This document shows, in pieces, positions 1 through 52,643 of a DNA stretch of 52,643 nt. The first letter of the stretch is position 1. Each line of letters opens with the position of its first letter. Location of the stretch: positions 1 through 52,643 of the forward strand of contig JAQBNK010000107.1 of the NCBI GenBank assembly GCA_028288595.1. The letters are read 5' to 3'. Below the pieces are notes generated by a model that was not told the origin of the DNA, searched no databases, and worked only from the letters and a program-made list of their open reading frames with translations. The DNA is from Chitinophagaceae bacterium. GTDB lineage: Bacteria; Bacteroidota; Bacteroidia; Chitinophagales; Chitinophagaceae. The position numbers were made by a program, and so were the translations under genes.

Positions 1-267
1 TTGAAGGAAAAGTATAAGGATAATCCTGCTGTTGCTTTCGTGTCTTTATCAATAGATGACGGAGCCGAGCCCTGGAAGCAAAATGTAGTAATAAGAAAAG
101 CGGATGGACTGCAGTGGCTGATCAATAGAAATTCTCTTGATGATTATGATATTGTAAGTATACCTAGGACTTTGCTGATTGATAAAGATTTTAAAATGGT
201 GAACATGAATGGCCCGCTTCCTTCAGCAAAAGATCTGCCTGCTATCATTGATAAACTTGTAAAATAA
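1..267 (+). CDS. thioredoxin-like (TlpA-type) protein, C-terminal part, cut by the window start
   Basis: The frame is open from base 1, so the true start and the CxxC active-site half lie to the left of the window. What remains is the C-terminal half of a thioredoxin fold: a strand (VAFVSLSIDD), a helix with W, and the cis-proline loop SIPRTLLIDKDF followed by a terminal helix. This order is typical of TlpA/ResA-like envelope thiol-disulfide reductases. The stop codon overlaps the next gene's ATG by one base (TAATG), so the two are probably translationally coupled and share a job in periplasmic thiol chemistry. The redox motif cannot be seen, so whether this copy is catalytic is unknown. Confidence 0.7.
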   Translation: MKEKYKDNPAVAFVSLSIDDGAEPWKQNVVIRKADGLQWLINRNSLDDYDIVSIPRTLLIDKDFKMVNMNGPLPSAKDLPAIIDKLVK

Positions 268-1403
268 TGAAACGACTATTTTTATTCCTGGCGCTCGCAA
301 TTTGTACCAATGGCTTTAGCCAAACAGGTAAAGAGTTTATAATAAAAGGAAGCATTGAGGGGCAGGATGATGGATCTCTCGTTTTGAATTACCCTGGTGT
401 AAACGGAAAAGTGGTGAGAGACACGGCTTACATCACCAAAGGAAATTTTCGTTTCAAAGGAATGATTGCAGAACCGGCTATTGCCGGTATCAGTGGTAAA
501 ACAATTTCGAGGGGAATGAGTGATCCCAACTTCACTACTATTTTCATTGAGCCTGCAGCGATGGAAGTGAAATTAAAAGCAAATGATTTTAAGAACGCGG
601 TTGTAAAAGGTTCCCGCTCACAGGAAGAATATACTATACTAAATCTTTCAAGAAAAAGAATTGAAGAGAAATACCAGAAGCAACTCGATTCATTGAGAAC
701 GGAAAAAGACCATGAAAAGAATGCGGAAGTAAGAGAAAGACTTGCTCCCTATTTCCGTGAAACGGACAAGGACCAGGTTGCTTTTTTTCGTGCACATCCC
801 CGGTCATATGTTACTGCGTATATGCTGCGCATGCACATCGATGACCTGAGTATGGATTCATTACAGTTCTTTTATAAGAATCTTGGGCCTGTTGTTCAGC
901 AATCCGCATATGGAAAAGAAGTGGCCACTGAGATTATGAAATTACAAGCCGGTTCTCCCGGCAGCACAGCAAAAGAATTTACGACAGTTGATATTAACGG
1001 AAATACCATTAGCCTTGCAGGTTTCAAAGGGAAATATGTACTGATAGATTTTTGGGCGAGCTGGTGCGTACCATGTCGTAAAGGAAGTCCGCACCTGAAA
1101 GAATTATATGCAAAATATAAGAGCAGGGGAATGGAGATCATCGGTATTGCTGACGATGACAGAGCAGAGGATGCGTGGAGGAAAGCCATTGAAAAAGACG
1201 GTACCGGTATCTGGAAGCATGTGCGGCGCGGAATGAAAATGGTTAATGGTGAATATGATCACAGTAATGACATAAATGAAAAGTTCGGTATTCATACTTT
1301 GCCGACACGAATTTTACTGGACCCGAATGGCAGGATCGTAGGCAGGTTTGGTGAACAGGAAGATGAGCTGGATAAAATGCTAATGAAAATCTTTGGTGCA
1401 TGA
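267..1403 (+). CDS. TlpA family protein-disulfide reductase with N-terminal DUF4369-like domain
   Basis: A 378-residue envelope protein. An N-terminal signal peptide (MKRLFLFLALAICTNGFSQ) is followed by a beta-rich DUF4369-like region (about residues 22-120: FIIKGSIEGQDDGSLVLNY), a charged helical linker, and a C-terminal thioredoxin fold with the active site WASWCVPCRKGSP and a cis-Pro loop GIHTLPTRILLDP. This is the usual Bacteroidota TlpA architecture. The family reduces disulfides outside the cytoplasm, for example in apo-cytochromes or oxidatively damaged proteins. The ATG overlaps the stop of the preceding thioredoxin-like gene by one base, and a DsbD-alpha-like gene follows 34 bases later, suggesting one thiol-redox operon. 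The substrate is unknown. Confidence 0.9.
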   Translation: MKRLFLFLALAICTNGFSQTGKEFIIKGSIEGQDDGSLVLNYPGVNGKVVRDTAYITKGNFRFKGMIAEPAIAGISGKTISRGMSDPNFTTIFIEPAAMEVKLKANDFKNAVVKGSRSQEEYTILNLSRKRIEEKYQKQLDSLRTEKDHEKNAEVRERLAPYFRETDKDQVAFFRAHPRSYVTAYMLRMHIDDLSMDSLQFFYKNLGPVVQQSAYGKEVATEIMKLQAGSPGSTAKEFTTVDINGNTISLAGFKGKYVLIDFWASWCVPCRKGSPHLKELYAKYKSRGMEIIGIADDDRAEDAWRKAIEKDGTGIWKHVRRGMKMVNGEYDHSNDINEKFGIHTLPTRILLDPNGRIVGRFGEQEDELDKMLMKIFGA

Positions 1404-1437
1404 TCTGGCTTTGTAACAATCGTTAAAAATATTTGGT

Positions 1438-1890
1438 ATGAAAAAAATATTGTTGGTTTTACTGTCTTTGATTTTTACAACATTAACCTTTGCACAATTA
1501 CTCAATCCTGTTCAATGGACTTTTTCTTCTAAAAAAATAAATGCCACTACTTACGAAGTGCATTTAACCGCTAAGATTGAAGAAGGCTGGCATTTATATT
1601 CTCAAAATACGCCTGATGGAGGACCCATTCCTACTGCAATAAATTTCTCTAAAAGCCCTTTAATTACGCCCACCGGTGTTGCAAAAGAAGCCGGTAAAAT
1701 GGAACAGCATTTCGAAGAATTATTTGGAGTAATGGTAAAACAGTTTTCCGATAAAGTTGATTTCATTCAAACAGTTACCGTAAAAAAAGGAGTAAAAACT
1801 TATCTCTCAGGCAATGTTGTTTTTATGACATGTAATGATCATGAATGTTTGCCTCCCAAAAAGCAGCCTTTTACCGTGGCGCTTAGGTAA
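1438..1890 (+). CDS. stand-alone DsbD N-terminal (alpha)-like domain protein
   Basis: A 150-residue secreted protein with signal peptide MKKILLVLLSLIFTTLTFAQ. The mature part matches the pattern of the periplasmic N-terminal domain of DsbD: an immunoglobulin-like beta fold with EEGWHLYSQNTPDGG near residues 48-62 and a terminal VVFMTCNDHECLPPKK segment whose two cysteines (TCNDHECLPP) correspond to the redox pair of DsbD-alpha. A full DsbD is about 560-600 residues and also has an eight-helix membrane part and a C-terminal thioredoxin domain; both are absent here. It lies just downstream of two TlpA-type proteins, so it may act as a separate thiol carrier with them. Function as an electron shuttle is inferred. 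Confidence 0.85.
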   Translation: MKKILLVLLSLIFTTLTFAQLLNPVQWTFSSKKINATTYEVHLTAKIEEGWHLYSQNTPDGGPIPTAINFSKSPLITPTGVAKEAGKMEQHFEELFGVMVKQFSDKVDFIQTVTVKKGVKTYLSGNVVFMTCNDHECLPPKKQPFTVALR

Positions 1891-1958
1891 ACACAAAATC
1901 CCTTCGTCCATTCATTTAAATGATCAATTACATAAAGCACCGGCTAGTGAGTGGCCAT

Positions 1959-2429
1959 CTACAAGGGAGCAATATCAACAGTTTTGTCTTTTTTTAGTTT
2001 ACCTAAATGGGTATCATTGAAACCAGTATAATATTTCAATCCGTATCCCATAACCCGGTCAAAAGAAGCATGTGCAAACAGTAATATACCTATCGACAGC
2101 AGCATTTCAACCTTCATCAAATAGCCTACACTCATACAGGCAATTGCTATTCCTTTATGATGAAAAAGGTTATACGTTATAGCGCCAACTTTAGAGTTAA
2201 ACAAATAGCCTAGCATGCTTGCATCCGGGGAGAAAAAAATAAAGAACCAAATCCAGGCTGATATATTCAGGTTATGAATGGTCAAAAGATAAATGCCCAG
2301 TACTGTCATTGCTGCTTCTTCTAATTTTAGCGTATTGCGCATTGAGAAGGTTTTGTGTTTTGGTTGCTTAATGAGGTTGCGCACATTAAAAAGATTTTGA
2401 CCTTTAATTTTTTCTTCAATTAAAGGCAT
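1959..2429 (-). CDS. DUF4260-family small membrane protein
   Basis: A 156-residue membrane protein. From about residue 34 the pattern LKLEEAAMTVLGIYLL, FFSPDASMLGYLFN, YNLFHHKG and FDRVMGYGLKY is characteristic of DUF4260, an uncharacterised family of about 115-125 residues with three or four membrane helices. The first 29 residues are extra relative to the family. The A-rich stretch before the ATG at 2429 and the 23-base distance from the preceding gene favour this start, but the internal ATG at 2342 would give a family-typical 127-residue protein. It is probably co-transcribed with the DUF4386 gene. No biochemical role is known. Confidence 0.8.
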   Translation of the reverse strand: MPLIEEKIKGQNLFNVRNLIKQPKHKTFSMRNTLKLEEAAMTVLGIYLLTIHNLNISAWIWFFIFFSPDASMLGYLFNSKVGAITYNLFHHKGIAIACMSVGYLMKVEMLLSIGILLFAHASFDRVMGYGLKYYTGFNDTHLGKLKKDKTVDIAPL

Positions 2430-2452
2430 ATTTTTTTTTAGTTGGAATATTC

Positions 2453-3163
2453 TTATAAGATTTTAATACTGTTTTTACCTGCATTAATGAATTTAACTCC
2501 TGCCAGAATAATCCATATTAACCAAAGTGTACTTCCTGCAAATCCTGCGATACTAATAAAAGGAAAGGTGGGAATTATAGTGGCCAGTAATTCTGCCTGT
2601 GCAAGAAAATAAATGGCTGAGGCTATGAAGCCCCATACTGCTAACCATTTCGGAATGATGTGCATTTTAAAAAGCGCGAATGAGATAAAAACTGTCCAGA
2701 TAACTGTAAAAAGTTGTCCCAGATGTTCGCCTAATAACACTCCGCCAAATTGATGGATTACTTTAAATGATATTTCTACAGCTTCCCGTTTAGATACAGA
2801 GAATGTGTTTACATATTCTGTCGCTAAAACCGGTACTACAAATACCCAACGTAAAAGCCCAATGATTTGTACCAGGCCGGAAATAATGCCGATGGTGGTT
2901 ACCCATTTTAATTGCGGCATTACGGGTTCCACTTTTTGACCAATTAAGGAATATGCTACAATTAATGGAATACCTAATAGGGCAAAAGCCAGCCATGTAA
3001 AGATAAGAGGAGAACCACCCTGGTGAAATTGGGTTAGGATAATGCTGCTTTCTTCCCGAAGTATAGCAGGATAGTTAAAAATAATAGTTAGAATGGTATA
3101 AGGAACAAAAACGCCGATTGCACCAAATATCATCAGATAACCAATAGCTTTTTCTGTTTTCAT
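2453..3163 (-). CDS. DUF4386-family integral membrane protein
   Basis: A 236-residue protein with about six hydrophobic segments. The N-terminal KAIGYLMIFGAIGVFVPYTI, a central QIIGLLRWVFVVPVLA helix with its conserved LRW element, and a C-terminal long hydrophobic pair match DUF4386, an uncharacterised membrane family of about 220-240 residues common in Bacteroidota and Firmicutes. The start at 3163 follows a normal A/T-rich leader. It precedes the DUF4260 gene on the same strand by 23 bases, so the two probably form a small membrane-protein operon. The role is unknown; the family is often annotated from sequence alone. Confidence 0.8.
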   Translation of the reverse strand: MKTEKAIGYLMIFGAIGVFVPYTILTIIFNYPAILREESSIILTQFHQGGSPLIFTWLAFALLGIPLIVAYSLIGQKVEPVMPQLKWVTTIGIISGLVQIIGLLRWVFVVPVLATEYVNTFSVSKREAVEISFKVIHQFGGVLLGEHLGQLFTVIWTVFISFALFKMHIIPKWLAVWGFIASAIYFLAQAELLATIIPTFPFISIAGFAGSTLWLIWIILAGVKFINAGKNSIKIL

Positions 3164-3435
3164 GTTATATTAATAATTGCAGGTGAAGGAAGGCCTTATA
3201 GATATTCTGTCATTCCAGGGCCGGGGAGCAACACGATAATTAAAAGCGAACAATTGTCGCACAAGTTTTCCTCATGATGCAATGATTAATTCTTGAAATA
3301 CTTAGTCAGTTGAATAGAGCAGCAGACAACGTTAGAACCTTTAGTTCTTTGTTTACAAAATGTAATCTAATCTATTTTCAACATAACTAATGGTTTCAAC
3401 AAACTCTGGAAAAATGAATTATAAGAGCTCATTGT
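3164..3435. other. divergent intergenic region with a small hairpin
   Basis: This 272-base spacer lies between the leftward DUF4386 gene and the rightward cyclase gene and must carry both promoters. An inverted repeat AGAAC-CTTTA-GTTCT sits at 3334-3348, followed by a T-rich stretch, about 90 bases before the cyclase start. It could be an operator or a small attenuator-like hairpin. No clear TAnnTTTG promoter box was recognised. Confidence 0.25.
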
Positions 3436-5439
3436 ATGCAGGGAACGGCAAACATTTCAAGGCAAACTATATCAACCATATCTTCACTACATTCACCTAT
3501 GCGTCAACTTGCTGCAATAATGTTTTCCGATATGACTGGTTATACAGCCCTGATGCAACAAAACGAACAATTAGCAAAACAAAAGCATCGAAGGCTGAAG
3601 GAAGTTTTGGAATCCTGCGTTTCAAATCACCATGGCAAAATTCTTCAATACTATGGCGATGGCGCCTTAAGCATTTTTAGCAGCGCTATTGATGGCGTTC
3701 ATTGTGCGGTGGAAATACAACAAGCATTACAACAGGAACCCATAGTGGATCTGCGAATAGGCATTCATACCGGGGATATCTCAATAGAAAATGAAACGAT
3801 TTATGGCGATGGCGTTAACCTTGCCTCAAGGATTGAATCCCTTGCTGTTCCGGGTTCGGTTTTTATTTCCGAAAAGGTGTTTGATGAAATAAGAAACCAG
3901 GAGAATCTTACAGCCCGCGAAATGGGCTACTTTGAATTAAAGAATGTAAATGAGCCCGTCCGCATCTTTGCTATAGATAACAAAGGCCTTGTGGTTCCAA
4001 CACGTGATTCAATAAAAGGAAAAACCAAACAGCCTTCTAATCGCCTTGCTGTTTTGCCTTTTGTAAACATGAGTGCCGATCCTGAAAACGAATACTTCAG
4101 TGATGGGATAACAGAAGAATTATTGAATGTACTTACGAAAGTAGAGGGCCTCCGGGTAACATCAAGAACCTCGGCCTTTACTTTTAAAGGAAAGGATATT
4201 GATATACGTGAAATTGGTATACAGCTCAACGTAGATAGAATCCTGGAAGGCAGTGTACGTAAAGCTGGAAACCGGGTACGCATTTCGGCGCAATTGATTA
4301 ATGCAGCCGATGGATACCATATCTGGAGTGAAAACTACGATAGAAACCTTACTGACATATTTGAAGTGCAGGATGAGATCAGCAGTATTATAGCGAATAA
4401 GCTTCGCGAGAATCTGACTCTGGACGAATATGCAGAAAGACTTGTAAAAGTACCCACTCAAAATATTGAGGCATATACACTTTTTTTGAAAGGCATGCAT
4501 TTTCATAATAAGCTTACTCCGAAGAATACTAAAAAAGCGATAGAATGTTTTGAAAAAGCAATAACCCTTGAACCGGATTATGCCCAGGCTTACGCCATGG
4601 CTGCAACAGGTTATGCCTCTCTTGGCGCAACAGGGCAAATGCAACCGGCAGAAGCTTTTGAGATTGTGCATAGGTACAGCGATAAAGCAATAAAACTTGA
4701 CAGTTCACAGGCAACAGGATATTCAGCAAAGGGTGCGGCGTATTTGCTTTACGACTGGAAATGGAAACAGGCTTACGAATCTTTAATAAAAGCGGTAGAA
4801 CTTAATCCTGCTAAAACGGAAGCCCATCAGTTGCTTTCTTTATATTATCTAAGCACACGCCGAAAGCAGGATGCAGTTGAAATAATGGAAAAAGCATTGG
4901 AGGTAGATCCGATATCACCCATCGTCAACCAGTACGTAGCAGATGCTTACCTTAATGCAGGCAGAGTTGAAGATGCATTAAAACAAGTTGAACGCATATT
5001 AGACCTGTATCCAAATATGCGTATAGCCATGGAGTTAAAAGGCTGGTGCCTGGGGATAAAAGGAGATTGGAATAAGGCGCTTGAAATATTTGAAGAAATC
5101 CATGGGATGATAAAAAATCCATTAAAAGGGTTGGCGCCATTAGGATATGCATATGCTCAGTTAGGAGAATCCGAAAAGGCATTAGAATGCATTCGTAAGA
5201 TAGAGCAACGGCAAATTGAAGAACCGGAAACAGTGTTAGATATTGACTTAGCTATGATCTGGTGGTCATTAGGAGAAAAAGACAAAGCGTTTGATCATCT
5301 GTTTCAATGTATTGATAAAAAGATGGGTGTTGTAGCTATTCTTATTGATCACCCTATGTTTAAGGAGGCAGGGAATGACCCAAGGTATCAATTATTAAAA
5401 CAGAAGCTGAATCTGGTTGAATACAATTCTAATGGATAA
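3436..5439 (+). CDS. class III nucleotide cyclase domain - TolB-like domain - TPR protein
   Basis: A 667-residue, apparently cytoplasmic signalling protein. Residues 22-180 form a class III cyclase homology domain: FSDMTGYTAL (first metal Asp), QYYGDGALSIF (second Asp) and GDGVNLASRIES (catalytic Asn and Arg). Residues about 205-330 match the TolB-N/FlgO-like region found in such proteins (LAVLPFVNMSADPENEYFSDG, then DEISSIIANKL). The rest is a run of TPR repeats from about 345, for example AIECFEKAITLEPDYAQAYA. The same order is widespread in rhizobial cyclase-TPR proteins. The Lys that reads adenine in many cyclases is Gln here (IL-Q-YYGD). A start at 3499 (MRQLAAIMFSDM) is equally plausible because the cyclase domain begins there. 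Confidence 0.85.
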   Translation: MQGTANISRQTISTISSLHSPMRQLAAIMFSDMTGYTALMQQNEQLAKQKHRRLKEVLESCVSNHHGKILQYYGDGALSIFSSAIDGVHCAVEIQQALQQEPIVDLRIGIHTGDISIENETIYGDGVNLASRIESLAVPGSVFISEKVFDEIRNQENLTAREMGYFELKNVNEPVRIFAIDNKGLVVPTRDSIKGKTKQPSNRLAVLPFVNMSADPENEYFSDGITEELLNVLTKVEGLRVTSRTSAFTFKGKDIDIREIGIQLNVDRILEGSVRKAGNRVRISAQLINAADGYHIWSENYDRNLTDIFEVQDEISSIIANKLRENLTLDEYAERLVKVPTQNIEAYTLFLKGMHFHNKLTPKNTKKAIECFEKAITLEPDYAQAYAMAATGYASLGATGQMQPAEAFEIVHRYSDKAIKLDSSQATGYSAKGAAYLLYDWKWKQAYESLIKAVELNPAKTEAHQLLSLYYLSTRRKQDAVEIMEKALEVDPISPIVNQYVADAYLNAGRVEDALKQVERILDLYPNMRIAMELKGWCLGIKGDWNKALEIFEEIHGMIKNPLKGLAPLGYAYAQLGESEKALECIRKIEQRQIEEPETVLDIDLAMIWWSLGEKDKAFDHLFQCIDKKMGVVAILIDHPMFKEAGNDPRYQLLKQKLNLVEYNSNG

Positions 5440-5729
5440 TCTTCCTCAAGAAGATCTGGCAGTTACGCATAATTGCAATTTTACATCCTTCGGTATTTTG
5501 AACTGAACACTCAGTATCATGTGTTTTTAAAGCTTTCTTGATTTTTGTTTTTACGAACAAAAGGACTACAGGTATCCACGGGCGGCTGTTACACAAACTG
5601 CAGGATGAAAATGTAAATACTTTTAAATTATTTGTTAGTAACAACGAGATAAAATAATCGTCATCTCCTGTTAGAATGAGTTTAATTAATTGATAGCTTG
5701 CAATCAATATTGAATTTAGATATTAAAAC

Positions 5730-6770
5730 ATGAGAATTATTCCATTATTATTTTATTCCTTTCTTTTTTCGCATGAAGCATTCAATCAGCAAACCAATCC
5801 GGTAATCATAGCCAAAGGCCAGATGCCTGATATTGTATTGGATAAAAAAGGCAACTTACATATTGCATATGGAACCGGGGACAGCATTATGTATACTTCT
5901 TCGAAAGATGGAAAAAATTTTACTCCTCCTAAACTTGTTGCGGTTATACCTGGTGTATTTTCTTCCGGTATGCGTGGACCGCAGATAGCAGCTACTACAA
6001 ATGGGCTGGTGATAACTGCTTCCAATAAAAGCGGTAATATATTTTCTTTTTACAAAAGAGGTGCAGCGCCGTGGAGTAAAGCACAAAGGATTAATGAGTT
6101 CGAAGAAACAGCAAAGGAAGGCTTGACAGACTTAAGTGCCGATGGAAAAAATGTCTATGCTGTTTGGTTGAGTGTAAGGAAACCTAAGGGGCAAAATTTG
6201 TATGGAGCAAGATCAGTTGACGATGGTAAAACATGGCAGAACGCAGAAGTATATAATTCCCCTGATGAAACGGTTTGCGAATGTTGCAAACCTTCTGTTT
6301 TAGTTAAGGGTAAAAAAGTTTATGTAATGTTCCGGAATTGGATTGATGGTAACCGCGATATGTACATGATCAGCTCTCCTGATAATGGAAAAACCTTTGG
6401 TAAGGCTGAAAAACTTGGTAAGCAAAGCTGGAAGCTCAATGGGTGTCCGATGGATGGTGGTGGCTTTGCTATAAATGCGAAGGGCATGGCCGAAAGCATC
6501 TGGCAGCGTGCCGGACATATTTATACTTCTCTTCCGGGATCGGGTGAAATATTACTGGGTGAAGGGCGTAACGGAACAATAGAAAACAGCTATGGTAAAA
6601 CAGCTTATAGCTGGACGGATAAAGGAAATATAATTGTGATGAAACAGGGTGGAAAAAAATTGAATATCGCAAAAGGAAGTTTACCAATTATAAAGGCAAT
6701 CAATAAAGAAAGTATGATTTGTGTCTGGCAAAACGATGGACAGGTGTATTCTTCAATGATTAATTTGTAG
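5730..6770 (+). CDS. secreted sialidase/BNR-like beta-propeller protein with CECC motif
   Basis: A 346-residue exported protein with signal peptide MRIIPLLFYSFLFSHEAFNQ. It contains repeated Asp-box-like elements (YTSSKDGKNFTPP, ARSVDDGKTWQNA, ISSPDNGKTFGKA), the hallmark of the six-bladed sialidase fold, and is of normal length for a compact propeller. The catalytic arginine triad and Tyr/Glu pair of true sialidases were not recognised. An unusual cysteine cluster VCECCKPS lies at residues 182-189 (Cys183, Cys185, Cys186), with a further Cys in NGCPMDGGG. The neighbours are a DUF305 lipoprotein and a triple metal-binding protein, so a role in metal (perhaps copper) handling at the envelope is more likely than sialic-acid cleavage. 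That role is inferred. Confidence 0.75.
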   Translation: MRIIPLLFYSFLFSHEAFNQQTNPVIIAKGQMPDIVLDKKGNLHIAYGTGDSIMYTSSKDGKNFTPPKLVAVIPGVFSSGMRGPQIAATTNGLVITASNKSGNIFSFYKRGAAPWSKAQRINEFEETAKEGLTDLSADGKNVYAVWLSVRKPKGQNLYGARSVDDGKTWQNAEVYNSPDETVCECCKPSVLVKGKKVYVMFRNWIDGNRDMYMISSPDNGKTFGKAEKLGKQSWKLNGCPMDGGGFAINAKGMAESIWQRAGHIYTSLPGSGEILLGEGRNGTIENSYGKTAYSWTDKGNIIVMKQGGKKLNIAKGSLPIIKAINKESMICVWQNDGQVYSSMINL

Positions 6771-6828
6771 TGTATGAGAGCATAGTTTAAGGCCGGCCAT
6801 ATTGATCCGGTACACAGAAAACATTTTT

Positions 6829-7485
6829 ATGAAGAAGATCGAAAAATATGTAGTGCTGGCGATATTATTGATTTCCTGTAATAACAATTCTTCTTCCAAT
6901 ACACAATCGGATACTACATCAACCACAAAAACAGATTCTTCAAACCAAATTATCGATACTTCTAAAACCAACCAGTTTGGAAAAGCCATGGATCTCTCAA
7001 TGGACTCTATAATGATTTCTAAACTGACAGGTGACGCAGATTATGATTTTGCGATGATGATGAAATATCATCACGACGGAGCGGTGCGAATATCAAATCT
7101 TGAACTAATTAACGGAACCGATCCGGGTATTAAAAAAATTGCGCAAAAAATAATAGAGGAATCCAAAAAAGATAATGCATTGCTGGATTCTTTTATGAAT
7201 GATTACAAACCTGTTAGCAAATCTGCTTTTGGAACTAAGGCAATGGATATGATGCATCAATCTGTCATAAACGGCTTAAAGGTTCATGGCGGTTATATTG
7301 ATCTTGAATTCAGTACATTAATGATACAGCATCATGAGCAGGCCATTGAGATGGCGAAAGAATATTTGATTTTAGGTAAACAAAAAATGATGAAAAATGT
7401 AGCCGGTGCTATTCTGAAAAAAGAGCCGGCCGATATTGAACACCTAAAAGTTTGGAAACACAAACATTATCCCGACGCTGACTAA
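6829..7485 (+). CDS. DUF305-domain lipoprotein
   Basis: The ATG at 6829 gives a 218-residue lipoprotein with signal MKKIEKYVVLAILLISC (lipobox LISC) and a Ser/Thr/Asn-rich tether; an in-frame upstream codon at 6802 only adds an unlikely extension. The mature part has two DUF305 halves, each with a His pair: FAMMMKYHHDGAVRIS (about residue 70) and STLMIQHHEQAIEMAKE (about residue 165). DUF305 proteins are ferritin-like helical bundles often found beside copper-resistance or heavy-metal genes; their biochemistry is poorly defined. It sits between the CECC propeller and the triple heavy-metal-binding protein, reinforcing a metal-stress context. Confidence 0.85.
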   Translation: MKKIEKYVVLAILLISCNNNSSSNTQSDTTSTTKTDSSNQIIDTSKTNQFGKAMDLSMDSIMISKLTGDADYDFAMMMKYHHDGAVRISNLELINGTDPGIKKIAQKIIEESKKDNALLDSFMNDYKPVSKSAFGTKAMDMMHQSVINGLKVHGGYIDLEFSTLMIQHHEQAIEMAKEYLILGKQKMMKNVAGAILKKEPADIEHLKVWKHKHYPDAD

Positions 7486-7615
7486 TGATCCTAATTAACT
7501 GGCAAGTGTCTTAGCCTTATGCATCTTTATGTGAAATAATGGTTTGCAAGTGCTGAAGCGAGCACGATCATGTTTTACAACCTTTACGGTCATAAAAAAT
7601 AATTTCCACCCCCGT

Positions 7616-7623
7616 TACTTTTG
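7616..7623 (+). promoter_or_regulatory. possible -7 promoter box (TACTTTTG)
   Basis: TACTTTTG fits the Bacteroidota TAnnTTTG -7 consensus and ends 27 bases before the ATG of the triple heavy-metal-binding gene. No good TTG -33 element is seen at the expected spacing, so support is weak. Confidence 0.25.
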
Positions 7624-7650
7624 GCGATTGAATAACACAAAACATCCAAA

Positions 7651-8085
7651 ATGAAAAAGCTATTAATAATATTAATTGCAGCGTTTGCGACGTATGCAAC
7701 TTTTGCACAAAAAGCCAAAGGAAGCAAGAAAACCGCTGGTTCAACCCTCGCCATACAATCAAATTATCGCTGCCCTATGCACCCCAAAGTTGTAAGTAAT
7801 GAGCCGGGAAAATGCAGCAAGTGCAATATGGATTTGACCCTTTCAAAAAAGGAGCAAATGAAAAAAGAAGTAACTAAGGATTACACCTGTCCTATGCATA
7901 AAGAAGTTGTTAGCGACATGGCAGGTACCTGCGCTAAATGTGGAACAGCCCTCGCCGTTGTTGAACGAAGGGGCAGTAAACAAGGTCATATAACTTATGT
8001 ATGTTCCATGCACCCGGAAGTAACAGCGGATAAGTCAGGCAAGTGCCCTAAATGCGGCATGAGTTTGACAAAAGCAAAAAGTTAA
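7651..8085 (+). CDS. secreted protein with three heavy-metal-binding modules
   Basis: A 144-residue exported protein (signal MKKLLIILIAAFATYATFAQ) made almost wholly of three tandem heavy-metal-binding modules of about 30 residues. Their cores are YRCPMHPKVVSNEPGKCSKC, YTCPMHKEVVSDMAGTCAKC and YVCSMHPEVTADKSGKCPKC. Each has a Cys-x-Met-His entry and a C-x-x-C exit with a trailing Met or Thr-Ala-Leu. In the family this unit appears at the N-terminus of copper-transporting ATPases or efflux subunits; here three copies stand alone. The second has lost the Pro after His and the trailing Met, so it may bind more weakly. A periplasmic metal chaperone or sponge is the likely role, with copper or silver inferred. 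Confidence 0.88.
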   Translation: MKKLLIILIAAFATYATFAQKAKGSKKTAGSTLAIQSNYRCPMHPKVVSNEPGKCSKCNMDLTLSKKEQMKKEVTKDYTCPMHKEVVSDMAGTCAKCGTALAVVERRGSKQGHITYVCSMHPEVTADKSGKCPKCGMSLTKAKS

Positions 8086-8165
8086 CTGCTGAAGCTGTTA
8101 AAACCATTCACCTTTTTTTTGGATCCGTGTATCTGATAACCCTTTTATGTTGAATTGATCTGAAA

Positions 8166-9446
8166 TCATTTTGAAAATCTGTTATGAAAAGCTTTGTCCA
8201 AAGATTCTCTATGAACAGGATGTGCTATTTTGATTAATTCTTGGGCTCGTTGCTTTAAATTTTTACCAAACAGGTTCACTAATCCATATTCTGTTACTAC
8301 CCAGTGCACATGTCCCCTGGTAGTTACCACACCGGCTCCTTTTTTTAAATAGGGAACTATTCGTGAAAACCCTTTTGATGTTACAGACGGTAAGGCAATG
8401 ATTGGTTTTCCTCCTTCAGAAAGTGAAGCTCCTCTCATAAAATCCATTTGTCCGCCAATGCCTGAATATTGAAAAATACCCATTGAATCGGCGCAAACCT
8501 GTCCTGTTAAATCAATTTCAATGGCGCTGTTAATCGCCATTACTTTTGGGTTCCGTCTTATTACGCTGGTGTCGTTAACATAACTAATATCCATCACTCT
8601 TATCGCGGGATTGTCATTCACAAATTCATATAATTTCTTTGTGCCGATCATAAAACTGGTAACTGAACGCCCTGCATTTATTTTTTTTCTGCTGTTGTCA
8701 ATTACTCCTTTTTCAATAAGTGGCATCACACCATCAGACAACATCTCAGTATGAAGACCAAGATATTTGTGATTAGACAGATTTTTTAAAACCTGGTCCG
8801 GAATGGCTCCTATGCCCAATTGCAGCGTTGCGCCATCATCAATCAGTGAAGCAACATTCTGACCGATTTGAAGCACTGCATCATTTGATTGGGATCCATA
8901 ATCCATTTCAGGCAATTCAGCGTCCTTCCAAACCATTGAATTTATTTTATTCACATGGATGAATCCATCTCCATGCGTTCTCGGCATTTTCGAATTTACC
9001 TGCGCAATTACATAAGGTGCTAAATCAACAGCGGCGCGGGCAATATCAACAGACGTTCCCAGCGAGCAATATCCATGGGCATCTGGTGGTGATACCTGTA
9101 CAATGGCTACATCTAATGGTAGAATATTTTCCTTAAACAACTGTGGAATCTGGCTAAGGAATATAGGTACATAATCCCCATGTTCACTATTTACTATTGC
9201 CCGGCTGTTTTCAGAAACGAATAAAGAATTTAAAAAGAAACTATTCCTGTAAAGAGGATCATTAAAATTTATATCGCCTAATGTACTGATGCTTACTAGT
9301 TCAACATTTTCAAGTTCGGCATGTCTCTTTTGTAAGGCTTTTATAATATAAACTGGCGTTGCAGCACTGCCATGAACAAAAACCCTGTTGCCAGACCTGA
9401 TAAATTTTACAGCGTCTTCAGCGGACATATTTTTTTCATATTCCAT
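8166..9446 (-). CDS. acetyl-CoA hydrolase/CoA-transferase family protein (4-hydroxybutyrate CoA-transferase-like)
   Basis: A 426-residue cytoplasmic enzyme with the two-domain class I CoA-transferase layout. The N-terminal half has FVHGSAATPVYIIKAL and VQVSPPDAHGYCSLG; the C-terminal half has LGIGAIPDQVLKNL, LHTEMLSDGVMPL (with the expected catalytic Glu in HTEML), and YSGIGGQMDFMRGASLSEGG near the CoA site. These are the signatures of acetyl-CoA hydrolase/transferase proteins, which move CoA between acetyl-CoA and a carboxylate such as 4-hydroxybutyrate, succinate or propionate. The length is normal. It is convergent with the metal-binding gene and not in an obvious operon, so the acceptor is unknown. 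Confidence 0.88.
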   Translation of the reverse strand: MEYEKNMSAEDAVKFIRSGNRVFVHGSAATPVYIIKALQKRHAELENVELVSISTLGDINFNDPLYRNSFFLNSLFVSENSRAIVNSEHGDYVPIFLSQIPQLFKENILPLDVAIVQVSPPDAHGYCSLGTSVDIARAAVDLAPYVIAQVNSKMPRTHGDGFIHVNKINSMVWKDAELPEMDYGSQSNDAVLQIGQNVASLIDDGATLQLGIGAIPDQVLKNLSNHKYLGLHTEMLSDGVMPLIEKGVIDNSRKKINAGRSVTSFMIGTKKLYEFVNDNPAIRVMDISYVNDTSVIRRNPKVMAINSAIEIDLTGQVCADSMGIFQYSGIGGQMDFMRGASLSEGGKPIIALPSVTSKGFSRIVPYLKKGAGVVTTRGHVHWVVTEYGLVNLFGKNLKQRAQELIKIAHPVHRESLDKAFHNRFSK

Positions 9447-9875
9447 AAGTAATTATTATGCTTTATTCTTTGTCCAATATTGGCGTGCGGCAGATATCTA
9501 TTTGATATGAATCAGCGTTTTTTGAAAATTCAATATCAATGCCGGACCCTCTATACGACGACCATGTTATTTTCAGCAAGGAAAAATCACTAATTGCTTA
9601 TGATAAACTTGATAATTTGTAGCCCTTTGCTGAATGCCGCTTTGTTCAATATTAGAAGGAATAAGAAGCCTGTATCATGATTTCCCGCAGGATAGGGTAT
9701 GACATATATCAGTAATCAAATGAAGCTTCAAAAATCTTCGGCACAGTGAATAAATATGTTCGCAACTAAATCTCCTTTTGGTTTACCAGCTAATACTGAG
9801 AAGCATCATCCCGGGAACTGACTCGCATCATGCTCAGCGACACTCAGGCAATTTATTTTTGTCAAAACCAATATT
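9447..9875. other. divergent intergenic region, 429 bases
   Basis: It separates the leftward CoA-transferase gene from the rightward PNPOx-like gene. Apart from a possible -7 box at 9854-9861 near its right end, no convincing reading frame, repeat array, hairpin or RNA gene was seen on either strand. The length is generous for two promoters. Confidence 0.4.
9854..9861 (+). promoter_or_regulatory. possible -7 promoter box (TATTTTTG)
   Basis: TATTTTTG matches the Bacteroidota TAnnTTTG -7 consensus and ends 14 bases before the ATG at 9876, implying a very short leader. No clear -33 TTG is seen, so the call is tentative. Confidence 0.25.
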
Positions 9876-10349
9876 ATGTTCGGCGAACTAAATCAAAAGG
9901 AAACTGAAAATGTGCTCACCAGCCAATACATTGGCAGAATCGGCTGCCACGCCGGTGGTTTTACCTATATAGTACCCATTAGTTACGTGTACTATGAGGA
10001 AGAAATTTATGCTCACGCCAAAGAAGGCATGAAAGTGAAAATGATGAGAATGAATCCGGGTGTGTGTTTCCAGGTGGATAAAATTATTAATATGGGAAAT
10101 TGGAGTAGCGTGGTGTGCCAGGGCAAATATGAAGAGCTGAAAAGCATGGAAGATAAGAAGCAGGCCATGCAATTTTTATTGAGCAGGCACCTGCCATATA
10201 TCACCAGCAAAACAGTGCAGCTATCTGCAGAATGGCCTTTCTATGGTGAATCAGACACTCGGGTCAGTGGTGTTCTTTTTAAAATAAAAATACTTTCCAA
10301 AAGCGGGCGTTATGAAGACACCCCGCCGCAATCGAACTACTCCTCGTAA
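9876..10349 (+). CDS. pyridoxamine 5'-phosphate oxidase-like flavin-binding protein
   Basis: A 157-residue cytoplasmic protein with the split-barrel FMN-binding fold of the PNPOx-like family. It begins with the usual LNQKETENVLTSQYIGRIGCH element, followed by TYIVPISYVYYEEEIYAHA and VCFQVDKIINMGNWSSVVCQG, which form the flavin-binding barrel. True PdxH enzymes are longer and carry additional substrate residues, so vitamin B6 synthesis is unlikely. Small members of this type bind FMN, haem or F420 and are often linked to redox or nitric-oxide stress. The universal stress protein gene follows 179 bases downstream on the same strand, consistent with a stress role. The substrate is not predictable. 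Confidence 0.82.
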   Translation: MFGELNQKETENVLTSQYIGRIGCHAGGFTYIVPISYVYYEEEIYAHAKEGMKVKMMRMNPGVCFQVDKIINMGNWSSVVCQGKYEELKSMEDKKQAMQFLLSRHLPYITSKTVQLSAEWPFYGESDTRVSGVLFKIKILSKSGRYEDTPPQSNYSS

Positions 10350-10528
10350 TCAATCATTGCGGGTGATCAAAACCATTTCAGGAAATTTATCAGCAAAGAA
10401 TAGGATGTGTGCTTCCGTTATTACCGCTTCATGATCTTGCATAAAGCTGAGCACAATCACTTTTTGTGTTGACCGTCATCAAACTGCTTCTCTTCATACA
10501 ATGCTATTTTTCCACTAAAGGAAAAAAC

Positions 10529-11401
10529 ATGAAAGCAATAATTGTCCCGGTGGATTTTTCTGATGTGTCATCAAATGCCGCTATCTACGCCGCAGACATG
10601 GCCATGGAGACCAGCTGTGTGTTAATACTACTGCATGTAGTGCAGTTACCTGTAAGTTTTGCTGTTGGATCTTTTCCACAGTCAGTATTCGAGGAAATGA
10701 TGGATATAGGAAAAGAAAGATTGAAAGAAATGAAAGATTTGCTCGATAAGCATGCTAATAACAAAATTGAGGTTCAAACCAATCTTGCTGTTGGTTCAGT
10801 AGAATATGAACTGGAAGAATTATGTAATCGCAAACAAACCTTAGCGGTGGTGATGGGAACGGCGGGTGGCGATTTTGTAAAAGCACTTTTGGTTGGCCGC
10901 AATACGCTGAATGCCGTAACCCATTTACCTCACCCTGTTTTTGTTATTCCTCCCGGCATAAAATATAAAGGTGTGAAAAAAATAGCGATGGCACTGGATC
11001 TGCAAACGGAAGATGGCAACCTGCCATTTGATTCATTGATTCCCTTCTTGACACAGTTCAGGCCAGAGTTGCATATCGTTAATATCGCACCTGCATATAA
11101 TACCAACACGCATATGGTAGATGATTCAATTGATGTGCGGAATGCATATCATGGATGGAATCCAATTTTTCATTTTTTAAAAGGCAATGATGTCGTGAAG
11201 GGCTTAAATGATTTTGCGAGTGATAATAAAATTGATCTGCTCGCTATCGTGATCCGTAAACATACGATCTGGGAGAAGATATTTATCAAAAGCCATTCAA
11301 AAGAACTCGTAACTCATCCTGAAATCCCCCTGATTGCCTTGAAGGCTGAAAAAGAAAAGAATGCACGAAGCATTTTCCTTGAACCTGCGGAAGAAATTTA
11401 G
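10529..11401 (+). CDS. universal stress protein with two Usp domains
   Basis: The ATG at 10529 follows an AAAGGAAAA leader and starts exactly at the Usp fold (MKAIIVPVDFSDVSSNAA); a GTG at 10466 would add a poorly conserved 21-residue extension. The 290-residue product has two tandem Usp domains. The first (1-150) ends with the nucleotide-binding loop VVMGTAGGDFVKALLVGRNT, close to the G-x2-G-x9-G(S/T) pattern of ATP-binding Usp proteins. The second (about 150-275) is divergent and lacks that loop. Tandem Usp proteins of this length are common in Bacteroidota. It probably responds to energy or redox stress alongside the PNPOx-like neighbour. Confidence 0.88.
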   Translation: MKAIIVPVDFSDVSSNAAIYAADMAMETSCVLILLHVVQLPVSFAVGSFPQSVFEEMMDIGKERLKEMKDLLDKHANNKIEVQTNLAVGSVEYELEELCNRKQTLAVVMGTAGGDFVKALLVGRNTLNAVTHLPHPVFVIPPGIKYKGVKKIAMALDLQTEDGNLPFDSLIPFLTQFRPELHIVNIAPAYNTNTHMVDDSIDVRNAYHGWNPIFHFLKGNDVVKGLNDFASDNKIDLLAIVIRKHTIWEKIFIKSHSKELVTHPEIPLIALKAEKEKNARSIFLEPAEEI

Positions 11402-11842
11402 TTTCAAAAAGGTTTGCAGGCAAGGCATGATTGAAAATTTGACCCGCGTTTAGTATTTGAATTGAACATGCTCCAGCCAGTGGCGGACAATTGATCGTTC
11501 TCTCTTTTGTGGAACATAGACAATGCATAATAAGACACTGATAAAATTTATCGCGGGTTTCACTGGCGACCCCCCCCTCAGACGCTAGTGATAACCTTCA
11601 ACAGGACAGCAGTGCAGTTATCAATGCGGATCAGAAAATTTCGAAGGGTCAGATTGCGTGGTATCTTTGGCTGTTGAATCTTTTACTGCAGATGAATCTT
11701 TTGTTTCATGTTGATTAGTTTATGATTTTTTTTATTCATTCATTTATTTGCTTCATACAAAGCCCCATAGTATGGTCCTGACATCGTTCCTGTTTTCATT
11801 GCCAACATTTTTACGCCAATCTCTTTAACTGCCTCTTCGCCA
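11402..11842. other. intergenic region with a long copy of a dispersed repeat
   Basis: This 441-base spacer lies between the converging Usp gene and a secreted-protein gene. Its left part (11449-11590) is the longest copy of the dispersed repeat described separately. The remainder is T-rich, contains GAATCTTTT twice near 11678-11703, and shows no convincing reading frame or terminator. Confidence 0.4.
11449..11590 (+). repeat. dispersed intergenic repeat, copy A (longest)
   Basis: It starts with TTTAGTATTTGAATTGAACA and shares blocks with copy C at 21385: the opening TTTAGTATTT-AATTGA-CATG, a middle CTTTTGTGG/CTTTGTGG plus CAT, and CACTGATAAAATT. Its right end (11536-11584), CACTGATAAAATTT through CTCAGACG, also matches copy D at 43653. 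No protein frame runs through it. Confidence 0.6.
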
Positions 11843-13171
11843 TTATTGCGCCGGAAAGACGTATCCTTCTATCCATGTAAATTGATAACCTGAATTTTTT
11901 GCATCTCGCTCTCCGATAGCCGTTGCTACCGAGAAATTATCTCCTCGTGCCTGGCTCCAATAATTTTTTAGTGGGACAGTGCCGGGTTGTTGTGTGGAAT
12001 AAACGTATCCTTCAACTCGTATAAATTTATAACCTGCGGCTTGCGCAGCCCCTTCCCCCTGGGAGGTAGCAGTCGTAAAATTATCACCTCTTGCTGCGTT
12101 GTAATACAATTTCAATGGCACGGTTCCGGGTTGTGGGGTACGAAATACATAGCCTTCGTTCCGGATAAATGCATACCTGGAAGATGATGCGGCTTGTTCG
12201 CCTTCGGCTGTTGCAGTAGTAAAATTATCTCCACGGGAACCGCCCCAAAACCAATATAATTTTAATGGAATCCGTTCCGCATTTACGGTGCGTATACGCC
12301 AGGTAGTTCCATTGTCCCAAATTATGTTTGAGCCCTGAATGGTTGCTGCCACATTCCACTTGGTGGCTTTAACCCTTGTTGCAGATTCAAAGATTCCCTC
12401 CGAAACGTCACCAAATTCATTTGTGAACCATAGACGATTTCCTTCCTGCCTAATGCTGGCTGCTTTCCAACTGCCGGAAAAACTACTTTCCCAGGCTCCT
12501 CCTATTTGTGCGTACGAAACTTGGCCTCCACGGATAATATCAAACATATAAATATACCTAACTGAACCGGTCGCTGTGCCAATCGAAATTTCAAACCAGG
12601 CAATATTATTTTTCGAATCGAAAAACGCATTTTCCCTTGTTGTAATATTAATGATATTAGTACCTTCTCCCATAATTCTTCCTCTTTCATAAAATATTCC
12701 ACTGTTTATTCCCGGCATTTCTTCAGCGGCGAAAGGGCTGATTGCGCCGTCGCTTCCCGCTAGCCACATTTCCGTGCGGTTAATAAAAGAGTTAGTACAT
12801 GGCTTTACAGCGACTAACTGTTTAATATCAAGCCTGGCACTTACAACCCGGTTAGAAGATACCTGCGATATATTAACGGGCATAAAACTCCATGTGAAAC
12901 GCAATCTTTCTAACCCACCGGGGCAATAACCATTAAAATCACCATTTTCTTCTATCTCTACTGCGCCACCATTTTCATCATAATGTTCACTGGTTATGCC
13001 GGCGTACTTGCCGATCGTATTTATAACTCTTACCTTATAAAATTTCAGGCTATACGGCGATTGACCACTAACGGTAAGTTGGCCGGAGAATGCAAATAAT
13101 GAAAACAGAATGATTGCGATAAAAAATTTCATTGAAGAAAAAATTTTGTTCGTGGCTTTTAATTTTTTCAT
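11843..13171 (-). CDS. secreted protein with three C-terminal RGDNF repeats (DUF5648-like)
   Basis: A 442-residue exported protein; the signal peptide is clearest from Met14 (MKFFIAIILFSLFAFSGQL, ATG at 13132), so the annotated start at 13171 may be slightly long. The N-terminal 220 residues are a beta-rich domain with little recognisable homology, followed by a short all-beta module around GSWKAASIRQEGNRLWF. From about residue 300 come three tandem repeats of 44-50 residues with the core VPLK-Y-x4-RGDNFTTAT-x2-GE-x2-A-x3-Y-F-x4-EGYVF. This pattern resembles DUF5648, a repeat attached to many secreted hydrolases and adhesins. It is next to another secreted multi-domain protein on the same strand. 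Carbohydrate or surface binding is inferred. Confidence 0.7.
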   Translation of the reverse strand: MKKLKATNKIFSSMKFFIAIILFSLFAFSGQLTVSGQSPYSLKFYKVRVINTIGKYAGITSEHYDENGGAVEIEENGDFNGYCPGGLERLRFTWSFMPVNISQVSSNRVVSARLDIKQLVAVKPCTNSFINRTEMWLAGSDGAISPFAAEEMPGINSGIFYERGRIMGEGTNIINITTRENAFFDSKNNIAWFEISIGTATGSVRYIYMFDIIRGGQVSYAQIGGAWESSFSGSWKAASIRQEGNRLWFTNEFGDVSEGIFESATRVKATKWNVAATIQGSNIIWDNGTTWRIRTVNAERIPLKLYWFWGGSRGDNFTTATAEGEQAASSSRYAFIRNEGYVFRTPQPGTVPLKLYYNAARGDNFTTATSQGEGAAQAAGYKFIRVEGYVYSTQQPGTVPLKNYWSQARGDNFSVATAIGERDAKNSGYQFTWIEGYVFPAQ

Positions 13172-13361
13172 GTATCTGTTTTTATGAATTATTTAATTTT
13201 GAGTCCATCATATTTAAAAGAGCTTCCGCTTTAATGATGTAAGCGGTTACCAGTATATTTATTAATTCAAGGTCGGAAACCGCTCTACCAAATATTTTTT
13301 TTATCCCTTTTTTAAAGTAGGAGTATAGCGGCAGTGCATTATTTTTAATGTGTGCTCAGTG

Positions 13362-15542
13362 TTACATTTCTTTTTTATCCATTTTACTCTTTAATTCATC
13401 ATAAACTTGTTGAACACATGTATAATACATTTTAATTTCTGCATCAGAAGGAGGAGTGATCATTGTGTTTAAATATTTATAATGTGCTTCTATCGCTTTC
13501 ATACATTGTTCCTCTTCTGCAGGATCGAGTGGATTCAGTCCATACTTATAAATTATTCTCCTTACTTCTCTTTGAATCATCGAGGGATCTAACCAGCCAT
13601 CGATTCTCCCTCCTTTTAAAACACTGTTTAAAAATTCAAGGTCTTTTTTTGCTTCTTCTAATTTTTTACCTGGCGGTTCAGAGCCAGTTGCAGAGTTGTT
13701 GGGCTTTGTTTGAACAGCATCTGTTGCATACAACTTAACATTCCAGTCTCCTGTAACGTCTTTATCATCACCCGGAAAAATATTCTGTGACCGCGGTGCT
13801 CCTAATTCTATATCACCTTCTTCCGGTGCATTTCCAGTTCCCTGCCTCCCGACAGGAATAAGATTCTTCCCGATTCTTACCGACAATACATACCAATTCC
13901 AGTATCCATATCCATCAGGATGAATTTCTTTTGATACACCAGTTCCTGCGTTTGGATTATAAAGAAAACCACCTGCATCAACCCGGAAGTTAGAACCCTT
14001 TTTTACATGCACACCTGTAGGTACCCAACTGCTAAGATTAACTTTATATGAGCCGTAATATTTCTCCTCAGGATTAGCAGGTGATTTTTTTTTGTCAAGA
14101 TAAATCTGCAAGTATCGTTTACCTGCCGAAGTTGCTTGTAACAAACCAGGAGGTATGTCGCTCCACTTTCTCTCATAATTTTGTGCCATTGCCATCAGGC
14201 GTAGCGAGTTATTTTCTACCTCACCTTCGTAGAGGTACAGGCTTGCTTCGCCTTTTGAGTTGGTTTGCGCAACATCTGATTCTGCGTTGCCGTTGATAGC
14301 CTGGATACCAACATCAGCCAGCGCAATTGGTTTGTTAGTAGCATGATCAAAAACCTGTGCTACGAATTGCACTTTCCCCTGGATGCCTTTTTCTAAAACG
14401 ATATATTCCAAATCCTGAACATCCTTTAAGAGGAATGAGCCGACCGTAAAGGCCTTTGTTTTTGATTTGTATCCTGCTTTGCGAACATGTATACTGTGTT
14501 TATCACCTTGTTTAAGGTTGTGATGAAATTCAACTGCTCCGTCAGCGCCGGTTACCCCTGTCCACAACAATCCTTTATCGCCTGGTAATTCCACAGTTAC
14601 ACCGTTGATTGGTTTTGAATCCTCATCTATTACATGCACTATCAGTTTACCCCCCGCCTGGGGCTCTTTTCTTCTCATGCTAAATTCAAGTGCATAGCTC
14701 TTGTCATCATCAACCTGTTTGATGCTTACCAGCCGGCTTTCTTCCCAAAAAACCGCATGTTTTATCACCACTTCAAAATCATCAGGAGAGGTAATTGACA
14801 GGTTCGCAATTCCATTTTCATCTGACTGGCCGCTGTATGAATTATTTTTCCCAATGGCATTAATGAGCGCACCTGCAATGGGCTTGCCATCATCTCTTGC
14901 AATAGCGTGAACCCTGATTTTTTTATATCCTTTTTCATTGATTATCTGAGCAGACACATTGTATTGGTCTATGGTCTGATCAAATGTAATAGTTGATTTA
15001 TAACTACTAAAGCCTGGCTTTACAACGGATACAGGCAACACTTCGTAATTGCCGTTTATAGCAATTTCTTCAAAAACTACAATCCCGTTTTCCTGTGTGT
15101 ATCCTGCTGTGTGCCCGATTTCCACTCTTGCACCTCCAACTGAATTATTAATTTGATCAGTTACGGTTACCGTAAGTTTTTTAGTAACCTTAAGCGCTAA
15201 GGATGCTGATACCTCATAACTATCCCGGGTTTTTACCAGGGTAACTGATGTGGTATAATCTTTTTCTGAAGCAGGGTTCTTTACCTGTATGTCTATTATT
15301 TGGCTTTCCCCCAGAAGCGGAACATCATAAGTTACTTTTCCTTCACTATCTGTTCGCTTTGTTTTTTTTAACAGCAACCCTTTAAAACTTACTTCCGCGT
15401 CTTTTACAGGGTTCCCTGTATTTACATTCACAACTTTTACAGTTATTCTTTTTACAGGATTCGGTTGTTGCTGAGCATAAGATGTATAACCGATACAGAG
15501 TAATAATAGAAATGAAATTGTAGCAGCCAGTTTGAGTTTCAT
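13362..15542 (-). CDS. secreted multi-domain protein: five carboxypeptidase-regulatory-like modules and a LecA-like lectin domain
   Basis: The ATG at 15542 gives a 726-residue exported protein with signal MKLKLAATISFLLLLCIGYT; an upstream in-frame start at 15581 only adds 13 residues before it. About residues 24-500 hold five beta-sandwich modules of 85-95 residues of the carboxypeptidase-regulatory type (for example ITVKVVNVNTGNPVKDAEV, IAGALINAIGKNNSYSGQSD). About residues 510-620 resemble the galactose-binding LecA/PA-IL fold: WVPTGVHVKKGSNFRVDAGG, DGYGYWNWYVLSVRIGKNLI, then GDIELGAP. A charged helical tail follows. No catalytic domain was seen, so a surface adhesin or glycan-binding role is likely. 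The lectin call is by pattern only. Confidence 0.75.
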   Translation of the reverse strand: MKLKLAATISFLLLLCIGYTSYAQQQPNPVKRITVKVVNVNTGNPVKDAEVSFKGLLLKKTKRTDSEGKVTYDVPLLGESQIIDIQVKNPASEKDYTTSVTLVKTRDSYEVSASLALKVTKKLTVTVTDQINNSVGGARVEIGHTAGYTQENGIVVFEEIAINGNYEVLPVSVVKPGFSSYKSTITFDQTIDQYNVSAQIINEKGYKKIRVHAIARDDGKPIAGALINAIGKNNSYSGQSDENGIANLSITSPDDFEVVIKHAVFWEESRLVSIKQVDDDKSYALEFSMRRKEPQAGGKLIVHVIDEDSKPINGVTVELPGDKGLLWTGVTGADGAVEFHHNLKQGDKHSIHVRKAGYKSKTKAFTVGSFLLKDVQDLEYIVLEKGIQGKVQFVAQVFDHATNKPIALADVGIQAINGNAESDVAQTNSKGEASLYLYEGEVENNSLRLMAMAQNYERKWSDIPPGLLQATSAGKRYLQIYLDKKKSPANPEEKYYGSYKVNLSSWVPTGVHVKKGSNFRVDAGGFLYNPNAGTGVSKEIHPDGYGYWNWYVLSVRIGKNLIPVGRQGTGNAPEEGDIELGAPRSQNIFPGDDKDVTGDWNVKLYATDAVQTKPNNSATGSEPPGKKLEEAKKDLEFLNSVLKGGRIDGWLDPSMIQREVRRIIYKYGLNPLDPAEEEQCMKAIEAHYKYLNTMITPPSDAEIKMYYTCVQQVYDELKSKMDKKEM

Positions 15543-16020
15543 ATCCCTGGTTTTAAAAGATAGCAGGATATTGAAAATCAAAACAGGAAGTAAGAAGTGC
15601 CGAAATATTGTTTATAATGAAAGTTCCAAAATAATCAAGAATGCCTGTAAAAAGAAAGTCAGAGACCGGAGGAATACATTTGAAGATTAAATTTAATATT
15701 TTTCCTTATAATTTAGTTTTTTATGTGAAATTATTTTTATGAGATATTTGGGTAATGGTTTTTCTTCTTACATCTTCAATGCGATCTGATAATACCAATG
15801 CTCTAATTAAGGGATGCTTTTGTTTTAAGGTGTTTTTCAGCAATGTCCTTCGTATTTTTTTCAGTAACTGCTTGAACACTCACGGGCTCCAATGTTTCTT
15901 TCTCCTGGACTTATGTGCGGTAAAGAACGCCGGAATAGAAATTGTCAAGCCTGCTTTGATCGGCGAAGTATACCTCGTCAAATAAATTACGATAAGACTG
16001 GATTTTTTTATAAACCCAGC

Positions 16021-16078
16021 TTTAGTATTTCAATTGAACTCAGTTGCGTCGCACATTTGATCTTTCCATTCCTTTTCC
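16021..16078 (+). repeat. dispersed intergenic repeat, copy B (left half)
   Basis: It begins with TTTAGTATTTCAATTGA and continues GTTGCGTCGCACATTTGA, matching copy C (21385-21425) almost base for base over its first 40 bases. It then changes into the membrane-protein remnant, so the right half is missing. Confidence 0.6.
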
Positions 16079-16090
16079 CACACTTACAGG

Positions 16091-16378
16091 TTTGATTTCG
16101 GGGCAGGCTTTCATCGGACCATTAATGAGCTACTATTCGCTTTAAGTGCCTGCTTTTGCCTGGTTTGCTTATTGGGCAGTTTGCTGAACTGGTACCTCCT
16201 TCGAAAAAAAGCAGAACCTGAAATAATGAAGGGAGTAATAAACATTAACCTGCTTGTTTTTGGAATTTTGTTTGGACTAATGGCAAGGTTTGCTTTTTTA
16301 ATGCCTGTTATCTTATCGGGATTGATTTTTTTATTCTTATTTTTTTCAAGACTTACTATAACCAGGAGAATGAAATAA
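16091..16378 (+). pseudogene. remnant of a small integral membrane protein
   Basis: An open frame runs to the stop at 16378 and encodes a coherent membrane-protein sequence: FDFGAGFHRTINELLFALS, a helix FCLVCLLGSLLNWYLL, the loop RKKAEPEIMKG, then INLLVFGILFGLMA and PVILSGLIFLFLFFS, ending in TITRRMK. Three hydrophobic segments with positive loops make coding origin likely. No ATG or GTG is available in frame before residue 40 or so; the nearest start is TTG at 16172, which would begin inside the first helix. The frame abuts the dispersed repeat on its left, so the original start was probably lost by rearrangement. It could still be a live gene using a non-standard start. The family was not recognised. 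Confidence 0.5.
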
Positions 16379-16503
16379 TTAGAACGATCAGTTGTGACGG
16401 GTTCATAATAAAGTTCTCAGGATCGCAGCAACAATAAACAAGAAGCAAAAATTTTTGAATGACGTTCCGGCATGAGCCGGTTTTCCCTCATCATTAAAAA
16501 TTC

Positions 16504-16571
16504 CTTGTTCCTTGTTCGATATTCCAACCCTTCCTCAGCCTGTTTATCTTCATCACTCATCACTCATCCTC
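16504..16571 (+). repeat. heptamer strings (CTTGTTC, GATATTC, CATCACT)
   Basis: Two CTTGTTC units and one GATATTC run from 16504 to 16524, and a second string CATCACT-CATCACT-CATCCTC occupies 16551-16571. The latter reaches the stop codon of the leftward L,D-transpeptidase gene (ends at 16573). The first string is shared with 23538-23565. Confidence 0.75.
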
Positions 16572-16572
16572 A

Positions 16573-17205
16573 CTAGTGCACCGTCACCCATGTATTTTCT
16601 AAGCCGATATCACCTACTAACTCATAGAATAACTTAGCATCTTCCGGGTGTAGTCGCACACAGCCGTGAGAAGCCGGTGTCCCTAATTTTTTAAACGATC
16701 CGGGAGTAGTGCCATGTATAGCATAGCCATCCGCAAGGAATACGCAATAAGGCATATTGCCCAGGCCCTGGTAATCGCCCTCGGGATATTTTGTTGAAGT
16801 ATATTTTTTCTTAAGCGGGCCCACCGGACGCAAATCCAGGTTAGGAGTAGGATGTCCGGGCCTACCGGTAGATACAGCAAAAGTATAACGCAGCTCACCT
16901 GATACATACACGTTCATCGTTTGGTCTGATTTGCTCACTTCGGCATAGATATCACAACCTGATTTCTTACATGTTTTTACGGGTTTATCATTCACTTTTT
17001 TGGATACTGCATTTCCATTGTTAAATGTTGTAGCTGCTTCTGTAGTTGTATCTCCCGCAGGTACAGTGGCTGATAAATATGTCTTTTCGAAACTAGAATT
17101 ATGTATTGCTCTATTGGCCTTTACCAGTTCCGATGGTAGAATACTGAATACTGCTCCCGCAGCCAATGCAATTATTGCTCTCATATTAATTCCTGTCTTT
17201 TTCAT
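16573..17205 (-). CDS. L,D-transpeptidase (YkuD domain)
   Basis: A 210-residue exported protein. After the signal sequence (MRAIIALAAGAVFSILPSEL, preceded by MKKTGIN) and a linker, the YkuD domain spans about residues 88-210: DIYAEVSKSDQTMNVYVSG, the helper histidine in AIHGTTPGSFKKLG and the catalytic motif SHGCVRL with Cys182. Family members form 3-3 peptidoglycan cross-links or attach proteins to peptidoglycan in the periplasm. The length is typical of a minimal one-domain enzyme. The gene is isolated and flanked by related heptamer arrays in opposite orientation (16551-16571 and 17486-17562). Confidence 0.9.
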   Translation of the reverse strand: MKKTGINMRAIIALAAGAVFSILPSELVKANRAIHNSSFEKTYLSATVPAGDTTTEAATTFNNGNAVSKKVNDKPVKTCKKSGCDIYAEVSKSDQTMNVYVSGELRYTFAVSTGRPGHPTPNLDLRPVGPLKKKYTSTKYPEGDYQGLGNMPYCVFLADGYAIHGTTPGSFKKLGTPASHGCVRLHPEDAKLFYELVGDIGLENTWVTVH

Positions 17206-17485
17206 AAAATGCCGTTTTAGTTATTAAGTCCTTGCTTTTATTCTATCAATTAAACTTGTTAGTATAAAACAAACAGCCTACCAAAATCATATGTGGGGAA
17301 GATTAGAAACAGTAATACTAGCCATTAATGGATCAGGCAGATAATTTATGCTATAGAGACTGAAGAGTTGTTTGAAGAATGAGTAAAACAGTATGATTTA
17401 CAAGGGATAAAACCGCGATAATTTTGCTTTACGGTTTATTGTGGGTTTGTCAACACTTTGTTAAATAACGTGGGCTATTTACAAC

Positions 17486-17562
17486 GAGTAATGAGTAATG
17501 AGTGATGAGTAAGGAGTAAAGAGTGATGAGTAATCAGTAATCAGTAATGAGTAATGAGTATA
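17486..17562 (+). repeat. tandem heptamer array, 11 units of GAGTAAT type
   Basis: Eleven units keep an exact 7-base register: GAGTAAT (x2), GAGTGAT, GAGTAAG, GAGTAAA, GAGTGAT, GAGTAAT, CAGTAAT (x2), GAGTAAT, GAGTATA. Variation is confined mostly to the last three positions of the unit. It is the longest array in the window. Confidence 0.92.
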
Positions 17563-17597
17563 AGTAAACTTAGATCTTATAATATCATTTCAAGGCC

Positions 17598-17632
17598 CAT
17601 TCAACATTTATCCTTCAACATTCAACATAAAA
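17598..17632 (+). repeat. tandem heptamer array, five units of CATTCAA type
   Basis: Units CATTCAA, CATTTAT, CCTTCAA, CATTCAA and CATAAAA follow one another without spacers, ending 33 bases before the stop of the leftward cupin gene. Confidence 0.7.
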
Positions 17633-17665
17633 AATCTCGCACTTATGTACCCTGCATTTTTATTC

Positions 17666-18019
17666 TCATGGCAAAGTGATAAAAATTGATTTCCTTTTTA
17701 TAGGCAAAAGATTTCTTGTCTTATGTCCTTTTCCTGTTACATCCTCTACGAGCAAAACTTCTCCGGCTTTAAATATTCTCTTGTCTCCCAGGGAAGTTTC
17801 AATTTCAATTTCACCATCCAGTAAAATAATATATTGCCTCTCTGGTGCATTGTGAAAGTTCCAGTCGTAAAACGGATCCACCTCACGAAAAACAATTCCT
17901 TTAGCCGGAAGTTCCTGTGATAACTTTCCTATACTTCCAGCTTCAGTTAAAGGAATTTCCATGTCCTCGAAATGACTTTCTCCCTTGTTATCACTATAAA
18001 CTCTTGTAACCTGGAACAT
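17666..18019 (-). CDS. small cupin-domain protein
   Basis: A 117-residue single-domain cupin. The first cupin motif is around HNAPERQYIILLDGEIEIET and the second around KAGEVLLVEDVTGKGHKTRN, giving His residues at both ends suited to metal binding. Its length is that of a bare jelly-roll barrel. It is the last gene of a leftward run with the esterase 11 bases upstream, two ring-cleaving dioxygenases and a Crp/Fnr-type regulator. Cupins in such clusters may act as dioxygenases or isomerases on quinone or catechol compounds, or as sensors. The exact reaction cannot be read from sequence. Confidence 0.82.
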   Translation of the reverse strand: MFQVTRVYSDNKGESHFEDMEIPLTEAGSIGKLSQELPAKGIVFREVDPFYDWNFHNAPERQYIILLDGEIEIETSLGDKRIFKAGEVLLVEDVTGKGHKTRNLLPIKRKSIFITLP

Positions 18020-18030
18020 GCTCGTTTGTT

Positions 18031-18660
18031 TTAATTGTTTAAACTTTTGAAAACAAGTTTATTGGCGTTATCAATTTCGTCCTGGTTAATGGTATGGCCC
18101 ATGTTGCTGTAAATTTTTTCGGTTACATCTGCATTCATGTTTTTTAAAATGTTGGTAGTTGCATATACTCTTTCCACCGGCACATGCGGATCAGGGTTGC
18201 TCGTACCTATAAAAACGGGAGTCCCTTTAAAGTCACCTTTATAATTTTCACTGTAGATCTTGTCGCCAATTAATCCACCTGTAAAGGCCACTACACCGCC
18301 GTACTTAGCAGCATTGCGGGTTACAAATTCCAGTGTTAAGCAAGCGCCTTGCGAAAAACCTGCGAAATAAATATTTTCTGCAACAACACCTTTGTTAATC
18401 AGGTCGTCTAATAATTCTCTTAACAGTTTTAATGCTGATGAAAGCCAGGGTTCGTTTTGTGATGGCGGTGCAAGAAATGAATCAGGGTACCATGTATTAT
18501 TTGTTGCCTGCAGTGCAAACAAAGAAAAGTCCTTTACATCCAGGTGTGATGCGAGTGAAAGAATGTCTTCCGCACTTCCGCCTCTGCCATGCAACATGAT
18601 CAAAACTTTACCCGTTGCACTCAATTCCTTTCCTGCGGTTACTATATTTTTCTTGTGCAT
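18031..18660 (-). CDS. alpha/beta-hydrolase, phospholipase/carboxylesterase family (MhqD-like)
   Basis: A 209-residue cytoplasmic serine hydrolase. The oxyanion segment LHGRGGSAEDIL, nucleophile elbow GFSQGACL, acid loop GTSNPDPHVP and catalytic His in MGHTI appear in the right order and at the spacing of the phospholipase/carboxylesterase family. Bacillus MhqD belongs to this family and is induced with ring-cleaving dioxygenases by methylhydroquinone. Here the gene lies two bases after a dioxygenase gene and 11 bases before a cupin gene, so they are surely one operon. Hydrolysis of an ester or ring-cleavage product is likely; the natural substrate is unknown. Confidence 0.88.
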   Translation of the reverse strand: MHKKNIVTAGKELSATGKVLIMLHGRGGSAEDILSLASHLDVKDFSLFALQATNNTWYPDSFLAPPSQNEPWLSSALKLLRELLDDLINKGVVAENIYFAGFSQGACLTLEFVTRNAAKYGGVVAFTGGLIGDKIYSENYKGDFKGTPVFIGTSNPDPHVPVERVYATTNILKNMNADVTEKIYSNMGHTINQDEIDNANKLVFKSLNN

Positions 18661-18662
18661 TG

Positions 18663-19616
18663 TTACTTGTATTTTTCTGTGTTAACTGTTATCCTAGGTA
18701 AAGTTTTTTCAAGCCTTTCTCTGTCTTGCTCAAATTGCGCAGGAAGTTTTAATGCTTCGCCTAAATGTTCATAGGGCTCATCGATAGCAAAGCCGGGACC
18801 CGATGTTGCCACTTCAAACAAAACACCGCCCGGTTCACGGAAGTATATGGATGTAAAATAATTTCTGTCGAGAATCGGAGTAGGATTCAGCATTCTCTTC
18901 AGTATCCTGATTCTTACTTCTGCCTGGCTTTTTTTATCCGGCGTAGCAAAAGCAATATGGTGAACGGTGCCACTGCCTGCAAGCCCTTTCATACTATCCG
19001 GAGAACAAAGTATATCCACATAGTTTCCCGGTGTGTTGGTTGCAGCGAAACGAAAGCGGTTCCCCTTTTCTGCAATTAGTTTATGGTCCAGTTGTTCGGT
19101 TAGTAATCCTGCGGTTCTTTCATAACCTTCTTCCCAGATCTCTACACTATAAAAACCTTTAATTGAATGTTCAGCAGGAATATGACCATGAGTAAAACAG
19201 GGCCTTGTGTCCTTATCATTGAAAACAAGCTCTAGCCCTAAACCATCTTTATCTTCAAAATAAACTACTGCCTCTCCTTCAAATCTTTCATCAGGCTCTT
19301 TATAATTTATGCCGAACTTCTTTAACCTGTCTAACCAAAAATTGAGTGAAGAGGAGGGAACAGAAAACGCGGTGGTGTTAAGCATTCCTTTACCCTGTCT
19401 GCCATTAGTCAATCCCTGGTAAGGAAAGAAAGTTAGTATGCTTCCCGGATTACCGGCTTCATCACCATAATAAAAATGATACACATCAGGACCATCAAAA
19501 TTCACCGTTTTCTTTACCAGCCGAAGCCCTAATACGCCAACATAAAAATCAATGTTGTCCTGTGCGCTGCTTGCAATAGCTGTTACGTGATGTATGCCTG
19601 TTATTAGCTGATCCAT
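18663..19616 (-). CDS. ring-cleaving dioxygenase of the glyoxalase/VOC fold (MhqA/MhqO-like), copy 1
   Basis: A 317-residue cytoplasmic protein with two VOC domains. The N-terminal GIHHVTAIASSAQDNIDFY and the C-terminal TVHHIAFATPDKKSQ and GGVLFEVATSGPGF supply the His and Glu metal ligands expected in this family. Members are Fe(II) ring-cleaving dioxygenases or hydroquinone-specific enzymes; the MhqA/MhqO type is linked to quinone resistance. It lies 22 bases after a paralog of the same length and overlaps no gene. The two are clearly related along their whole lengths but well diverged, suggesting an old duplication with different substrates. Confidence 0.9.
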   Translation of the reverse strand: MDQLITGIHHVTAIASSAQDNIDFYVGVLGLRLVKKTVNFDGPDVYHFYYGDEAGNPGSILTFFPYQGLTNGRQGKGMLNTTAFSVPSSSLNFWLDRLKKFGINYKEPDERFEGEAVVYFEDKDGLGLELVFNDKDTRPCFTHGHIPAEHSIKGFYSVEIWEEGYERTAGLLTEQLDHKLIAEKGNRFRFAATNTPGNYVDILCSPDSMKGLAGSGTVHHIAFATPDKKSQAEVRIRILKRMLNPTPILDRNYFTSIYFREPGGVLFEVATSGPGFAIDEPYEHLGEALKLPAQFEQDRERLEKTLPRITVNTEKYK

Positions 19617-19638
19617 ATGGATACCTGGTTATAGATTG

Positions 19639-20574
19639 TTATGAAAGTACAGGAAGCGTTTCTTCAATTTGCTTTCGGTTGTTTTCATATTGCTTCGGCA
19701 GTTTTAGTGATGTGCCCAATTCATTTAAAGGCTCATCTCTTGTAAAGCCGGGGTTATCAGTGGCCAGTTCAAATAACACACCGCCCGGTTCCCTGAAATA
19801 CAATGAAAAGAAATAGTCCCGGTCTATCTTGGGTGTTATACCAAAACCTTTGCTTGCGATCTTCTCCCTGAAATTCATTAAAATATTATCATCTTTTACA
19901 CGAAAAGCAACGTGGTGATTTGTTCCTGCTGCACCTCTACCGGGGGCCAGGTTCGGTGCTTCTATCATATCAACAACGTTGGCGTTGTCAACTGCATCAG
20001 TAATAAACCGGTAGCGGTTTCCTTCCTGCTTCAGTAATTTATAACCCAGTATGTCTGTAAGAATGGTAGCTGTGGGCGTAACATTTTTTAAAGTCAAAGT
20101 GATGTTATGAAAGCCTTTTGTTGCAACGTCTGCTTTCACATCGTTTGTTTCCCAACCCTTCCTGTTGTCTTCATTGGCAGTAATAATAAGATCTAGTTTT
20201 AACCCGTCCGGATCCTGGAAAGAAAGGTATTGCTCGCCAAATCTTTCCTGTATCTGTTCCTGCTTTACATTGAATTGCTTAAAGCGATCTGACCAAAAAC
20301 CGAGACTGTCTTTAGCAACTGAATAGCCGATGTCTGTTGCCATGCCGGTTCCGGTATATCCTTTTCCTATTCCTTCCCATGGGAAAAAAGTAAGGATGGT
20401 ACCCGGACTTCCTGCTTCATCACCAAAATAAAAGTGATACGTTCCGGGGTCATCAAAGTTCACTGTTTTTTTCACCAGCCTTAACCCTAATACTTTCGTA
20501 TAGAAGTTGTAATTGCGTTGAGCATCATCAGCTATTGCTGTAATGTGGTGAAGTCCTAGTATTGTGTTTTCCAT
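19639..20574 (-). CDS. ring-cleaving dioxygenase of the glyoxalase/VOC fold (MhqA/MhqO-like), copy 2
   Basis: The ATG at 20574 (MENTILGLHHITAIADDAQR) aligns with the paralog's start; an in-frame ATG at 20592 would add six residues. The 311-residue product has two VOC domains with TNHHVAFRVKDDN and GGVLFELATDNPGF as second-domain metal-ligand regions. Like its paralog it is an MhqA/MhqO-type dioxygenase, expected to open a hydroquinone or catechol ring using Fe(II). It is the first enzyme gene after the Crp/Fnr-type regulator, 180 bases away on the same strand. A TAAATTTG box on the minus strand at 20694-20687 could be a promoter, but no -33 partner is visible. Confidence 0.9.
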   Translation of the reverse strand: MENTILGLHHITAIADDAQRNYNFYTKVLGLRLVKKTVNFDDPGTYHFYFGDEAGSPGTILTFFPWEGIGKGYTGTGMATDIGYSVAKDSLGFWSDRFKQFNVKQEQIQERFGEQYLSFQDPDGLKLDLIITANEDNRKGWETNDVKADVATKGFHNITLTLKNVTPTATILTDILGYKLLKQEGNRYRFITDAVDNANVVDMIEAPNLAPGRGAAGTNHHVAFRVKDDNILMNFREKIASKGFGITPKIDRDYFFSLYFREPGGVLFELATDNPGFTRDEPLNELGTSLKLPKQYENNRKQIEETLPVLS

Positions 20575-20754
20575 TATTGTTTTTTTAAGCATTGCCTGCT
20601 TGTTTTACCAGGCTGCATGAATTTAATTTCATCGCTCAATACTGCAAGCCACCATAATGTTGCTACTTATTAATTGAACGATGGAACAAATTTACTACGA
20701 CAAATGAAGTGCTCTATTGAGATAAGGCAATAAATAAAGGTGATGTATGTCACA

Positions 20755-21333
20755 CTATTTACCAGCTGCCTGTTTACGTACGCGGCTGAGTGTTTCTCTT
20801 GTTATGCCGAGGTAAGAGGCGATCTGGTGCTGGGGAAGGCGCTGAACACACGCGGGGTAGGTTTGTAAAAACCGGTTGTATTTTTCGTCTGCTGTTTCAG
20901 CCAGCGACTGCAGCAATCTTTTTTGTGTAGCTACCAGGTGATTTTGTATAATAATTCTGAAGTAGTGTTCCAGTGCGGGAATCTCTTTCATTGCCTGCTC
21001 CCATAACGGCTTGCTTAAAAGAAGCAGCTCTGCATCTTCCAACGCGTCGATGTTTAAAAAAGAGGACTCATCGCTAAGGTAACTTGAAAGGTCTGCTGCC
21101 CACCAGCCTTCTGATGAAAATTGCAGAATATGTTCACTTCCTTTTTCATCAATTGTATAAGAACGAAGAATTCCTTTTTCAACAAAAGCCTGGTGTTTAC
21201 AAATATTTCCTTCATGCAGAAAGTATTGCCGCTTTCTCAACTTTTTATGAGTGAACAAAGTTTTGAAATAATCAAACTCTTCAGTTTTTATTTCGACAAC
21301 GGCATTGATCTTATTGTACAGAAGTTCAAACAT
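20755..21333 (-). CDS. Crp/Fnr-family transcriptional regulator
   Basis: A 192-residue regulator. Residues about 20-115 form a cyclic-nucleotide-binding-type beta roll (LRKRQYFLHEGNICKHQAFV, GILRSYTIDEKGSEHILQF, then GWWAADLSSYLSD), but the phosphate-binding cassette does not follow the cAMP consensus. The C-terminus has a compact winged-helix (QRLPQHQIASYLGITRETLS). This is the common Bacteroidota Crp/Fnr type with no known ligand. Gene order suggests it controls the dioxygenase-esterase-cupin genes downstream. An inverted repeat GTTCC-G-GGAAC lies at 21345-21355, 12 bases before its start, and could be an autoregulatory operator. Confidence 0.87.
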   Translation of the reverse strand: MFELLYNKINAVVEIKTEEFDYFKTLFTHKKLRKRQYFLHEGNICKHQAFVEKGILRSYTIDEKGSEHILQFSSEGWWAADLSSYLSDESSFLNIDALEDAELLLLSKPLWEQAMKEIPALEHYFRIIIQNHLVATQKRLLQSLAETADEKYNRFLQTYPACVQRLPQHQIASYLGITRETLSRVRKQAAGK

Positions 21334-21344
21334 CTTATTTGATT

Positions 21345-21355
21345 GTTCCGGGAAC
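21345..21355. promoter_or_regulatory. possible operator palindrome GTTCC-G-GGAAC
   Basis: Perfect 5-base arms around a single base, placed 12 bases upstream of the Crp/Fnr-type start codon. The position suits autorepression, but the arms are short and no second copy was found before the dioxygenase genes. Confidence 0.2.
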
Positions 21356-21384
21356 GAATTTACTTGGAAAACTTTGTACCAGGC

Positions 21385-21525
21385 TTTAGTATTTCAATTG
21401 AGCATGTTGCGTCGCACATTTGAACTTTTTTTTCTTTGTGGGGCATGGAGACTACTATGATAAGTCACTGATAAAATTCAACAGCGTTCCTGGCTGGGAT
21501 CGCTAAGAGGCTGTTGTTTTTAAGG
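21385..21525 (+). repeat. dispersed intergenic repeat, copy C
   Basis: It shares TTTAGTATTTCAATTGA and GTTGCGTCGCACATTTGA with copy B, and CTTTGTGG, ATAAG-CACTGATAAAATT and a CTGGC block with copy A. Its right end (CCTGGCT, then CTAAGA-GCTGTT and a T run ending AAGG) also resembles 46374-46416. Confidence 0.6.
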
Positions 21526-21750
21526 AGAAGCAAAGAGGGCCGCTGGAAGCGGGGTGATCTCAGTCACCCGGCAGGAGTCTTGCGACTAACACCGAAAAAA
21601 AATGTTAATTAGCTAAATCCATTAATGAAATAAAAATGCTTTTCATTTGAAAATCAAGGGCGATGATTGATCGGGGTATAATAATGTCTGCATGTGCTGA
21701 GCCTGACGTGAAGTGCAGAAGAATAAGCCGATAGATTTGTGAAGGTTCAC

Positions 21751-23445
21751 ATGGATAAAAGAGCAATATTAATTATAGAAGATGATGCAGTTGGTGCTTC
21801 CCTCATTCGTCAGTTACTGATAAAAATTGGCCATTCCGCGGATGATATTTTTATAGCCAAAAGCCTGGCTGAAGTAGAACGTTATGCGCCTGCTCATAAA
21901 AAAGAATTACTTGTTGTATTAACAGACCTTACCCTGCCGGATTTACCGTCTCAGGAAACATTCAGTAAAGTCCAGGCGCAGTTCCCTTATGTGCCGGTGA
22001 TCGTACTCACAGGTGCGGCTGATATTGAAATAGCGATCAGGACTATGGAAGAGGGTGCGGAAGATTATCTTATTAAAGGAGAGCTTGATCCGAAATCTTT
22101 AGCGAAGGCGATCCGGTATGCCGTCATCAGGAAGAAAAAAGCAAATGATTACATCCGGCTGGTCACTGAAAGTCCTTCACCAATATATATTTACGAAGAA
22201 GAGACGTACAGGTTCCTGGCTGTCAATAATGCAGCACTCTTCCAGTATGGGTATTCAAGAGCCGAATTTTTATCCATGAAAGTTACAGGGATCAGGCCGC
22301 AAAAAGATCTCAATGAATTTTACCAAGTGATCAAAACTGTTTCCGATGAGTATTTTGATTTTGGACGGTGGCAGCATATCAAAAAAAATGGGGACGTATT
22401 TTATGTTCACATTTATGCGCACAATACAAGTTTTGAAGGAAAGAAGGCCCGCATTGTAATGGCTATAGACATCGATAAGAAAGTAAAATCGGAAATGGCG
22501 CTATTGGAAAAAACGACAGAGATCGTCAATATTCTCGAAAGTATTACTGACGCGTTTTTTTCTCTGAACAAGAACTGGGAGGTCACTTATTTTAATAAAG
22601 CAGCAGAAACTATCCTTGAACAAAAAAGAGAAGATGTACTTGGAAAAAATATCTGGGATTATTTTAAAGACTCAAGGAAAGGGAAATTTTTACAGGAATA
22701 TGAGTGTGTAGTAAACGAAAAGAAAAGCGTTCATTTTGAAGAATATTACGCCCCAAAAGATGTTTGGGTGTCAGTCAATGCTTACCCCACACCTGGAGGA
22801 ATCGCCATCTATTTTATAGATATCACCGAGCAAAAAAGAACACAGGAAAAACTCAAACGGGAAGAGCAAAATTTAAGAGCAGTTATTAATAATACCAAAG
22901 ATGTTATCTGGTCTGTGGATAAAGACTTTCAATTTCTTTCCGCTAACAATGTTTTCTGGGAGCGGGTAACAAAAAAAGTTGGAAAGCCGAAGAAAGCATT
23001 GACAAATGAGGACTTTTCTCCTGAAATGTTCGAGCCCTGGAAAGCCTATTATGAGCGTGCAATTAAAGGTGAAGCATTTAAGATAGTATGGCACGACGAC
23101 AGCGGGGGAAAAGAATCGTTTGAAGAGGTGAGTTTTAATCCTATTACAGATGAAGAAAATAACGTCGTCGGTATCAGTTGTTTTTCCCGCGATATTACAT
23201 CACAACATATACACCTGCGCACTATTGAAAAGCAAAATGAACAATTTGTTGAAATTGCCCGGATCCAGTCTCATGAGGTCCGGAACCATGTAGCGAGTAT
23301 CATGGGACTTATCCCGCTTTTTAACAGGGAAAATAAAGCAGACCCTGTTAACGAACAAGTGCTGGATATGCTGGAACTGGCATCTCAAAGACTCGACGCG
23401 GTCATCAGGAAGATTACAACACTTGCAACTAATTCAAGAGCATAG
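21751..23445 (+). CDS. REC-PAS-PAS-PAS-DHp protein without a histidine-kinase ATPase domain
   Basis: The ATG at 21751 gives 564 residues; a GTG at 21739 would add four. Residues 1-125 are a receiver domain (AILIIEDDAV, phosphoacceptor Asp59 in VLTDLTLPD, VPVIVLTGAAD, DYLIKGE). Three PAS domains follow at about 130-255, 260-375 and 380-490. The last 70 residues are a dimerisation/phosphotransfer helix pair with an H-box IQSHEVRNHVASIMGL (His508) and an end at TTLATNSRA. No N, G1 or G2 box exists, so it cannot autophosphorylate by itself. It may receive phosphate from a partner kinase or act as a scaffold. It has no membrane segment. A shorter PAS-DHp protein of the same design lies at 29458-30072. 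Confidence 0.85.
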   Translation: MDKRAILIIEDDAVGASLIRQLLIKIGHSADDIFIAKSLAEVERYAPAHKKELLVVLTDLTLPDLPSQETFSKVQAQFPYVPVIVLTGAADIEIAIRTMEEGAEDYLIKGELDPKSLAKAIRYAVIRKKKANDYIRLVTESPSPIYIYEEETYRFLAVNNAALFQYGYSRAEFLSMKVTGIRPQKDLNEFYQVIKTVSDEYFDFGRWQHIKKNGDVFYVHIYAHNTSFEGKKARIVMAIDIDKKVKSEMALLEKTTEIVNILESITDAFFSLNKNWEVTYFNKAAETILEQKREDVLGKNIWDYFKDSRKGKFLQEYECVVNEKKSVHFEEYYAPKDVWVSVNAYPTPGGIAIYFIDITEQKRTQEKLKREEQNLRAVINNTKDVIWSVDKDFQFLSANNVFWERVTKKVGKPKKALTNEDFSPEMFEPWKAYYERAIKGEAFKIVWHDDSGGKESFEEVSFNPITDEENNVVGISCFSRDITSQHIHLRTIEKQNEQFVEIARIQSHEVRNHVASIMGLIPLFNRENKADPVNEQVLDMLELASQRLDAVIRKITTLATNSRA

Positions 23446-23523
23446 CTTTGCTGTAAGCACAAAAAATTAACTTGCCGGATGGAGGATTTTTTATAGCGTT
23501 CATGCATCAGTGATTTTCTCTTC

Positions 23524-23572
23524 ATCATTCATCATTCCTTGTTCCTTGTTCCTTGTTCGATATTCTTTGCTC
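23524..23572 (+). repeat. tandem heptamer array (ATCATTC, CTTGTTC, GATATTC)
   Basis: Seven consecutive 7-base units in one register: ATCATTC twice, CTTGTTC three times, GATATTC and TTTGCTC. The CTTGTTC-GATATTC part is the same as at 16504-16524. It lies 82 bases before the start codon of the YncE-like gene, in its promoter region. Confidence 0.85.
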
Positions 23573-23653
23573 CGCAGACACATTGCATAGCAGGAAGTTT
23601 TTCGCTTCTTAATGTCCCTTTTCTCTCACTATCTTTAAAAAAATTACATCACA

Positions 23654-24772
23654 ATGAAAACAAGGGCCATCTTTTTCTTTTCTCTTTTAGCTGTGATCAT
23701 CCTAACGTCGGCAGTGCTGCCGCATTACGCAGCGAATACCGGCCCCACTGTAAAACGCTATTTGTATGTAGCCACACCCGGCATACGTGATTACCTCGGC
23801 TATGGCGGACATGGCATTCTTGTTTTTGATATCAATAATCAGCATCGCTTTGTAAAACGTATTCCCGCCAGCGGGTATCATCCCGATAAAACACCGTCGA
23901 ATGTAAAAGGCATCGCCGTAAGTATTCCGCTCAATAGTATTTATATAAGCACTATCGAATCGCTGCAGCGTATAGACCTTACTACTAACAAACTCGTCTG
24001 GGAAAAAGAGTTCGAAGGTGGCTGCGACCGTATGGCTGTTTCCCCTGATGGCAGAACGATGTACCTGCCCTCATTTGAAAAAAATTTCTGGAACGTGGTG
24101 GATTGTGCCAGCGGTAACATCATCAAAAAAATTGAAGTAAACAAACGTGCCCACAACACCATTTATGGCCCTTTGGGTAAGCAGGTATATTTAGATGATA
24201 TCGCCTCACAATGGCTGTATGTTGCGGACACCAAAACGCATACCCTCGTCAATAAGATCGGTCCCTTTGCAAATTATGTACGTCCCTTTACCATCAATGG
24301 AAAAGAAACATTGGCATATGTTACGGTTGACAGTCTCCTGGGTTTTGAAGTGGGCAATCTTACCACCGGGAAAAAACTGGCGCATGTTGCAGTGGAGGGA
24401 TGGAACATGGGACCCGTACGCAGGCATAGTACACCCAGCCATGGCATTGGGCTCAGTCCCGATGAAAAAGAAATATGGCTATCGGATGGATATAATATGC
24501 GGGTGCATGTATTTAATGCAAGCAGCCCGTACCAGCAATTAACAACCATACCTGTGCAGGATATGCCCGGCTGGATCAACTTCAGCATCGATGGAAGATA
24601 TGTTTACCCATCCAGCGGTGAAGTGATTGACAGAAGGACCCGCAAAATAATCTACATCCTGCAAGACGAATTTTACAATAATGTAGCGAGTGAAAAAATG
24701 CTGGAAATAGATTTTCAAAACGGCAAAGCAATAAAAGCCGGCGACCAGTTTGGTATTGGAAGTTTACGATAG
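23654..24772 (+). CDS. secreted YncE/YVTN-type beta-propeller protein
   Basis: A 372-residue exported protein with signal KTRAIFFFSLLAVIILTSAV. The mature part is built of repeated four-strand blades: KRYLYVATPGIRDYLGYGG, NSIYISTIESLQRIDLTTNK, MAVSPDGRTMYLPSFEKNFW and LSPDEKEIWLSDGYNMRVHV, with the SPDG/SPDE turns typical of YVTN and YncE-like seven-bladed propellers. Such proteins bind ligands or partners at the cell surface or in the periplasm; some are linked to c-type cytochromes or quinoprotein dehydrogenases. No catalytic residues are recognisable. The gene stands alone; its stop is followed immediately by the first 22-base direct repeat bracketing a pseudogene. Confidence 0.8.
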   Translation: MKTRAIFFFSLLAVIILTSAVLPHYAANTGPTVKRYLYVATPGIRDYLGYGGHGILVFDINNQHRFVKRIPASGYHPDKTPSNVKGIAVSIPLNSIYISTIESLQRIDLTTNKLVWEKEFEGGCDRMAVSPDGRTMYLPSFEKNFWNVVDCASGNIIKKIEVNKRAHNTIYGPLGKQVYLDDIASQWLYVADTKTHTLVNKIGPFANYVRPFTINGKETLAYVTVDSLLGFEVGNLTTGKKLAHVAVEGWNMGPVRRHSTPSHGIGLSPDEKEIWLSDGYNMRVHVFNASSPYQQLTTIPVQDMPGWINFSIDGRYVYPSSGEVIDRRTRKIIYILQDEFYNNVASEKMLEIDFQNGKAIKAGDQFGIGSLR

Positions 24773-24794
24773 TTCATGATAAGAATTAAATGAG
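24773..24794 (+). repeat. 22-base direct repeat, left copy
   Basis: Begins TTCATGATAAG and ends TTAAATGAG. It is identical over 22 bases to 25754-25775. It starts at the base after the YncE-like stop codon. Confidence 0.9.
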
Positions 24795-24845
24795 AGGCAG
24801 GAGGGAACATACATGTTAAGTAAAGAACTAAATAAATCTTAGTAT

Positions 24846-25760
24846 ATGACTGCCCCCAAAAAAATCAGGCCTTATTTTTTGTGGTTGTTTTTTTCCCATT
24901 TGACAGTGAGCAGGCCCTGTCTCAAACGGTAGTTAATAACCCTGAGAAAAAACAATCTCTTTCGGAAATAAAAAAATAATTATCACCCTGGATTATGATC
25001 ACAAAGCCAGCATTTCATCGCTCGATATAAATGGTGAAAATGTAATTAGGGGCCCCGAAGGAATTTATTCAGCGATCAGAACTTCAACAACAACTTATTC
25101 TACGCTTCATCTCAGTCATTCTCCGAAGATCAAAGTGACGGACCATACCGTAAGCTTAAACGGAATTTCTTATGGAGGGAACGGTTTGATAATTAATGAA
25201 GACTGGAAATTTTTCATTTTGAATGATGAAATAAAATTTCAGATCACCCGCAGTGTTTCAAAACCCGCTTTAGTGGAAGAGGTGTTTTTACCCGTATTTA
25301 ATTTCAATCATATCAACACATGGGAAGGTGCTTACCAAAGTTATGGTGGCCTGGCCTGGTTTTACCTGTTCAATGAAAAGCTGGCGACTTGTGGCGTACA
25401 CAGTAACTCATCGAGGTTCTGGAATAGCAAGACCGGTAATGGAATGAACGTATCTGTTGATGCGCCGGGTAAAGAAGAGGCTATGAAGTATAGTCGCACT
25501 GATGATGATAAACTGGCTTATTCCGTTTCTCTCTCTGAAAAAGAGATGTTGCACCGGTTGGATAGCGGCACCAACAGGAGGAGGTTCGTTCCTAAAAGAA
25601 CAGATGTCTGGGCCGCCTTTAATATGCCGGCAGGAAAAACCGTGCAAACACTAACGCTTAACATTATGGAATGCGTAAAACACTTTTGTTTGACTACTCC
25701 GGCAAGATAAAATTCACATTGTCACTCACCCAGTACCCTGTTTTTTTAGACAATTCATGA
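24846..25760 (+). pseudogene. frameshifted, truncated remnant of a large secreted protein
   Basis: Starting at ATG 24846, a signal-peptide-like start (KKIRPYFLWLFFSH) shifts frame in the T7 run near 24890 to read EQALSQTVVNNPEKK. It shifts again in the AAATAAAAAAATAA stretch near 24970 to read ITLDYDHKASISSLDINGE. It then stays open to about 25670, with a probable third shift to read MRKTLLFDYSGKIKFTLSL before the stop at 25760. The long open part (coding from at least 25000) has beta-rich sequence such as SYGGNGLIINEDWKFFIL and WEGAYQSYGGLAWFYLF, like the N-terminal domain of large secreted carbohydrate-active proteins; the C-terminus is missing. The first two shifts lie in homopolymers, so sequencing error is possible. 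The exact family is unsure. Confidence 0.65.
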
Positions 25761-25775
25761 TAAGAATTAAATGAG
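25754..25775 (+). repeat. 22-base direct repeat, right copy
   Basis: Identical over 22 bases to 24773-24794, 981 bases away. It overlaps the terminal stop of the pseudogene remnant. Confidence 0.9.
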
Positions 25776-25792
25776 TTAAACTTTGACGAGGC

Positions 25793-25834
25793 TGAACGTC
25801 TTAGCAGGGTCTGCGCAGCGACCGTGCGAGATAT
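25793..25834 (+). repeat. about 40-base direct repeat, left copy
   Basis: It shares AACGTC, AGCAGG, the 12-mer TCTGCGCAGCGA and GCGAGATAT/GCGATAT with 26396-26434. It precedes the DUF-less membrane-protein gene at 25934. Confidence 0.7.
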
Positions 25835-25933
25835 GCAGGACTTGGGAGGACAAATTGATAAGCGATTATTAACTTTGGTTTTTAGCCTTGCGAAGCTTTA
25901 CAATTTTTATCTTAGTCGCCAATATCTCCCTTA

Positions 25934-26437
25934 ATGATCCCGAGAATTATCGGTTATACAGCATTTGTACTTGCCTTACTTACGGGCCTACTTAGTCTTT
26001 ACAGGGCTTCTCTCAAAACCTCTGATCTAACTGTTATAAAAGGTAAAGTGAAGAGCAAAAATATTTTTTTCTATAATAGCAGGGGAGCCCGTTATCGCTT
26101 AAGCTTTGATATAGAAGGGAGAAAAGAACCGCTTGCTTTAAACCTGGGGGGCAGGAGGGATTCACAAAAAGACTCTACGATCTACAAGGTTGATACCGGT
26201 AAAATTTATACATTCTTTCTTGACCCAACGGTTCCGCATGGAAAAAAGAGTTGCCCTGTTTCCCGAATTGAATATAACGGCAAACTAGTGTACCAGTCAT
26301 CGAACAAACTGAACATATGGGGCGGAAGCATAATAACCCTGATGAGTTTAGCAGCAATCATTTTGGTGTATAGAAACCCTCCGAAAAATAAAGGTTCAAC
26401 GTCAGCAGGATCTGCGCAGCGAAATCCGCGATATTAA
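25934..26437 (+). CDS. hypothetical small membrane protein with two transmembrane helices
   Basis: A 167-residue protein. An N-terminal helix (IIGYTAFVLALLTGLLSLY) is followed by a soluble beta-rich domain of about 95 residues (LTVIKGKVKSKNIFFYNSRG, SFDIEGRKEPLALNLGG, KIYTFFLDPTVP) and a second helix (IWGGSIITLMSLAAIILVY). The layout resembles DUF3592-type proteins, but no diagnostic motif was recognised. The last 14 residues (GSTSAGSAQRNPRY) are encoded by the right copy of a 40-base repeat that also occurs upstream at 25793, so the native C-terminus may have been replaced. No operon partner is visible. Confidence 0.6.
   Translation: MIPRIIGYTAFVLALLTGLLSLYRASLKTSDLTVIKGKVKSKNIFFYNSRGARYRLSFDIEGRKEPLALNLGGRRDSQKDSTIYKVDTGKIYTFFLDPTVPHGKKSCPVSRIEYNGKLVYQSSNKLNIWGGSIITLMSLAAIILVYRNPPKNKGSTSAGSAQRNPRY
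26396..26434 (+). repeat. about 40-base direct repeat, right copy
   Basis: It overlaps the end of the hypothetical membrane-protein gene. Its core TCTGCGCAGCGA (26411-26422) is identical to 25810-25821. Confidence 0.7.
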
Positions 26438-26520
26438 ACTTCTTTATTCCCGCTATAGTTTTTATAAAAGAGTGTTGTATCTTCTTCAACCAAAATCAAA
26501 TCAAAAAATTGATACCTCCA

Positions 26521-29211
26521 ATGAAATTAAAAGCATTCAGCATTTCCCTGTTGTTCAATCTTGTTATTTTATCAGGTCTGCAGGCACAGGAAAGAATATC
26601 ATCAACTATCAACAGCAACTGGCTCTTTTTAAAAGGTGATACAACAAAGAAGTCTCCTGAAAATAATTGGACAACCATATCCCTCCCTCATACCTGGAAC
26701 GCACAGGATGTGATGGACGAGGTGCCGGGTTATTACAGGGGAGACGGATGGTACAGAAAAACAATTTATATTCCTGCAGGCTATAAAGAAAAAGAGGTTT
26801 ACCTGTTCTTTGAAGGTGCAGGACAAGTAACTGAAGTTTTTGTGAACGGCAAACCGGTAGGCAGGCACGTTGGCGGTTACACAGCTTTCTCTTTCCCAGT
26901 TAGCAGTTATTTACACTACGCGTCAGAGGGGAATGCGGCGAATCAAATTTTAGTTAAGGTGAATAACAGCCATAACGAAAACATTCCTCCTTTGTCTGCT
27001 GATTTTACTTTCTACGGAGGTCTTTACCGCGATGTTTATTTAAAAGCTATTTCTAAAGTTCATTTTGATGCGGATAATAATGCATCATCCGGTGTTTTTA
27101 TTACAACGCCGGTTGTGAATGCTAACAATGCTTCAGTAAATATCAAAGGTGCTTTTATGAACGGAAGCGATAGCAAAAGAAACATTGTCGTGAGTCAAAA
27201 AATTTATGACGCCAGCGGAAAATTATTTGCTGAACAAAAGAATGTTTTCAAAACAAACCCTGGTCAGAAACTGGATTTTGTACAGGATATTAAAAATATT
27301 AGGGGACAACATTTATGGTCTGTTGAAGACCCTTATTTATACCGTATTGTTTCAACCATTGCTGATGCTGCAACTAACCAGAAATTAGATGAAGTCAGCA
27401 ATCCATTAGGGTTTCGCTGGTTTGTTTTTGATGCGGACAAAGGTTTTTTCCTGAACGGTAAGCATGTGAAATTAATTGGCGCCAGCCGGCACCAGGATTA
27501 CAAAGGGTTAGGTAATGCTTTACCTGATGCGATGCATGTGCAGGACGTAGAACTGCTGAAACAAATGGGTGGTAATTTTCTGCGAATAGCGCACTATCCG
27601 CAAGACCCAACGGTTTTGGAAACCTGTGACCGCCTTGGTATCTTAACCTCTGTGGAAACACCGATCGTTAACAGGATTACAGAGACAGAAGAATTCTCTG
27701 ACAATGCTAAACACATGCACCTGGAAATGATAAGGCAAAATTATAATCACCCGAGCCTTATCATGTGGACGTATATGAATGAAGTATTGCTGAGTCCACG
27801 CTACGACAGGGGATCAGAAAAACAGGAACCTTATTTTAAAGCGGTTTCTAAATTAGCGCAGGAACTGGAAGACCTCACACGAAAAGAAGATACGATCCGG
27901 TACACGATGATACCCAACCATGGTGCATGGGAAATTTATAACAGGGTTGGATTAACGAAAATACCCAAACTCGTTGGCTGGAACTTATACCTGGGGTGGT
28001 ATGGCGGTGGGCTGGAAGACTTCGGAAAGTTTCTCGATCAGCACCACAAAGAGCTTCCCGACAAACCTTTACTCGTAACAGAATATGGGTCTGATGCAGA
28101 TAACCGTTTGCACAGCTTTAGTCCTGTTCGTTTTGACAAAACGGTTGAATACACTACCAATTTTCACCAGGTTTATTTGAAAGAAATGATGAACCGTCCT
28201 TTTGTTGCTGCAGCAATTATTTGGAACCTGGCTGAATTTAATTCAGAACAGCGTACAGAAACCACACCTCATATCAATGCGAAAGGATTGCTTACCTGGG
28301 ACCGCAACCCGAAAGATGCCTACCGGTTTTACCAGGCTAACTTATTGCAAAGTCCATACATACAGATTGGATCTAAAGAGTGGAAGGTTCGTACCGGGTT
28401 TGCTAATTCTGAAACCAATCTTATTTGTACACAACCCGTAATTGTTTTCAGTAATCAAAAAATGATCTCTTTAAAATTAAACGGTAAAGAAATCGGTACA
28501 GCAGAAACAGTGCAGGGCATCGCGAGGTTTGATGTTCCGTTTGTGAATGGGATTAATCATCTCTTAGCAGTGGCAACAGAAAATGGCACTGAGATCACTG
28601 ACCAGGCAGATATTAATTTCAATATGCTCACGCAAAACTTACGAAATAAAACCCTGCCTTTTACTGAAATGAATATAAGCTTAGGTGACAAGCGTTTTTT
28701 TTACGATGAAAAAACAGGACAGACATGGATTCCTGAGCAGGAATATAAACAAGGAAGCTGGGGCTATACAGGAGGGCAGGTGTATATCACAAAAGGCAGC
28801 ACGAGAACAGCTTATGGTACAACGAAGGATATTATGGGAACTGATCTGGATCCTGTTTATCAAACGCAGCGAACCGGTATTGAGCAGTTCAGGTTTGATG
28901 TGCCGGATGGAGATTATGAGATCACTTTGCTTTTTGCAGAAATGTTATCTCCGTCAAGAGGCAACGACCTGCCTAATAATCTTGGTTTTGGTCCTGCACC
29001 CGAAGAATTTAAAGAACGCAGCTTTAATGTATCAATGAACGGACAAGAACTGCTTACTGGTTTTAACAACACTGAATATCTTGAACCATCACGTGCAGTG
29101 TCAACAAAACACAGGGTTAGTGTAAATAATAATGAAGGCATTACCGTAGACTTTAAGGCATTGAAAGGAGAGACGATATTAAACGGTATTCAACTAAGGA
29201 AGATCCGTTGA
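26521..29211 (+). CDS. secreted glycoside hydrolase family 2 enzyme with C-terminal malectin-like domain
   Basis: The ATG at 26521 gives 896 residues with signal MKLKAFSISLLFNLVILSG; a TTG at 26509 would add four. The order is: GH2 sugar-binding jelly-roll (about 25-190, GYYRGDGWYRKTIYIP), immunoglobulin-like domain (about 195-300), TIM barrel (about 305-590), another beta domain, then a malectin-like module (about 790-890, DYEITLLFAEML). Acid/base Glu421 lies in MWTYMNEVL and nucleophile Glu521 in LVTEYGSDAD, both as expected for GH2. The family includes beta-galactosidases, beta-glucuronidases and beta-mannosidases. The RHQDYKG motif is beta-galactosidase-like, but specificity is not settled. 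No SusC/SusD pair is nearby, so it is not in a visible polysaccharide-utilisation locus. Confidence 0.9.
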   Translation: MKLKAFSISLLFNLVILSGLQAQERISSTINSNWLFLKGDTTKKSPENNWTTISLPHTWNAQDVMDEVPGYYRGDGWYRKTIYIPAGYKEKEVYLFFEGAGQVTEVFVNGKPVGRHVGGYTAFSFPVSSYLHYASEGNAANQILVKVNNSHNENIPPLSADFTFYGGLYRDVYLKAISKVHFDADNNASSGVFITTPVVNANNASVNIKGAFMNGSDSKRNIVVSQKIYDASGKLFAEQKNVFKTNPGQKLDFVQDIKNIRGQHLWSVEDPYLYRIVSTIADAATNQKLDEVSNPLGFRWFVFDADKGFFLNGKHVKLIGASRHQDYKGLGNALPDAMHVQDVELLKQMGGNFLRIAHYPQDPTVLETCDRLGILTSVETPIVNRITETEEFSDNAKHMHLEMIRQNYNHPSLIMWTYMNEVLLSPRYDRGSEKQEPYFKAVSKLAQELEDLTRKEDTIRYTMIPNHGAWEIYNRVGLTKIPKLVGWNLYLGWYGGGLEDFGKFLDQHHKELPDKPLLVTEYGSDADNRLHSFSPVRFDKTVEYTTNFHQVYLKEMMNRPFVAAAIIWNLAEFNSEQRTETTPHINAKGLLTWDRNPKDAYRFYQANLLQSPYIQIGSKEWKVRTGFANSETNLICTQPVIVFSNQKMISLKLNGKEIGTAETVQGIARFDVPFVNGINHLLAVATENGTEITDQADINFNMLTQNLRNKTLPFTEMNISLGDKRFFYDEKTGQTWIPEQEYKQGSWGYTGGQVYITKGSTRTAYGTTKDIMGTDLDPVYQTQRTGIEQFRFDVPDGDYEITLLFAEMLSPSRGNDLPNNLGFGPAPEEFKERSFNVSMNGQELLTGFNNTEYLEPSRAVSTKHRVSVNNNEGITVDFKALKGETILNGIQLRKIR

Positions 29212-29374
29212 GGCGTGTGTTGAATTAAGAGTGTATACTCTAAAGTCATCGTAGTCGTTAAGCGAGTAGGACACATTACAAAGAAGAATGATTATTTCAG
29301 GGATCGCTGTCTCTTTTTAGCCCGGCGATAAATGGTTAATCGATATTTCCTGCGCCGTCCGGTTTTTAATTTTT

Positions 29375-29430
29375 GAATTACCGAATTGCCGAATTGCCGA
29401 ATTGTCAAATTGTTGAATTGTTGAATTGTC
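29375..29430 (+). repeat. tandem octamer array, seven units of GAATTGCC type
   Basis: Units GAATTACC, GAATTGCC (x2), GAATTGTC, AAATTGTT, GAATTGTT and GAATTGTC keep an exact 8-base register. It lies between the GH2 gene and the 3' end of the leftward PAS-DHp gene. The period is 8 rather than 7. Confidence 0.85.
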
Positions 29431-29457
29431 AAACCAGATTGCTGCTCACTAAAAGGT

Positions 29458-30072
29458 TTATGTTAGTTCATTAGAGATAGCATTGATGTCGTGAATGATG
29501 CTATCGAGCTTTTCTACCGTCCTGCTCATGAGGTCAAATATTTCTTTCAGTTCTGCGCTTACGAGGTTTTCATCTTTTGCAAGATTGATCAGCGCCATGA
29601 TATTTGTTACTGGGCTGCGGATTTCATGGGAATTCTTATAGCTGATGGTTCGCAATTGTTCAACCTTTTCGGTCAAGGCTTTTTCAATTTCAATTACCCT
29701 GGTTACATCTTCCGCTATCGTAACGATTTCCACCAGCGCCCCTTCCTTATCCCGTTTAGTGACGAGTTTACGTGTATAAACAGAAATGTAGTCACCGGAG
29801 GCTTTGCGGTATCTTAAAATGGCTTCCACTATCTCGCCGCTTCGTGAATGTATAACTCTGTCAATATACTCTTCAAGTTTGCCGCTGTCTTCAGGATGAA
29901 TGATCTCTTTTAATTTATGATCAGTTATAATTTGCCATTGCTCATGCCTGTAACCTAATAACCGTTCCGCAATGCCACTGGTGAAAATGAATTTCCCCCT
30001 TTTGAAATCATACAGGTTAAACTCTACATGAGAAACCTCTATGAAAGATTTGAGTACTTTGTCTGGGTTCAT
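29458..30072 (-). CDS. short PAS-DHp protein without a histidine-kinase ATPase domain
   Basis: A 204-residue cytoplasmic protein. A PAS domain of the PAS-3 type occupies residues 10-135 (FDLYDFKRGKF-like start, LLGYRHEQWQ, HPEDSGKLEEYIDRV, VTIAEDVTRV). A coiled linker leads into a DHp-like helix pair with H-box KNSHEIRSPVTNIMALINLA, ending at DINAISNELT. The N, G1 and G2 ATP-binding boxes are absent, as in the REC-PAS-DHp protein at 21751. Such proteins are fairly common in Bacteroidota and may be phosphorylated by, or heterodimerise with, full kinases. The start at 30072 is preceded by a plausible A/T-rich leader. The gene is monocistronic and bracketed by short tandem arrays (29375-29430 and 30224-30265). 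Confidence 0.82.
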   Translation of the reverse strand: MNPDKVLKSFIEVSHVEFNLYDFKRGKFIFTSGIAERLLGYRHEQWQIITDHKLKEIIHPEDSGKLEEYIDRVIHSRSGEIVEAILRYRKASGDYISVYTRKLVTKRDKEGALVEIVTIAEDVTRVIEIEKALTEKVEQLRTISYKNSHEIRSPVTNIMALINLAKDENLVSAELKEIFDLMSRTVEKLDSIIHDINAISNELT

Positions 30073-30426
30073 AAAGAGGCATTAACGGTATGAATACTAA
30101 ACTAATAAAGTCTGAGCCAAAAAAAGAAAGCAAATAGTAAGACTTTGCCGCAATGTTTCTTCGCCTGGCATTGTATGCGGCAAACAATATTGCGGTTGCA
30201 TGCTCATGAAATCTCCCGTGCTTCTCATTTCTCATCACTCATCACTCATCACTCATTTCTCAGTGTACCAAAACCGAACAATATATGTATCGGAATTAGA
30301 CACTATGAACATTGATAGCAATCTAATCTGGTTGATTTTCAACCATTTATAAACTGGTATATTCTTAGCCTGATGCAATCATCTGGTAATACTTAAGCCA
30401 AATTAACAACAAGTAAAAAAGCAACC
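30073..30426. other. divergent intergenic region with a heptamer array
   Basis: A 354-base spacer between the leftward PAS-DHp gene and the rightward SDYEK-repeat gene. The heptamer array at 30224-30265 is the only structured element seen; the rest shows no open frame or clear promoter box. Confidence 0.4.
30224..30265 (+). repeat. tandem heptamer array, six units of CTCATCA type
   Basis: CTCATTT, CTCATCA (x3), CTCATTT and CTCAGTG in one 7-base register. CTCATCA is a rotation of the reverse complement of GAGTGAT, the variant unit at 17486-17562, and of CATCACT at 16551-16571. Confidence 0.9.
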
Positions 30427-31659
30427 ATGAAATCAAAAATAAATATGACATCGAAAATTTTCCTTCTTGCCTTATGTGCTTTTCTTAGTACGCTTTCGCA
30501 ATGCTTTTCACAGAAAACACATACATCAACGAGCTATATTTCTGATGATAACGGTTGGCAAACGATTAAGATCACTGATGACAATGGCGATCTCGAAATA
30601 AAGTATATTGGAGATATCACCTTTACTGATGATGAAACAGCTATCAAAACTATTTCGGCTAACGGCTCGCTTACATATAAAAAGGATGGTACAACAATTA
30701 AAGTAACACCCGATGCCGGCGGTCAGGTTTTTTATGAAGTGAATGGAGGTGAAAGGAAAACTACACTTCGTAAAGAAGAAAGTGAACTGTTAAGCTTAGC
30801 TATTCAGACGATGATCGGGTATGGTATAGGTGCTAAGGAAAGGGTTGAACGGATATATAAAAAAGCTGGCAGCAAAGGAGTATTGAATGAAGTGAATAAA
30901 ATGAAAACTGATTATGTAAAAAGCATTTACCTCGATTATCTTCTTGCAACTAATTCACTCACTGCTGATGAAATGACATCAATAGCTAATAATGTAAAAG
31001 AAACGATAGGCTCAGATTATGAAAAGGGAAAACTGCTCAGTAAATTTTCTGAAAAATATCTTTCCAATACGGTAACCTTAGCAGCATACCTGGGCGCAAT
31101 AAAAGCGATAGGTTCAGATTATGAAAAAGCAAAAGCAATCAAAATTATTTTGAAGCAGCCGCTTGTTGCTGATCGGTTCACAGACGTTTTACAGATCACT
31201 AATAGTATAAGTTCCGACTATGAGAAAGCGGGTGTGCTGAAACAGGTATTGGAAAATAATAAAATATCAGCGACACAATTTTCTGAAGTGCTCAGAGCCA
31301 CGGCTTCAATACACAGTGATTATGATAAAGGAAATGTTTTAAAAGCGCTTTTAAATAATAAACTTCCTGAAGCTCAGTTTGATCTTGCATTAGCTACCGC
31401 TGCCGGCATTAAAAGCGATTATGAAAAAGCCAATATATTAAAAGTACTTGCCACCACAGAAGTGGGTTCAGAAACACAGTGGATTAGCCTGATTAATGCA
31501 GCTGAAAAGATTTCAGCAAGCTATGAAAAAAAGAATCTGCTTATAAGCATTGCGGGCCGCATGAAAATGACTGACAATGTTAAAGAAGCTTATACTAAAG
31601 CGGCTAAAACAATTTCATCTGATTATGAATACGGGCAGGCAATGAGGGCATTGAAATAA
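30427..31659 (+). CDS. secreted protein with seven 33-34-residue SDYEK repeats
   Basis: A 410-residue exported protein (signal around IFLLALCAFLSTLSQCFSQ). An N-terminal beta-rich region of about 110 residues (QTIKITDDNGDLEIKYIGD) precedes an all-helical part. From residue 196 the motif S-D-Y-E-K recurs at residues 196, 230, 263, 297, 330, 364 and 398, a spacing of 33-34. Examples are SDYEKAKAIKIIL, SDYDKGNVLKALL and SDYEKANILKVLA. Each repeat has two helices, so an alpha-solenoid of the TPR/HEAT kind is expected. Similar DYE-rich repeats occur in the tails of some BlaR1/M56-like membrane proteins, but no protease domain is present here. The function is unknown; a periplasmic binding scaffold is the simplest guess. 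Confidence 0.8.
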   Translation: MKSKINMTSKIFLLALCAFLSTLSQCFSQKTHTSTSYISDDNGWQTIKITDDNGDLEIKYIGDITFTDDETAIKTISANGSLTYKKDGTTIKVTPDAGGQVFYEVNGGERKTTLRKEESELLSLAIQTMIGYGIGAKERVERIYKKAGSKGVLNEVNKMKTDYVKSIYLDYLLATNSLTADEMTSIANNVKETIGSDYEKGKLLSKFSEKYLSNTVTLAAYLGAIKAIGSDYEKAKAIKIILKQPLVADRFTDVLQITNSISSDYEKAGVLKQVLENNKISATQFSEVLRATASIHSDYDKGNVLKALLNNKLPEAQFDLALATAAGIKSDYEKANILKVLATTEVGSETQWISLINAAEKISASYEKKNLLISIAGRMKMTDNVKEAYTKAAKTISSDYEYGQAMRALK

Positions 31660-31708
31660 AAGTTAAACAAAACACACAGAGATTTATAAAGTTGAATATA
31701 GAATGTAA

Positions 31709-31855
31709 TTGAAAGCCTGGAGAATTGATCAGAATAAAAATGCTTTCAATGAAATTTCGGTTAAAGGAATTGATTGCCTTAATGAAGAATTTGAAAATGA
31801 TTCTGACAAGTATGAGATGCTACGGTGCAGCCACCCTGCTTTTTTTTATAGTTGA
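31709..31855 (+). pseudogene. possible 48-codon gene remnant fused to a repeat
   Basis: A short frame reads LKAWRIDQNKNAFNEISVKG and then IDCLNEEFENDSDKYEM before entering the direct repeat at 31831, where it stops. The composition (acidic and aromatic residues, no low complexity) looks coding, and LKAWRID at a TTG immediately after a stop suggests an N-terminal start. It may be the 5' end of a gene truncated by the repeat, or chance. No family was recognised. Confidence 0.35.
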
Positions 31856-31894
31856 TGATAAGTTAAGTGTGATAAACTACGACGAGTAGGGGTA
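31831..31894 (+). repeat. about 65-base direct repeat, left copy
   Basis: It runs from CACCCTGCTT through ATAGTTGATGATAAGTTA and TGTGATAAACTACGA to GAG and a G-rich end. It matches 33764-33830 with only a few differences and lies just downstream of the START-domain gene's stop (31916). Confidence 0.85.
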
Positions 31895-31915
31895 GGAGGA
31901 ATAAAACAATGGGTA

Positions 31916-32533
31916 TTACTCAGAGATGCCTGATTCCATTTTTTCTTTTAATTTTTTAAATGATTCATAGGGCCCCTTTGTTGAAAACATATTGGATACC
32001 CATGCTGGCACCGCACCACCGGGATTTACCCGCAGGATATAAGTGATATTTAATTCCGAATTGGCAGTGGTTACCAGCCAATGCGCCTGCGATATGGGTA
32101 TGCGGACAATACTATTCTTCCGGGGTAAATAATCAGGCATACTCCTGGAATCAACCGTCAATGTTTTATTAATTGAGTCGCGGTGAACTTTGAGATGAGA
32201 ATAAAAATCACGGTTACTCATTGGCCAGGGAAGCGCCACTTCTGAATAAAAGATCACCTCGTCTGCATTTAATTTTTTGATGAGCATTGCAGATTTTGTG
32301 TTGTAAACCCAGTCTGTGTTTTTCTCCACGTCTAAAATGATGGAGGATAATTGTGAAAGACTTCCTTTAGTGGTGAACTCCACTTTCAGTTCATTAAATT
32401 TCGACTGATCTGAAAGGCGTGAAAATATTTTTATCCCGTCTTTTTCTTTTTTTAAGAGCCAGTCAGTTTGTTCGTAAGACATCACGGGGATGAGTAAAAC
32501 CAATGAGACCATCGCAAATACAAGAGGGGACAT
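31916..32533 (-). CDS. START-domain lipid-binding-like protein with signal peptide
   Basis: A 205-residue exported protein (signal PLVFAMVSLVLLIPVMS) that is almost entirely one START domain: WLLKKEKDGIKIFSR, WVYNTKSAMLIKKL, VALPWPMSNRDFYSHLKV and ISQAHWLVTTAN, in the order of this helix-grip fold. START domains bind sterols, phospholipids or other hydrophobic ligands. The sterol-desaturase-family gene lies 12 bases upstream in the same operon, so both may act on a sterol, hopanoid, fatty acid or carotenoid-like lipid. The export signal puts it in the periplasm or outer membrane. The ligand is inferred from context only. Confidence 0.85.
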   Translation of the reverse strand: MSPLVFAMVSLVLLIPVMSYEQTDWLLKKEKDGIKIFSRLSDQSKFNELKVEFTTKGSLSQLSSIILDVEKNTDWVYNTKSAMLIKKLNADEVIFYSEVALPWPMSNRDFYSHLKVHRDSINKTLTVDSRSMPDYLPRKNSIVRIPISQAHWLVTTANSELNITYILRVNPGGAVPAWVSNMFSTKGPYESFKKLKEKMESGISE

Positions 32534-32545
32534 AGCAGTTTATTT

Positions 32546-33436
32546 TTAGTTGAAGTGATAACAGGAATTTGGATGTTGTTGTAACTGGCGGGTTGTTTTG
32601 GTAGATCCGTCTTTACTCCAGCCCGGTGCATTGAAGACGAGGTTTACAGATTCTTTAAGGCTGTGTGCATGTTTAAGATCGTCTATGATATTTTTCCATT
32701 CGAAGAACGCGATCTTAATCGGGTTGGCAGAGTTAACGTTTGTAGTTAATCCATATACGGGCTGGTTTGTTTCTTCCCGGAACGTGCCGAACATCCTGTC
32801 CCAAAGAATAAAAGTACCCGCGTGATTTTTATCCAGGTAATCGACATCACTGGCATGGTGCACACGGTGGTGAGAAGGCGTGTTAAAGACATATTCAAAC
32901 CACTTCGGCAGACGCTTTACAGATTCTGTGTGAAGGACGAATTGATAAATAGCACTTACCGATTTCATAAGGATGATCATACCGGGATGAATTCCGATCA
33001 AAGGCAGCCATGCCCAAAAAAGAAAAGTACCGGTAAGGTTGCTTGTCCATGGAACACGCAATGAAGCAGAAAATGTAAACAGCTGCGATGAATGATGCAC
33101 GACATGTGAGGCCCAGAAAAATCTTATCTGGTGACTCATCCTGTGGTACCAGTAATAGGAGAAATCATCACCGATAAAACAGGCAGCCCATACCCACCAG
33201 GCAGATGCAGGCAGGTTAAACAAGCGATGCTGGTAAATAAAACTGTAAACAAAAACAGTAAGGCCGGTAGTAAAAAAAGACACCAGCCCGGCACCAACGC
33301 CTATACCGAGACTGCCGGCAATATCTGTTTTAAAATTATGCTCCCGGTTTTCTTTGTTCATATGCAGTGTTTCTACTATTACCAGGATGAGGAAGCCCGG
33401 TACGGCGGTGAGCAGGATGTTAGAATTGATTTCCAT
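32546..33436 (-). CDS. sterol desaturase / fatty-acid hydroxylase family membrane protein
   Basis: A 296-residue integral membrane di-iron enzyme. Hydrophobic helices near residues 5-20, 45-70, 80-100 and 140-165 frame the three histidine boxes expected in the family: HRMSH, HVVHHSS and HHRVHH. The RLPKWFEYVFNTPSHHRVHH element is diagnostic for bacterial members, which hydroxylate or desaturate fatty acids, carotenoids or sterols. The stop is 12 bases before the START-domain gene, so the two are one operon. The pair is bracketed by direct repeats at 31831 and 33764. Confidence 0.9.
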   Translation of the reverse strand: MEINSNILLTAVPGFLILVIVETLHMNKENREHNFKTDIAGSLGIGVGAGLVSFFTTGLTVFVYSFIYQHRLFNLPASAWWVWAACFIGDDFSYYWYHRMSHQIRFFWASHVVHHSSQLFTFSASLRVPWTSNLTGTFLFWAWLPLIGIHPGMIILMKSVSAIYQFVLHTESVKRLPKWFEYVFNTPSHHRVHHASDVDYLDKNHAGTFILWDRMFGTFREETNQPVYGLTTNVNSANPIKIAFFEWKNIIDDLKHAHSLKESVNLVFNAPGWSKDGSTKTTRQLQQHPNSCYHFN

Positions 33437-33933
33437 AAAAAATTATTTAGGAAGGGTAATTATCAATTGTCTTAAGCGTTTTGGTTGTTGATGAAAGCTT
33501 ATTCATTGGACCGCAAGAAAATAAACATTATCGCCAAAGCACTTGACATTAGTCAAATAGAAACGGCATGAGAACGAATTTGATAAAAGTCAATGAGGAG
33601 TCAAAACATGAAAAGAACGTGACGAAGTAACTACGATGTTTAAGGCAGGGCAGGAAACAACCACCCAGTTTTTAAGCTGGATGTTTTAAGCTACGGCGAG
33701 GCGAGATCATGTAGCTGTAAGCTACAATGAAGTGCGGCGTAGCGGATGCTGAGCCGAGGGCACCACCCTGCTTCTTTTTGATAGTTGATGATAAGTTAGA
33801 TGTGATAAACTACGATGAGGTGGGGGTTACTGGCACTTATCTTATTTATCAGGAAATAATTATCGCCTCCGATTGTGACCGGAAGGTTTTATATTTAGGA
33901 AACCGCCTGCCTTAACCCCAAAACCAAAGAGCT
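33437..33933. other. 497-base intergenic region upstream of the giant kinase
   Basis: It contains the right copy of the 65-base direct repeat (33764-33830) and a small hairpin GTAGCT-GTA-AGCTAC at 33711-33725. Another inverted element, CCAG...CTGG, lies near 33665-33680. Apparent short frames here run through the repeat and are not convincing genes. The promoter of the kinase operon must be in the last 100 bases, but no clear TAnnTTTG box is seen. Confidence 0.45.
33764..33830 (+). repeat. about 65-base direct repeat, right copy
   Basis: It shares CACCCTGCTT, ATAGTTGATGATAAGTTA and TGTGATAAACTACGA with 31831-31894, in the same orientation 1.9 kb away. Confidence 0.85.
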
Positions 33934-36900
33934 GTGCCCAAAGATGAGAACAACCCCGAGCAGCTTTTAGCTGAACTTCACCAGCGTACAGAAGAACTCG
34001 CTGTAATTAATGCGATACAGGAAGGAGTTGCCCAGCACAGGGATATCCAATTCATTTATAACCTTGTGGGCGATAAGATACAACAGCTATTTAATGCACA
34101 AATTGTTCTTATAGCCACTTTCGACCTGGTTAAAGAAGAAGAAAACTTTACCTATTTTTTTGAAGACGGGCGCAAAGTCATGCCCGAAGCAAGATCAATC
34201 AGTAAGCTAAGGCGTCGGTTAATAAATGAAAGGCGCACTATTTATATCGAGACAGAAGATAGCGCCATTAATGAATATGAAATAACAGCTATTGACGATA
34301 CAGAGATGCCTAAGTCGCTGTTATTTGTACCGCTTGTATCAGATTCTACGGCCGGTGGTTATATCAGTTTGCAATCCTTAGACAAAGAGCATGCTTATTC
34401 AGGTTCAGATATCACTTTCCTGGAAACACTCTCTAATAGTATGGCTGTCGCTTTAGAGAACGCCCGGCTCTTTGATGATACAAGCAGGTTACTAAAAGAA
34501 ACAGAACAAACGAAAGCTGAACTGGCTGTTATAAACAGCGTGCAGGAAGGGCTGGTAAGAGAAATGAGCATAGAAGGTATTTACACATTGGTGGGAAATC
34601 GAATTCGCGAACTTTTTAATGCCCAGGCTGTGCTGATCGCCACATTCGACCACGAAAAAAAACTCGAATATTTCAATTATCACATAGAGAAGGGTGAAAT
34701 GTCCCGTCCCGAGCCGAGGCCATTTGATAAGGTGAGACAGCACTTAATTCAAACAGGCCAGAATATCCTGATCAACGAAAACTTTGTAAAAGCTGCAGCA
34801 GAATTCGGAATGAAAGTGTTGCCGGGAACTAAAGCTCCCAAGTCACTTTTATTCATGCCCATGAAAGCGGGCGATAAAGTAACGGGTTATGTAAGCCTTC
34901 AGAACATTGACCAGGAACATGCGTTTTCCTTTTCAGATGTGCGGCTATTAAGCACTCTCGCTAATAGTATGAGTGTGGCTTTACAAAATGCAAAATTGTT
35001 TGATGAAACAAACAGGTTATTAAAAGAAACGGAGCAGCAAAAAGGAGAATTGGCAGTAATTAACAGTGTGCAGGAAGGGCTGGCAAAAGCACTGGACATG
35101 CAGACGATCTATGATCTCGTTGGTAATAGGATACGTGATCTTTTTGATGCACAGGTGGTCGGCATCGCTACGTTTGATTATGCAACCGATACAGAGCACA
35201 TTCATTATCTCATAGAAAAAGGGGAACGTTATTATCCTGCACCAAGACCACTGAATACTTTAAGAAAACATCTTATTGAAACCAAAGAAAAAGTGGTAAT
35301 CAATAAAAACTTCGAAACAGTTTCAGCAGCTTTTGGAATGAAAAAAATCCCGGGAACTGAACAACCAAAGTCTGCATTATATGTTCCCCTGGTGATTGGT
35401 GAAAAAGTAACAGGTTATGCGAGTTTACAAAACGTAGATAAAGAAGAGGCTTTTAGTGAATCGGATATAAGATTGCTGGAGACGCTGGCTAATACAATGG
35501 GTGTTGCATTGGAAAATGCAAGGCTCTTTGATGAAACAACAAGACTGCTGAAAGAAACGGAGCAGCAGAAAGCGGAGCTGGGTGTTATTAACAGCGTACA
35601 GGAAGGACTTGCCAAAGAGCTGGACATGCAAGCTATTTATGATCTTGTTGGCGGGCGGATACAGGAACTGTTTAACGCACAGGCAGTGATGATCGTAACC
35701 TTCGACCACGAAACGGCGACAGAACATTTTAAATATCTTATTGAAGATGGCCAGCGGTTCTATCTTACAGCACGTCCTTACGACAAACTTCGCCAGCACC
35801 TGATCATCACAAAACAAAGAATTGTCATCAACTCAAATTATGAAGAAGCATATGCGAAGTTTGGATTAAAAACTTTGCCGGGTACCAACCCCACAAAATC
35901 CGGTGTATTCGTTCCATTGATCATTGGTGATAAAGTGAACAGTTATATCAGTTTGCAAAACATGGAAATTGAAAATGCTTTCAGCGAATCTGATGTGCGT
36001 CTTTTAGAAACACTTGCAAACAGCATGAGCGTTGCATTAGAAAATGCACGCCTCTTCGATGAAACAAACCGTTTGTTGAAAGAAACAGAACAGCGCACAG
36101 CGGAATTAGCGGTAATTAATAGTGTGCAGGAAGGTCTTGCCCGTGAGTTGGATATGAAAGCTATTTACGACCTGGTTGGCGATCGTTTATGCAATTTATT
36201 TCCTGATACGCATGCTTTGGTGATTCGCACTTTCGACCACGAAAATGGAATCGAACATTTTCAATACGCCATTGAAAAAGAGACCCGCCTTTCCATTGAT
36301 CCACGCCCTATACTTTGGGCTAATAAACAATTAATAGCAAATAAGAAAGCCCTATACATCAATGAAAATTTTGTTGAAACATCGAAAAAATATGGTGGCA
36401 CAGGCGTTACTAAAGGAGCCCCGCCAAAATGCGGTGTTTTTGTGCCCATGATCGTTGGAGATATTGTAAAAGGTTCAATCAGTCTTCAAAATGTTGACGG
36501 GGAAAATGCTTTTTCTGAATCCGACATACGTTTGCTTACTACAGTCACTAACAGTATGAGTGTTGCCTTGGAAAATGCACGACTCTTTGATGAAACAAAT
36601 CGCTTGTTGAAAGAAACCGAACAACGTACTGCTGAATTAGCTGTGATCAATAGTGTGCAGGAAGGTTTGGCAAAAGAACTGGATATGCAGGGCATTTATA
36701 ATTTGGTTGGCGACAGGGTGCAGAGCCTTTTTCACACACACGCAGCAGTAATTGCCACTTTCGATCTTGAAAATAAGCTGGAACATTTCAATTATGTATT
36801 TGAAAATGGAAAAAGATATATCCTTGATGCAAGGCCTATTAATAGTTTACGTCAACTTCTTATTGACAAAAAGCAAACTATTTATATAGATTCTGAAGAA

Positions 36901-39900
36901 AAGGCAAAGAATGAATATGGAATTACGGCAATTGGAGATACTAAGATGCCTAAGTCTTTAATGTTTGTTCCTCTCCTCAGCGGGAGCAACATCAAAGGTT
37001 ATGTTAGTATTCAGAATGTTGATAAAGAAAAAGCTTTTAATGAATCTGATATCAGGTTGCTTGAAACGCTTGCCAACAGCATGAGTGTCGCATTGGAAAA
37101 TGCACGACTATTTGATGAAACAACACGATTACTTAAAGAAACAGAGCAACGCACAGCAGAATTGGCAGTGATCAATAGTGTGCAGGAAGGATTGGTTCGT
37201 GAAATGGATATGAAAGCCATATATGAATTAGTTGGTGATAAACTTTGCAAATTATTTCCAGATACCCAAACTTTAGTGATCCGCACATTTGATTATGAAT
37301 CAGGTACTGAGCATTGGCAGTATGCTATCGAAAAAGGCGAGCGCCAATATGTTTCACCCCGATCTTTTAACTGGAACAGTCAATTATTAATAAAGACAAA
37401 AAAACCACTTGATATTAGAAAAGACTATGTGGCTGTATCCAAAAAACATGGAGGTACAGGAGTAACTGCAGGTCAACCACCAAAGTCTGCCGTATTTGTG
37501 CCAATGCTGGTTGGTGATGTAGTAAAAGGAACTGTAAGCTTGCAGAATGTAGATAAGGAGAATGCATTCTCAGATTCCGATCTCAGGCTGCTTACTACAA
37601 TTACAAACAGTATGAGTGTTGCATTAGAAAATGCACGGCTCTTTGATGAAACAAATCGCTTATTGAAAGAGACAGAACAACGCACCGCCGAATTAGCAGT
37701 GATCAATAGTGTTCAGGAAGGACTCGTTCGTGAAATAGATATGCAGGCAATATATGAAACAGTGGGTGAACGGCTTTGTGATTTGTTCAACATTCAAACA
37801 GTTGTCATAAGAACATTTGATCATGATGGTGGAATTGAAAACTGGCGCTATGCAAAAGAAAAAGGTGAACGTCAGCAAGTAAAACCTCGTCCATTTAATT
37901 GGAACAGTCACCTTCTTATTAAAACACAAAAACCTTTGATCATTAATGTAGATTATGTGGAGACGGCAAAGAAACATGGCAGCGCAGGTGTTACTGCAGG
38001 ACAAGCTCCTAAATCAGCCGTGTTTGTCCCGATGGTCGTTGGTGATGTGGTAAAAGGATCAGTGAGTTTGCAGAATGTAGATATTGAAAATGCATTCAGT
38101 GATTCAGACATACGGTTGCTTACCACGCTTACAAACAGCATGAGTGTTGCATTAGAGAATGCACGTCTGTTTGATGAGACAACACATCTGCTTGCAGAAG
38201 CAAAACAAAGAGCTACAGAGCTCACAACGGTAAATACAATCAGCAAAGCACTTGCATCACAGTTAAATGCAGATGAGTTGATCCAGTTTATCGGAGATCA
38301 GATGAAGGATCTTTTTAAGGCTAACATCGTTTACCTGGCCATTCTGAACAAGAAAACACAAATGATCGATTTCCCTTACCAGCATGGCGATGATACTGCC
38401 AGTTCTTCCATAAAATTGGGAGAGGGGCTTACTTCAAAAATAATTTTAACTGGTGAGCCTTTACTGGTGAATAACGATCTGCAGGAATTGCGGGCAAGGC
38501 TGGGCGTTCAGCAAATGGGTAAAGCGGCCGCATCGTATCTTGGAGTACCCATTCCTGTCGGTGACGAAATTATCGGGGTGCTGAGTGTTCAAAGCACAGA
38601 ACATGAAAACAGGTTTAATGAAAGCGATCTTCGGCTGTTATCAACTATCGCTGCATCTGTGGGCGTCGCGTTAAACAACGCCACTTTATTTGAAGATGTT
38701 AAGCAGGCAAAGATGGAAGCAGAATCTGCAAGTAAGGCTGCGGAAAAAGCGAATGATGCAAAGAGCGCTTTCCTTTCAACTGTGAGTCATGAATTAAGAA
38801 CACCGCTCACTTCTGTCCTTGGTTTCGCAAAGATCATCCGTAAACGGCTCGAAGAGAAAATATTCCCAGCAGTAATCGCGGATGCGAAAACACAAAAGAC
38901 CATCAAACAAATTTCAGAAAATTTGCAGGTGGTTATTTCCGAAGGCGAGCGCCTTACGCATTTGATCAATGATGTGCTGGACCTCGCTAAAATAGAAGCG
39001 GGAAAAATGGAATGGAACCTGGACACTGTGTCTATGCAGGAAGTAGCAGAACGTGCGCTCTCTGCAGCATCAGGTTTGTTCGATCAGAAAACATTGAAGC
39101 TGGTGAAAGAGATAGAATCAAATCTTCCTGCGATCTCAGGCGACCAGGATAAACTGATCCAGGTAATTCTTAACCTCATTTCAAACGCAGTAAAGTTCAC
39201 TGATAAAGGAACCGTTACGTGCCGCGCATTCCGCCAGAAAGATGAAGTTATTGTTAGCATCAAAGACACTGGAATCGGTATTGCGCCGGAAGATTTTAAT
39301 GCCGTCTTCGAACAATTTAAACAGGTAGGTGGCGATACTTTAACGGATAAACCGAAAGGCACCGGGCTTGGTCTGCCAATATGTAAAGAGATCATTGAAC
39401 ATCACGGCGGCCGTATCTGGCTGGTGAGTGAAGCAGGGAAAGGAAGCACTTTCTCTTTTGCTTTGCCCCTTCTGAATGTGGCACCTTTAAAACCACTTCA
39501 TCTTGATGATCTCGTTAAACAATTGAAAGTGCAGATGGCGCATTCAACATTTATCATCGAAGGAAAAGATCCGGTAATATTAGTCGTGGACGACGATGAC
39601 GCAATACGCTCCCTGCTAAAACAGGAACTGACAGAAGCTGGCTATTTAGTGGAAGAAGCGGCAAATGGCAAACAGGCGCTGCAATGCATCCGCAATAATA
39701 AACCCGATCTCGTAATACTGGATGTAATGATGCCGGAGATGAATGGGTTTGATGTGGCCGCCATTTTAAAGAATGATCCTGACACAATGGATATTCCCAT
39801 TATTGTTTTATCTATCATCCAGGATAAAACAAGAGGCTTCCGTGTAGGCGTTGACCGCTACCTGACAAAACCAATAGATACTGCAAAACTATTTTCAGAA

Positions 39901-40170
39901 GTAGGCAGTTTGCTGGAGCAGGGTAAGTCGAGAAAAAAAGTAATGGTGGTTGATGAAGACGCTACCGCGGTTACTTCTTTATCTGATGTTTTGCAGGCAC
40001 GCGGTTACCTGGTAATAGAATCAAACGGAAAACAATTTATAGAGAGCGCAGTTTCTGCGCAACCAGACATCATCATTTTAAATTCTTTGTATTCAGGACG
40101 GGAAGAAGCAGTAAAATCTTTGCGCTTTGAAAAAGGAATGGAGAATGTGTTGTTCTTAATTTATGAATAG
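33934..40170 (+). CDS. giant hybrid histidine kinase with nine GAF domains and two receiver domains
   Basis: A 2078-residue protein with no membrane segment or signal peptide; start GTG 33934 (PKDENNPEQLLAELHQR). Nine GAF domains begin near residues 20, 195, 371, 547, 723, 900, 1075, 1252 and 1428. The first eight share the linker LLKETEQRTAELAVINSVQ and repeat every 175-177 residues; the ninth is divergent. Then come HisKA with His1619 (STVSHELRTPL), HATPase_c with N-box LNLISNAVKF, G1 DTGIGIAP and G2 GTGLGLPICK, a complete receiver with Asp1930 (VILDVMMPEMNG, LTKP), and a shortened terminal receiver in which the phosphoacceptor is Asn2050 (IIILNSLYSG). It probably senses small cytoplasmic ligands or redox state and feeds the response regulator 51 bases downstream. 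Confidence 0.92.
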   Translation: MPKDENNPEQLLAELHQRTEELAVINAIQEGVAQHRDIQFIYNLVGDKIQQLFNAQIVLIATFDLVKEEENFTYFFEDGRKVMPEARSISKLRRRLINERRTIYIETEDSAINEYEITAIDDTEMPKSLLFVPLVSDSTAGGYISLQSLDKEHAYSGSDITFLETLSNSMAVALENARLFDDTSRLLKETEQTKAELAVINSVQEGLVREMSIEGIYTLVGNRIRELFNAQAVLIATFDHEKKLEYFNYHIEKGEMSRPEPRPFDKVRQHLIQTGQNILINENFVKAAAEFGMKVLPGTKAPKSLLFMPMKAGDKVTGYVSLQNIDQEHAFSFSDVRLLSTLANSMSVALQNAKLFDETNRLLKETEQQKGELAVINSVQEGLAKALDMQTIYDLVGNRIRDLFDAQVVGIATFDYATDTEHIHYLIEKGERYYPAPRPLNTLRKHLIETKEKVVINKNFETVSAAFGMKKIPGTEQPKSALYVPLVIGEKVTGYASLQNVDKEEAFSESDIRLLETLANTMGVALENARLFDETTRLLKETEQQKAELGVINSVQEGLAKELDMQAIYDLVGGRIQELFNAQAVMIVTFDHETATEHFKYLIEDGQRFYLTARPYDKLRQHLIITKQRIVINSNYEEAYAKFGLKTLPGTNPTKSGVFVPLIIGDKVNSYISLQNMEIENAFSESDVRLLETLANSMSVALENARLFDETNRLLKETEQRTAELAVINSVQEGLARELDMKAIYDLVGDRLCNLFPDTHALVIRTFDHENGIEHFQYAIEKETRLSIDPRPILWANKQLIANKKALYINENFVETSKKYGGTGVTKGAPPKCGVFVPMIVGDIVKGSISLQNVDGENAFSESDIRLLTTVTNSMSVALENARLFDETNRLLKETEQRTAELAVINSVQEGLAKELDMQGIYNLVGDRVQSLFHTHAAVIATFDLENKLEHFNYVFENGKRYILDARPINSLRQLLIDKKQTIYIDSEEKAKNEYGITAIGDTKMPKSLMFVPLLSGSNIKGYVSIQNVDKEKAFNESDIRLLETLANSMSVALENARLFDETTRLLKETEQRTAELAVINSVQEGLVREMDMKAIYELVGDKLCKLFPDTQTLVIRTFDYESGTEHWQYAIEKGERQYVSPRSFNWNSQLLIKTKKPLDIRKDYVAVSKKHGGTGVTAGQPPKSAVFVPMLVGDVVKGTVSLQNVDKENAFSDSDLRLLTTITNSMSVALENARLFDETNRLLKETEQRTAELAVINSVQEGLVREIDMQAIYETVGERLCDLFNIQTVVIRTFDHDGGIENWRYAKEKGERQQVKPRPFNWNSHLLIKTQKPLIINVDYVETAKKHGSAGVTAGQAPKSAVFVPMVVGDVVKGSVSLQNVDIENAFSDSDIRLLTTLTNSMSVALENARLFDETTHLLAEAKQRATELTTVNTISKALASQLNADELIQFIGDQMKDLFKANIVYLAILNKKTQMIDFPYQHGDDTASSSIKLGEGLTSKIILTGEPLLVNNDLQELRARLGVQQMGKAAASYLGVPIPVGDEIIGVLSVQSTEHENRFNESDLRLLSTIAASVGVALNNATLFEDVKQAKMEAESASKAAEKANDAKSAFLSTVSHELRTPLTSVLGFAKIIRKRLEEKIFPAVIADAKTQKTIKQISENLQVVISEGERLTHLINDVLDLAKIEAGKMEWNLDTVSMQEVAERALSAASGLFDQKTLKLVKEIESNLPAISGDQDKLIQVILNLISNAVKFTDKGTVTCRAFRQKDEVIVSIKDTGIGIAPEDFNAVFEQFKQVGGDTLTDKPKGTGLGLPICKEIIEHHGGRIWLVSEAGKGSTFSFALPLLNVAPLKPLHLDDLVKQLKVQMAHSTFIIEGKDPVILVVDDDDAIRSLLKQELTEAGYLVEEAANGKQALQCIRNNKPDLVILDVMMPEMNGFDVAAILKNDPDTMDIPIIVLSIIQDKTRGFRVGVDRYLTKPIDTAKLFSEVGSLLEQGKSRKKVMVVDEDATAVTSLSDVLQARGYLVIESNGKQFIESAVSAQPDIIILNSLYSGREEAVKSLRFEKGMENVLFLIYE

Positions 40171-40221
40171 TATCGCTTTTCATCAGAACTAAATTTTATC
40201 AACCCAAATAAAAGCACCTCA

Positions 40222-40599
40222 ATGCAACAAAAATTATTAATAGTAGACGATGAGCCGCACATCAGAATGCTGATAGAGCAAACACTGGAAGAACTGGAAG
40301 ACGATGGCGTTGATTTTTTTACTGCCGAGAACGGCGAGGAAGCGCTTAAAATAATACAGGCTGAAAATCCCCGGCTTGTTTTTCTCGATGTGATGATGCC
40401 GAAAATGAATGGCATGGAAGTATGCCGCAGGGTAAAAAAAGAATTATTACTGGATAACGTTTTTATCGTTTTGCTTACAGCAAAAGGGCAGGAACTCGAC
40501 AGGCTGAAAGGACAGGAGGTGGGTGCAGATCTGTACATGACAAAACCTTTCGATCCTGAAGTAATACTTGCTAAAGCAAAAGAAGTACTTGGACTATAA
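40222..40599 (+). CDS. single-domain CheY-like response regulator
   Basis: A 125-residue receiver with no output domain. All key residues are present: acidic pair in LLIVDDEPHIR, phosphoacceptor in LVFLDVMMPKMNG, Thr in VLLTAKGQ and Lys in YMTKPFDP. It lies 51 bases after the nine-GAF kinase and 27 bases before the GAF-cyclase gene, in the same direction, so it is the obvious phosphate acceptor for that kinase. It would act through protein contacts, perhaps on the cyclase. The length is standard for CheY/Spo0F-type proteins. Confidence 0.92.
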   Translation: MQQKLLIVDDEPHIRMLIEQTLEELEDDGVDFFTAENGEEALKIIQAENPRLVFLDVMMPKMNGMEVCRRVKKELLLDNVFIVLLTAKGQELDRLKGQEVGADLYMTKPFDPEVILAKAKEVLGL

Positions 40600-40625
40600 C
40601 ACTTACACTAAATTCATTTTTGAGA

Positions 40626-42302
40626 ATGGCGAGGATCAGCTTAAAGAATATACTTGGGAAAAAGAATGATACTGCGGCAATTTTTCTTTCGCTGATAGCA
40701 GCCTTGCCGGGGAACACCTGGATAGAAGATGATAAGGGTCAGCCAGTTTTAGGATCATCGTCTGAAACATGCCATGAAATTATGGAGATAAAGCATGAAG
40801 AAGAACTCCTGGGTTTTGTAAAAGGGGATGTGTCCGCTGTGCCGATTGCGGCGTTACTTAACCAGTTGTTAGAAAAAGAAGCAGAAAAAAAGAAATTAGG
40901 CGCAGAAATATTGAACCTCTACCAGGAGATCAATATGATCTTTAATTTCTCTGATAAGCTGGCACAGTCCATAGACGCGTTCGCTATAGCAGAGGTTACG
41001 CTTTCCCAGGCAAGACATATTATTCAATCCAATGCAGGTGTAGTTTTATTATTGGATGAAGACACCGGTGGCTTGCAGGTAGCCGCTGTTTCAGGAGAAC
41101 CATTGCTCAATGAAAAGAACATTCACCGCATTTTTTCAGTTATGCAATCACTCCTGGTAAACGGTCAGTCTGAAATTATTACCAACACAGTTCTATTAAA
41201 AGAAGCCGGCATCATTTCCGCCACTGTGCAATCTGTTATTTGCGCGGCGTTAAAAGTGAAACAAAATGTAACCGGCGCGGTGATCCTGTTTACAAACGAA
41301 TCGGTTTCTTATACAGCGGGTCATCTTAAAATATTAACTACGCTGGCACTTCAATCCTCGGCCGCCATTGAAAGCGCTTTATTGTACGAGAAAAATATAA
41401 AAGCAGCAAACGACAGGGAAGAGGCCATTCGTTGCATCTATGAAGTGACGTCGAAATTTGTTCCTTATGAATTTATCGATGCGCTGGGTCATAAAATAAT
41501 AACGGATGTGAAATTGGGCGACCAGGTGGAAAAAGTAGTCACCGTTCTTTTCTCTGATATGAGGGGGTACACGACGCTTTCTGAAGGCATGTCGCCAGCG
41601 GAAAATTTCAAGTTCGTTTGTTCTTTCAATGAGCGGATGGGGCCCATTATTCGTAAATACAATGGCTTTATCAATCAATATCTTGGCGATGCAATCATGG
41701 CCATTTTCCCGGGCAAAGCGGAAGATGCTTTATCTGCTGCCGTAGCGATGCAGAAAGATGTTCGTGAGTTTAATAAACTTCGTCTTGCCAATAACCAGCT
41801 TCCCATACGCATAGGTGTAGGCATGCACACGGGCCCGCTCATTATGGGTATCACCGGCGATCAGTCTAGAATGGATGCCACCACTATTGCAGATACAGTT
41901 AACACCGCATCCAGGCTGGAGAGTCTTACTAACTATTATAAAGGCGATATCATTATCAGCCAGGCAACATTCAGCCAGCTTCCTTCCGGCACATTTCACA
42001 CGAGACCCTTAGCATCGGTGCAGTTAAAAGGTAAAAATGAACCCGTTCTTATACATGAATGTTTCAGCGGGTTTAGTGAAGAAGAAGTAGAAAAGAAAAG
42101 CATTACGTTATACAGTTTTAACCAGGGCATCACCAGTTATGTTTCAAGTTCGTTCCACGAAGCAGCAACCGCTTTTCAGCAGGTGCTGCAAACAAATCCC
42201 GCGGACCAAACCGCTGATTTCTTTCTCCAGAAAATAAATGATTTTCTCGATAAAGGCGCACCGCTAAACTGGTCCGGTGTAGAAGAAATGCACACTAAAT
42301 AA
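40626..42302 (+). CDS. GAF-domain class III adenylate/guanylate cyclase
   Basis: The ATG at 40626 gives 558 residues; a TTG at 40620 would add two. A unique N-terminal region of about 90 residues is followed by a coiled segment (LLEKEAEKKKLGAEILNLYQ), a GAF domain at about 115-255, and a cyclase domain at about 295-475. Catalytic features are VTVLFSDMRGYTTL and INQYLGDAIMAIF (metal Asp residues) and DTVNTASRLES (Asn, Arg). The usual adenine-reading Lys is Gln in NQYLGD. A C-terminal tail of about 85 residues looks like a partial TPR (YSFNQGITSY, AAAFQQVLQ-like). As the third gene after the kinase and response regulator it is the likely output. Product cAMP versus cGMP is undecided. Confidence 0.88.
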   Translation: MARISLKNILGKKNDTAAIFLSLIAALPGNTWIEDDKGQPVLGSSSETCHEIMEIKHEEELLGFVKGDVSAVPIAALLNQLLEKEAEKKKLGAEILNLYQEINMIFNFSDKLAQSIDAFAIAEVTLSQARHIIQSNAGVVLLLDEDTGGLQVAAVSGEPLLNEKNIHRIFSVMQSLLVNGQSEIITNTVLLKEAGIISATVQSVICAALKVKQNVTGAVILFTNESVSYTAGHLKILTTLALQSSAAIESALLYEKNIKAANDREEAIRCIYEVTSKFVPYEFIDALGHKIITDVKLGDQVEKVVTVLFSDMRGYTTLSEGMSPAENFKFVCSFNERMGPIIRKYNGFINQYLGDAIMAIFPGKAEDALSAAVAMQKDVREFNKLRLANNQLPIRIGVGMHTGPLIMGITGDQSRMDATTIADTVNTASRLESLTNYYKGDIIISQATFSQLPSGTFHTRPLASVQLKGKNEPVLIHECFSGFSEEEVEKKSITLYSFNQGITSYVSSSFHEAATAFQQVLQTNPADQTADFFLQKINDFLDKGAPLNWSGVEEMHTK

Positions 42303-42458
42303 AGTCATTGGTTGGTAAAGTCAGAGGTCATAACATCACTAAAAATTACACTTTTAATTTCCTACTTTACCATGCACATGTCTAACTGGTTTTTGTTAGC
42401 GCTACCACCAGGTATAAACAAGTAAGCAGCGATTTCAATTAAAACTTCAAATTAATTC

Positions 42459-43628
42459 ATGAACTCACTTACAAAAAACAGGATACAATCCGTTGACCTG
42501 CTAAGAGGATTGGTTATGATCATTATGGCATTGGATCATACAAGAGATTATTTTCATTCCTCTGCTCAATTATATCCTCCTCTCGATCTTTCTCATACCA
42601 GCGCAGCTATCTTTCTAACGAGATGGATCACGCATTTTTGTGCTCCTGTATTTATGTTTCTCGCCGGAACCTCCGCTTATCTTGTAGGGCAACGCAAAAG
42701 CAAAAAGGAATTATCCTTTTTTTTATTAACAAGGGGTTTATGGCTCATGTTCCTTGACCTGTCTGTAATTGGATTCGGATGGACATTTAATATCCATTTT
42801 CCCGCATTCTTTTTTGATACACTTTGGGCGCTGGGTGTAAGCATGGTTGCTTTATCGATATTTATTCATTTACCATTTAAAGTTATCCTCGCACTTGGCA
42901 TCATTATATCAGCAGGGCATAACCTGTTAGATAATTTCCATGTACAGGGAAATAACTTACTGGCATTTCTCTGGGGTGAGGTCCACGATCAAAGAATTTT
43001 TAAGTTCGGAGGTTATACACTTATGACTGCTTACCCGGTTCTTTCCTGGATAGGCATAATCGCTTTGGGTTATTGCTTTGGCGCTTTATATAAAAATGGG
43101 TCTGATCCGGTTAAAAGAAAAAGATCGCTGCTATTACTTGGAAGCTCTGCCATTATTTTATTTATCCTTCTGCGGGTAGCCAACCTTTATGGTGATCAGC
43201 AATTATGGTCTGCGCAAAAATCAGGATTGTTTACTTTTTTATCTTTCATTAATGTCACTAAATATCCTCCATCATTATTATATACGCTGGTTACACTTGG
43301 ACCCGCAATTATCTTTTTAGCTTTTGCAGAAAAGCCTTTAAATAAAGTTACCTCGGTTATCAGCTTATATGGTAGGGTGCCCATGTTTTACTATTTGCTG
43401 CATATTTATCTAATTCACCTTATGGCAATGGCAGCCGCGCAATTAACGGGGTTTGGCTGGAAAAGTATGATCGTTGACGATTTCCCGGAAGTAAAAGGAT
43501 TTGGGTTTTCTCTCGGCATTGTTTACCTGATATGGATCGGCGTAGTGTTAGTGCTCTATTCTGTTTGTAAATCGTATGATAAATATAAAACAGCTCATAA
43601 AGAAAAATGGTGGCTGAGTTATTTATGA
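42459..43628 (+). CDS. DUF1624 / heparan-glucosaminide acetyltransferase-like membrane protein
   Basis: A 389-residue protein with about ten hydrophobic helices. The opening NRIQSVDLLRGLVMIIMALD, followed by HTRDYFHS and THFCAPVFMFLAGTSAYLVG, is characteristic of the DUF1624/HGSNAT-like acyltransferase family, where the Asp-His region lies in the first helix. These proteins are thought to transfer acyl groups across the membrane to sugars or glycans. The length is typical. It lies 156 bases after the cyclase gene with no evident terminator, so read-through from the signalling operon is possible, but a separate promoter is equally likely. Confidence 0.85.
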   Translation: MNSLTKNRIQSVDLLRGLVMIIMALDHTRDYFHSSAQLYPPLDLSHTSAAIFLTRWITHFCAPVFMFLAGTSAYLVGQRKSKKELSFFLLTRGLWLMFLDLSVIGFGWTFNIHFPAFFFDTLWALGVSMVALSIFIHLPFKVILALGIIISAGHNLLDNFHVQGNNLLAFLWGEVHDQRIFKFGGYTLMTAYPVLSWIGIIALGYCFGALYKNGSDPVKRKRSLLLLGSSAIILFILLRVANLYGDQQLWSAQKSGLFTFLSFINVTKYPPSLLYTLVTLGPAIIFLAFAEKPLNKVTSVISLYGRVPMFYYLLHIYLIHLMAMAAAQLTGFGWKSMIVDDFPEVKGFGFSLGIVYLIWIGVVLVLYSVCKSYDKYKTAHKEKWWLSYL

Positions 43629-43652
43629 TTTGATTAATTAACTCCCTGGTTG

Positions 43653-43702
43653 CACTGATAAATTTCCCGCGGGGTTCCCTGGCGGAGACCCCTGCTCAGA
43701 CG
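43653..43702 (+). repeat. dispersed intergenic repeat, copy D (right half)
   Basis: CACTGATAAATTTCCCGCGG, then CTGGCGGAGACC and CTCAGACG, matching the right end of copy A at 11536-11584 with several changes. The left half of the family consensus is absent. Confidence 0.5.
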
Positions 43703-43722
43703 TTGAAGATGCATGATGCACA

Positions 43723-43757
43723 TTTCACGTTTCACGATTGACGATTGACGATGAAAC
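43723..43757 (+). repeat. tandem heptamer array, five units
   Basis: TTTCACG twice, ATTGACG twice and ATGAAAC in one 7-base register, just right of dispersed repeat copy D and before the permease promoter. Confidence 0.75.
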
Positions 43758-43790
43758 CAGTTACAACGGTGTTACGGAACCGAACACACA

Positions 43791-43824
43791 TTGTAACAAA
43801 AACGGACACAACAATTTACTTTTG
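43791..43824 (+). promoter_or_regulatory. Bacteroidota-type promoter for the FtsX permease gene
   Basis: TTG at 43791-43793 and TACTTTTG at 43817-43824 are separated by 23 bases, fitting the Bacteroidota -33 TTG / -7 TAnnTTTG layout. The implied start of transcription is near 43831, giving a leader of about 80 bases before the ATG at 43913. This is the best promoter match in the window. Confidence 0.5.
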
Positions 43825-43912
43825 TCGTCTTAAAGGATTGATTATTAAAGATTTAATTCTGGGCATATTTTTTACCGGTTTTGATGAACCGATTCTAAAC
43901 GGTCCCTAAACT

Positions 43913-46312
43913 ATGCTCCAAATCTTTTTCGTAAGTGCACTCAGAAATATAGCTAAGCATAAAGTTTTTTCAGCTTTGAATATTGTAGGACTAAGTATAG
44001 GAATTGCGTTAAGCATATTAATTTTCTTATTTGTTATTGACGAAAAGTCTTATGATCGCCAGTATACCGGCAGCGATCAGATCTATCGCAGTTACTATAA
44101 TATCTCCAGGCCTGAAGGAAATGAAATAGTGGCAACAACTCCGCCTACTTTTCCAACGGTTCTTGAAAAATTTCCGGAGGTTGAGTCCTGTACCCGAATG
44201 CTTACTATCAAATCACCTGTACTTTTTGAGCTGGGAGATAAACGTATCTATGAATCAAACGGTGCTTATGTTGATTCGAACTTCTTTTCAATTTTTGATA
44301 TTGCCTTTGTTCGTGGAAATGCCGGAACTGCACTTAACTCGCCGACCAATATTATTATTAATGAAGAATTGGCACAGCGGTACTTCGGAAAGGCCGATGC
44401 GTTAGGCAAAACCATCAAGTTTAACAATGAGCCTTTCAGTGTAACCGGTGTTATCAAAACAATAGCGCATTCCCATCTTAAACTCTCGTATGTTTTACCT
44501 GTATCCGCCACCGGAATTCCGGCGGAGCGTTTAAATGATTGGGGTTGGTACGGATTTATCAATTATGTGAAACTGAAACCAGGCGTAAGCCCTGGAATAT
44601 TGGAAAAGAAATTTCAACCTTACGTTAACGCTTCGGTTAACAAGGAAAAAGGAACAGTCTTTACGGCGCACTTTCAACCCCTGCAGAAAATTCATCTATA
44701 CGCTGCGGACTTTAAATATGATGTGAGCGAGAGAGGTAATATTACTTATGTAAATGCTTTGCTTGCCATCGGATTGTTCATCCTGCTAATCGCCTCTTTT
44801 AATTTTATCAATCTTTCTACTGCACGATCACTCCAGCGGGCCAAAGAAGTGGGTATTAAGAAGACATTGGGAGCTGACAGAAGTCACCTCTTTATGCAAT
44901 TTATGTTCGAGAGTCTTTTGATTATTATATTCAGTACCATTGTCGCTGTTTCACTGGCCTTTATTGCGCTACCCGGTTTGAATTGGTTTGCCGGAAAAGA
45001 CCTGTCAGTGAATGCCTTGTTTTCCCCGCGGATGGTCGCTGCTATTATCGGCTTGATAATAACAGTGGCCCTGCTTGCAGGTGCTTACCCCGCAATTGCC
45101 CTGTCAAAATTTCGTCCTGCAGATGTTCTCAAAGGAGGGCATGAAACCGGTCAAAGGAACCGTTCCGTGCCATGGGTTCGTAATAGCCTGGTTGTCGTTC
45201 AATTCGCACTGTCTGTCTTGCTGATTATTTGCTCGATTACGGTAATAAAACAGGTGAATTATATGCAGTCCAAGGATCTTGGATTCAATGATGACCAGGT
45301 ATTATTATTTAGCATGCGCGGCAAGACCATGCGCAATAACGCAAATACATTTAAAAATGAGCTAAGTGAAATATCGTCGGTTAAAGGCGTATCGGTTGGT
45401 TATGGCTTTCCCGGGGATGCGTTTGGAGATGGAGAAATTACCGTTACAGGTACTAACACAAAGGTAAAGTCAGTGCTTCTAATGGCCGATGCGCAGTACA
45501 TCCCCACATTAGGATTGAACATACTGCAAGGCAGAAACTTTAACGACAAACTTCCTACGGATGCCGACAATGCATTCATAATTAATGAAACCGCTGTTAC
45601 TGCTATGGGCTTGCAAAATGCAAAGTCCGCTATCGGAAAACGAATATCATGGCCTACATGGCGAAATCAGGATTCTTTGAAATCGGGAAGTATTGTTGGA
45701 GTCGTTAAAGACTTTCACTATAAGAGTGTGCATGATAAAATTGAGCCCGTCGTAATGATGATTTATCCGCCTGCCGCTTCAAAGGTGGCCGTTAAGTTGT
45801 CAGGTGACAAGATGGAAAGTTCAATTCAACAAATCCGGCAGATATGGAATAAGTTTTCACCGGACTATCCTTTAGATTACGTTTTTTTAGATGATACATT
45901 TCAAAAAATGTATGAAGCAGAAAGAAAACTTAAAAGTCTTTTGTCTGTATTTACGGGCCTGGCAGTATCTGTTGCCTGTTTGGGACTATTGGGACTGGCG
46001 GCATATGCTGCGCAACGTCGCCGCAAAGAAATCAGTATTCGAAAGGTCCTCGGGGCAAGCAGTATGCGTGTCGCAATGATGTTAACTTTGGAATTGATCA
46101 AACTGGTATTTATTTCACTACTGATTGCTACACCAATTGCCTGGCGGATTATGAGTAGCTGGCTAACCGACTTTTCTTATCGTATCACACAAGACATTTC
46201 GATCTTTGGACTAGCGGCCTTTATTGCCATCCTGGTAGCTACGTTAACCGTAGGAACGCAGGCATTGAAAGCGGCTATGACCTCACCGGTTAAAAACCTG
46301 AAGCAAGATTAA
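43913..46312 (+). CDS. FtsX/MacB-type ABC transporter permease, orphan
   Basis: A 799-residue membrane protein with duplicated MacB-periplasmic and FtsX units. The start FFVSALRNIAKHKVFSALNI and KRAKEVGIKKTLGA-type loop (QRAKEVGIKKTLGADRSHL) mark the first half; RRRKEISIRKVLGASSMRVA marks the second. Helices lie near residues 20-42, 280-305, 330-355, 380-400, 425-445, 680-700, 730-750 and 765-785. This tandem form is very common in Bacteroidota, usually without an adjacent ATPase, as here. It may work as a mechanotransmission or efflux component with a separately encoded MacB-like ATPase. It has its own promoter (43791-43824) and terminator (46323-46360), so it is monocistronic. Confidence 0.92.
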   Translation: MLQIFFVSALRNIAKHKVFSALNIVGLSIGIALSILIFLFVIDEKSYDRQYTGSDQIYRSYYNISRPEGNEIVATTPPTFPTVLEKFPEVESCTRMLTIKSPVLFELGDKRIYESNGAYVDSNFFSIFDIAFVRGNAGTALNSPTNIIINEELAQRYFGKADALGKTIKFNNEPFSVTGVIKTIAHSHLKLSYVLPVSATGIPAERLNDWGWYGFINYVKLKPGVSPGILEKKFQPYVNASVNKEKGTVFTAHFQPLQKIHLYAADFKYDVSERGNITYVNALLAIGLFILLIASFNFINLSTARSLQRAKEVGIKKTLGADRSHLFMQFMFESLLIIIFSTIVAVSLAFIALPGLNWFAGKDLSVNALFSPRMVAAIIGLIITVALLAGAYPAIALSKFRPADVLKGGHETGQRNRSVPWVRNSLVVVQFALSVLLIICSITVIKQVNYMQSKDLGFNDDQVLLFSMRGKTMRNNANTFKNELSEISSVKGVSVGYGFPGDAFGDGEITVTGTNTKVKSVLLMADAQYIPTLGLNILQGRNFNDKLPTDADNAFIINETAVTAMGLQNAKSAIGKRISWPTWRNQDSLKSGSIVGVVKDFHYKSVHDKIEPVVMMIYPPAASKVAVKLSGDKMESSIQQIRQIWNKFSPDYPLDYVFLDDTFQKMYEAERKLKSLLSVFTGLAVSVACLGLLGLAAYAAQRRRKEISIRKVLGASSMRVAMMLTLELIKLVFISLLIATPIAWRIMSSWLTDFSYRITQDISIFGLAAFIAILVATLTVGTQALKAAMTSPVKNLKQD

Positions 46313-46322
46313 CTACGGATAT

Positions 46323-46360
46323 TTAAGCGGTAGGGTATTACCAATCGCTTAATTTTTTTT
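46323..46360 (+). terminator. intrinsic terminator after the FtsX permease gene
   Basis: A perfect 7-base stem TTAAGCG (46323-46329) / CGCTTAA (46346-46352), with GTA/TAC able to extend the pairing inside the loop, is followed directly by eight T residues (46353-46360). It starts ten bases after the permease stop. Confidence 0.8.
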
Positions 46361-46373
46361 GAATGTCCATTTA

Positions 46374-46416
46374 CCTGGCTTTTTGTTCTTGCGACTAAGA
46401 CGCTGTTATTTCAGGC
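46374..46416 (+). repeat. possible dispersed repeat fragment (copy E)
   Basis: CCTGGCT, then GCGACTAAGACGCTGTT and a T-rich end with CAGG, resembles the right end of copy C near 21490-21525. The match is short and gapped. Confidence 0.3.
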
Positions 46417-46471
46417 AACCAAAACCTGATATCAGCGTATGTAAGCTAAGGGACTATTAAACCTGGCCTTC

Positions 46472-47473
46472 TTGGAGAAAAAAACACTAGCTACGACTGC
46501 ATATAAAATTGCTCCCATTTCCCCACAGCTTTTTTACGTCGTTTCCCCCTGCTTTAATGAAGCAGACAGCATCAGCCTGTTTTTACATGATTTGGAAAAA
46601 GCGGTGGAACATCTCAACCACCAGTTTCAAGTCGTTGTTGTAAATGATTGTTCGCAGGACCATACGGGAGACATACTTCAACACTTTTGTTTTGCTGCCC
46701 CCAATCTTTCCCTTACCGTTTTACAATTAAAGTTTAATGTAGGCCACCAGGGCGCCATATATCAAGGGTTATTGTATGCACACAGAGCAAAAGCCGAACA
46801 GGTGATTGTTATGGATTGTGACGGAGAAGATGATCCCAGGGCGATTCCCTTACTTGTTCAGCAACGAAGCCACCAGATTGTAAAAGTAAGCAGGGGTAAA
46901 AGGGCAGAAGGCCTGTCGTTTCGCATCGGTTATTTTTTCTACCGGCTTTTATTTAAACTGGTTACCGGCAAACGAATCGACTTTGGCAATTACTGCCTTA
47001 TTAACCGAAATATATTGGAACGTATACAAGCAACATCCTTTGTACACTTCCCGGCTTACCTCCTAAAACAAAAGGCGAGTTCCACTCAAATCATTTACAA
47101 CAGAGGTAAACGGCTCAATGGCAAATCAAAGATGGGATCAAAGGGACTTTTACTACACGCCTTCCGGTCAATGATTGAATTTGCAGAAGACCTGCTTATG
47201 CTTTTTTTAAGGCTTTTTATTTTCAATATGATTCTTTTTGCAGGATTGATGATCAATATTTTTTACCAAAAGTTCATTTCCCATGAAGCTATTCTCGGAT
47301 GGTTCAGCACCCTGGCAGTAAGCCTCCTTATACTGGCTGTTATCTCCATTGGCTTTTTTATCATCGGCGTACTTTTGCTTAATCTCACCTACCAACAAAA
47401 TGCCCGTTCCTATAAAGAAATTTATTCTCTTCAACGCAAGCCCATCATCGATGCAGTGGAGACCACAGCGTAA
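46472..47473 (+). CDS. family 2 glycosyltransferase (DPM1/GtrB-like) with membrane anchor
   Basis: The only start after an in-frame stop at 46442 is TTG 46472, giving 333 residues (MEKKTLATTAYKIAPISPQ). The GT-A core has FYVVSPCFNEADSISLFLHD, VVVNDCSQDHTGD and the acidic motif VIVMDCDGEDDPRAIPLL, as in dolichyl/undecaprenyl-phosphate sugar transferases. Two C-terminal helices (LFIFNMILFAGLMINIFY and LAVSLLILAVISIGFFIIG) anchor it in the inner membrane. It overlaps the GT39 gene by 23 bases. GtrB-like enzymes make a lipid-linked sugar that a GT39/GT-C enzyme uses as donor outside the membrane, so the pair probably glycosylates an envelope polymer or protein. Confidence 0.85.
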   Translation: MEKKTLATTAYKIAPISPQLFYVVSPCFNEADSISLFLHDLEKAVEHLNHQFQVVVVNDCSQDHTGDILQHFCFAAPNLSLTVLQLKFNVGHQGAIYQGLLYAHRAKAEQVIVMDCDGEDDPRAIPLLVQQRSHQIVKVSRGKRAEGLSFRIGYFFYRLLFKLVTGKRIDFGNYCLINRNILERIQATSFVHFPAYLLKQKASSTQIIYNRGKRLNGKSKMGSKGLLLHAFRSMIEFAEDLLMLFLRLFIFNMILFAGLMINIFYQKFISHEAILGWFSTLAVSLLILAVISIGFFIIGVLLLNLTYQQNARSYKEIYSLQRKPIIDAVETTA

Positions 47474-49289
47474 TGCTTTACCACTATATACCATCTTACT
47501 GCTTGCGCTGGTGTTGCGCCTTATCTATCTAAACTTTCAAAGCCTCTGGCTTGATGAACTTCACACGATGAATGAAGCCTCGCCACGGATTTCATGGAAA
47601 GAACTTTTTGCTTATCTAAAATGTTGCGACCAGCATCCCCCGTTTGCCTTCATTATAGAGAGGATATCTTTTACGCTTTTTGGCCATAACGCCTTTGCAG
47701 CACGCCTCCCTTCTGCCCTCGCCGGCACAGCAAGCGTTGGCGCAATGTATCTACTGGCGAAAGAGATCGGTGGCAGGCAGTTAGGGTTGATGGCAGCACT
47801 GATTTGCTCTTTAAACCCTTATAATATAGAATACTCCCAGGAAGCAAGGGATTATATTTTTGCTTTTTTGTTTTCAGCACTTTCGTATTGTTATTTTATC
47901 CGGCTGATTAAACTGCCATCAAGAAAAATGGCAATACAATATGGTTTGTTTTCGGCTTTGCTGGTCTATAGTCATTACTACGGTTTGTTCGTGCTAGCCT
48001 CACAGGTTTTTTTGGCAGTGATTTTTTTATTACAGGAAAAGGGAAAAGAAAGAACGACACTTTTTAAATTCTTTTTAATCAGTGCGTCCATTGTTACCGT
48101 TCTTTATCTTCCCTGGATACCTTACTTTATTGAACAGTTAAAGATTAAGTCCTTTTGGATCACCGCTGTTCCTTCGAGTTTCTTGCAGGATTACTTCTTT
48201 GAGTACTTCGGAAAGGTGGAAAGCATAAAGCCGCTGCTGCTGCTGCTGGTCTTTTTCTATGTCGCACATGTGCTGCTTTACGCTAAGAAAGAAGATGGAC
48301 CACTCAAGAGGAATACTTTGCCTTTTTCTTTTCTTCTGCTACTGTCCTGGATCTTTGTAAGCCTGCTGATCCCTTACCTGCGCTCCTTACTGGTCGTATC
48401 GATGCTTTATCCCCGGTACGGAATTATTGTTTTACCTGCTTTTATTTTACTTATTACCTACGCTTTTCAGCTGATTCGATATCCGTTACTTAGATATTGT
48501 TTACTTACGCTTTTTTTGGTGTTAACACTTGCAGACTTTCTTTTTGTTAGAAAATATTACTCCTCCGTGAGCAAATCCCAGTTCCGGGAAATGACTTCCT
48601 ATGTGATAAAAGAAAACAAGGAAAACTATCCCATCGTAAACAACAAAACCTGGTGGCAGCAAAGCTATTATCTCGAAAAGGGCGGTTCAAAAGCGGCTTT
48701 GTTAACCGAACCTGCTGCAGGACTCTTTGATTCGATCCGGCTAAAAAGTTCTGTCAAGTATCGCCTTGAAGGCTTTTGGCTTGTCGGGGCGCAGGGTGAA
48801 AAAATGCCTGATGAAAATACAAAAGCAAGCTTGGATAGTGCCTACCAGGTTGTTCAACAAAAACAATTTTATGACGCCTGGGCGCAACTCTATGTGCGTA
48901 GGGATGTATCGAAGGCGAAGTGGATACAGGTAAAGTATGACCAGTTCATCGGAGGGGCTGTTCTGGCCGATCAGCATCTGCTTGCACTATACAGCGGATC
49001 AGTAAAAACTGGCGAACTCACACTGCCCAAAGGAAAATATAGGCTGGTGATTACAGCTCAGGGCCAAATGGCAAAAAATGACTATCCCCATCTTATTCTC
49101 TATTGCAATAGTAAAAAGATTGGCAGTTATTACCTGAATGCGGACCTTGAAGACAAGGAGTTTTCTTTTGAAAACGACCTGGATGGGCCAATAAGCATAA
49201 CCATTGAAATGGACAATGACTACAGTGAACCGGGCAAAGAAGATAGAAATGCCTTTTTGCAGCTATTAACCATCAAAGCGCTAAACTAA
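47451..49289 (+). CDS. GT39-like (GT-C) membrane glycosyltransferase
   Basis: The ATG at 47451 (MQWRPQRNALPLYTILLLAL) overlaps the GT2 gene by 23 bases; an earlier ATG at 47349 would lie inside the neighbour and is unlikely. The 612-residue product has about ten to twelve helices. The first periplasmic loop carries the GT-C acidic motif SLWLDELHTMNEA, and a second site reads PYNIEYSQEARDYI, the EARxY pattern of GT39/ArnT-like enzymes. A soluble C-terminal domain of about 200 residues follows, partly beta-rich (GELTLPKGKYRLVIT). It should transfer a sugar from a polyprenyl-phosphate donor made by the adjacent GT2 enzyme. The acceptor is unknown. Confidence 0.85.
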   Translation: MQWRPQRNALPLYTILLLALVLRLIYLNFQSLWLDELHTMNEASPRISWKELFAYLKCCDQHPPFAFIIERISFTLFGHNAFAARLPSALAGTASVGAMYLLAKEIGGRQLGLMAALICSLNPYNIEYSQEARDYIFAFLFSALSYCYFIRLIKLPSRKMAIQYGLFSALLVYSHYYGLFVLASQVFLAVIFLLQEKGKERTTLFKFFLISASIVTVLYLPWIPYFIEQLKIKSFWITAVPSSFLQDYFFEYFGKVESIKPLLLLLVFFYVAHVLLYAKKEDGPLKRNTLPFSFLLLLSWIFVSLLIPYLRSLLVVSMLYPRYGIIVLPAFILLITYAFQLIRYPLLRYCLLTLFLVLTLADFLFVRKYYSSVSKSQFREMTSYVIKENKENYPIVNNKTWWQQSYYLEKGGSKAALLTEPAAGLFDSIRLKSSVKYRLEGFWLVGAQGEKMPDENTKASLDSAYQVVQQKQFYDAWAQLYVRRDVSKAKWIQVKYDQFIGGAVLADQHLLALYSGSVKTGELTLPKGKYRLVITAQGQMAKNDYPHLILYCNSKKIGSYYLNADLEDKEFSFENDLDGPISITIEMDNDYSEPGKEDRNAFLQLLTIKALN

Positions 49290-49346
49290 ACTAGCGTTAT
49301 TTGTATTACCCGCAGTCATCATAGTTTGATATGCTTACATGATTAT

Positions 49347-50714
49347 TTATCCTTCCAGTTGTTGAATCGTTTTCTTTGCAGCCTCCAGCCTTATCTTCTT
49401 ATTTTTCTCTACCATTATTTTTGTAATCCATTTCTCCAGTTTATGATGCAGTGGAATAAGCAGGGCACCAATAGCAATTAATACAAGCAACATTAACACA
49501 GGCGAATCATTTGTTGCATGAGCTAAGTAAGGATGAATAAAAAGATTAATAAATTCAAACAATGCAAGTAAACCCAGCACACCAAAGAACTCTATAAATT
49601 TTGTTTTTACAATTATGCTGCGGCTGAGCAGAAGAAATAGAATTATAAATGTGATTAGTGTAATAGCGATTGCCGCATATTGAATGTTTTGTTTTCTTTC
49701 TTCCTTTAATTTTAATTCTGCGACAACAATTTCCTGCTGCCTTAATTGTTCAGCAAAATCGAGGCTTTGCATTTTTTGCACTTCCTGGATAGTGTTCAAA
49801 CTATCTTTAGCGGAAGTATAAGTAAGCAAATATTTAAGGGCACTATCAATTTTATTTTGTTTGGAATATATTTCATATAAAGAATAAGCTGGCGTAATGA
49901 CCCAACTGATCGTCTCTGAACTGGAAATGTCATATGCGTTTTTAGAATAAAAGAAATTAGAATCAGCAACTCCTGTGTTTTTATAGAATCCGGCAAGCCG
50001 TAAATAAGCATTTCGCAGTAAGCGGTTTGAATGTTTAGCTTTTGCATCGTCCAATGCTAATCGATAATAAGTAACACTAAGGGCAGGGTTTTTAAGACCT
50101 TCGTGTATCTGCCCTAATTCGAGAAGAATATAAGGTATAACAACATCATATTTTACTCTTCTTGCTGCTTCGTATGCCATGGTAGCACAAATAAGAGCTG
50201 AGTCAAATTGCCCTGTTTCTATATATGCTTTCGCTAAATTGGTTAAACCATAATTTTTAGAATCTCCGGCACTTTGCCATAAAGCAACAGCTTTTTTATA
50301 ATCAAAAATCTTTGCCTTGCCGGTTTTAAAATTACCCAGCAGTAAGTACATAGCTCCCATCACTCTGGGATTGTTATCCGGCTCCGCGATTTTCAACCCC
50401 TTCAAAACGTATTCATATCCTTTCGCTTTATTGTCTAAACGATAAAAAGTATATCCTACCTCAGCATACCCAACAGATTCTAAACTATTTATTTTTCTTT
50501 GCTGTCCTATTTCCAAAACTTTGCGTGCATAAAACATATTCGAATCGGTAGAATGGGATTCATATGAATCGAACAGATCAGTCATGGCATCAATCCTTAC
50601 GCCATCATTCATTGAACTTGCTATAATTTTTAATAAGCTATCGGCTTTGAAATCCTGAGCGAGAAGATTTGCTGATAAACTGTAAAGAAGTAAGCTGAAA
50701 AATATTTTTTTCAT
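49347..50714 (-). CDS. TPR protein with three C-terminal transmembrane helices, paralog 1
   Basis: A 455-residue exported protein with signal KKIFFSLLLYSLSANLLAQ. Residues about 25-300 are TPR-like helical repeats (TDSNMFYARKVLEIGQQ, FDSALICATMAYEAAR, KNPALSVTYYRLALDDA). After a coiled segment come three helices (IQYAAIAITLITFIILFLLL, FGVLGLLALFEFINLFIH, VLMLLVLIAIGALLIPL) and a short basic tail KIMVEKNKKIRLEAAKK. The layout is like the sensor half of Bacteroidota TPR histidine kinases, but the kinase is missing. It is one of three tandem paralogs with almost identical C-termini. The role is unknown; a membrane sensor or adaptor is plausible. Confidence 0.82.
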   Translation of the reverse strand: MKKIFFSLLLYSLSANLLAQDFKADSLLKIIASSMNDGVRIDAMTDLFDSYESHSTDSNMFYARKVLEIGQQRKINSLESVGYAEVGYTFYRLDNKAKGYEYVLKGLKIAEPDNNPRVMGAMYLLLGNFKTGKAKIFDYKKAVALWQSAGDSKNYGLTNLAKAYIETGQFDSALICATMAYEAARRVKYDVVIPYILLELGQIHEGLKNPALSVTYYRLALDDAKAKHSNRLLRNAYLRLAGFYKNTGVADSNFFYSKNAYDISSSETISWVITPAYSLYEIYSKQNKIDSALKYLLTYTSAKDSLNTIQEVQKMQSLDFAEQLRQQEIVVAELKLKEERKQNIQYAAIAITLITFIILFLLLSRSIIVKTKFIEFFGVLGLLALFEFINLFIHPYLAHATNDSPVLMLLVLIAIGALLIPLHHKLEKWITKIMVEKNKKIRLEAAKKTIQQLEG

Positions 50715-50723
50715 ATCAGTTAA

Positions 50724-52130
50724 TTAATTTTGCCCTTCCAGTTGTTCAATAGTTTTCCTGGCCGCTTCCAATCTGATCTTTTTATTTTTCTCCACCATTA
50801 TTTTGGTTATCCATTTCTCCAGTTTATGATGTAATGGAATAAGCAGGGCACCAATAGCAATTAATACAAGCAACATTAACACAGGCGAATCATTTGTTGC
50901 ATGAGCCAAGTAAGGATGAATTAAAAGATTAATAAATTCAAATACTGCAAGTAAACCCAGCACACTGAAGAACTCTATAAAATTTGTTTTTACCATTATG
51001 CTGCGGCTGAGCAGAAGGAACAGAATTATAAAAGCAATAAGTGCAATTACTATTGCGGCATATTGAAGATTATTCTTCCGTTCCTTTAGTTCGCTTTGCT
51101 TTTGCTGTAGTATTTCATTTTGCCTCTCCGCTTCATTGACGGTGAGGGCTGACATTTCTGCTTTTCGTTTAGAAGTAAAAAGGCTATCCCGCAGGTCAGA
51201 AGCCAGCTTAAAATACTGTACGGCCTTATCATTGTCCTTTCCCATATACAGCTCTGCAAGCAGGCTGCGGGCTTTAAGTTTAAATACAGACCTTGTTGTT
51301 TCATTGGCAGAAACCAGCGATTTTTCAGCATAGATAAGGGCTGAATCGGTCTGTCCTGTAAGGTTAAATGTGTGAGACAAATACCACTGAATCTCGGGAA
51401 GCAGGTCACGAGCCTGATCCCTTGGTGAATTAAGCGCATGAGACAGGCTCACTTGAAAATACGACAGGGCCAGTGTATAGTTCTTCAGCAGTAACTGAGC
51501 CCGCCCTAAACCTCTGAAAGCAAATGCAAATCCGATCTTTTTTAAATAGGAAGTGTCCTGCGTGGCATACACATAGCTTTCCTGTAAATAGATCAATGCA
51601 GAATCAGCCACTTTAAGTGAAGCATAACCCGACCCTATATTGTGAGCAGTTATCTCGGTCATTAGATTATTTTTAGTAAGCCGGGCAAATAGGTAAGCCT
51701 GCTTTGCATAAGTGATTGCTCTTTCGTAATCCTCTTCACCCGAATAGAGATCACCTATATAAATGAGGCAGCCGATCATTCCGGCGGTATCCTTTAATTC
51801 TTCATAGCGCCTCAGCGCAGTTAGTGCCAGCGATAATGCTTTCGGGTGGTTCTCTTTCCTGTAGTAGTAGCGGTACTGCTCCGTGAGGCTGCGGGCTTCA
51901 CCGGGTAACCAATGCAATTTTTGCGACAATGCCAAACCCTTATTGCTGTAAAATAAAGCGGAATCTGAAGCTTTGTTATTATAATAGTTTGACAGCCTGT
52001 TATAGTACTTTGCCGTAGTAGTATCGTTTTTAGGAAAAGCGATCAATTTCAGAATGCTGTCAATCTTTATTCTTTGGGCAAATGAAAAGCTTCCTGTCAA
52101 TATAAAAAGTATAAAAATTATTTTTTTCAT
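50724..52130 (-). CDS. TPR protein with three C-terminal transmembrane helices, paralog 2
   Basis: A 468-residue exported protein (signal KKIIFILFILTGSFSFAQR), nine bases from paralog 1 in the same direction. TPR-like repeats fill about residues 30-320 (LALTALRRYEELKDTAGMIG, ERAITYAKQAYLFARL, KNYTLALSYFQVSLSHA). A coiled segment NEAERQNEILQQKQSELKER leads to the same three membrane helices and basic tail as its neighbours. The TPR halves of the paralogs differ strongly, while the membrane segments are nearly identical at DNA level over 49452-49522 and 50835-50905. The divergent repeats probably recognise different partners or ligands. Confidence 0.82.
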   Translation of the reverse strand: MKKIIFILFILTGSFSFAQRIKIDSILKLIAFPKNDTTTAKYYNRLSNYYNNKASDSALFYSNKGLALSQKLHWLPGEARSLTEQYRYYYRKENHPKALSLALTALRRYEELKDTAGMIGCLIYIGDLYSGEEDYERAITYAKQAYLFARLTKNNLMTEITAHNIGSGYASLKVADSALIYLQESYVYATQDTSYLKKIGFAFAFRGLGRAQLLLKNYTLALSYFQVSLSHALNSPRDQARDLLPEIQWYLSHTFNLTGQTDSALIYAEKSLVSANETTRSVFKLKARSLLAELYMGKDNDKAVQYFKLASDLRDSLFTSKRKAEMSALTVNEAERQNEILQQKQSELKERKNNLQYAAIVIALIAFIILFLLLSRSIMVKTNFIEFFSVLGLLAVFEFINLLIHPYLAHATNDSPVLMLLVLIAIGALLIPLHHKLEKWITKIMVEKNKKIRLEAARKTIEQLEGQN

Positions 52131-52142
52131 ATGTAATAAATT

Positions 52143-52643
52143 TTATCCTCCCAATTGTTGAATAGTTTTTTTAGCTGCCTCCAATCTTATGTTTTTATTT
52201 TTCTCCACCATTATTTTGGTTATCCATTTTTGTAATCGATGATGGGCAGGCACCAGCAATGCAGCAACACACACCAATGCCAGCAGCATAAGTACCTGTG
52301 AGTGATTGGTAACTCTTTCTAAAAATGGGTGCAGCAATAAGTTGAGAAATTCAAATACTATTAATAAAGCTATCACTCCAAGAAACTCGATCACCTTCGT
52401 ATTGGTAATGATACTCCGACTTAATAATAGAAACAGGATAAAAAACATAATAAGCCCAAATGCAATAGCAGCATATTCCAGGTTTTGTTTTCTTTCTTCC
52501 CGGGCTTTTTGCTTTTCTCTTTCCAGTTTTAATTGCCTGTCGTTTTCATTAAAAGCAAGACTCTGAAATAACCTTGTTTTTTCAATGTTGTTCATTGCAA
52601 AATAAGCGGAGTCCCTTATTATATAAAATCGCAAGGCTTCTGC
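52143..52643 (-). CDS. TPR/transmembrane protein, paralog 3, cut by the window end
   Basis: The frame is open to the right edge (AEALRFYIIRDSAYF reads into the window), so the N-terminal signal and TPR part lie outside. What remains is the end of the repeats, the coiled segment (QLKLEREKQKAREERKQNLE), three membrane helices (LMFFILFLLLSRSI, GVIALLIVFEFLNLLLH, LMLLALVCVAALLVP) and the basic tail KIMVEKNKNIRLEAAKK. It is more diverged than paralogs 1 and 2 are from each other in this region. It lies 12 bases upstream of paralog 2. Confidence 0.8.
   Translation of the reverse strand, partial: AEALRFYIIRDSAYFAMNNIEKTRLFQSLAFNENDRQLKLEREKQKAREERKQNLEYAAIAFGLIMFFILFLLLSRSIITNTKVIEFLGVIALLIVFEFLNLLLHPFLERVTNHSQVLMLLALVCVAALLVPAHHRLQKWITKIMVEKNKNIRLEAAKKTIQQLGG

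Follow-up and report, generated by a model that had tools for sequence, protein, structure and literature searches.

The window analysed here, 52,643 nucleotides of a Chitinophagaceae bacterium contig (JAQBNK010000107.1), encodes a hybrid histidine kinase with nine GAF domains in a row, eight variable and one fixed. We incline, with modest conviction, to the reading that this is a multi-input kinase, whose cassettes sit on a helical spine and have been gained, lost and reordered, while the kinase and two downstream genes stayed constant. On the same footing, sequence comparison suggests that the array consists of old cassette lineages gained, lost and reordered among relatives, and involves no recent tandem amplification.

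The kinase, its repeats and its neighbours

The kinase runs from nine GAF domains through HisKA, HATPase_c and REC to a receiver-like tail, all assigned with Pfam apart from the tail, which was recognised by eye.

33934..40170, + strand: multi-GAF hybrid histidine kinase, 2078 aa, GTG start, reading frame open
33985..34509, + strand: GAF repeat 1 (R1), class A
34510..35037, + strand: GAF repeat 2 (R2), lineage B1; nearest cassette L017_2, 88.7%
35038..35565, + strand: GAF repeat 3 (R3), lineage B2; nearest cassette L017_3, 92.0%
35566..36093, + strand: GAF repeat 4 (R4), lineage B3; nearest cassette L010_3, 91.5%
36094..36624, + strand: GAF repeat 5 (R5), class C; nearest cassette L054_3, 79.1%
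36625..37149, + strand: GAF repeat 6 (R6), class A; nearest cassette L010b_3, 83.4%
37150..37680, + strand: GAF repeat 7 (R7), class C; nearest cassette L056_1, 84.3%
37681..38208, + strand: GAF repeat 8 (R8), class C; ends AEAKQ (not KETEQ), as is family-typical for the linker before the last GAF
38209..38742, + strand: GAF repeat 9 (R9), class D; invariant kinase-proximal GAF
38758..39003, + strand: HisKA (DHp), by Pfam; H-box SHELRTP, phospho-acceptor His 1619
39139..39471, + strand: HATPase_c, by Pfam; N, G1 and G2 boxes present
39577..39900, + strand: receiver domain, by Pfam; phospho-acceptor Asp 1930 in LVILDVMMP
39904..40167, + strand: C-terminal tail like a truncated receiver, by eye; Asn at the Asp position; kept in relatives
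40222..40599, + strand: stand-alone receiver protein, 125 aa, conserved beside the kinase
40620..42302, + strand: GAF plus class III nucleotide cyclase, 560 aa, putative start TTG; conserved third gene

That one kinase holds nine GAF domains, as originally predicted, is borne out by Pfam, in which GAF_2 matches nine stretches under E 0.01 (E 5.9e-105); a GAF fold is predicted, with models covering R5-R9. The codons that had been named for the motif opening each repeat also stand where they were placed: eight are GAA (Glu), and the ninth, at 38245 in a degenerate motif, is AAA (Lys). R1-R8 measure 175, 176, 176, 176, 177, 175, 177 and 176 aa, a period of 525-531 bases; the boundary of R9 was set by our own choice at 178 aa.

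Pfam places HisKA at residues 1609-1690, HATPase_c at 1736-1846 and Response_reg at 1882-1989, and the phospho-acceptor His, the N, G1 and G2 boxes and the receiver Asp are all intact, as in a hybrid histidine kinase. No Reg_prop/Y_Y_Y propeller matched in Pfam, which sets the protein apart from the hybrid two-component systems (HTCS), and there is no DNA-binding domain among its Pfam matches. As far as can be read from the protein itself the kinase appears cytosolic; no periplasmic sensor was found, membrane helices being judged by eye.

The gene order is shared with relatives, in which an orthologous unit of D-type GAF, kinase, receiver and tail is followed by both downstream genes. Among kinases with room for a neighbour, and with the window included in both counts, 26 of 29 have the receiver gene downstream (the three exceptions are both L071 genes and L076) and 23 of 26 the GAF-cyclase gene; the cyclase motif is present in 24/24. 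No HPt domain occurs in the proteins scanned around the kinase gene, so the route of the phosphate is a guess.

Relationships among the repeats

Protein identity is 60.6% between R1 and R6, 61-67% among R2, R3 and R4, and 67-77% among R5, R7 and R8, and R9 shares 25-30% with the other repeats. The original prediction sorted the copies into classes A (1 and 6), B (2-4) and C (5, 7 and 8), of which A and C are supported in the tree of the nine repeats (81/98, not starred, and 96/99*, respectively) and B is not a clade. R2+R3+R4 group in 34% of bootstrap trees of the nine alone (AU p 0.33), and once relatives are added the AU test rejects the grouping (p 0.00018), the two outgroup rows of that tree having drawn a long-branch warning. 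The same test rejects a local triplication of the B copies. The motif FGMK-x2-PGT that had been ascribed to copies 2-4 likewise holds only in part, R4 reading FGLK.

With relatives included, R1+R6 (AU p 0.096) and R5+R7+R8 (AU p 0.088) are not formally rejected as clades; R6, however, sits in a starred set of four rows (99/97*) without R1. FastTree joins R7 and R8 (0.749), whereas in the ML tree of class C they part, R8 falling into a starred group of 25 rows (98/98; AU p 0.385 for the pair). Residues diagnostic of class are kept across species in 83 of 177 columns (71/121 in the core, 12/56 in the linker), a count that is partly circular because these sequences also gave the tree behind the classes. 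Distinct classes are supported, and the retention of these residues makes several specificities plausible.

The kinase family in related genomes

Searched against 147 genomes at E 1e-25, the repeat profile found matches in 8; against 395 from the phylum at E 1e-40 it found them in at least 21, with no more than 8 candidates scored per genome in the latter and the source genome included in both. A whole-protein search of 59 genomes (E 1e-60, 7 candidates scored per genome) returned the gene itself alone and is misleading. We used 40 frames, 32 with kinase and repeats and 8 cut or split frames added by hand (the first frame of L010, L011, L012, L014, L019, L022, L041 and L068), retaining the 229 repeat rows in which 115 or more model positions matched. 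A single alignment combines the window with 68 relatives, from 85 listed among 124 triples found. Two boundary slips remain in frame: the first A1 row begins eight residues early, and L029 (one of 20 rows) is about one repeat too long.

Homologs with different GAF counts exist: on the same kinase, array size varies widely, from one to nine variable cassettes in one frame plus the invariant last GAF. L010 has 14 variable cassettes across a stop, and the array frame of L011 is split. Nine GAFs are thus not the exception that the original prediction took them for, because arrays of 10 to 15 of this repeat occur. An N-terminal extension precedes the array in 14 of 33 orthologous kinases. Two of these extensions are propeller/Y_Y_Y by Pfam (L054, L071), eleven are taken as such from their length, and that of the second L071 gene was recognised by eye; the labels of this gene and of the second frame of L010 were set by hand. 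Propeller-length forms with a single variable cassette are found in L118 and L071. In the open-access literature, queried with fixed terms in one collection, we found nothing on this multi-GAF kinase family, its shuffling or its operon.

Duplication or exchange of cassettes

The repeat order had been read as the result of duplication of multi-domain blocks. Recent duplication of this kind finds no support: of 193 cassettes in 40 ORFs, only 7 have their nearest match within the same protein (four of 197 non-D cassettes were omitted, having no second copy). R2, R3 and R4 share 88.7, 92.0 and 91.5% with cassettes of other species and at most 67% with copies in the same protein. B1-B2-B3 recur in the same order in the separate assembly L017, and R4 matches L010_3 at 91.5% while the D-GAF, kinase and receiver part of the two proteins matches at 73%.

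Of 97 array pairs sharing at least two reciprocal-best cassettes at 75% identity or more, 24 disagree in cassette order, and 39 of 290 cassette pairs are inverted; L012 and L045, read from their contig names as the two ends of a single array in one assembly, were omitted, and L010 was taken as one array. Without L010 the conflicts number 20/78 at 75%, 4/27 at 80% and 2/10 at 85%. They lie mostly in cassettes of 75-80% identity, and hidden paralogy with loss could explain part of them.

Linkers and structure models

Among R1-R8 the mean pairwise identity is 0.74 in the first 20 columns and 0.81 in the C-terminal helix, against 0.47 in the cores. The linker before the last GAF retains its own sequence whichever core precedes it: position 176 is Lys in 30 of 32 such linkers and in 3 of 165 others, of which 157 have Glu. 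Within class A, penultimate repeats end in AETKQ/AEAKQ (4/4) and inner ones in KETEQ/KETEE (16/16), so that the linker end tracks position and not class. Such a position-bound linker could also arise if selection adapts it to the last GAF, with no exchange involved.

Linkers show a larger excess of identical synonymous codons than cores do in all 24 arrays with at least four repeats after the last was dropped, cut arrays included. These arrays have a common ancestry, however: two are the halves of L010, and two the near-twins L029 and L031. In linkers the excess is 0.102 within proteins and 0.072 between them; since it exists between proteins too, part of it reflects codon or sequence constraint.

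The model of R5-R7 shows GAF folds, with core blocks mostly at 81-95 pLDDT and unbroken 53-residue helices between them, at a pTM of 0.42 and a mid-linker pLDDT of about 50; that of R8 to the kinase (pLDDT 70, pTM 0.38) is too weak for geometry. In Foldseek the first tandem matches are 1ykd, a GAF pair from a cyanobacterial cyclase, and PDE2/5/6; tandem matches align at only about 9-11 Å rmsd, and the best-scoring single match is one isolated GAF. Chain 2vzw, which we take to be a DosS-type GAF, is a weak sequence match (E 0.00039). Of the signal-transmitting rod that had been proposed, the helical, rod-like connection stands as a prediction, and the low pTM and the rmsd leave the rod geometry not established.

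Proposed working and alternatives

In the multi-input reading, a near-invariant helical spine would carry the eight variable cassettes and the fixed GAF next to the kinase. Some or all cassette cores would bind small molecules, and binding would shift the helices of the dimer, a movement passed through the fixed GAF to the DHp helices. His 1619 would then be phosphorylated and hand its phosphate to Asp 1930, to the co-encoded receiver protein, or to both; the conserved three-gene order suggests that the receiver protein may tune the co-encoded GAF-cyclase and so give a cyclic-nucleotide output. Recombination within the linker helices, which are almost identical, is the probable means by which cassettes would be gained, lost and reordered. 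A bolder form, in which each cassette type has its own ligand and is swapped via the linkers, giving a conserved kinase-to-cyclic-nucleotide pathway an evolvable input list and lineage-specific signal combinations, is possible, and we advance it tentatively.

Alternatively, the GAFs may be mainly a long dimeric rod or spacer relaying a signal, propeller-derived in relatives, with most cassettes ligand-free. In favour of this, conservation is highest in the helical linkers, which the model draws as continuous helices, and 14 of 33 orthologs have an N-terminal extension. However, the window kinase has no propeller match, a spacer leaves the class-specific core residues retained across species unexplained, and the propeller-length L118 and L071, with their single variable cassette, indicate that a long array is not needed; we consider such a role unlikely.

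Neutral drift, in which linker recombination adds and removes cassettes without benefit on a tolerant kinase, would account for the wide variation in array size and for near-identical linkers as recombination sites. It is improbable, given that frames stay open over long arrays, that class-diagnostic residues persist and that cassettes can exceed the kinase part in between-species identity, unlike under relaxed constraint; the stop in L010 and the split frame in L011 weaken the open-frame argument unless they are sequencing errors.

Ligand motifs bear on the nature of the inputs. Cyanobacteriochromes and phytochromes carry a bilin-attaching Cys, typically followed by His. Cys is absent from R1-R4, R6 and R9 and lacks a following His in R5, R7 and R8, so without a Cys-His pair the repeats do not qualify as either. 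The NKFDE pattern, the canonical motif of cyclic-nucleotide-binding GAFs described in PMC11977230, is complete in none of the nine repeats; R2-R8 retain N and F...D and miss the K beside N and the E after D. This makes it quite improbable that the cassettes sense the cyclic nucleotide of the neighbouring cyclase in a feedback array, an idea to which the conserved operon with a class III cyclase and the cyclic-nucleotide GAFs among the nearest tandem folds lend some appeal, although fold similarity shows no ligand. That the real gene has fewer repeats is very unlikely and practically negligible: repeats do seem to break assemblies in related genomes, where 17 of the 40 array ORFs are cut, all at contig ends, but an assembly artefact is contradicted by a longest exact internal repeat of 23 bases, no shared 31-mer and 27-49% pairwise DNA difference among R1-R8, and the order B1-B2-B3 in L017 also speaks against it.

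If the cassettes of the preferred multi-input kinase carry distinct ligands, the family would be a natural experiment in combinatorial sensing with one kinase and one output, in which the number of variable input domains runs from 1 up to 9 or more (perhaps 14). The capacity of one dimeric helix to sum ligand signals could then be addressed, and swappable sensor cassettes with matched linkers would be available for biosensors. Should the GAFs prove ligand-free, the family would instead reveal over what distance stacked GAFs can carry a signal.

Comparison with known systems

In this kinase family evolution seems to add, drop and rearrange the inputs of a single switch. Poly-HAMP kinases, one of which is encoded in the same genome, are likewise hybrid kinases with a long row of one signalling domain; HAMP, as a rule, relays signals and is no ligand sensor. 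Bacteroidota Reg_prop/Y_Y_Y hybrid two-component systems share their N-terminal sensor with some kinase relatives (two checked), whereas the window kinase lacks both this sensor and a Pfam DNA-binding domain. In CyaB2 (1ykd) and in GAF-A/B of mammalian PDE2/5/6, long helices similarly join tandem GAFs, which are of the cyclic-nucleotide type, but these proteins have two GAFs only, and their output domain, a cyclase or a phosphodiesterase, is part of the same chain. DosS and DosT resemble our protein in carrying tandem GAFs ahead of a histidine kinase, and differ in having two, with haem in the first (for DosT, PMC8534201). PtxD of Nostoc punctiforme has seven GAFs, at least six of them bilin-binding, according to PMC5812497 and PMC6696110. 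Like PtxD and other multi-GAF cyanobacteriochromes, the window kinase would set a row of differently tuned GAF sensors in one polypeptide before one output; unlike PtxD, it lacks the Cys-His pair, has more GAFs, lies in an operon of kinase and cyclase, and is built from cassette lineages that appear to have been shuffled between species.

The nine-GAF kinase and its repeats

On sequence evidence, the window kinase and its relatives share a conserved kinase-receiver-cyclase gene set, in which the GAF array ahead of the kinase varies in number, kind and order of its members while the last GAF is fixed and the linkers are conserved. The original prediction of nine GAF domains in a single kinase is borne out by Pfam, which finds nine GAF stretches followed by HisKA, HATPase_c and a receiver in one frame:

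33934-40170, + strand: multi-GAF hybrid kinase, open frame with GTG start, 2078 aa

The motif codons lie where they had been predicted, the degenerate ninth being Lys, and the first eight repeats (numbered R1-R8 from the N-terminus) measure 175-177 aa each. Among the GAF classes proposed, A (R1, R6) and C (R5, R7, R8) are upheld by both sequence identity and the tree; B (R2-R4) stands for a likeness among copies and not for a clade, as the tree of the nine repeats alone leaves it unresolved, and a single clade of R2-R4 is rejected once relatives are included (AU p 0.00018). The duplications are old, because the share of identical synonymous codons in the R1-R8 cores (0.413) hardly differs from the 0.409 that codon usage predicts. 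An assembly product as source of the array is very unlikely: the repeats have no 31-mer in common, the longest exact repeat within the array is 23 bases, and DNA identity among R1-R8 is 51-73%. The C-terminal tail (39904-40167) is receiver-like, has no phospho-acceptor Asp, is kept in relatives at about 99-121 bits, and is a possible pseudo-receiver.

Distribution and size of the arrays

In a repeat scan covering one genome per species, 190 stretches were confirmed, of which the best 80, at 74 distinct loci, were retained. The repeat is uncommon: with the own genome counted, it occurs in 21/395 sampled genomes of the phylum (E 1e-40), among which the own genome alone represents its family, and in 8/147 genomes of nearer relatives (E 1e-25). 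A window-type kinase (>=350 bits) is present in 33 frames, 32 of them with repeats. The homologs with other GAF counts that the original prediction had suggested looking for do exist, since these 32 carry 2 to 10 GAFs per frame, that is, 1 to 9 variable GAFs (cassettes) plus the last one, counted within one frame. From last GAF to tail, identity between relatives and the window protein is 69-78%, except for the two genes of locus L071 (64 and 51%); at that locus a second family kinase (L071:10602-14054) adjoins the first and has no repeat. A long extension N-terminal to the array was assigned to 14 of the 33 frames and not to nine, and ten frames are cut at the start of the available sequence; the two extensions checked by Pfam are Reg_prop/Y_Y_Y sensors. 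Long and short forms are mixed across the kinase tree, and supported branches force at least three changes.

Arrays of more than nine exist among the best 80 of the 190 stretches. L083 (Verrucomicrobia MAG) has 14 repeats by repeat profile and 14 Pfam GAF_2 stretches, L080 (Chloroflexota MAG) 12 and 13, respectively; their kinases differ from the window's or are seen just in part. L010:3823-13251 holds 10 + 5 GAFs (15 together) in two same-frame ORFs with one stop between, which may be either a true split or a MAG error. Five further loci, with proteins of Melioribacter (L030), Ignavibacteriales (L034), Rhodohalobacter (L036), Christiangramia (L053) and Chlorobiaceae (L082) type, carry 7-9 GAF repeats followed by a histidine kinase that does not resemble that of the window, and Pfam finds no receiver in the three checked (L030, L053 and L082).

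Reshuffling of cassettes and the possible role of linkers

In none of the 32 window-kinase proteins with repeats does the last GAF belong to a variable class, and last GAFs have their own consensus. The window and two other loci have elements in common in differing order:

Class strings of three arrays (D, last GAF)
Window: A-B1-B2-B3-C-A-C-C-D
L017: C-B1-B2-B3-f-A-G-C-D
L010: B-B2-B3-B-B1-e-f-f-E-C, stop, C-B2-A-C-D

Only 7/193 cassettes have their nearest copy inside their own protein, among them none of the window's eight (R8 is tied, 77.3% inside and outside), in a comparison in which many outside arrays give more chances for an outside match. For R2, R3, R4 and R6 the outside match is ahead by about 23-25 points. 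The closest species differs even for adjacent cassettes, R3 grouping with L017 (100/97*) and R4 with L010 (97/90*), both supported branches. Cassette order conflicts in 24/97 array pairs (20/78 without L010) and, at stricter identity with L010 left out, in 4/27 (80%) and 2/10 (85%); being confined to a minority of pairs, these conflicts indicate an order that is conserved in most cases and altered in some.

Helices between cores are far more alike among R1-R8 (identity 0.74-0.81) than the cores themselves (0.47). The linker end preceding the last GAF has Lys 176 in 30/32 cases, vs 3/165 other linkers; the exceptions, L016_8 and L120_1, are penultimate copies of unclassified type. This residue tracks position and not core class (class A: penultimate 4/4, inner 0/16), which argues that core and linker are separable units, although selection to fit the last GAF would give the same linker picture. 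Recombination in the linkers could be the route by which arrays change. Identical synonymous codons exceed expectation in linkers, more than in cores in 24/24 arrays. Since the linker excess is also seen between proteins (0.072 vs 0.102 within), part of it is due to constraint, which leaves no more than the remainder to concerted exchange.

Predicted structure, neighbouring genes and possible output

The R5-R7 model, built with 69 sequences, has a mean pLDDT of 80 and a pTM of 0.42. Its GAF cores are confident, and uninterrupted helices (residues 142-194 and 317-369; mid-helix pLDDT about 50), along which a signal might be transmitted, connect the domains. Its first Foldseek matches are the tandem GAFs of CyaB2 and PDE2/5/6; a second structural comparison has the single GAF 3trc on top (Z 18.6, 2.4 Å), and tandem GAFs align at about 9-11 Å. 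The R8-R9-kinase model, with R9 the last GAF, is weaker (pLDDT 70, pTM 0.38) and predicts GAF, DHp and ATPase folds. Neither the canonical NKFDE pattern nor a Cys-His pair is found in any of the nine window repeats. The cassettes may bind ligands, with distinct specificities.

The kinase is followed after 51 bases by a receiver gene (125 aa), and this after another 20 bases by a GAF-cyclase gene. Where there is room downstream (window included), kinases are followed by the receiver in 26/29 cases and by the cyclase in 23/26; those lacking the expected genes are both L071 genes and L076. These conserved neighbours are the strongest hint that the output would be a cyclic nucleotide. Class III cyclases usually have Lys at a position that is Gln in the GF(I/V)NQYLGD motif of the window cyclase (40620-42302) and its relatives (24/24 cyclases), and the substrate may be unusual. 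Elsewhere in the window, 3436-5439 encodes another class III cyclase domain together with TPR repeats, and L121:2581-9345 of the same genome encodes a hybrid kinase of 2255 aa in which 12-13 HAMP domains are combined with a single GAF and three receivers.

Comparison with known systems

Multi-GAF kinases are a known kind, given that the cyanobacteriochrome PtxD has a functional array of seven GAFs, the highest published count that the literature search turned up (PMC5812497, PMC6696110). Within one collection of open-access literature we found no description of the variant seen here, in which a reshuffled GAF array that lacks photoreceptor marks sits on a conserved cyclase pathway.
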